Positions 1 to 27,729 of a stretch of 27,729 bases of DNA are shown in pieces. A program made the translations under genes and the position numbers. Positions within the stretch are counted from its first letter, which is position 1. The number at the start of each line of letters is the position of its first letter. The stretch is from a virus: positions 1-27,729 of the IMG/VR virus record IMGVR_UViG_3300025736_001639. One strand, written 5' to 3'. Below the pieces are notes generated by a model. The model was given only the letters and a program-made list of their open reading frames with translations. It searched no databases and was not told where the DNA came from.

Positions 1-123
1 GGTCATATGTGGACACCAAGCACAAAGAATTTTGATCATGATATTAAACAATTATTAAGAGTAGAAAAACATAACTATTATCAAGAAACAAAAGAGGCTG
101 ATTGGTTATGTTATAAAAAATAA
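1..123 (+). CDS. 3' end of an unidentified protein (partial)
   Basis: An open frame enters from the left edge and ends with TAA at 121-123, giving the last 40 residues of a protein whose start lies outside the window. The tail is hydrophilic, with several Trp, Tyr, His and Lys residues, and ends WLCYKK. I recognise no motif. Only 4 nt separate its stop from the start of the next gene, so it is probably in the same transcript as the nucleotide-sugar genes that follow. It could be the end of another sugar- or methyl-transfer enzyme, but nothing visible proves that. Confidence 0.55.
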   Translation, partial: GHMWTPSTKNFDHDIKQLLRVEKHNYYQETKEADWLCYKK

Positions 124-127
124 TTAT

Positions 128-1036
128 ATGCGTGTAGCACTTACAGGTGCGGCTGGATTTATTGGCGGCCACCTAATGGAAAAATTATTAAAAGAAGGGA
201 ACGAAGTCAAAGGTATCGATAATTTTTGGCATGCCTCAAGAAACCCAATAAGAAAAAAGGTGGACAATAAAGATATTAGATACTATAAAATGATTGAACC
301 CTATGTTGAATGGGCTGATGTAGTCTGCCATGGTGCGGCACAAATCCATGTTGATCGTTCTAATGAAGACCCACACGAAACCATTGATATTAATGTAGGC
401 GGTACTACAAATATTTTAGAAGCTTGCAGGAAATATAAAAAGAAAATAGTATTTGCTTCTACTAGCGAGGTTTATGGAAGTGGAAAATCAGAAAAAATGA
501 ACGAAGATCATCCGTTAGACGCGCAATCAGTTTATGGTGCTTCAAAAGTTGCCGGCGACAGACTTTGTAAGGCCTATAGAGATACTTATGGATTAGACGT
601 AACTATATTGCGGAACTTTAATACTTTTGGGCCATATCAAAACATGGAAAGCTACGGAGGAGTAATAGCAAAATTCACCTATGCTGCGCTTCAAAACAAA
701 AACTTGACCATATATGGCACAGGAGAGCAAAAAAGGGACTACATGTGGATTTCAGACGCCCTAGAGGGGTATCAGATGTGCTTTGAGAATGATATTGATG
801 TGATAAATGTAGGAAGTGGCAAAACAATCTCAATTAATGAGATAGCTGAAATGATTATTAAGATAACAGAATCTAAAGGCAAGATTATTCATGGTCCGGC
901 TAGACCAGGAGAAGTACAAATGTTATGTGCTGATATTACTAAAGCTAAGAAATATGGATTTAATCCTTCTACTAATTTTGAAAAACACTTAGCAAGTTAT
1001 ATTCAATGGTTTAAACAAAATATGAGTATTAATTAA
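128..1036 (+). CDS. NAD-dependent sugar-nucleotide epimerase/dehydratase (extended SDR)
   Basis: A 302-residue extended short-chain dehydrogenase, of the group that includes UDP-glucose 4-epimerase and dTDP-glucose 4,6-dehydratase. The N-terminal Rossmann motif is G7-A-A-G10-F-I-G13. The active site shows the Ser/Thr segment ASTSEVYG (110-117) and Y136-x3-K140 in YGASK. The RNFNTFGPYQ stretch near 200 is the usual substrate-side motif. Length is normal for the family, so the gene looks intact. It is a soluble enzyme acting on a nucleoside-diphosphate sugar; the exact substrate cannot be read from sequence. The start is in an A/T-rich context (TATATG) with no Shine-Dalgarno. It sits 7 nt before another SDR, suggesting one pathway. 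Family assignment is firm; the reaction is not. Confidence 0.9.
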   Translation: MRVALTGAAGFIGGHLMEKLLKEGNEVKGIDNFWHASRNPIRKKVDNKDIRYYKMIEPYVEWADVVCHGAAQIHVDRSNEDPHETIDINVGGTTNILEACRKYKKKIVFASTSEVYGSGKSEKMNEDHPLDAQSVYGASKVAGDRLCKAYRDTYGLDVTILRNFNTFGPYQNMESYGGVIAKFTYAALQNKNLTIYGTGEQKRDYMWISDALEGYQMCFENDIDVINVGSGKTISINEIAEMIIKITESKGKIIHGPARPGEVQMLCADITKAKKYGFNPSTNFEKHLASYIQWFKQNMSIN

Positions 1037-1043
1037 AAAAAAT

Positions 1044-2018
1044 ATGAAAAAAATCTTAATAACTGGTGTGGGGGGCTTTGTTTCTTCGCATTTAATAAAT
1101 TACATCTTAAAAGAACAAAAGGATTGTGAAATTGCTGGAATATATAGACGGCATGGAGTTGATTCTTTGCAACGCTTAAAAGAATTTGGAACGGAGGATA
1201 AGATAAAATTATATGAAGGCGACTTAACAAGTTATAATCGTGTTTGGCAAATACTAAAAGACTTTAAACCAGACATCATCTTTCATTTAGCTGCTCAAAG
1301 TTTTGTAAAAGTATCATGGGAAACTCCTGAACATACATTAACTAATAATATCGTAAGCCAACTTAATATTTTTGAAGCAGTAAAAAAATTAGAACTTGAT
1401 CCAGTAATTCAAATAGCAGGATCATCAGAAGAATATGGTATGGTAACACCTGATGAATGTCCGATGAAAGAAACTAATGATTTAAAGCCTTTGTCGCCAT
1501 ACGGAGTATCTAAGATAGCGCAAGATAAAATGGCTTATCAGTACTATAAGAGTTATGGATTAAAAACTGTTATTACTAGGGCGTTTAATCATGAAGGCCC
1601 AGGTCGTGGAAAAGAATTTGTTACTTCTGCCTTTGCCTCACAAATAGCAGACATTGAAATTAACAATAAGCCAGCAGTTATTGAAGTTGGCAATTTAGAA
1701 GCTGAAAGAGATTTTACAGATGTTAGAGATATGGTGCGCGCCTATTGGTTAGCAGTTAATAAATGTGAACATGGAGAAGCTTATAATATTGGATCAGGTG
1801 AGGCTCATAAAATTTCAGAAGTTCTTGAGGCTTTAGTTGGTGCTTCAAATATAGAAGGCTTAAAGGTTAATCAAAATCCTGACTTAATGCGACCATCTGA
1901 TGTGCCTTTATTATTAGCAGATTGTACTAAATTTCAAAAAGTAACGGGATGGAAACCAGAGATAAGCTTTGAGAAAATGTTAGCAGATCAATTAGAATAT
2001 TGGAAAAATAAAGTTTAA
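1044..2018 (+). CDS. GDP-mannose 4,6-dehydratase / GDP-4-keto-6-deoxymannose reductase family SDR
   Basis: A 324-residue extended SDR. The Rossmann motif TGVGGFVSSH (7-16) has Ser at the third glycine position. The catalytic set is SSEEYG around 127-132 and Y153-x3-K157 in SPYGVSK. The segments FNHEGPGRG and GNLEAERDFTDVRDMVRAY are typical of GDP-mannose-derived sugar enzymes, closer to the 4-keto-6-deoxymannose reductase (Rmd) branch than to true GMD. Family knowledge says these act on GDP-4-keto-6-deoxy-D-mannose in the cytosol. With the DegT aminotransferase downstream, a GDP-linked 6-deoxy or 4-amino-6-deoxy sugar is a reasonable inference. A true GMD is not in the window, so the host or upstream genes may supply it. 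The start is in a poly-A context (AAAAATATG). Confidence 0.85.
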   Translation: MKKILITGVGGFVSSHLINYILKEQKDCEIAGIYRRHGVDSLQRLKEFGTEDKIKLYEGDLTSYNRVWQILKDFKPDIIFHLAAQSFVKVSWETPEHTLTNNIVSQLNIFEAVKKLELDPVIQIAGSSEEYGMVTPDECPMKETNDLKPLSPYGVSKIAQDKMAYQYYKSYGLKTVITRAFNHEGPGRGKEFVTSAFASQIADIEINNKPAVIEVGNLEAERDFTDVRDMVRAYWLAVNKCEHGEAYNIGSGEAHKISEVLEALVGASNIEGLKVNQNPDLMRPSDVPLLLADCTKFQKVTGWKPEISFEKMLADQLEYWKNKV

Positions 2019-2027
2019 TAATTAATT

Positions 2028-2033
2028 GGAGGG
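2028..2033 (+). promoter_or_regulatory. Shine-Dalgarno sequence, rare in this window
   Basis: GGAGGG lies 3 nt before the ATG at 2037. It is the only strong Shine-Dalgarno sequence I find before a gene start here; nearly all other starts have A/T-rich leaders. It fixes the start of the 63-residue protein and suggests that gene is translated differently or came from another source. Confidence 0.7.
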
Positions 2034-2036
2034 ATT

Positions 2037-2228
2037 ATGCCAAAAATAATGAGGCCTGTATGTCATTGGTGTGGAACAATGACTGGATATAGAACTATAA
2101 AAATATCCGATCAAAATGTTTTATTATGCAAGTCCCATTATAATAAGTATAGAAAAGTAAAGAGGTACAAATTATTATTAATAGAATTTTATGAAAAAAA
2201 TACCATTTTACAGACGAGAGAAGAATAA
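2037..2228 (+). CDS. Small zinc-binding protein of unknown function
   Basis: A 63-residue basic protein. Cys9-x2-Cys12 (CHWC) and Cys31-x2-His34 (CKSH) can form one CCCH zinc site, as in treble-clef or zinc-ribbon modules. The segment after it is Lys/Arg/Tyr-rich and could contact nucleic acid. It is the only gene here with a clear Shine-Dalgarno sequence. Its last 38 nt overlap the start of the aminotransferase gene, so the two are probably translationally linked. I do not recognise a named family. It resembles the many small zinc-binding ORFs of phages, some of which come from HNH endonucleases, but no HNH motif remains. Confidence 0.65.
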   Translation: MPKIMRPVCHWCGTMTGYRTIKISDQNVLLCKSHYNKYRKVKRYKLLLIEFYEKNTILQTREE

Positions 2229-3252
2229 AAAAGAATTAAAACTATTAAAGGAAGTTCTATATAGCGGTATTTTAAGTCAAGGAGAAAATGTTGAGCAACT
2301 AGAAAAGGAGTTTGCTGAATATACTGGCTATAAATATGCGGTTGCGGTTAATAGTTGTACAAGCGCTATTCATTTATCGTTAGCTTATTTAAAACCAGAA
2401 GAGGCTACTATTCCTGGCATGACTTTTGTTTCTGTCGCTAATACTATTTTAAATTCAGGCATTGATCTTAAATTTGAAGATAAGTATTACGCCGGCCATG
2501 CTTATCCAATTAAAACTAAAAAAGGCAATATAATTGATTCAGCCCATGAAATTAAGCCAGTAGATGAAATATCAACACATTTTAAAAATACTCTATCTGT
2601 TTGTTATTCATTTTATCCTACTAAATTAATATCTTCAGCAGAAGGTGGAATGATTTGTACTAATAATGTTGAATTTGCTGAATGGGTAAAAAAGGCTAGA
2701 CTACATGGAATGTCAAGAGAAGGATATGATTATGACTATAGTGTAAAATTTCCAGGTTGGAAGATGAACATGACTGAAATTCAAGCAGTTTTAGCCCTTG
2801 AGCAGCTTAGAAATTTAGCTAAGATTAAACGAAAAATAGAAAAAATAAAGTTGCATTATGACGAAAAATTTGGTAAACTAAAGGCATCAGGATCAAGCCA
2901 ACACTTATATATTATAAAAGTTAAAAATAGAGACGACTTTATAAATTATATGAAGGCTAATGGCGTTGAGTGTTCAATTCACTTTAAACCGATTTTCCTA
3001 CAACCTGCCTACAAGGAATATAATGCTAAGGAATACTTACCTAAAACAAGAGACTTATATAAGGAAATTGTTAGCTTGCCTTATTATTCCGGATTAAAGC
3101 TTAAAGAACAACACAAAATAACTAAGCTAGTATTAGATTGGATTAATCCGAAAGAAAAAACATTTAAAATTGATGGGGGCATAACTACAAGAAGATATGG
3201 CTCTAGTATTCCTAAGACTACAAGCGATAAAAATATACATAAAAAAATATGA
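2191..3252 (+). CDS. DegT/DnrJ/EryC1/StrS-family PLP sugar aminotransferase, shortened form
   Basis: A 353-residue fold-type I PLP enzyme. The N-terminal block (SGILSQG near 25-31, then NSCTSAIHL) matches the family, though the usual SGT is SCT. D116-x2-H119 (IIDSAHE) is the PLP ring-binding pair. K145 in SFYPTKLISSAEGG is the Schiff-base lysine. The C-terminal domain has HLYIIKV and SIHFKP. These enzymes transaminate a keto-sugar nucleotide to an amino sugar. The stretch between PGMTF (75-79) and D116 looks some tens of residues shorter than usual, removing part of the large domain, and a basic tail follows residue 315. All key residues remain, so activity is likely. The stop overlaps the next ATG (ATGA). 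Confidence 0.88.
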   Translation: MKKIPFYRREKNKKELKLLKEVLYSGILSQGENVEQLEKEFAEYTGYKYAVAVNSCTSAIHLSLAYLKPEEATIPGMTFVSVANTILNSGIDLKFEDKYYAGHAYPIKTKKGNIIDSAHEIKPVDEISTHFKNTLSVCYSFYPTKLISSAEGGMICTNNVEFAEWVKKARLHGMSREGYDYDYSVKFPGWKMNMTEIQAVLALEQLRNLAKIKRKIEKIKLHYDEKFGKLKASGSSQHLYIIKVKNRDDFINYMKANGVECSIHFKPIFLQPAYKEYNAKEYLPKTRDLYKEIVSLPYYSGLKLKEQHKITKLVLDWINPKEKTFKIDGGITTRRYGSSIPKTTSDKNIHKKI

Positions 3253-3533
3253 CGAATTATCTTGAAAACATTGAAGAAACTATAAAAGACGGCTATTTAG
3301 CATACGAAAAATTAGTTAAAATAGAAGCTAAAGAAGTACAAAAAGAGGCATATATTAATAATAGAATAGAATATATTAGACTTAATTGTGAGGCAGAAGT
3401 CAAGCAAAAAGTTAAAAGAGTATTAAGAAGACAATTAAAGAAAAATGAATATTCTTATTTTAACAGATTAATTATAAGATTATTACTAAAGAAGCTTTGG
3501 AAGAATAAGGAAGTTAATTATTACTCTAAATAA
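3249..3533 (+). CDS. Small basic helical protein, unknown
   Basis: A 94-residue protein rich in Lys, Arg, Glu and Tyr, predicted by eye to be almost wholly alpha-helical. The C-terminal half is strongly basic (KVKRVLRRQLKK) and ends in an amphipathic Leu/Ile-rich helix. There is no signal peptide, membrane segment or cysteine motif. Its ATG overlaps the TGA of the aminotransferase gene (ATGA), the classic arrangement for translational coupling. Nucleic-acid binding is possible from composition alone, but this is inference and I recognise no family. Confidence 0.6.
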   Translation: MTNYLENIEETIKDGYLAYEKLVKIEAKEVQKEAYINNRIEYIRLNCEAEVKQKVKRVLRRQLKKNEYSYFNRLIIRLLLKKLWKNKEVNYYSK

Positions 3534-3534
3534 T

Positions 3535-4026
3535 ATGAATAAATACATACACGTTGAAACCCCAGATGAATGTAAAGCTGTTTTAGAGAAGATAGAGAGA
3601 GATTATCCTGAGGTTAGGTGGCATTGTAGTCAAGGCGGAGGAGTGCCTACTGAGTTTAATGAGTGGTGTGATCTTAAAGAAGAGACAGTTATAGCGATCG
3701 GATATAATGGGAAAAATGTGCTTTCGTCTTGGTACAGATCATTTTATGAAGAACGCGAAGGCAAGCCTATTATCTCAGCTCAAGAGTATTTAGGGGAAGA
3801 GGGCTTAGATAAAAAAGCCTCAGACTATGTAAAGGAAAGCTTTGGCGATGTTATAAAGGAATTATCCAAAGAAGAACCTACAGAGGAAGAGGAGCGGGAA
3901 ATGTCATTTAAAAGAAGAATGAGCTGTGGATTTAAACAAGAACCTACACCAGAAGAAGAGTTAACGGAAAAAAATGAATATCAACCAAGTTATTGTTCTA
4001 ATTGTGGACACAAAATAAATGATTAA
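3535..4026 (+). CDS. Hypothetical phage protein with acidic linker and C-terminal Cys motif
   Basis: A 163-residue protein in three parts. Residues 1-90 look globular with several Trp and Gly residues (CSQGGGVPTEFNEWCD, LSSWYRSFYEE). Residues 95-145 are Glu-rich and probably disordered. The end has CSNCGHK, half of a zinc ribbon. With only one CxxC the zinc site would need another cysteine pair or a partner chain. I do not recognise the N-terminal domain. The start follows AAATAATATG, typical for this window. Its last codons overlap the start of the next zinc-finger gene (ATGATTAA), suggesting coupled translation. Confidence 0.6.
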   Translation: MNKYIHVETPDECKAVLEKIERDYPEVRWHCSQGGGVPTEFNEWCDLKEETVIAIGYNGKNVLSSWYRSFYEEREGKPIISAQEYLGEEGLDKKASDYVKESFGDVIKELSKEEPTEEEEREMSFKRRMSCGFKQEPTPEEELTEKNEYQPSYCSNCGHKIND

Positions 4027-4195
4027 GCAATGTGAAATATGCGGTAAGGACTTTGACTGTAAGCCCAGCCAAGCTTGGAGGAGGCATCATTGTAGTAACC
4101 CATGTAGATATAAAAGCTTTAAAGGCTATAAGTTTAAAAAAGGCGAGAAAAAACCAGCGATAAGAAAAAAATATGACCCGAGTACAAAAACTTAA
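4019..4195 (+). CDS. Small zinc-finger protein, unknown
   Basis: A 58-residue ORF starting inside the last codons of the preceding gene. It encodes CEICGKDF, then HHCSNPC, giving C5-x2-C8 with H23/H24-C25-x4-C29, a treble-clef-like zinc finger, then a strongly basic tail. Similar modules occur at the N-terminus of phage HNH endonucleases; the endonuclease at 10216-10743 begins with a comparable CEVCG/CSVSC finger. This small gene may therefore be a remnant or stand-alone relative of such a finger. The overlap with both neighbours and the poly-Lys tail fit the local style. Confidence 0.6.
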   Translation: MIKQCEICGKDFDCKPSQAWRRHHCSNPCRYKSFKGYKFKKGEKKPAIRKKYDPSTKT

Positions 4196-4307
4196 ACTAG
4201 CTATTAAGAAATGCCGGAAGGAAAAGAAATTTCATCTAGCCGATCAATTTACTTGCGAATTAAAAAAGATATATAAAAATAGAAGAAAAAAATATGAAAA
4301 TAATTAA
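4173..4307 (+). CDS. Very small basic protein, unknown
   Basis: A 44-residue ORF with a start in the local style (GAAAAAAATATG), overlapping the gene before by 23 nt and the gene after by 14 nt. About one third of residues are Lys or Arg; two Cys (14 and 28) and one His are present but form no clear zinc site. I cannot assign a function. The evidence that it is real is the start context, the chained overlaps and the absence of any other coding frame in this stretch. Confidence 0.45.
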   Translation: MTRVQKLKLAIKKCRKEKKFHLADQFTCELKKIYKNRRKKYENN

Positions 4308-4500
4308 TCTAGAATTTAGAGCTAGAGTAAAAGAAAAATGGTTTTATCAAAAAGATCAGCACCTTACTTCATTTTTAAGGCGAGTATTAACATTAAATGG
4401 AGTAGCGCATCCTACATATCTTGGAAAGGATTTAGAGAAATATTTGCAGATTAAAATAGATGGCGAATGGGTACAATGTAGATTTAATCCAAGCATATGA
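4294..4500 (+). CDS. Hypothetical small protein
   Basis: A 68-residue protein of mixed composition with an Arg/Lys-rich first half (RARVKEKW, FLRRVL) and a beta-like second half (LQIKIDGEWVQCRF). It starts at AAAAATATG and ends in TGA, a rare stop here. The opening INLEFRARVKEKW faintly recalls YopX-type phage proteins, but the similarity is too short to rely on. It belongs to the run of small genes between the sugar genes and the methyltransferase. Confidence 0.5.
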   Translation: MKIINLEFRARVKEKWFYQKDQHLTSFLRRVLTLNGVAHPTYLGKDLEKYLQIKIDGEWVQCRFNPSI

Positions 4501-4516
4501 AATAAATAATAAAACT

Positions 4517-4657
4517 ATGAAAGTAAAAAAAGTAAATTTTAGTAAAGATAAATGGGGATTATATATAACTCCATTAATTGGTTATTCTAATATCCCAGAA
4601 GAAGGTAGAACAATTTGGGTTGGGTGGTTAAGATGGTTATTAACAATTTATTATTAA
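4517..4657 (+). CDS. Hypothetical 46-residue protein
   Basis: A small ORF whose ATG follows AATAAAACT, the same leader used by the genes at 17984 and 22878. A longer reading from the ATG at 4460 would overlap the preceding gene by 41 nt, so I prefer the 4517 start. The product is basic at the start and Trp/Tyr/Leu-rich at the end (WVGWLRWLL), which could be a short amphipathic or membrane-associated helix. No family is recognised. Confidence 0.4.
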   Translation: MKVKKVNFSKDKWGLYITPLIGYSNIPEEGRTIWVGWLRWLLTIYY

Positions 4658-4667
4658 AAAATAGTAT

Positions 4668-4877
4668 ATGAAAAAAACTAACACAATCAATGGTATTGAA
4701 ATTAAGACAACAACCGTAGAAGAGAAAAAATTAATTGGTGAGAAAGTTCAAGAAATTCGTCAAAAATATAAAAAAGGTAAACATGGTATTGGGAATATTT
4801 TAGCAGAAGAATATCAAGTAACTCCAGCTGTTATATCGGAGATAATAAATAAAAAAAGAAATTATGGATACTATTAA
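4668..4877 (+). CDS. Small helix-turn-helix-like protein
   Basis: A 69-residue basic protein. The second half (about 40-65) reads as a helix-turn-helix: GIGNILAEEY, a turn, then VTPAVISEIINKK as a recognition helix. The first half contains a charged helix around EEKKLIGEKVQEIRQKY. This suggests a sequence-specific DNA-binding protein, perhaps a regulator or an endonuclease-derived DNA-binding module. It overlaps the start of the methyltransferase gene by 14 nt, so the two are likely translated together. The HTH call rests on pattern only. Confidence 0.55.
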   Translation: MKKTNTINGIEIKTTTVEEKKLIGEKVQEIRQKYKKGKHGIGNILAEEYQVTPAVISEIINKKRNYGYY

Positions 4878-6078
4878 AATAGATAAGTTGATACCATATA
4901 ATCGTAATGCCAAGAAACATAATACTAAGCAAGTCAAAAGTGTAGCAGATAGTATTAAAAGATTTGGATTTGTTCAACCGATTGTTATAGACAAAAACAA
5001 TGAAATTGTTATTGGTCATTGTAGATTAGAGGCGGCAAAGATATTAGGACTTAAAGAAGTCCCTATTATAAGTGTTGAAAATCTAACAGATAAAGAAGTT
5101 AAATCATTGAGATTAGCCGATAATAAGTTAAATGAGAGTGACTGGAATCTTGATTTAGTAATAGAAGATTTAAAAGAACTAGATGAAGACTTACTTGATT
5201 TAACCGGGTTTGATAATGATTTAATTATTGAAGAAGACGAAAAAGATGATGAAGTTCCTAATGTACCAGATGAACCAAGTAGTAAGTTAGGGGATATTTA
5301 TCAATTAGGAAATCATAAGATAATGTGTGGCGATAGCACTAAGATTGAAGATGTAGAGAATTTAATGGCTCTGAAGAAAGCAGATTTAGTAGTTACAGAT
5401 CCTCCGTATAATACAGGGATGCAAGGAAAAGGAAATACATTCGATTATGATTGGACAAAAAAGAAAGAGAAAGCCAGGCTTCCTCACATGTTTGATGATA
5501 AAATAGAAAATTGGCCAGAATTTATAAGCGACTTTTTAAATAATTACATAGCAGTAACAAAGGGAGAGTGTGCTTATTATGTATTTATAGACTGGCGTAA
5601 GGTACAAGATATAAAATCGGCAATGGAAAAAGTAATGGATGTTAAGAATGTTATTGTATGGGACAAAAAGGTTCATGGCTTAGGAAGCGACTATAAATCT
5701 ACTTATGAATTATGTGTAGTAGGTAAAAGAGGTAAGCCAGAAATTAAAAATCGTTATGGGCTAGACTATCAAGATATTTGGAGACTACAAAGAGAAATGG
5801 GAAGGAATAAAATGCACGCTACCGTTAAGCCGATTGAATTATTAGAAAAACCAATTAAACATGCTAGCAAGGAAGATGACATAGTATTAGATTTGTTCCT
5901 AGGGAGCGGAAGTACTCTAATAGCTTGTGAAAAAACAAATAGAATATGTTACGGAATGGAACTTGATCCACGATATATTTCAGTAATTTTGGATAGGTGG
6001 CAAGAATATACTGGAAATGAAGCTATTAGATTAAATGATAATAAAAAGTGGAATGAAATAAAAGAAAATAAGTTATAA
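4864..6078 (+). CDS. ParB-like nuclease domain fused to DNA methyltransferase (N6-adenine/N4-cytosine type)
   Basis: A 404-residue two-domain protein. Residues about 5-75 are a ParB/sulfiredoxin-like domain with PYNRNAKKH, SIKRFGFVQPI and the GHCR motif (51-54). Residues about 145-385 are an amino-methyltransferase. The catalytic motif IV DPPY is at 179-182, HATVKP at 318-323, and the AdoMet-binding motif I (LDLFLGSGS) at about 342-350. Motif IV before motif I marks the beta class. These proteins methylate an exocyclic amino group in DNA using AdoMet, and the fusion is common in phages and mobile elements. It may protect phage DNA or mark packaging sites; no restriction partner is in the window. 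Length is normal and motifs are complete. Confidence 0.92.
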   Translation: MDTIKIDKLIPYNRNAKKHNTKQVKSVADSIKRFGFVQPIVIDKNNEIVIGHCRLEAAKILGLKEVPIISVENLTDKEVKSLRLADNKLNESDWNLDLVIEDLKELDEDLLDLTGFDNDLIIEEDEKDDEVPNVPDEPSSKLGDIYQLGNHKIMCGDSTKIEDVENLMALKKADLVVTDPPYNTGMQGKGNTFDYDWTKKKEKARLPHMFDDKIENWPEFISDFLNNYIAVTKGECAYYVFIDWRKVQDIKSAMEKVMDVKNVIVWDKKVHGLGSDYKSTYELCVVGKRGKPEIKNRYGLDYQDIWRLQREMGRNKMHATVKPIELLEKPIKHASKEDDIVLDLFLGSGSTLIACEKTNRICYGMELDPRYISVILDRWQEYTGNEAIRLNDNKKWNEIKENKL

Positions 6079-6082
6079 ATAT

Positions 6083-6517
6083 ATGAATGAAGAAGAAAAG
6101 CCCGAAAATAAACCGAAAAAATCCGAATACCAAGAAAAACCAGGTGGATTATTTAAAGAAGGTAACCCTGGAGGTGGCCGTCCAAAAGGTTCTGTTTCAG
6201 TTGTAGACGCTATTAAGCGCAAACTACAAGAAATACCAAAGGATAAGAAAAGACCTTATTTAGAATACTTAGTAGACGCCTTATTTGCTAAAGCCATAAA
6301 GGGTGGAGATATACAAGCGATGAAAGACATTATAAATAGAGTTGATGGAATGCCTAAACAAACAATTGATTCAAATGTAAATGACAAAAGAGAAAAGCCA
6401 GAAGAAGTCGCCGACATTGAAGAAGAAGCAGTCAGAGTTCTCGATGAAATTGCAGAAATTGAAGATAGAGAAAAAGCAATCGCTGAGGATAATAACGGAG
6501 CGACTGATAAAAAATAA
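6083..6517 (+). CDS. DUF5681-like protein, candidate small terminase subunit
   Basis: A 144-residue protein directly before the large terminase. Residues 23-38 carry FKEGNPGGGRPKGSVS, the signature of DUF5681-type phage proteins. Next comes a helical segment (VVDAIKRKLQEIP, YLVDALFAKAIKGGDIQAMKDIINR), then an acidic tail (EEVADIEEEAVRVLDEIAEIEDRE). Position and domain make a DNA-recognition or small-terminase role likely, but DUF5681 proteins are not proven terminases. Its 3' end overlaps the start region of the large terminase, whose start is unclear. The GRPKG stretch resembles an AT-hook and could touch the DNA minor groove. Confidence 0.75.
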   Translation: MNEEEKPENKPKKSEYQEKPGGLFKEGNPGGGRPKGSVSVVDAIKRKLQEIPKDKKRPYLEYLVDALFAKAIKGGDIQAMKDIINRVDGMPKQTIDSNVNDKREKPEEVADIEEEAVRVLDEIAEIEDREKAIAEDNNGATDKK

Positions 6518-7931
6518 GGCTAGATTTAGTTTTAGCTTTTTTGTTAATGAAATATTTAGCAAGAGTTTTGATAAATTTATAGATGGTAAATACATTGATA
6601 GTGTATGTGATTTTTTACAGGAGAGTACAAGATCGGTAAGGATAGCCCCTAGGGATCATTTTAAATCTACCAGTCTATATGCTCATTTTATGTGGCAGAT
6701 ATGGAAGGCAAGATATATTCCACAAAACATTGAAGGGCACTATTTTAGTTATCAGTCTGGGATGTCCTCTTATCATATTCAAAAGATAAAAGAAATGATA
6801 AGGAATAATCCATACTTTGACGACTTAACTGACTTAAAGGAAATTTCTGAAAGCACTTGTAAATATACATGGGATGGAATACATTATATAACATTAGAAC
6901 CTCATGGCCTATTAGCCTTTAAACGTGGTATTCATTGTGACTTAGTATACATAGATGATCCGTTTCAAGACCCAGAGAATAAAATGCTATTAACAAATAT
7001 CTATAAGATTAATAAGATTTTTGTTAGTAACATAATGGATATGCCTAAAAAGGGTGGCGGACTACATTGTTGTGGAACACCTCAGACAACAACCGATTTC
7101 TTCTTTGATAAGAAAGTGACCAAACGTTTCAATACAAAGTTCCAACCTGCTATCGTTTCTGATAAACAAAAGATAGCTTTATGGCCGGAGCATTTAAACT
7201 ATAAAGAGTTAAAGCTTAGACAAGAAGAAAGAGGGCTTAATTTATTTAGCCAGGAATATCTTTGTATGCCTGTTTATTCCTCTGAAAGTTTTATAAATCT
7301 TGACAGATTAAATGAAACCGTAAATAAAGATTTGCCAAATTCAAGGATAACAGATACAATTAAACACGTAGATAAAGTCTTCGGTGGTTGGGATTTAGGT
7401 AAAAAGGTTCATCCCTCTCATTTCGCTGTTTTCAAAAAAGATGGAGACAAAGCGATAATGATCCATCATAAGTTTATGGACAATTGGGACTATTCAAATG
7501 GTACAGAATATGATCCGGATAATCAAACACAGATTGAATACATTAAATTGGCTATAAAGCAATGGGGAATAAATACAGTTTATTATGATTCTACTAGAGG
7601 AGAACTAGAATCATTCGCTGAACAAAATTTATTACCACCAGCGTTAGAACCTGTTATTTTCAATACTAATACTAAAATGTCAATGGCGACTAAGCTTGAT
7701 AGCATGGTCACTCAGAAGAGAATAGAACTAATTGATGACAATAGATTATTAAATCAAATCGTAGCAGTCACAAATGATTTAAAGGCTATTGAATCACCAG
7801 AGGGTCATGGAGATTCTTTCTGGTCAGTTGCTCTCTGTATGTTTGGTCATTGGGACACAGGCGGTAGTGCGTCATTGAGTACCGGGGGAAGAAGTGTCAT
7901 GGAAAGTGATACGATTCCTGAAGGTTTTTAA
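6444..7931 (+). CDS. terL: Terminase large subunit
   Basis: The DNA-packaging motor: an N-terminal ATPase and a C-terminal RNase H-like nuclease, about 495 residues from the chosen ATG. APRDHFKST (68-76) is the Walker A, with Phe where Gly is usual. LVYIDDP (167-173) is Walker B, followed by CCGTPQTT as the coupling motif. Nuclease acidic residues are in GGWDLG (D317), YYDSTRG (D382) and HGDSFW (about D457). The start is uncertain: the frame is open from an ATG at 6381, but that overlaps the preceding gene by 137 nt. ATG 6444 still overlaps by 74 nt; TTG 6459 or CTG 6504 (after GGAG) are alternatives. Conserved sequence begins only near 6520. Confidence 0.9.
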   Translation: MKLQKLKIEKKQSLRIITERLIKNKARFSFSFFVNEIFSKSFDKFIDGKYIDSVCDFLQESTRSVRIAPRDHFKSTSLYAHFMWQIWKARYIPQNIEGHYFSYQSGMSSYHIQKIKEMIRNNPYFDDLTDLKEISESTCKYTWDGIHYITLEPHGLLAFKRGIHCDLVYIDDPFQDPENKMLLTNIYKINKIFVSNIMDMPKKGGGLHCCGTPQTTTDFFFDKKVTKRFNTKFQPAIVSDKQKIALWPEHLNYKELKLRQEERGLNLFSQEYLCMPVYSSESFINLDRLNETVNKDLPNSRITDTIKHVDKVFGGWDLGKKVHPSHFAVFKKDGDKAIMIHHKFMDNWDYSNGTEYDPDNQTQIEYIKLAIKQWGINTVYYDSTRGELESFAEQNLLPPALEPVIFNTNTKMSMATKLDSMVTQKRIELIDDNRLLNQIVAVTNDLKAIESPEGHGDSFWSVALCMFGHWDTGGSASLSTGGRSVMESDTIPEGF

Positions 7932-7940
7932 TAAAAAAAT

Positions 7941-10259
7941 ATGGCAAAACAAAACATCTTTACAAAGATATTTAGCTCTTTATCTGGTAGTGAGAAGAAA
8001 GAAGAGAGAAAAATAGAGGCAGATAAACGGCAATCATTAGCCGACTATATTAATGAATTAGGAGTAGCGAGAGACGCTGTTATCGGAGGTTATAACACAG
8101 AAGAAAATCCCGATAGCTTAAACCCAGAGGACTATATTAAAATGCAGAACAATGATGGAGAAGTTGCGTCCATTGTTAATTTAATTAGTCTTCCAATCCA
8201 ATCAACGGAATATAATTTTATTCCAGCAAAGAATGATAATGGAGAACTAGACTTTATCATTAATAATTTTACAGCACCAAAAGAACAAGGCGGTATGTCA
8301 ACACCGCTTCCTTTAGTTATAGCAGATATGACTAGGGCAGTATTTGAAGGTTATCGCTTCTACGAAAAGGTAGCTCAAATAATTAAAGAGGGGCCTTATG
8401 AAGGATTAATTGGTTGGCAGAAGTTAGCACCTCGCGACGCTGATACAATCCAGATAAGAGTTGATAAGTACGGAGGATTTATGGGTGGCCATCAAGAAGC
8501 AACATTTGGTGAAGAAACTGTTGATGTAAATATACCACCAGAGAAATCAATGTTGTTTACCTTTAGAAAAGAAAAGCACCAACTATACGGTGAATCTATT
8601 TTAAAGTCGGCTTATTATCATTATGACAAGAAGCATAAGCTTTATTATATAGCTCATAAGACCGCTGAAATAGAGGGTATGGGTGTTAGACTATTAAAAC
8701 CTTTAAAACAATTAGATAGTACTGAAAGAGAAGCCGCAGAAGAAGCGGTGGATAATATGGGGATAAATTCTAGACTTACACTACCACCTGGCTATGACAT
8801 GGAATGGATATTTGGTGGCAAAGGTAAAGACGGAATGCCGTTAATACAACATCATAATTTAATGATGGCTAAGTCTGCCATGCAAAGCTTTATGTCTCTT
8901 GGAACAGAAGGCAAGGGCGGAAGTTATGCTTTAGGCAAGACTCAAGCTGAATGGTACTCAATGTTTATTGAAAGCATATTAAGGCAAATGGAGGCGACTA
9001 TTAATACTTATGCTATACCTCAATTAATTAAATGGAACTTTGGAACAAACGCATATCCAACGCTAAGATTTAATCCAGTAGAAGATAGGGCCGGCGAATT
9101 ACTTAAGGCTGTATTTACAGAGATATCTAAAAAAGATCTTACTGTTATTCCTGATGGATTTGTTAAAGAAGTTATTGATAAGACCGCTGAAAACTTAGGC
9201 TTAGAGTATGCAGTAACATCTACAGAGAAAACAAATGAAGATGCTAAGAAGATGACGGAGAAGGAAAAGGTTAATTTAGAGGACAGAGTGGAGAGTAAAT
9301 TTTGGAGATCATTAACTCAAGCTGAAAAGAGTGTAGATTTTGAAGGCATTGAGAATAAAATGAAAACCCAAGAAAAAGAATTAGCTGATAGAATGAATGT
9401 TATATTTGAGAAAGAAATTCCAATAGTTTCAGAAGAAGTTAAAAAGTTAGTTGATGCTGGTAAAGAAAAGCAGATAAAGAAAATTGAGCTACCTTTCCAA
9501 GATGAATTAAGAGAACTTATAAAAGAAAAATATACCAACATCTTTCAATTTGGTAAACTTAAGGCTGCTGATGAATTAAAAAAGGCTTCGCCAAAGACTG
9601 ATAATAAGATTAAAAAGGCTATTGATAAAAAGGTTAAGGAGTTTATGGATACTCATAAAAAGAATGTCTTAGAACATATATCAGAGAATGTTAAAAATAT
9701 TCCTAAGCAAGAAGGTGTAAAATTACAAGAATTTGAAAGCGTTACAGAAGTCGTTGATAATTCATTAAGTAGTATGGTGGCGGCTACATTTGCTAGTCTA
9801 GTAATCTCTACTGGCTTAAATTCAGGCAGAGACGCTACATTTGATGAATATGCCAATGATATCAGTAGATACCAGTACAGCGCTATATTAGACCGACGAA
9901 CATGCAATGTATGCATGAGTTTAGATGGCCGAGTAGTTAAATCAACTGATTCTGCTTATGCAGAGTATGAACCACCAAGGCATTTTAGTTGCCGGTGCCT
10001 AGATGATTCTCATGATGTTTTAACTAAAAAAGGAATCAAAAATATTAAAGATATTCAGATCGGTGATTATGTTATGACTCATAAAAATAGATATAGAAAA
10101 GTAACAGGACGTTCAATGCGTGAAGCAGATGAATTATATGAAATTGAAACAAACAAAGGAACAATAAGATGTACACCCGAACATCCAATTTTAACAAAAC
10201 GTGGTTGGGTTAACGCTAAAGACTTGACGACCGAAGACGTCGTTCAGTTTCTAAAATAA
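7941..10259 (+). CDS. Portal protein fused to MuF domain, ending in the N-terminal half of a split intein
   Basis: A 772-residue polypeptide. Residues about 20-420 are a DUF935/Mu gp29-type portal (IKMQNNDGEVASIVNLISLPIQ, QHHNLMMAKSAMQSFMSLG). Residues 430-620 are Lys/Glu-rich coiled helix. From about 630 a MuF (SPP1 gp7/Mu gpF) domain runs through SAILDRRTCNVCMSLDG to PPRHFSCR. The MuF motif HxxCRC is broken before its last Cys. From C686 the sequence is an intein N-half (CLDDSHDVLTKKG), and the frame stops at 10259. The remaining MuF residues lie in the gene at 10767. Trans-splicing would give 685 + 98 = 783 residues. In Mu itself, portal and gpF are separate genes. Confidence 0.92.
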   Translation: MAKQNIFTKIFSSLSGSEKKEERKIEADKRQSLADYINELGVARDAVIGGYNTEENPDSLNPEDYIKMQNNDGEVASIVNLISLPIQSTEYNFIPAKNDNGELDFIINNFTAPKEQGGMSTPLPLVIADMTRAVFEGYRFYEKVAQIIKEGPYEGLIGWQKLAPRDADTIQIRVDKYGGFMGGHQEATFGEETVDVNIPPEKSMLFTFRKEKHQLYGESILKSAYYHYDKKHKLYYIAHKTAEIEGMGVRLLKPLKQLDSTEREAAEEAVDNMGINSRLTLPPGYDMEWIFGGKGKDGMPLIQHHNLMMAKSAMQSFMSLGTEGKGGSYALGKTQAEWYSMFIESILRQMEATINTYAIPQLIKWNFGTNAYPTLRFNPVEDRAGELLKAVFTEISKKDLTVIPDGFVKEVIDKTAENLGLEYAVTSTEKTNEDAKKMTEKEKVNLEDRVESKFWRSLTQAEKSVDFEGIENKMKTQEKELADRMNVIFEKEIPIVSEEVKKLVDAGKEKQIKKIELPFQDELRELIKEKYTNIFQFGKLKAADELKKASPKTDNKIKKAIDKKVKEFMDTHKKNVLEHISENVKNIPKQEGVKLQEFESVTEVVDNSLSSMVAATFASLVISTGLNSGRDATFDEYANDISRYQYSAILDRRTCNVCMSLDGRVVKSTDSAYAEYEPPRHFSCRCLDDSHDVLTKKGIKNIKDIQIGDYVMTHKNRYRKVTGRSMREADELYEIETNKGTIRCTPEHPILTKRGWVNAKDLTTEDVVQFLK
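9996..10256 (+). other. Intein N-terminal half (87 residues)
   Basis: Hint-fold splicing domain. Cys1 opens block A (CLDDSHDVLTKKGIKNI, then GDYVMT), and block B is TNKGTIRCTPEHPILTKRGW with the catalytic Thr and His of TPEH. The half ends LTTEDVVQFLK just after block B, the usual place where endonucleases sit in full inteins. Cys1 carries out the N-S acyl shift. All N-terminal catalytic residues are present, so it looks active. Confidence 0.92.
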
Positions 10260-10743
10260 TATGACAATGTCTACAAAGAAGTCTAAGATTAATAAGCGAT
10301 TCATTACGAAGATGATGAGGAATATTAGATCCTTTACCATCGATGTGATCTATTTCAAGATTTTTTGTGCTATTACATCGTTCACATTTTCCACGAGAAC
10401 GCACAATTCTATGATTTTTTCTAATATTACTGTTAGGTGTTCTTCCATTTTTCCATTGTTGCTTAATAGCTTCGCTTCCTTTTCTCGTAGATATTCCATA
10501 ATAATCAAGAATTTTCAAAACAGTTCTATTATTAATATTAGTAATATAAGCAACTTGTCTAATGGATTTTCCACTTTTATAAAGAGAAACAATTTCTTTA
10601 CCTTTATTTCGCAACATTCTATGAAACTTAAGTTTTCTCTTACAAGAAACAGAACATACTACGGCAGTAGAAAATCTATATTGAGGAACATAAGATTCAG
10701 ATCCACAAACTTCGCAATTAAAATATTTTCCTTTTTTAATCAT
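10216..10743 (-). CDS. HNH homing endonuclease, antisense between the intein halves
   Basis: A 175-residue protein, the only clear - strand gene. Residues 9-35 form a zinc finger (CEVCG, CSVSCK). Residues about 55-90 read as a helix-turn-helix for target recognition (SGKSIRQVAYITNINNRTVLKIL). Residues 118-162 are the HNH nuclease with zinc cysteines: GKCERC, then IDHIDGKG with the catalytic His, Asn in the following loop, and LLCRHCH. It probably cuts intein-less portal-MuF alleles and spreads the element by repair. Its last 44 nt lie inside the N-intein coding region on the other strand. A sigma70-like promoter with extended -10 stands just upstream on the same strand; the predicted start would make a nearly leaderless mRNA. 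Confidence 0.9.
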   Translation of the reverse strand: MIKKGKYFNCEVCGSESYVPQYRFSTAVVCSVSCKRKLKFHRMLRNKGKEIVSLYKSGKSIRQVAYITNINNRTVLKILDYYGISTRKGSEAIKQQWKNGRTPNSNIRKNHRIVRSRGKCERCNSTKNLEIDHIDGKGSNIPHHLRNESLINLRLLCRHCHIILETERRLRSSSL

Positions 10744-10749
10744 ATTAAC

Positions 10750-10778
10750 ATTGTATCACAATCGCTATGAATATGCAA
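10750..10778 (-). promoter_or_regulatory. Predicted extended -10 promoter for the HNH gene
   Basis: On the - strand: TTGCAT (-35 like, 10778-10773), a 17-nt spacer, then TACAAT (-10, 10755-10750, 5 of 6 matches) preceded by TGA, the extended -10 element TGN. The expected transcription start is near 10743, the A of the endonuclease ATG, implying a leaderless or near-leaderless mRNA. The promoter lies within the first codons of the C-intein gene. Confidence 0.5.
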
Positions 10779-10886
10779 CACACAAAAATTAAAACAATAA
10801 AAAAAGTACCTTTTAAAGGATTAGTCTATAATTTTTCAATAGATGAAGATGAAAGCTATATAGCAAATAATATCGTTGTTCATAAT
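10767..10886 (+). other. Intein C-terminal half (40 residues)
   Basis: Carries block F (VYNFSIDEDESYIANN) and block G (IVVHN), followed by Cys as the first extein residue. About 40 residues is a normal length for a split-intein C-half. Together with the 87-residue N-half it makes a 127-residue mini-intein without an internal endonuclease. Confidence 0.9.
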
Positions 10887-11183
10887 TGTATTTGGATAGC
10901 ATTATCTAAAGACTTAAAAGGCTTACCTAAGATTACAGGCATATCTAGCAAAATCCCTAGTGAATTAAATTCTGCTATCGCAACTCCAGTTTTAACTCCT
11001 GGACAAACAGAAGCAATCGCAGAGGTAGAAGAAAGGGCAGAAGAAGCTACAATGAAGTCAAAAATCTTAGAAGATAAAGCTAACAAATTAGAAGTAGCCT
11101 CTGAAGGGCCAACGCAAAAAGATTTAATTGTTGATAAGCATTATTCTGACTTAGATAAAGAAATTAACAATTTATTTGAATAA
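10767..11183 (+). CDS. Intein C-terminal half followed by the C-terminal part of the portal-MuF protein
   Basis: A 138-residue protein. Residues 1-40 are the intein C-half: block F GLVYNFSIDEDESYIANN and block G VVHN, ending with the penultimate His and terminal Asn needed for Asn cyclisation. Residue 41 is Cys (+1 nucleophile) and starts the C-extein CIWIALSKDLKG. This continues the MuF motif interrupted at 9995 and runs 98 residues through a Glu/Lys-rich helical tail. It has its own ATG 507 nt after the stop of the first half, with no Shine-Dalgarno (TCGCTATG), so it must be made as a separate polypeptide and joined by trans-splicing. Confidence 0.9.
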   Translation: MNMQHTKIKTIKKVPFKGLVYNFSIDEDESYIANNIVVHNCIWIALSKDLKGLPKITGISSKIPSELNSAIATPVLTPGQTEAIAEVEERAEEATMKSKILEDKANKLEVASEGPTQKDLIVDKHYSDLDKEINNLFE

Positions 11184-11187
11184 ATAT

Positions 11188-12024
11188 ATGTTTAAACAAA
11201 AAAATAAACAAGTTGACCTAGAGAATAAGCAAGATAAGTTGCAATTAAATACAAAAAATTTACTTACCTTCTTAACTTCTAAAATTATAAAAAGATTTGA
11301 CCAAGGTATTAGAATCAAAAATCTTCCAGAAGTTCAAAAGATAAAAGGTAAAGTTGAACTAGTCGGTGAAGATGGCAAGACTAAAAAAGTTTCCATTGCT
11401 GATCTAGACAAAGAATTACAAGACAAAAACAAATGGATGTATGTTAAGATTTTAGAAGGTGATGGATTTATCAATGCTTTATCAAGAGCAATCGTGAATG
11501 AGCCTAGTTTTTTTGATAAAGATGGATCACCTGCTAGAGGTAGAGTAGATGATGACGGAAGAGTTTGGGTTAATGTTAAAGATGGAAGTATAGATGCTTA
11601 TGCTTTTCAAAAACCAGATGGAGCTGATGCTCGTGCTAAAGTTGACAGTAATGAACAACTTGTTGTATTGCCTTTCGCTAAAGATAGTGGCGGATTAATT
11701 AGAGGAGCAGCTGATGATGACGGGACTATAAGAGTAAAAATAATGTCAGAGATTATTTGCACTACTCCTCTTATTCAGAATATTGACTTAGTTGACAAAG
11801 CTTTATGGTATGAAATTATATTACCAGCTAAAACTAAGATGTTTACTTTGAAATTAAGAGACGAAGATTACGGATTTTATTATGATTTTACAGCAGCACA
11901 TGTAAATTACATGACAGCAGATTCAGGCGAAAGAATTACTTTTGGCAGTGCTCCAAGAGTAATTTATGTTCAATGTTCAGAGGCAGATGCACAGGTTGCA
12001 GAATTATTAACTTGGTTAAACTAA
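11188..12024 (+). CDS. Probable virion structural protein with tandem Asp/Gly repeats
   Basis: A 278-residue protein. I chose the ATG at 11188 (AAATATATG) over 11176 because 11188 is in the usual leader context and avoids overlap with the preceding gene. The first 40 residues are a basic helix. Between about 110 and 190 there are three related units: GSPARGRVDDDGRVWVNV, GADARAKVDSNEQLVVLP and GLIRGAADDDGTIRVKIM. Each has a D-D/N-G-x-hydrophobic beta pattern. The last 90 residues look like a beta-sandwich. No named family is recognised. Its place among head genes and the beta repeats suggest a decoration, head-fibre or adhesion component; this is inference. Confidence 0.6.
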   Translation: MFKQKNKQVDLENKQDKLQLNTKNLLTFLTSKIIKRFDQGIRIKNLPEVQKIKGKVELVGEDGKTKKVSIADLDKELQDKNKWMYVKILEGDGFINALSRAIVNEPSFFDKDGSPARGRVDDDGRVWVNVKDGSIDAYAFQKPDGADARAKVDSNEQLVVLPFAKDSGGLIRGAADDDGTIRVKIMSEIICTTPLIQNIDLVDKALWYEIILPAKTKMFTLKLRDEDYGFYYDFTAAHVNYMTADSGERITFGSAPRVIYVQCSEADAQVAELLTWLN

Positions 12025-12025
12025 T

Positions 12026-13633
12026 ATGGAAGGATTTATAACAAGATTTATATCAAAATTAAAGCAGCTCAAAGGTCAGTCTGCTATTTATACTTGGCTA
12101 ACTAATGCACAGGATCTTGTTGATGAAGTAATAGAGGATATTTGGGATGTTAATACTACTGATTATACTCTTTATGCTGATTCTGTTAATGGAGATGATG
12201 ATACTGGAGATGGAAGCGTAGGAAGTCCTTATAAAACGCTTGAAAGGACTTTAATGGATATTCCATTAAGGCCAGCATATAAGCCAACTATTGACTTAGC
12301 TGGTGATTTTAAAATTACTAAAGACTTATCATTTTTCTTTTATGTTAACAATATTGAAATAATTGGTAAAAAGTCTATTGCTTCTACCCATGCTATTACT
12401 GGTATAGTGGGTGCTAGTAAAGCTACTGGAACAATTTTAACAGTAGCCGGAGCAGGCTGGGTTGCGAATGAGCATGTTGGAAAGCTCGTTAATTATACGT
12501 CTGGTTTACCTAATGAAAGATATGGATTTGTATATAAAAATACTGCTGATACTATTTATATAAGTCAAAATGGCAATATTTATAAAGCGCCAGTTAATGG
12601 AGATACTTTTGATATTATGTCTATTGACACTAATATTGATATTGAAAAAGCAGGATCACCTGGAACTACTTTAGGAATGAAATCATGTCGTTTTAAATTC
12701 TATTATTGTAATTTAACAGGAGATGGATTGGTAGTTCAAGGTTCTTGGCTATATACTGTTAGATGTACTATGAATTTAGCTACCGCAGTTGGAGCTAATG
12801 CTTCATTTTTAACCATTGAAACAACTTATATTAAAGGTACTGGTTTTATAGCATGGTTTAATTTTCAAAATACTACAACTAAATTATTTGCTGGCACAGT
12901 TATTGATGGAGATACAAATAAAGGACTATTTACAAGAGATCAATGTACTATTAAACTAGCTGGTGAGGTTGTGTTTACAAGGTTAGATAATAATGGAATT
13001 GCTACTCTAGGAAGTTTCTGGTCAGCAGAAAGAGACGACGCTTGGCTTAGACTACATGATTGTGTAGCTGGGTTTACACATGGATTTTGGAATAATCAAG
13101 ATCCAGGCGCGGCTCAATCTTCAGCTACAAATGTTGTTAATCTTCCGCCTGTTTATGGTAATATTACTGGTGATTATTTAATTATGGCTAAAGCAGGAGA
13201 TATTTATAATATTGATCCTACTAGTGTAGTAACAACAGCGCTAGGAACAAATAATGGCTCAGTTGATAATGGATTAACAGAGGGCTACCATGATCCTGAA
13301 ACTGGAACTATTATTTATGGGGTCAAAGAAATTGGTTCATATGATACAGAGAATACTGTTAGAGTGGCGGCTGATTATGTAGTTAGTAAGTTTGATTATT
13401 CTGTTGGGGTTACTGATACCACAGTCGCTAGAGCAATTACAATACCAGATCCAACAACATTGCCAATTAATAAAGGATTTGAAGTTGGTGATGAATCCGG
13501 CAATGCCGCAGTGAATAATATTACTATTACTCCGGCCGTCGGGCTTATTAATGGAGTAGCTAATTTTGTTATAAATACTAATTATCAATCTACAAAAATA
13601 ATTCAAGACGGCACTAATTATTTTACAAGATAA
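12026..13633 (+). CDS. Beta-helix fibre/tailspike-like protein
   Basis: A 535-residue protein. After a helical start (1-45), ADSVNGDDDTGDGSVGSPYKTLERTL (about 52-77) is the entry motif of right-handed parallel beta-helix (pectate-lyase-like) proteins of phage fibres and spikes. The middle 300 residues are rich in short beta-strands with Gly, Asn and Thr. The end (TITIPDPTTLPINKGF, GDESGNAAVNNITITP, TKIIQDGTNYFTR) matches C-terminal heads of phage fibres. No catalytic acid cluster can be assigned, so depolymerase activity is open. Its location between portal and protease genes is unusual, as fibres usually follow the tail genes; a head fibre is possible. It ends 4 nt before the next small gene. 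Confidence 0.78.
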   Translation: MEGFITRFISKLKQLKGQSAIYTWLTNAQDLVDEVIEDIWDVNTTDYTLYADSVNGDDDTGDGSVGSPYKTLERTLMDIPLRPAYKPTIDLAGDFKITKDLSFFFYVNNIEIIGKKSIASTHAITGIVGASKATGTILTVAGAGWVANEHVGKLVNYTSGLPNERYGFVYKNTADTIYISQNGNIYKAPVNGDTFDIMSIDTNIDIEKAGSPGTTLGMKSCRFKFYYCNLTGDGLVVQGSWLYTVRCTMNLATAVGANASFLTIETTYIKGTGFIAWFNFQNTTTKLFAGTVIDGDTNKGLFTRDQCTIKLAGEVVFTRLDNNGIATLGSFWSAERDDAWLRLHDCVAGFTHGFWNNQDPGAAQSSATNVVNLPPVYGNITGDYLIMAKAGDIYNIDPTSVVTTALGTNNGSVDNGLTEGYHDPETGTIIYGVKEIGSYDTENTVRVAADYVVSKFDYSVGVTDTTVARAITIPDPTTLPINKGFEVGDESGNAAVNNITITPAVGLINGVANFVINTNYQSTKIIQDGTNYFTR

Positions 13634-13637
13634 AAAT

Positions 13638-13757
13638 ATGGCTAACGAAGAACTAAAAGGAACTAAAGCTTGTCCAAGATGTGGAAGAACAATAAGAGCT
13701 AGTTCAGTTTATTGTAAGTATTGTCAAAAGCCAGTTAGGACAGATGTTCAAGGATAA
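13638..13757 (+). CDS. Single zinc-ribbon microprotein
   Basis: A 39-residue ORF starting in the usual context (TAAAAATATG). CPRCG (12-16) and CKYCQ (26-30) make a complete four-Cys zinc ribbon with 10 residues between the pairs. The short tail is polar. Such ribbons occur alone in many phages and may bind RNA, DNA or a protein partner. Its stop codon coincides with the beginning of the foldable RNA at 13756-13873. Confidence 0.6.
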   Translation: MANEELKGTKACPRCGRTIRASSVYCKYCQKPVRTDVQG

Positions 13758-13873
13758 ACAACAAGTTTTAATAAAGCGAACAAACAAGAAGCTTATTACT
13801 TCCTAAAATTAGGAGTAAGGTGGAAAAGACCCTTATAAGCTTTATCAGTTGTTTTAAATTTAACGGGTCTTTT
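13756..13873 (+). ncRNA. Pseudoknot-forming RNA immediately before the tRNA-like gene
   Basis: No ORF fits here, but several exact pairings do. AAACAAC (13756-13762) pairs with GTTGTTT (13848-13854). ATAAAGC (13771-13777) pairs with GCTTTAT (13839-13845). A hairpin forms from TTACT-T-CCTA (13796-13805) and TAGG-AGTAA (13810-13818). AAAAGACCC (13824-13832), inside the first helix, pairs with GGGTCTTTT (13865-13873) outside it, making a pseudoknot. The 3' end is 1 nt from the tRNA-like gene. The AAAAGACCC/GGGTCTTTT pair could instead be a long-loop terminator ending in U4. AAGCTTAT (13789-13796) offers a competing partner for ATAAGCTT (13835-13842). Function unknown; it may process or terminate the RNA before the tRNA. 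Confidence 0.5.
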
Positions 13874-13874
13874 A

Positions 13875-13947
13875 CGCGGGGTTGGAAAGAAGTAAATCCG
13901 CCAGTTTCATAATCTGGAGATCGTAGGTGCAATCCCTACTCCCGCAA
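13875..13947 (+). tRNA. tRNA-Met(CAU)-like, initiator-type C1:A72 end
   Basis: The 73 nt fold as a tRNA. Acceptor CGCGGGG pairs with TCCCGCA, with the first pair a C1:A72 mismatch as in bacterial initiator tRNA; the 5' arm equals that of E. coli tRNA-fMet. The D-stem is GGA/TCC; the anticodon stem CCAGT/TCTGG has one T-T mismatch; loop TTCATAA gives anticodon CAU at 13908-13910; variable loop AGATC; T-stem GTAGG/CCTAC. It is atypical: the D-loop lacks GG, the T-loop is TGCAATC (G for the usual T at 55), the three G:C pairs of initiator anticodon stems are absent, and CCA is not encoded. It may be a divergent phage initiator tRNA or a tRNA mimic. Confidence 0.65.
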
Positions 13948-13967
13948 CAAATAAATAATAAAATAAT

Positions 13968-14177
13968 ATGAATAAATGTCCATATTGTAAAAAAGAAGCA
14001 GGTCGAATTTTTAAAGGAACAATAGCTTATTGCTCTAGGTGCGACGCGCAATTAACTAGACATGATGAATCTACCGGGATAGATTATGTTAAGTGCCAAC
14101 ATTGTGGTTTTGAGCCAGTTCCAAATAAGGGAAGACTAGAAACTTATTGCCCTAAGTGCAATAAAATGACGTTTTAA
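13968..14177 (+). CDS. Double zinc-ribbon protein
   Basis: A 69-residue protein with four CxxC pairs: CPYC (4-7), CSRC (22-25), CQHC (43-46) and CPKC (61-64). These form two rubredoxin-like zinc ribbons. There is no other domain. Similar small double ribbons in phages are presumed nucleic-acid or protein binding. It lies between the tRNA-like gene and the promoter of the structured RNA, in an RNA-rich island. The start follows AAAATAATATG. Confidence 0.65.
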   Translation: MNKCPYCKKEAGRIFKGTIAYCSRCDAQLTRHDESTGIDYVKCQHCGFEPVPNKGRLETYCPKCNKMTF

Positions 14178-14189
14178 TAGAAAAAAGAT

Positions 14190-14217
14190 TTGCCAAATTT
14201 TAAATACTATATATAAT
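14190..14217 (+). promoter_or_regulatory. Consensus sigma70-type promoter
   Basis: TTGCCA (14190-14195; 5 of 6 to TTGACA), a 16-nt spacer, and a perfect TATAAT (14212-14217). It is intergenic, just after the double zinc-ribbon gene, and the expected start near 14224 is exactly before the foldable RNA. It is the best promoter match I find in the window and would drive the RNA and possibly the protease, decoration and capsid genes. Confidence 0.7.
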
Positions 14218-14223
14218 TAAAGT

Positions 14224-14511
14224 ATATCAAGGACGAGTACTTGTTGAAAATTACAGGACGGTCGGGCTAAGTGGCTAACGACTTTAAACATAGCGACTTA
14301 AAGGCACAGCGATATCCACCACCTTTCTTTACTGATTAATAATAATCAATAGAGAAAGGTGGTAAATACAGGACTCGCCGAGACCGATAACATATTCAAG
14401 TAACCAATGTAATAACCCTTAGGGTAAGTAGCAGAGGTTAGGAGATATACTGTCCTGTATATATTCCCTATCCTCCGCTTTCTACCCTAAGAAAGTAGGA
14501 TGTCCTGTTAA
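14224..14511 (+). ncRNA. Large structured non-coding RNA or leader upstream of the capsid genes
   Basis: The gap 14178-14540 has no ORF but dense complementarity. ACAGGAC (14253-14259) pairs with GTCCTGT (14502-14508) and closes the structure. GGTC/GGC (14260-14267) pairs with GCC/GACC (14377-14385). CTTTAA (14282-14287) pairs with TTAAAG (14298-14303). An 11-bp stem 14318-14328/14353-14363 is topped by TGATT/AATCA. A long hairpin 14418-14491 has helices CTTAGGGTA/TACCCTAAG, AGC/GCT, GAGG/CCTC, AGG/CCT and ATATAC/GTATAT. Its apical loop contains GTCCT, complementary to AGGAC at 14370-14374, a pseudoknot. The duplicated ACAGGAC and GTCCTGT segments could also swap partners. I match it to no known class; group I intron, tmRNA and RNase P signatures were not found. 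Confidence 0.7.
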
Positions 14512-14540
14512 TGGTAATATTATTATACATTTAAGATACT

Positions 14541-16502
14541 ATGAAGAAACAAATTAATTTAAGTTTAGAGATACAAAAAGCTATTCCGATGGGGAGCGAG
14601 GAAGGCTATCTTGTTGTTGAAGGCTATGCGACCACAGCTAATGTAGATTCAGAGGGCCAAAGATTTACTGAAAAAGCATTAAAAGGAGCTGAAGATGATT
14701 TATTAGAATATTCAACTGTTCTTTTCAATCACGATAAAGATCGTCCTATTGGTAAAGTTCTAGAAACTCAATATGATGATGTAGGTATTTGGATCAAAGT
14801 AGCTGTTTCAAATACTGAGATGAAGATAAAAGAGCAAATAATGGATGGAACATTAAGCAAGTTTTCTATTATGGGAACTGTTCATAATGATGACGTTAAA
14901 GAGGTAATTGATAAAAGCACAGGCGATAAAATAATTGAATTTAATAAAGCTAAATTTTACGAAGTATCATTAGTTTCTGTACCTGCCAATAGCGAGGCAA
15001 AAGCAGTAGAATGGTATTTAAAAGATATATTTAATAACAAAACTATGAATGTTAAAAAAAAGTTAGAAGAAATCAACAAAATGGACAATAAGAAAGAGAT
15101 GCTTGTTACTTTAAAAACCTTTATTAAGGATTTAGAGAACGACATCACTAAAGAAAATGAAACTAGCAATGTTTCTAAGTCTGAACTTATTAAGACATTA
15201 GAGAGCATTATCAAAAGCTCTGATGATGAAAGTGAAGTCAGAAACTTAGTTGAGTCATTATTACTTAAAATGACTAATTCTAAATTTGAGGAAAGTGTAA
15301 AAGTTTTAGGGTTATCAGAAGAATCAAAGTCTATCTTCTTAGTAGATGATGGTGCTGAAGGAAATTTAGAAGACAATAAATTTCGTAAACAAATATTAAA
15401 GGTAGGTAAATGGTTTCATAAAGACGCTAATGGTGGCGTACTAGAAATCACTAAAAAATCTATTGATAAGTTAGTAGAGAATTTCAAAAAAGGTATACTA
15501 GAAAATGTATTTGTTCCATTAGGACATTCTAGTGATCCAACAAAGAATGCCGGTAAAGTAACTGAGCTTATTCCTACTGAAAAAGGCTTAGATGCTGTCA
15601 TTGAAGTAATAGATAAGAAAGTTTTAAAGAAAATTAAAGACGGATTAATCACTAATGTTTCTAGTTCTGTTATTGAGAACTATGTCACAAAAGATAAAGG
15701 TGATAAGGTTGGACCAGTCTTAGGTCATGTTGCTTTAGTTGCAGAACCTTATATTAAAGGCCTTGCTAAGTTTATGCCTGTTAGTCTTTCAGAGAATTAT
15801 GATGTTATTGAATTAGATGATGAACCACTAACTCCTAAAAAGGCTATTAAAATTATTACTGATGTTTTAGAAAATTTAAAAAAGTCTGCATACAATAAAG
15901 ACGAGAAAAAGGAAGACGAAGATAAAAAAGAAGAAAAAGAGGATAAAAAAGAAGAGAAGAAAGAAGAAAAGAAAGAGGAAAAAGAGGATATTAAAAAAGA
16001 AAAAGTAGAAGATAAGAAAGAAGATAAAATTGATAAGCAAGAAGCTAAGGAAGAAAAGTCTTCTGAAGAGGAATCTAAAGAGAAGTCGGAGAACTCCGAT
16101 GAGTCCAAGGATAAGTCTGATGAGGAAGAAGAATCTAAAGCTGACCTTAGTGAACGAGAGCGCAAAGTTGAGCTTTCTGAAGCTGAGAAGACTTATGGTG
16201 AACTTTTAGAGCAAGGTAAAATTGTACCAGCCCAGAAGGAAACTTTTATCACTTTATATACGGCAAAAGGAACTGCTGTAAATTTATCTGATGAGGACAT
16301 TAACTTTAAAGATCAATTTATGTCATTTTTAAAAGACATGCCGAAAGCAATTGACTTTGAAGAAAAGACCATTAAAGAAAAAGATGATGATCCTAAAAAG
16401 GATTTATCTGAAGATGGAAAACATATTATTGAGCACCTCGATTTATCTGACGATGACGCTAAAGAGGCCGCAAAGAATATGAAGTCAGTTCAATCTAAAT
16501 AA
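14541..16502 (+). CDS. Prohead protease-scaffold polyprotein with two protease-like domains
   Basis: A 653-residue protein. Residues 1-165 are an HK97-type (S78) prohead protease: VEGYATTANVDSEGQRF, catalytic-type His64 in LFNHDKDRPIGK, FSIMG with Ser109, and EVSLVSVPAN. Residues about 285-415 resemble the Mu gpI-type protease: GKWFHKDANGG, VPLGHSSDP with His329, ITNVSSSV (Ser374-376) and GHVALVAEPYIKGL. Residues 450-545 are an extreme Lys/Glu/Asp/Ser tract, typical of scaffold, and 546-653 are a helical end domain. The protein would form the internal scaffold and cleave itself and the capsid proteins. Two protease modules in one chain are unusual. An in-frame ATG at 15045 could give a separate scaffold product. 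Confidence 0.85.
   Translation: MKKQINLSLEIQKAIPMGSEEGYLVVEGYATTANVDSEGQRFTEKALKGAEDDLLEYSTVLFNHDKDRPIGKVLETQYDDVGIWIKVAVSNTEMKIKEQIMDGTLSKFSIMGTVHNDDVKEVIDKSTGDKIIEFNKAKFYEVSLVSVPANSEAKAVEWYLKDIFNNKTMNVKKKLEEINKMDNKKEMLVTLKTFIKDLENDITKENETSNVSKSELIKTLESIIKSSDDESEVRNLVESLLLKMTNSKFEESVKVLGLSEESKSIFLVDDGAEGNLEDNKFRKQILKVGKWFHKDANGGVLEITKKSIDKLVENFKKGILENVFVPLGHSSDPTKNAGKVTELIPTEKGLDAVIEVIDKKVLKKIKDGLITNVSSSVIENYVTKDKGDKVGPVLGHVALVAEPYIKGLAKFMPVSLSENYDVIELDDEPLTPKKAIKIITDVLENLKKSAYNKDEKKEDEDKKEEKEDKKEEKKEEKKEEKEDIKKEKVEDKKEDKIDKQEAKEEKSSEEESKEKSENSDESKDKSDEEEESKADLSERERKVELSEAEKTYGELLEQGKIVPAQKETFITLYTAKGTAVNLSDEDINFKDQFMSFLKDMPKAIDFEEKTIKEKDDDPKKDLSEDGKHIIEHLDLSDDDAKEAAKNMKSVQSK
15045..16502 (+). 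CDS. Possible nested product: second protease domain plus scaffold from an internal start
   Basis: The in-frame ATG at 15045 is preceded by AACAAAACT, nearly the same leader as gene starts at 4517, 17984, 22878 and 23920 (AAAACTATG). It lies exactly between the first protease domain and a Lys-rich helix (MNVKKKLEE). Translation from it would give 485 residues: linker, gpI-like domain, acidic scaffold and end domain, without the HK97-type domain. Nested scaffold genes within protease genes are known (lambda C/Nu3, Mu I/Z). This is an inference from context. Confidence 0.4.
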   Translation: MNVKKKLEEINKMDNKKEMLVTLKTFIKDLENDITKENETSNVSKSELIKTLESIIKSSDDESEVRNLVESLLLKMTNSKFEESVKVLGLSEESKSIFLVDDGAEGNLEDNKFRKQILKVGKWFHKDANGGVLEITKKSIDKLVENFKKGILENVFVPLGHSSDPTKNAGKVTELIPTEKGLDAVIEVIDKKVLKKIKDGLITNVSSSVIENYVTKDKGDKVGPVLGHVALVAEPYIKGLAKFMPVSLSENYDVIELDDEPLTPKKAIKIITDVLENLKKSAYNKDEKKEDEDKKEEKEDKKEEKKEEKKEEKEDIKKEKVEDKKEDKIDKQEAKEEKSSEEESKEKSENSDESKDKSDEEEESKADLSERERKVELSEAEKTYGELLEQGKIVPAQKETFITLYTAKGTAVNLSDEDINFKDQFMSFLKDMPKAIDFEEKTIKEKDDDPKKDLSEDGKHIIEHLDLSDDDAKEAAKNMKSVQSK

Positions 16503-16518
16503 TTAATAAAGTAAAGTT

Positions 16519-16932
16519 ATGAGTGCATTAAGCGCAGATAGAGAAGTAAAGCGAAAAGATGGTGAATACCAGCTTTATGAATTATATCAAGCAGTCACTA
16601 TTTATAAGGGTGCTATGGTATGTGTTCGTGAATCTGATGGTTACTTAGTACCATTGAGCGATTCTGCTGGCCTAGCATTTGTTGGAACAGCTTTAGAAGC
16701 TGTTGACAATAGTGCTGGCGTAAGCGGAGAATTAGAAGTAAGAGTAGAGAAAAAGGGTAATTTCCAATATGTTAAAGCTTCTGCTGTTCAAGCAGATGTT
16801 GGTGATCTTGCTTATGGTCTTGATGACCAAACAGTAGCAACGACTTCAACTAATAGTATTGAAGTTGGTTATATCCAGGCAATTATCGATTCTAGTACTG
16901 TTTACGTACGAGTTGATAGAGCTGTACAATAG
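16519..16932 (+). CDS. Head decoration protein (DUF2190-like)
   Basis: A 137-residue beta-rich protein between scaffold and major capsid genes, the normal position of capsid decoration proteins in Mu-like and lambda-like phages. The pattern YQAVTIYKGAMVCVRESDGYLVPLSDSAGLAFVGTALE, a Gly/Val middle part (SGELEVRVEKKG) and the VGDLAYGLDDQTV segment fit DUF2190-type proteins, which bind the outer capsid surface. There are no cysteines or membrane segments. It starts at AAAGTTATG and stops at TAG. Assignment rests on position plus a recognisable but weak pattern. Confidence 0.75.
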   Translation: MSALSADREVKRKDGEYQLYELYQAVTIYKGAMVCVRESDGYLVPLSDSAGLAFVGTALEAVDNSAGVSGELEVRVEKKGNFQYVKASAVQADVGDLAYGLDDQTVATTSTNSIEVGYIQAIIDSSTVYVRVDRAVQ

Positions 16933-16965
16933 TATAGTAGTTAATTAATTAAATAATTTAAGTTT

Positions 16966-17898
16966 ATGATAGTAAAATCCGATACTCCTCAACTGCTATT
17001 AGCTGGGTTGCAACCTATTTTTCAAAAGGCATATGATGCCGGTGAAATAATGCATAGTAAAATTGCAACGACTGTTAATAGTAAGAAGGACACCGAAAGT
17101 TATGCTTGGCTAGGAGCTGTTACTGGAATGAAAGAGTGGACAGACGAAAGACAAGATAGCGACGTATTAGAACATGATTTCTCAATTAAAAATCGTTCTT
17201 GGGAAGGTTCAATTGCTGTTGACAGAGACGCTGTTGAAGATGACCAATATGGTCAAATTAATGTTCGTGTTAGAGACTTAGGAACTCGCGCTAAGCAGTT
17301 TCCTGATGAATTACTTTTTGAATTACTTTCACAAGGTAACTTAATAACTGGTACTTCTGCTAACTTTGTTGGTAAAAATATTGCTTGTTATGATTCTTTA
17401 GCTTTTTTCGCAGCTAATCATACAGTAGGAAGCACTACTCAATCTAATGTCGGCTCAACCGCATTAGGAGTGACTTCATTGAGAGCTGGTATTACAGCAA
17501 TGAGACGTTTCCAAGATGATAAGAACAAACCACTACCAAGTAAACCAGATTTATTGGTAGTTCCAGCAGACTTAGAATGGGAAGCTCGTGAGTTATTAAA
17601 TTCAGCTTATTTCCCATCAGAAGGAACAACTACTGCTAAATTAGCAACTAACGTATTAAAGGGTGTTGTTGATTTACAAGTATCTAATTGGTTAAGTGAT
17701 ACCAATGATTGGTTCTTACTTGACACTAAGACAACTGTAAAACCGTTACTTTATCAGTTACGTCGTAAACCAGAGTTTGTCTCTATGACAACTGGCGCTG
17801 ACGCTTTCATGAGAAAGAAATGGTGGTACGGAGTAGATGCTCGTTACAATATGGGCTTCGGTGAATGGAGAAATGCTTATGGTGCTTTCGTAGCATAG
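16966..17898 (+). CDS. Major capsid protein, Mu gpT-type
   Basis: A 310-residue HK97-fold capsid protein of the Mu gpT family. Recognisable family segments are the N-terminal QPIFQKAYDAG, GMKEWTDERQ, the KNRSWEGSIAVDRDAVEDDQYG block near 75-95, CYDSLAFFAANH, KPDLLVVPADLEWEARELLNS, and the C-terminal WWYGVDARYNMGFGEWRNAYGAF. It builds the icosahedral shell together with the decoration protein. Length is normal for the family and no long N-terminal delta-domain is present, consistent with a separate scaffold. The gene is followed directly by competing RNA hairpins (17912-17964). The stop is TAG. Confidence 0.93.
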   Translation: MIVKSDTPQLLLAGLQPIFQKAYDAGEIMHSKIATTVNSKKDTESYAWLGAVTGMKEWTDERQDSDVLEHDFSIKNRSWEGSIAVDRDAVEDDQYGQINVRVRDLGTRAKQFPDELLFELLSQGNLITGTSANFVGKNIACYDSLAFFAANHTVGSTTQSNVGSTALGVTSLRAGITAMRRFQDDKNKPLPSKPDLLVVPADLEWEARELLNSAYFPSEGTTTAKLATNVLKGVVDLQVSNWLSDTNDWFLLDTKTTVKPLLYQLRRKPEFVSMTTGADAFMRKKWWYGVDARYNMGFGEWRNAYGAFVA

Positions 17899-17911
17899 GA
17901 TCTAAATTATA

Positions 17912-17964
17912 TTTAGCTTTGAGTGTGTATGCTAGACCAGCGCACTCAAGGTCTAACAGCTAAA
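17912..17964 (+). other. Competing hairpins just after the capsid gene
   Basis: TTTAGCT (17912-17918) pairs with AGCTAAA (17958-17964). Inside, TTGAGTGTG (17919-17927) pairs with CGCACTCAA (17941-17949), or TAGACC (17933-17938) pairs with GGTCTA (17950-17955). Both inner helices together would be a pseudoknot with no connecting loop, so they are probably alternatives. No U-run follows, so it is not a standard terminator. It may protect the 3' end of the capsid message or act as a processing site. Confidence 0.55.
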
Positions 17965-17983
17965 TAAATTAATAAATAAAACT

Positions 17984-18256
17984 ATGACAGGAAAATTATA
18001 TCAAAACTTTACGAAAAGTGGCACATTAAATCAAAAAAATGCTAGAATTTCATCAATTATTTTTATAAATGCCGGAATTGGACATCAACAACAATATTCT
18101 GCTTATATCGGTACAGATAATAATGGGATAGTCCTTGCTAGGAAAGGAATTGACAACCAAAGAAGTGGGCATATTGATCTTAAAGGTATTTTAGTTAAGA
18201 GTTTATACATTGAATTGCCTGCAGGAGCTGCAAGAACAGTAGTTATTTATGAATAA
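17984..18256 (+). CDS. Small beta-rich protein, unknown
   Basis: A 90-residue protein with alternating hydrophobic pattern (ISSIIFINAG, YSAYIGTDNNGIVLARKG, HIDLKGILVKSLYIELPAG, TVVIYE), suggesting a compact beta-sandwich. It has no cysteines, signal peptide or membrane segment. It follows the capsid gene and its hairpins and overlaps the first glycosyltransferase gene by 8 nt. It could be a minor capsid, decoration or fibre-cap protein, or a partner of the glycosyltransferases. I recognise no family. The start follows AATAAAACT, one of the common leaders here. Confidence 0.6.
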   Translation: MTGKLYQNFTKSGTLNQKNARISSIIFINAGIGHQQQYSAYIGTDNNGIVLARKGIDNQRSGHIDLKGILVKSLYIELPAGAARTVVIYE

Positions 18257-18932
18257 AATATCCGTTATAATTCCAGCACATGATTACGGACATTTTTTAG
18301 AAGAATGTATAAGGTCAGTTTTAAATCAAACTAAAAAACCAGATGAAATAATAGTTGTAAATGATAGCTCATTAGATAACACACAAGACATAATCACTAA
18401 TCTTCAAGAGAATAGTAAAGTTCCAATTAAATATTATGAGGTGGCATTTAAACACTCTAATAAGACAAGGAACTTCGGTTATAAAGAGTCAATCGGCGAC
18501 CATGTTCTGTTTCTAGACGCTGATAATTACTTAGAACCTCGCTATTTAGAACTTACTAGTAAAGCATTAGATGAAGAAGGTATTTCATTTGTTTATACAA
18601 ATTGGTACTGGGTAGATATTGATTCAGAGAGAGTAGGGCAGCCCGCGGCTTCAGTACCATTTAGCTATGACGAGCTGAAAGGTAGAAATTATATTGATAT
18701 GTGTACTCTTATTAAAAGAGAAACATTTGATAAATATATGTTTGATGAAGAGCAAAATGGTTATGATGATTGGGATTTATGGCTTACATTTGCAGAGAAT
18801 GGACATATTGGAAAGCATTTACCGCTAGTATTATTCAATTATCGTAGGCATAATAACAGTAAATCATATAAGATAGTTCATTTTAATAGGGAGGAGATAG
18901 TAAATAGAATACATAGTAAACATAACTTATAA
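18249..18932 (+). CDS. Family 2-like glycosyltransferase
   Basis: A 227-residue GT-A fold enzyme. The opening ISVIIPAHDYGHFLEECIRSVLNQT and PDEIIVVNDSSLDNT are the GT2 nucleotide-binding part, and FLDADN (D90-A-D92) is the metal-binding DxD motif. Later DDWDLWLTFAENG (about 171-183) supplies the acceptor-side acidic residues. It moves a sugar from a nucleotide sugar to an unknown acceptor. It has no membrane anchor, so it acts in the cytosol. It is the first of three consecutive glycosyltransferases and overlaps the small gene before it. The sugar genes at 128-3252 could supply its donor, which is inference. Confidence 0.88.
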   Translation: MNKISVIIPAHDYGHFLEECIRSVLNQTKKPDEIIVVNDSSLDNTQDIITNLQENSKVPIKYYEVAFKHSNKTRNFGYKESIGDHVLFLDADNYLEPRYLELTSKALDEEGISFVYTNWYWVDIDSERVGQPAASVPFSYDELKGRNYIDMCTLIKRETFDKYMFDEEQNGYDDWDLWLTFAENGHIGKHLPLVLFNYRRHNNSKSYKIVHFNREEIVNRIHSKHNL

Positions 18933-18947
18933 ATAAAAAAGACATTT

Positions 18948-20081
18948 ATGAAATGCGACATTATAATCCCAGTATGGAATCAACTGGAATACACAAAAAA
19001 GTTAGTAGATTCTATTTTTCAAAACACTACCTTTAAAGACTATAAATTTATTTTTATAGATAATGGCTCTCAAGACGGGACATTAGAATATTTGAAGACG
19101 CTAAAGAATACAACGATCGTTAAAAATTCAGAAAATATTGGTGTAGCTCCGGCCTGGAATCAAGGACTATCTCTTAGTAAGGCGACTTATAAAGTAATAA
19201 TGAATAATGATGTAGTTGTTTCTCCTGGTTGGTTAAGTAATATGATTTACACAATGGAAAGTAAGAATATAAAAATTGCTTGTCCTCATTATACAGAAGG
19301 AGAATTATCACCAGCTTTCCCTAAAAATTATACACCGGTTGATAATGTAAAAAAACTAGACAGATTATATGGATTTTGCTTTTGCGTTCATAAAGACGCA
19401 GTTAGCGCGATTGGTGAATTTGATGAAAAATTTAAAATGTGTTGGTACGAAGATAAGGATTATGATGCTAGAGCCAGACATTTAAACTTAGATCCACATT
19501 TAATTAGTGGAAGTTATATTCATCATTTTGGAAGTAAAACATTACAACATCTTGTAAGCAAAGATCAACACATAGAGAGTAATCGTCTTTATTATAATGA
19601 TAAATATAATAAATTAAAAGCTAATATTCATACTGAAGCAGATTTTAATGGAGCAGATAAAGCATTTAAAGTTAGTTCACCTTCTAATTTTCCACCACCA
19701 CCGCCTGAATCAGAAGTACCACACGGAAGCTTTAGAATGTACCAAGAAATTCCGAAATGGGCTTTGAATAATCCGGCATTTTATATAGAAGAATTAAAGG
19801 TTGAAATAGAACAAAAAGAAGAACATAAGCAAGACGTTTCTAATTTAAAGCACATCCAACATATTAAAGATAACGCAGAAATTATTGAAACAGAAGCAGT
19901 AGTTATTCCATCACCAATTAGAAAAAAACAAGATCCAAAGAAAAAAAGTAAGAAGAAGACTGAAGATAATGAGGTAAAAGAATTTGAATTTGAATGTGAA
20001 TGGTGTGGTCGTTCATTTAAAAGCACAAGAGGTTTAAAAATTCATAAAAGACTATGCAAAAAGCGACCAGCGTCCTTATAG
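18948..20081 (+). CDS. Family 2-like glycosyltransferase fused to a C-terminal C2HC zinc finger
   Basis: A 377-residue protein. Residues 1-215 are a GT2 domain: CDIIIPVWNQLEYTKKLVDSI, FIFIDNGSQDGT, the NIGVAPAWNQG loop, and NND (86-88) in place of DxD, followed by CWYEDKDYDARARH. Residues 215-300 are a linker with a proline run (FPPPPPESEVP). Residues 305-345 are charged and Lys-rich. The end has C350-x2-C353-x12-H366-x3-C370, a C2HC finger like eukaryotic-type zinc fingers. A glycosyltransferase with a nucleic-acid-type finger is unusual and may anchor the enzyme to a partner. The last 28 nt overlap the next gene. Confidence 0.85.
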   Translation: MKCDIIIPVWNQLEYTKKLVDSIFQNTTFKDYKFIFIDNGSQDGTLEYLKTLKNTTIVKNSENIGVAPAWNQGLSLSKATYKVIMNNDVVVSPGWLSNMIYTMESKNIKIACPHYTEGELSPAFPKNYTPVDNVKKLDRLYGFCFCVHKDAVSAIGEFDEKFKMCWYEDKDYDARARHLNLDPHLISGSYIHHFGSKTLQHLVSKDQHIESNRLYYNDKYNKLKANIHTEADFNGADKAFKVSSPSNFPPPPPESEVPHGSFRMYQEIPKWALNNPAFYIEELKVEIEQKEEHKQDVSNLKHIQHIKDNAEIIETEAVVIPSPIRKKQDPKKKSKKKTEDNEVKEFEFECEWCGRSFKSTRGLKIHKRLCKKRPASL

Positions 20082-20692
20082 GGATTCCTCATCTTGGTAC
20101 AGTAGATTTTGATTTCGCCTTCAGTTTACGCAATTTACAAGCCCCTGAGGGTTCAAATATGGCGATATTTGGCCAAAAAAGAACAATTGTACACCAAGCA
20201 AGGAATATCATAGTAAAAGCCCTGTTAGAATCAAATTATGAATGGCTATTATTCCTTGATAGCGATCAAGTATTTGAGCCAGGCTTATTAAATAAATTGC
20301 TAGCTACTGGAAAAGATTTTGTGGGAACACAGATATTTAAAAGAGTTCCACCTTATGCGCCATGCATAGGGAAGGTAGATAAAAAAGGAGATTTAATAAG
20401 TATAATGGCTAATGAATTAATGGAAGTTGATAGTATCGGTATGGGCGCGACTTTAATTCATCGAAGAGTATTTGAAAAGATTAATAAACCACAATTTGAA
20501 TTTATAGGTGAAAAAGGTGAAGATATTGTCTTTTGTGAGAAAGTTAAAAAAGCAGGTTTAAAAATATGGTGCGATCCAAACGTGGAAATAAGCCATATTG
20601 GAGAACCACCAAAGATAGGTAAACAACATTTCTATGATTACATTAATAATTCCAAACGATCACGAACTCCTAGCGAGGGAGGAAAAAACTAA
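20054..20692 (+). CDS. GT-A fold glycosyltransferase-like protein
   Basis: A 212-residue protein of the phage GT-A type. The opening SVLIGIPHLGTVDFDFAFSL, the VHQARNIIVKALLESNYEWLLFLDSD block with DSD (69-71) as DxD, GTQIFKRVPP, GMGATLIHRRVFEKI, and the C-terminal ISHIGEPP with the metal-side His match this group. The acceptor is unknown. Its start lies within the zinc-finger coding part of the gene before it, and its end overlaps the connector gene by 59 nt. The glycosyltransferase set is therefore woven into the structural array rather than loosely inserted. Confidence 0.8.
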   Translation: MQKATSVLIGIPHLGTVDFDFAFSLRNLQAPEGSNMAIFGQKRTIVHQARNIIVKALLESNYEWLLFLDSDQVFEPGLLNKLLATGKDFVGTQIFKRVPPYAPCIGKVDKKGDLISIMANELMEVDSIGMGATLIHRRVFEKINKPQFEFIGEKGEDIVFCEKVKKAGLKIWCDPNVEISHIGEPPKIGKQHFYDYINNSKRSRTPSEGGKN

Positions 20693-21593
20693 ATTTTCTA
20701 GTGACATAAGTACTGGCGTTGCTGTATTACCAGCGGATAATGGCCTAGGTTTTACGGTTAATAATTTTGTTGTTACTGGAAAAGAAGGTAAAGAGACAAC
20801 TGAATTATTAAAAATTGTTACTCCGGCTACTGCGCAAATTACAGTTGCAACAAGCACTTTATTTGAACATAAAGAAGATGATCCAATTACTGAATTTGCT
20901 TACGATCAAGTATCAGTAGAATGGTCAGCTACTAAAACTGGAACATTTGCTGCCTTGACTTCTAGCCCGTATAATGTTGAGGTAGATAATCCAATCGGCA
21001 CAATAGTTGAAGACGACAATCCTAACGCTCATACAAGGTGGTATAGGTATAGGTTTTATAATTCAGCTAGAACTTTATATAGTGCTTATACAGATTTACC
21101 TATTAAAGGAAATGAAACAGAGTTTTATACATCTTGTTGGCGCGTGAGACGAGAGTCTGGCTTTACTGAAAACCAATTTATACCAAGAGAAATGGTGGAA
21201 AGCTACCGCGAAGAAGCACATAATGAGGTTGACGGAGTATTGAAAAATTACTATATTATTCCATTAGTTCCAGTCCCGGCCATTATTAGACATGCTGAAA
21301 CTTTACTAGCGTCTGGCACATTGCTTGCAAAAGAATATGGAATGGAAGCAGATGTTGAATTAGGTAAAAGCGGACAGAGAAAAATTGATAGAGCCAATAA
21401 GATATTGGAGCAGATAATGAATAACGAGCTTGTTCTTGTTGATAGTGATGGCAATCCTTTACCTAAAGTTACTACTAATCAGATGAGTTATAGTAATGTT
21501 TATAGTGCTAGTGGATCTAAAGATAAAGGTGAAATGTTTAATCTTGGTGATGAGAATTTTACGATGAAAGACCCAGACGAACCGCAAAGTTGA
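20634..21593 (+). CDS. Head-tail connector protein with Mu gp36/DUF1320-like C-terminus
   Basis: A 319-residue protein. Residues 20-165 are beta-rich: a first unit with VNNFVVTGKEGKETTELLKI and EHKEDDPITEFAYDQVSVEWS, then an Ig/fibronectin-like unit (TRWYRYRFYNSARTLYSAYTDLP). Residues 180-290 are helical: EMVESYREEAHNEVDGVLKNYYIIPLVPVPAIIRHAETLLASG, as in gp36/DUF1320 adaptors that ring the portal. The role is to close the head and prepare for the tail. It overlaps the glycosyltransferase gene by 59 nt; a later start is conceivable but would remove part of the first beta unit. The stop TGA is 1 nt before the next ATG. Confidence 0.7.
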   Translation: MITLIIPNDHELLAREEKTKFSSDISTGVAVLPADNGLGFTVNNFVVTGKEGKETTELLKIVTPATAQITVATSTLFEHKEDDPITEFAYDQVSVEWSATKTGTFAALTSSPYNVEVDNPIGTIVEDDNPNAHTRWYRYRFYNSARTLYSAYTDLPIKGNETEFYTSCWRVRRESGFTENQFIPREMVESYREEAHNEVDGVLKNYYIIPLVPVPAIIRHAETLLASGTLLAKEYGMEADVELGKSGQRKIDRANKILEQIMNNELVLVDSDGNPLPKVTTNQMSYSNVYSASGSKDKGEMFNLGDENFTMKDPDEPQS

Positions 21594-21594
21594 T

Positions 21595-22053
21595 ATGTCT
21601 AGATCATTTTCAATTCAAGTAAAAGGAATAGATAAGTTAAATAAAAAGCTTGCTAGTATTGAAGATTTTGTGGAAAGTCCGGCAACAATGCTTAGAGAAA
21701 TTGGTGAATCAACAAAGGAAACTGCTGAAAAGAATTTTGCTAAAAAGGGTGCTGAATATGGTAGCACTTGGGCAGCTTTAAAAGCTAGTACAATCGCTCA
21801 AAAACGAGCAAGAGGTATGTCAAAACCATCCTATCCATTATGGGGAACTGGTAAAATGAAGAGTAGTTTTAAATCTATACCTAAGCACTCAAGCGTAACA
21901 GTAAAAAATCCAACACCATATGCGGTTTTTCACCAAGGAGGTACAAAAAGCATACCACAAAGAAAGATATTAGATATACAAGCGCCACAAGTGATTAAAA
22001 TAACTAAGATTATACAAAAGCATTTAGAAAAAGTATTAAAAAAGAGAATGTAA
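21595..22053 (+). CDS. Phage virion morphogenesis protein, Mu gpG / Phage_tail_S type
   Basis: A 152-residue basic protein. The family pattern is clear: an N-terminal helical part (LREIGESTKETAEKNFAKKG), WAALKASTIAQKRARG, the LWGTGKMKSSF segment, and PTPYAVFHQGGTKSIPQRKIL, diagnostic of Phage_tail_S proteins. These are tail completion proteins that act where head and tail join. Length is normal. It is followed after 1 nt by the tail terminator gene. Confidence 0.87.
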   Translation: MSRSFSIQVKGIDKLNKKLASIEDFVESPATMLREIGESTKETAEKNFAKKGAEYGSTWAALKASTIAQKRARGMSKPSYPLWGTGKMKSSFKSIPKHSSVTVKNPTPYAVFHQGGTKSIPQRKILDIQAPQVIKITKIIQKHLEKVLKKRM

Positions 22054-22054
22054 T

Positions 22055-22531
22055 ATGATATACAATTGCGAAATAATTAGAGACATGTTAAAAGCTGCTT
22101 TAGGTAATAAGGTTAAAAGCTATTGGATTGGTGAGCCTAAAAGTTTTGCAGAGTCTAGTTTACCTATAATTACAGTTAGCCCTGGCGTAGAATCTATAAC
22201 TATTGCTGATAATCAACGAGATAATAGAACTTCAACGATAGAAATAGGCTTGCATGTAAGCGTTAAACAGAATTTAGATGGTAATTCAGGTGAAATGGTA
22301 GGTATTAGAGAAGCCTCTGACATTATGGGCGGTGAAAATGATAGTGAAAACTTGAAAACTAATACTGTTCTTTATCAAATTAGGCATAATCTAAACTTAG
22401 AAGGATATAGTAATAGGTATATTGAAAATGAAATAGCAATTGATTATTCTCGTGATTCAAGAACAGAAGGACAAGATGCAATTAAATCAATAGTGATGAC
22501 AATTCCAATATTTAGAATAGCTAATAGATAA
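22055..22531 (+). CDS. Probable tail terminator protein
   Basis: A 158-residue alpha/beta protein. Its position between the gpG-type completion protein and the tail tube gene is that of the tail terminator (lambda gpU role; Mu-like gp37). The central strand RTSTIEIGLHVSVKQ and the end KSIVMTIPIFRIANR look like the edge strands of the gpU-like fold, with helices between (IREASDIMGG, TVLYQIRHNLN). It would form a ring that stops tube growth and binds the head. The assignment rests mainly on gene order. Confidence 0.65.
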   Translation: MIYNCEIIRDMLKAALGNKVKSYWIGEPKSFAESSLPIITVSPGVESITIADNQRDNRTSTIEIGLHVSVKQNLDGNSGEMVGIREASDIMGGENDSENLKTNTVLYQIRHNLNLEGYSNRYIENEIAIDYSRDSRTEGQDAIKSIVMTIPIFRIANR

Positions 22532-22533
22532 AA

Positions 22534-22716
22534 ATGATTAATTATAGATGTAAAAAATGTAGCCACTTGCAATATAAATATGGCATTAGTGTTAAACATC
22601 AAGTTGTCTGGATTCAAATAAAATGTTATAGCTGTAATCAATTAGATAATTTAATTATAAAGTTAGATAAAGATGATTATAAATTAATTAATAAAAAAGA
22701 TGTTGATTTTAAATAA
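22534..22716 (+). CDS. Com-like zinc-ribbon protein
   Basis: A 60-residue protein. CKKC (6-9) and CYSC (31-34) in IKCYSCNQLDNL make a zinc ribbon whose spacing and IKC-x2-CN end resemble the Mu Com family of translational regulators. In Mu, Com binds mom mRNA and activates translation of the DNA-modification gene. No mom-like gene is in the window, so any regulatory target here is unknown. The gene starts 2 nt after the terminator gene and overlaps the next small ORF by 17 nt. A generic zinc ribbon is the alternative. Confidence 0.55.
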   Translation: MINYRCKKCSHLQYKYGISVKHQVVWIQIKCYSCNQLDNLIIKLDKDDYKLINKKDVDFK

Positions 22717-22873
22717 ACACCATAAAAGATTAAACTTTCTTTTAGGCGATAAAACTTTCAATATTGAGCCTAGAGAAATAAAAGAAGTTCCAGATGATAT
22801 TGTTGATAAGATATTAACTAACAAACATATATATAAGGTTCAAGCGAAACCAATTAAAATAACTAAAAAATAA
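22700..22873 (+). CDS. Small tail-module protein, DUF2635-like position
   Basis: A 57-residue basic protein with two beta-like strands and the segment NIEPREIKEVPDDIVDKIL. This resembles the short proteins (often DUF2635) found just before the tail sheath or tube gene in Mu-like phages. It begins with ATG at 22700 inside the preceding gene (AAAAAAGATG) and ends 4 nt before the tail tube start, leaving no gap. The similarity is short, so I treat the role as unknown. Confidence 0.55.
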   Translation: MLILNKHHKRLNFLLGDKTFNIEPREIKEVPDDIVDKILTNKHIYKVQAKPIKITKK

Positions 22874-22877
22874 AACT

Positions 22878-23852
22878 ATGAGTGTAAATGTAGGAAGACA
22901 AGGGTATATAGGAGTCGGCTTAGAAGCAACTGCTACTCCTGGCACAGCAACAACGCCGGATAAATATATTCCTTTTCTATCAAATTCAATTAGAGGACAT
23001 CACGAACCTTTGTTTGACGAACAAGCAAAAGGTCAAAGAGATAAAACTTGGGGATCAGTAGGTGGAAAACAATGGGGCGAAGGCGATCTAGAATGTATTT
23101 TAGACGTTGAAAATTCACCTTATATCTGGATTCCAGCTTTAGGAACATTAAGTTCAACAACTGCTGCTGGTGAAGCTGCTGTTTATGAGCATACAATTAC
23201 AAGAAAAACCGGTAATAATCCTCAAACTGCAACTTTAATTAATAACAGAGTAGCTGATACTGAACGATTTGCTTATGGTACTTGTTCAACATTAGACTTA
23301 AGTGTGTCTGACGGATTAGCAACTATTAGTTCTCATTGGATGAGTCAATTTCCAGACAGTAGTACTATCGTAAATACTCAAACAGAAGAAAGAATATTTA
23401 GCTTTAAAGATTATTCTATTCAATTCGGAACAAACTTAACTACTGCTGCATTGGCTACTGCAACTCCTATTTCAAGTCTTGCATTAAGTATTAATAATAA
23501 TTCTGAAATGCAATTTATGAGTGGAGATGCAAGTCCAGCTTCAATTTCTCATGCTTCATTTGAGGTAAATGGTAATTTTGCTGTATTCTTTGAAGACGAA
23601 GTTTATAAAGATCAATATTATGATCTAACTAAAAGAGCTGCGATTATTACTTTTACAGGTGATGCTATCGGAGTTGCTGAATTTGAAGAAATTAAAATTA
23701 ATCTTCCAGTAATTACTCTTGAAGATAACCCAGTAGAGACTGGTATTGATGGATTTTATGCAGAAAACCCAACATTTAGAGCTGAATATGGATCAACTGA
23801 TTCTTATACAGCGCAAGTTATAATCACAAACGAAACTGCAAGTTACCTATAA
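22878..23852 (+). CDS. Major tail tube protein
   Basis: A 324-residue beta-rich protein. The opening GRQGYIGVGLEATATPGTATTPDKYIPF is a typical start of siphovirus tail tube proteins. The body has repeated beta strands with Thr, Ser and Gly (LDLSVSDGLATISSHWM, SSLALSINNNSEMQFMSGDASPASI) and the end TAQVIITNETASYL. It polymerises into hexameric rings to form the tail tube. Gene order supports this: terminator before, chaperones and tape measure after. No sheath gene precedes it, so the tail is probably non-contractile. The start follows AATAAAACT and a perfect-stem hairpin follows the stop. Confidence 0.85.
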   Translation: MSVNVGRQGYIGVGLEATATPGTATTPDKYIPFLSNSIRGHHEPLFDEQAKGQRDKTWGSVGGKQWGEGDLECILDVENSPYIWIPALGTLSSTTAAGEAAVYEHTITRKTGNNPQTATLINNRVADTERFAYGTCSTLDLSVSDGLATISSHWMSQFPDSSTIVNTQTEERIFSFKDYSIQFGTNLTTAALATATPISSLALSINNNSEMQFMSGDASPASISHASFEVNGNFAVFFEDEVYKDQYYDLTKRAAIITFTGDAIGVAEFEEIKINLPVITLEDNPVETGIDGFYAENPTFRAEYGSTDSYTAQVIITNETASYL

Positions 23853-23862
23853 AGTTCAAATA

Positions 23863-23893
23863 AGGAAGTAGGGGATTGTCTCCTCTGCTTCCT
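23863..23893 (+). other. Strong hairpin after the tail tube gene
   Basis: AGGAAGTAGGGGA (23863-23875) pairs with TCCTCTGCTTCCT (23881-23893) over 13 bp, two of them G:T, with a 5-nt loop TTGTC. It begins 10 nt after the stop codon. The sequence after it is ACAAAAATAAA with no U-run, so it is not a normal intrinsic terminator. It may stabilise the 3' end of the tube message, as the hairpins after the capsid gene could. Confidence 0.6.
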
Positions 23894-23919
23894 ACAAAAA
23901 TAAATTAATTATAAAAACT

Positions 23920-24393
23920 ATGTCTGAAGAGCCAAAAGACTCTCCAAAAGAAGAAGTGAAAGAAGAAGTGCAAAAAGAATTACCAAAATTAATCCCGGTA
24001 ATTAATGTTGATCTTAGAAGTAAGATTAAAGAGAATGTTCCATTTTTAGAAGGAGCATGGGTTGAATTTTATGATGATTTAACTGTTGCAGATCAAAAGT
24101 TATTACAAGATTCTAATTTTAGTAAGTTAAAAAAGAGGCTAGATGAAAGCGATGAAGATTTTGAAGCAAGAGAAAAAGAAGCTATATCAAAACAAAGTGA
24201 CACCGGTCAACAGCTAACACTTAATCTTGTTTCTTCTTGGAATTTTGCAGACGAAAAAGGCAATGTTGCAGAAGTAAATTTAGAAATATTTAAAGTTCTT
24301 CCATTAAAACTTCAAAGATGGATTTTAAAAACAACTACTGAAATTATTAAAGGCCTCAAAGATGAAGACTTTAATGAGGTAAAAAAAAACTAG
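23920..24393 (+). CDS. Tail assembly chaperone (G-type)
   Basis: A 157-residue acidic protein in the position of lambda gpG, between tail tube and tape measure. It has a charged start (KDSPKEEVKEEVQKE), a central region with WVEFYDDLTVADQKLLQD, and LVSSWNFADEKGNVAEVNLE followed by LPLKLQRWILKTTTEIIKGL, typical of tail chaperones. Its last codons run through nine A residues to AAC TAG, a -1 frameshift site. Normal termination gives G; slippage gives the longer GT. Both chaperones assist tape-measure folding and tube assembly and are not kept in the virion. The start follows AAAAACT. Confidence 0.85.
   Translation: MSEEPKDSPKEEVKEEVQKELPKLIPVINVDLRSKIKENVPFLEGAWVEFYDDLTVADQKLLQDSNFSKLKKRLDESDEDFEAREKEAISKQSDTGQQLTLNLVSSWNFADEKGNVAEVNLEIFKVLPLKLQRWILKTTTEIIKGLKDEDFNEVKKN
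24384..24390 (+). promoter_or_regulatory. Programmed -1 frameshift slippery site A AAA AAC
   Basis: In the zero frame the codons are AAA AAA AAC TAG. A AAA AAC is a classical X XXY YYZ slippery heptamer, lying within a run of nine A residues and directly before the stop. A -1 slip moves reading into a frame open to 24602. A GAGG (24376-24379) just upstream could act as an internal Shine-Dalgarno stimulator. I see no strong hairpin right after the site. Confidence 0.85.
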
Positions 24394-24602
24394 TTAAAGA
24401 CATAATTTCTGGTAATGGCAATAGGATTCAGACAGAATTAAAGTTTTGCGAGAAGTTTAATATATCTCCAATTGAGTTACAGTCTATGCCTCGCAGAATG
24501 TATGAATTATATCTGTTAGCTTGGAGTACTGAAGCAAATAAAAGTAATAGTAAAGAAGGACAGCAGAGCAATAAATTAAAAAATCATGGCAAGCGTAAAT
24601 GA
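24390..24602 (+). CDS. Tail assembly chaperone frameshift extension (T-part of GT)
   Basis: After a -1 slip at 24384-24390 the frame continues LVKDIISGNGNRIQTELKF and so on for 70 residues to TGA at 24600-24602. It contains FCEKFNISPIELQSMPRRM and YELYLLAW, typical of the T domain of tail chaperones, then a polar basic end. The fusion would have about 227 residues. There is no proper separate start: the ATG at 24415 is in another frame and soon stops, which supports expression by frameshift. The end overlaps the tape measure start by 17 nt. In lambda-like phages the T domain binds the tube protein while G binds the tape measure. Confidence 0.85.
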   Translation, partial: LVKDIISGNGNRIQTELKFCEKFNISPIELQSMPRRMYELYLLAWSTEANKSNSKEGQQSNKLKNHGKRK

Positions 24603-27600
24603 GACAGTACAAATAAAATTTACAACCAAGGATGGCGCTTCTAGAGGAATAGCTAAAATTAGAGGTGAAACTACTGGCCTAAACAAAGGCCTTGGTAAAT
24701 TAGCAAGTGCTGCTAAGCTTGCTGGTGTTGCTCTTGCTGCCGGCCTAGCTGTTGGATTTGCGAAAGCCGTTAAAGAAGCGGCTGCTTTTGATAAACAATT
24801 AAGAAATATTGATTCTATTGCTAAGCTTACCACGGAAGAGTTTAAAGCAATGAATGATCAGGTATTAGAGATGTCAAAAGACTTCCCTCAATCAGCGGAA
24901 GATATGGCTTCTTCTCTTTATGATGTATATTCTTCTGGATTTCAAGGCGAATTAGCTATGAAGGTATTAGAAACAGCGGCCAAAGGTGCTTCTGCTGGTC
25001 TTACAGAAACTAAGACTGCCGGCAAAGGACTTATGGCAGTAATGAACGCTTATAACCAAAAAACTGGGCCTGACGCTGAAAGAATAATGGACTTGATGTT
25101 TAAGACTGTTGAAAAAGGTGTTACTACTTTTGAAGAATTATCAGGTAGTGTCGGTGGAGTAATTTCAACGGCTTCCGCGGCCGGAGTTACCTTTGAAGAA
25201 GTTTCTGCTGGGTTCGCGACTATGACAAAAGGTGGTATTAGTACCGCTGAATCTGCGACTGCTTTGAATCAAGTAATGTTATCATTTATTAAGCCTGGAG
25301 AAGAAATGGCTTCTATGATTAGTAAATTAGGCTATGAATCAGGTTCTGCGGCTATAGAATCAGACGGATTTAGCACTGTATTATTAAAAATGGCTGAAGA
25401 GACTGATGGAAATGTAGAAGCAATGGCTAAATTGTTTCCTAATGTTCGTGCTTTAAAAGGAGCTTTATCTCTTACAAGAGAAGAAGGAGCTGTTTTCACA
25501 GAAGATTTAAAGAATATGGAAGAAGCGCTTGGATCAACTGACGAAGCTTTTCAAAGACAGTCAGAAGGCTTTCAGTTCCAATATGAACTTTTAAAAGGGA
25601 AGCTAAATGTAGCTTTAATTAAGTTAGGATCTGTTATTTTGCCACAATTAATTAAAGTATTCGACTATGTTTCGCCTCTTATTGAAAAAGCAGTTGATTA
25701 TTTTTCTGATTTATTTGGAACTATTGATAAAGAATCTCCTATAATTAAGTTTCTTATAAAATTATGGGATGAAGTTGTCGATGCTTTTATGGTATTAAAA
25801 AATGAAGTCATAGAAAACAAAGAGCTATTTATGGACTTAGGAAAAATATTAGGCGGTGTATTATTGATTTCAATATATAATTTTATGAAAATGTTGAAAG
25901 CATTAATACAAGTAGCCACTATATTAGTTGATTGGATGGGCGCGATTAGAGATGCTACCGTATGGTTGCAATCAGCCTTCTTTGGTCTTTCTGCAACAAT
26001 ATTAGAATTTATTCTAACTGTTGGAAGTAAAATTGCAGAATTATTTCCACAAGCTACTGAATGGGGAAAACATTTAATAGCAAACTTTGTAAAAGGAATT
26101 GAAGAATCAAGCCCGCTTTTATTTGGAATACTAGCTAAGGTTGGTGGCATGGTTACAGAATCAATGCATCAATCTTATAATCCTTTAATACCTGCTAAGC
26201 ATTGGGGCGAAGGCTTAATTAAGAACTTTGCAGATGGAATAAAAGCACAAACAGATGATACTCTTGCCGCTGCTCTTGATGGAGTGACTGATGAAGAAGA
26301 AAAAGCATTGAAGGAGCAAAATGATATATTAAAAGAAGCCTTAGATCAACAAGAAGGATATGTCAATACTGCCGTAGATGCTATTGTCGAATTAGGTGGA
26401 AAGATAAAACCTTTTTGGGAAGCATTTAAAGAAGGAGCTGATGAAATTAAAAAAGCCTATAGAAAATTGAGAGATGATATTAAATTACAAATAAGTGATT
26501 TAAATACTGCTTGGAATAATCAAAACAATGAATGGAAAAATAACTTTAAGCAAACTCTTGCTGAGAATGTTTTGTCGCATGAAAAAAATATAGAAGAATT
26601 AAAACAACAAAGTGCTGAATTAACAGAAGATTATAATGAATCAAACGCTGAAAGATTAACAAACTTAAAAGAAAGTTTAGCAGCAGAAAATGCAGCTTAT
26701 GCAAAATCAAATGCTGATAGACTTTCTGGATTACAAAGTGGAATTGCTAAAGAAATAGTAGAATCACAAGAAAGATTGTCAGAAGCTGAAAAAGCATTAA
26801 AAGAAGAACGATCTAAGGGTGAGGAAATGAATCAGGATACTATTACTGATTTACAAGCCAGAATTGATGAGGAAAATTCATTTTTAGAAAACCATAAGAA
26901 CGATATTATTGCCTATCAAGATGCAATTAAAGCATATACAGACTGGATTAATATGGATTCAATTGAGCAATTAAAATCTAGGTACGTGACAGAACAAGCG
27001 GCTGCTGGTGAAGCTAATATTCAAGCGATTGCATCCTTGCAAAGTAAATATGCTGAAGAAAAAGCTTTAGCCGACCAATCATATCAAGAAAAATTAGCTC
27101 AATTAAACTTAGAATTGGCAGATAATCAAGCATTTTTAGACTTACATGCAGAAGAAATTGATAAATATCAAAAGAAAATAAGTAATCTAAGAGCATTTTA
27201 TAGACTTGATGATGTTGAGCAAGCTAAACAAACATGGAAGAAAGAACGTAAGGCAGCTAAAATTCATTATGAAAAAGAACTTGAAATATTAACTGCGGCG
27301 CTTGAAACTGCTAAAACTAAACGAACAAATAAATTAGCCAAATTACAAGAAGAGACTAAAGATAAATTTCAACAAATACAAATAGATTTAACTGATACTA
27401 TGGATTATTTGTTTACAAAATTAACTGATAAAGCTGGAGAAGCTACTGATAGATTAAAAGAAAAAATGGCAGAACTTTCAGGAATAATTGGTGGATATGT
27501 AGGTAAAACAGAAACAAGTGGAATTGCAGGATTTGCAGATGGTGGTATCGTCCCTGGCCCGATAGGTAGCCCTCAATTAGCAGTAGTACATGGCGGAGAA

Positions 27601-27729
27601 AAAATATCAACAGTAGGCGGTACAGATAGAGGATCATCAACAATAAACATTAATTTTAATAATCCAACTGTTCGTTCAGACGCTGACTTAAATTATATTG
27701 CTGGCGTAGTAACAGAAAAGTTAAGTAGA
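24586..27729 (+). CDS. Tape measure protein (3' end outside the window)
   Basis: At least 1048 residues, open at the window end. The start (VQIKFTTKDGASRGIAKIRGETTGLNKGLGKLASAAKLAGVALAAGLAVGFAKAVK) and the following TP901/PhageMin_Tail-type domain (SIAKLTTEEFKAMNDQVLEMSKDFPQSAEDMASSLYDVYSSGFQ) identify it. Hydrophobic segments lie near 420-480 (LGGVLLISIYNFM), and a very long charged coiled coil runs from about 570 to 960. Near the end, FADGGIVPGPIGSPQLAVVHGGEKIS is the usual C-terminal motif, so probably only a short part is missing. It sets tail length and is ejected with DNA. The start at ATG 24586 overlaps the chaperone extension by 17 nt. Tail length would be roughly proportional to protein length. 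Confidence 0.93.
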   Translation, partial: MASVNETVQIKFTTKDGASRGIAKIRGETTGLNKGLGKLASAAKLAGVALAAGLAVGFAKAVKEAAAFDKQLRNIDSIAKLTTEEFKAMNDQVLEMSKDFPQSAEDMASSLYDVYSSGFQGELAMKVLETAAKGASAGLTETKTAGKGLMAVMNAYNQKTGPDAERIMDLMFKTVEKGVTTFEELSGSVGGVISTASAAGVTFEEVSAGFATMTKGGISTAESATALNQVMLSFIKPGEEMASMISKLGYESGSAAIESDGFSTVLLKMAEETDGNVEAMAKLFPNVRALKGALSLTREEGAVFTEDLKNMEEALGSTDEAFQRQSEGFQFQYELLKGKLNVALIKLGSVILPQLIKVFDYVSPLIEKAVDYFSDLFGTIDKESPIIKFLIKLWDEVVDAFMVLKNEVIENKELFMDLGKILGGVLLISIYNFMKMLKALIQVATILVDWMGAIRDATVWLQSAFFGLSATILEFILTVGSKIAELFPQATEWGKHLIANFVKGIEESSPLLFGILAKVGGMVTESMHQSYNPLIPAKHWGEGLIKNFADGIKAQTDDTLAAALDGVTDEEEKALKEQNDILKEALDQQEGYVNTAVDAIVELGGKIKPFWEAFKEGADEIKKAYRKLRDDIKLQISDLNTAWNNQNNEWKNNFKQTLAENVLSHEKNIEELKQQSAELTEDYNESNAERLTNLKESLAAENAAYAKSNADRLSGLQSGIAKEIVESQERLSEAEKALKEERSKGEEMNQDTITDLQARIDEENSFLENHKNDIIAYQDAIKAYTDWINMDSIEQLKSRYVTEQAAAGEANIQAIASLQSKYAEEKALADQSYQEKLAQLNLELADNQAFLDLHAEEIDKYQKKISNLRAFYRLDDVEQAKQTWKKERKAAKIHYEKELEILTAALETAKTKRTNKLAKLQEETKDKFQQIQIDLTDTMDYLFTKLTDKAGEATDRLKEKMAELSGIIGGYVGKTETSGIAGFADGGIVPGPIGSPQLAVVHGGEKISTVGGTDRGSSTININFNNPTVRSDADLNYIAGVVTEKLSR

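What the first reader, a model, noticed from the sequence alone, without database searches (positions are those of the whole stretch)
9996..10886. Split intein in a portal-MuF protein with the homing endonuclease on the opposite strand
Seen: a complete intein N-half (Cys1, TPEH) ending in a stop, a complete C-half (VVHN followed by Cys) with its own ATG 507 nt later, and an HNH endonuclease gene reading the other way between them. The joint falls inside the MuF HxxCRC motif and splicing restores it exactly. Known: split inteins with free-standing endonucleases between gene halves exist in phage DNA. Unusual here: the host protein is a portal-MuF fusion, the endonuclease is antisense, and it overlaps the N-half by 44 nt. 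Inference: trans-splicing could set how many portal subunits carry a complete MuF tail.
Basis: partly seen in the sequence, partly recalled or inferred. Interest (0 to 1): 0.9.

Follow-up and report, generated by a model that had tools for sequence, protein, structure and literature searches.

The report
Split phage intein with antisense endonuclease
A phage's head-portal gene is cut in two by a protein-splicing element whose mobility gene lies between the halves on the opposite DNA strand, and related phages, some of them cultured, carry the same kind of backward-facing mobility gene hidden inside unbroken splicing elements, a gene layout for which we found no description.

Summary
In detail: a portal-MuF gene is split by a complete class 1 split intein, with an antisense HNH gene overlapping the N-half by 44 nt. 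Splicing would give 783 residues and restore the MuF HxxCRC motif. Intein-free homologues align at the same codon.

This is a 'fractured gene', a known kind, but the tools add three things. (1) The MuF Cys motif is an intein hotspot; 14 further split MuF loci were found, most of them portal-MuF fusions. (2) Antisense nucleases recur. Many continuous MuF inteins carry a DUF559/Vsr-like nuclease on the antisense strand, codon-aligned inside the unbroken intein ORF, including in cultured Salmonella, Gordonia, Vibrio and Klebsiella phages. (3) In the window the sense strand opposite the HNH is an open frame (10261-10770) running from the N-half stop to the C-half start. The HNH uses no TTA/CTA/TCA codon there (0 of 26 Leu+Ser; P 2e-4 to 8e-9). 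Five diverged antisense split relatives also keep a sense frame open (combined P 2e-7, treating them as independent); two other antisense loci do not.

The 'portal dosage' idea is not supported. Splicing, homing and translational coupling are inferred, not shown.

The parts
7941..9995 (+). N-extein: portal (Portal_Mu) fused to MuF up to HFSCR, 685 aa
9996..10259 (+). Int-N: Cys1, blocks A/B (TPEH), 87 aa, TAA stop 10257-10259
10216..10743 (-). HNH endonuclease, 175 aa (N-terminal Cys cluster, HTH_7-like, C-terminal HNH), antisense, overlaps Int-N by 44 nt
   Evidence: no TTA/CTA/TCA codon between 10260 and 10743
10261..10770 (+). Sense-strand open 'bridge' frame opposite the HNH, 169 aa, no homologue; TAA-T-ATG after the N-half stop, ATGA overlap with the C-half start; codon-aligned with HNH, +1 relative to the N-half
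   Evidence: (no Pfam)
10767..10886 (+). Int-C: own ATG, 40 aa ending VVHN
10887..11183 (+). C-extein: +1 Cys, completes MuF HxxCRC, 98 aa
10750..10778 (-). Possible HNH promoter inside the Int-C region (TTGCAT-17-TACAAT); weak, not listed by the consensus scan
   Evidence: read from sequence; scan did not list it

Best explanation
A mobile class 1 split intein sits in the zinc-type Cys motif of a portal-MuF fusion. Portal-IntN and IntC-tail are made as two proteins from the head operon, associate, and trans-splice to a 783-aa portal-MuF. The antisense HNH gene is the homing endonuclease that spreads the element to intein-less portal genes. It sits at the canonical endonuclease site of the intein, but on the opposite strand. 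The strand opposite the HNH is kept as an open frame, as in the related continuous MuF inteins that carry antisense nucleases. In the split form this frame most likely lets ribosomes pass from the N-half to the C-half by termination and re-initiation, so the operon is not silenced past the antisense gene. Shown by sequence: complete intein halves, intein-free homologues at the same codon, an HNH family protein, the antisense class, the open frame and its codon signature. Inferred: splicing, homing, translation of the bridge frame.
For: Complete catalytic residues and end-to-end alignment of the joined halves with gp41-1. Intein-free homologues read PPNHFQCR|S at the site. HNH by PHROG 1.4e-11. 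Same arrangement in a second strain. Antisense nucleases in 6 other split MuF loci, from further nuclease families, and inside continuous MuF inteins in viral contigs and in eight cultured phages examined. Bridge frame: 0 of 26 Leu+Ser codons are TTA/CTA/TCA; P 7.6e-9 with genome usage, 1.7e-4 with the most conservative correction, while A-ending codons for I,V,T,P,A,G,R are 27 versus 28.1 expected. Every other gene has (TTA+CTA)/Leu of at least 0.60. Five DUF559-clade split loci each keep a sense frame open (0.032, 0.0067, 0.0037, 0.00095, held-out 0.012; combined 1.8e-7). Bridge starts lie within about 11 nt of the N-half stop and bridge ends within about 22 nt of the C-half start. MuF inteins with sense nucleases and AT-rich inserts have no long open antisense frame.
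Against: No splicing, cleavage or expression data. Antisense split loci L057 and L219 (a split ribonucleotide reductase-like gene) have no open bridge frame, so it is not required everywhere. The open frame in the window could be a relic of an unbroken intein rather than maintained. The HNH favours T-ending codons somewhat, which weakens the codon test to about 2e-4. The five relatives share ancestry (35-47% nuclease identity). HNH and Intein_splicing matches are below the curated Pfam cut-offs.
Confidence: 0.8

Rival explanations
1. The open bridge frame is only a relic. The ancestor was a continuous intein with an antisense nuclease, as in Vibrio, Salmonella and Gordonia phages, and the frame is open because it was recently part of the intein. 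The split arose by frame changes at both ends of the insert.
For: The window's bridge frame is codon-aligned with the nuclease, exactly as in the continuous antisense inteins. Both halves are in one frame and the bridge is shifted +1 and -1 at its ends.
Against: In the DUF559-clade split loci the codon-aligned frame has filled with stops (10-23) while a different frame is open, which a relic does not predict.
Confidence: 0.35
2. The bridge frame 10261-10770 encodes a functional protein overlapping the HNH gene.
For: Start and stop positions look like those of an operon gene.
Against: No family match. Between Vibrio phages 1.266 and 1.082, 8 of 10 changes fall at nuclease third positions and 9 of 10 change the sense insert. 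Bridge similarity among split relatives is no more than slightly above that forced by the nuclease (z about 1.7).
Confidence: 0.07
3. Regulatory device: trans-splicing sets the number of portal subunits with a complete MuF tail.
For: The host protein is a portal-MuF fusion.
Against: The same split inteins occur in MuF genes not fused to a portal (L057, L056, L148). Sense, antisense and nuclease-less versions exist, as expected of a mobile element.
Confidence: 0.05
4. Dead element: the intein no longer splices and the portal works without the last 98 residues.
For: No experimental data on splicing.
Against: All catalytic residues are intact and aligned with 41 other MuF inteins. The C-half keeps its start, +1 Cys and a 98-aa open extein. 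In L135/L136 the nuclease has decayed but both intein halves remain intact.
Confidence: 0.07

Closest known systems
Fractured genes (Dassa et al. 2009, NAR, doi 10.1093/nar/gkp095; paper not held, known from memory and from citing papers; gp41-1, NrdJ-1)
   Same: A gene broken in two by a split intein with an endonuclease gene between the halves; phage origin; the nearest solved inteins by sequence are NrdJ-1, Spl DnaX and gp41-1.
   Different: The host is a virion structural gene (as I recall, the 2009 set held DNA synthesis and repair enzymes). The nuclease is antisense and overlaps Int-N, and the sense frame opposite it is open. Whether antisense nucleases were in the 2009 set could not be checked.
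AceL NrdHF (PMC7891396)
   Same: Phage-like fractured gene with an intervening putative homing endonuclease and a split at the canonical endonuclease site.
   Different: AceL NrdHF is class 3 with a GIY-YIG nuclease; the window is class 1 with HNH.
Portal-protein inteins of cluster C1 mycobacteriophages (PMC5050341; ET08)
   Same: An intein in a phage portal protein.
   Different: Continuous, and at a different site, with no MuF motif there.
MuF inteins with antisense nuclease
   Same: MuF Cys motif, nuclease on the strand opposite the intein, codon-aligned open sense frame.
   Different: There the intein is one unbroken ORF and the nuclease is DUF559/Vsr-like, inserted before the first Cys of the motif. 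The window is split, carries HNH, and lies two codons further on, before the second Cys.
T4 and relatives: mobE/mobA split genes (PMC2988022)
   Same: A homing endonuclease gene splits an essential phage gene.
   Different: No intein there; the halves work as separate chains.

Membership tests
Class 1 split intein | Cys/Ser at intein position 1 | tested here: met
   Cys1 at 9996
Class 1 split intein | Block B TxxH, penultimate His, terminal Asn, Cys/Ser/Thr +1 | tested here: met
   TPEH, VVHN, Cys+1; alignment with 41 other MuF inteins
Class 1 split intein | The two halves together make a complete HINT domain | tested here: met
   By sequence only: joined halves align end to end with gp41-1
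Class 1 split intein | Protein trans-splicing activity | not testable with these tools
   Needs co-expression
Fractured gene | Conserved gene broken by a split intein with an endonuclease gene in between | tested here: met
Fractured gene | Intein-less alleles at the same codon | tested here: met
   Distant homologues HFQCR|S in Pectobacterium, Geobacillus, Bacillus and Staphylococcus phages; no close intein-free relative found
HNH homing endonuclease | HNH fold and motif | tested here: met
   PHROG HNH 1.4e-11; Pfam HNH 6e-4, below cut-off; single-sequence structure model poor (pLDDT 54)
HNH homing endonuclease | Cleaves the intein-less allele | not testable with these tools
   Needs protein and substrate
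Portal-MuF fusion | Portal and MuF domains in one chain | tested here: met
   Portal_Mu 1e-36, Phage_Mu_F 3e-10
MuF inteins with antisense nuclease (class described here) | Intein at the MuF Cys motif; nuclease gene antisense at the endonuclease site | tested here: met
MuF inteins with antisense nuclease (class described here) | Codon-aligned sense frame open across the nuclease | tested here: met
MuF inteins with antisense nuclease (class described here) | That sense frame is continuous with both intein halves | tested here: not met
   The frame is +1 to the N-half and is separated by stops; so the window is a split relative, not a member of the continuous form
Group I/II intron with HNH | Intron RNA at the gap | tested here: not met
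   Rfam found only a tRNA at 13875-13947

The most novel reading that the evidence does not exclude
Phage MuF genes host a class of double-strand-coded inteins: the sense strand is the intein, the antisense strand is its homing endonuclease, and the nuclease's codons are constrained so that the intein frame stays open. The window is a split member in which the open sense frame is retained as a translated bridge that couples expression of the two halves.
Probability: 0.5. Interest if true: 0.9.

Novelty: new variant of a known kind. Interest (0 to 1): 0.78.

Why it matters
Homing endonucleases in inteins are normally a sense domain of the intein itself. An antisense nuclease gene inside an intact intein frame frees nuclease expression from the host gene and ties two proteins to the same base pairs. 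Losing the nuclease by a stop or frameshift can then break an essential head gene, which would explain how such nucleases persist. Split forms with decayed nuclease (L135/L136) suggest a route from such inteins to split inteins. The layout occurs in cultured phages (Salmonella, Gordonia, Vibrio, Klebsiella) in whose records no separate gene is annotated at the nuclease, so it can be tested directly. Split members also widen the supply of natural split inteins.

Tried and rejected
Intron in the gap: none in Rfam. DNA similarity in phages: none. Close relatives by portal, HNH or capsid protein gave only near-identical contigs, so no close intein-free allele was found. HNH structure prediction without an alignment was poor and was not used. 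Promoter scan was no better than chance. First run of the bridge test on L138 used a wrong nuclease end and was redone. A Shine-Dalgarno-like GAGGA before the bridge start in 7 of 7 DUF559-clade loci was not counted, because the same bases are fixed by an antisense Leu codon. Programmed frameshifting was rejected because the bridge-to-C-half frame relation differs between loci. Bridge as a functional protein is not supported. Antisense ORF in Gordonia Lennon (L037) looked LAGLIDADG-like but had no Pfam match and was not counted. Genome-contig search gave two weak hits, not pursued. Dassa 2009 is not in the library, and no paper on antisense nucleases in inteins was found.

Full report
1. The observation. 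The portal-MuF ORF 7941-10259 ends in a complete Int-N (87 aa from Cys686). The ORF 10767-11183 starts with a 40-aa Int-C ending VVHN, followed by Cys. The joined extein is 783 aa and reads PPRHFSCR|CIWIALSK. Distant intein-free MuF proteins of Pectobacterium, Geobacillus, Bacillus and Staphylococcus phages read PPNHFQCR|SVWLPVTK or close variants there. So the element sits exactly between two codons of a conserved motif and leaves a usable +1 residue. The joined halves align end to end with solved mini-inteins, among them gp41-1 and NrdJ-1 of the fractured-gene type. The minus-strand ORF 10216-10743 is an HNH endonuclease by PHROG (1.4e-11), with Pfam HNH and HTH_7 just below cut-off. A second contig, differing by 34 SNPs over 9667 nt with none between 9465 and 14668, carries the same arrangement.

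2. MuF is an intein hotspot. Profile scans of viral contigs returned many inteins at the HxxC motif of MuF. About 28 continuous ones were read in detail. Fourteen further distinct split MuF loci were found, plus one truncated contig (L208). Seven have the HNH on the sense strand, fused to Int-C and overlapping the N-half stop (L008, L056, L058, L139, L140, L148, L152). Six have an antisense nuclease: L054, L133, L134, L137 and L210 (DUF559-like) and L057 (unassigned, weakly nuclease-like; best Pfam DUF6998 at 0.003). One (L135/L136, identical over 9.7 kb) has lost all but the last 33 residues of its antisense nuclease yet remains split with intact halves. Most of these portals are fusions of 770-870 aa. 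In an intein tree the split forms fall in several places; L057 groups with the continuous mini-intein L154 (support 92), so splitting happened more than once. The position of the window itself is unresolved. The window's insertion point (HFSCR|C) is two codons beyond the common one (HPN|CRC), so it is its own insertion site.

3. Antisense nucleases inside unbroken inteins. Searching phages with the L054 nuclease returned three Vibrio phages in which the match lies on the strand opposite a continuous MuF-intein ORF. A scan then showed that ten continuous MuF inteins from viral contigs (L061, L075, L077, L079, L083, L089, L105, L118, L124, L261) plus Vibrio phages 1.266, 1.082 and 1.265 carry a codon-aligned antisense ORF of 181-297 aa. 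Those submitted match DUF559 or MTES_1575 in Pfam, most between 1e-16 and 1e-8; 1.082 is near-identical to 1.266 and was not scanned. L127, with an intein at a different place beside a CxxC motif, has a weaker one (1e-4). The cultured phages Salmonella ZCSE7, Gordonia Angelicage, Aaphi23, Klebsiella RCIP0054 and Idiomarinaceae 1N2-2 have the same layout with no separate gene annotated for the nuclease. One query matched 102 phage records, 62 of them Salmonella, of which only these five and one other were examined. That other, Acinetobacter IME285, has an intact MuF without intein and the nuclease as a convergent neighbour, so not all 102 are intein-borne. Between Vibrio 1.266 and 1.082, 8 of 10 changes fall at nuclease third positions, so the antisense reading is the constrained protein. 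MuF inteins with sense nucleases show no long open antisense frame when AT-rich.

4. The bridge frame. Opposite the HNH the sense strand is open from 10255 to 10770. The start ATG at 10261 lies 1 nt past the N-half stop, and the end overlaps the C-half ATG as ATGA. Open codon-aligned means that the HNH uses no TTA, CTA or TCA. It has 11 Leu and 15 Ser codons in the region and none is of that kind, against 71% and 29% in the genome (P 7.6e-9). With a deliberately conservative correction for the gene's own T-over-A preference P is 1.7e-4; with third-base weights it is 2.8e-8. A-ending codons of seven other amino acids are at the expected level (27 versus 28.1). The longest such run in any other gene is 109 codons. 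In the DUF559-clade split loci the codon-aligned frame is full of stops, but another sense frame is open: P 0.032, 0.0067, 0.0037, 0.00095, and 0.012 for L210, found afterwards and used as a test. Combined P is 1.8e-7, treating diverged relatives (35-47% identity) as independent. Bridge start codons lie within about 11 nt of the N-half stop and bridge ends within about 22 nt of the C-half start; for L054 the nearest C-half start is a TTG. L057 and the split ribonucleotide reductase-like locus L219 have no such frame.

5. Mechanism. Best account: two proteins from the head operon, trans-splicing, and a homing endonuclease read from the other strand. The open sense frame is either the mark of descent from an unbroken antisense-nuclease intein or a working bridge for ribosomes. 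The DUF559 clade, where the original frame has decayed and another is open, favours a working role; the two exceptions show that it is not essential everywhere. The bridge peptide itself is not clearly conserved beyond what the nuclease forces.

6. What is not shown. No splicing, cleavage, transcription or translation was measured. Contigs are metagenomic except for the cultured phages named.

7. Novelty. A split intein with an endonuclease between gene halves is known (Dassa 2009, cited in PMC7090010 and PMC7891396). I found no report of antisense nucleases in split or continuous inteins, but the 2009 paper could not be read. Hence 'new variant of a known kind', with the double-strand-coded intein class as the most novel reading.

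Noticed in passing
L054 4707-4988, L133 1132-1425, L134 4507-4794, L136 5004-5288, L137 1253-1534: Split MuF inteins of this clade begin with Ala instead of Cys (class 2-like, with Cys+1); L210 and the continuous L077 and L079 begin with Ser. A naturally split Ala1 intein group would be unusual.
   Followed up: partly
L219 4143-5117 (minus): A split intein in a ribonucleotide reductase-like gene with an antisense HNH-like ORF overlapping the N-half by about 128 nt; the contig ends before the C-half; no open sense frame.
   Followed up: partly
L300 (Acinetobacter phage IME285) 455-1348: DUF559-like nuclease convergent with an intact, intein-free MuF gene, overlapping it by 7 nt; perhaps the state before or after intein association.
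   Followed up: partly
window 6587-7913 and 14669-14801: SNPs between the two strain contigs are clustered on either side of a region of about 6.7 kb around the split intein that holds only three; recombination or co-conversion is possible.
   Followed up: no
window, all gene starts: Almost no Shine-Dalgarno sites; gene starts follow A/T-rich leaders, as in phages of Bacteroidota (host inferred only).
   Followed up: partly
window 13875-13947: A tRNA gene between structural genes (Rfam tRNA).
   Followed up: no
window 4864-6078: ParB_N domain fused to an N6/N4 DNA methylase, just upstream of the terminase genes.
   Followed up: no
L258 4663-8229: One gene appears to carry two inteins: a split one at an upstream Cys motif and a second at HPLCRC.
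   Followed up: no
L037 3127-3837 (minus), Gordonia phage Lennon: A codon-aligned antisense ORF of 236 aa inside the MuF intein looks LAGLIDADG-like by eye but has no Pfam match.
   Followed up: partly
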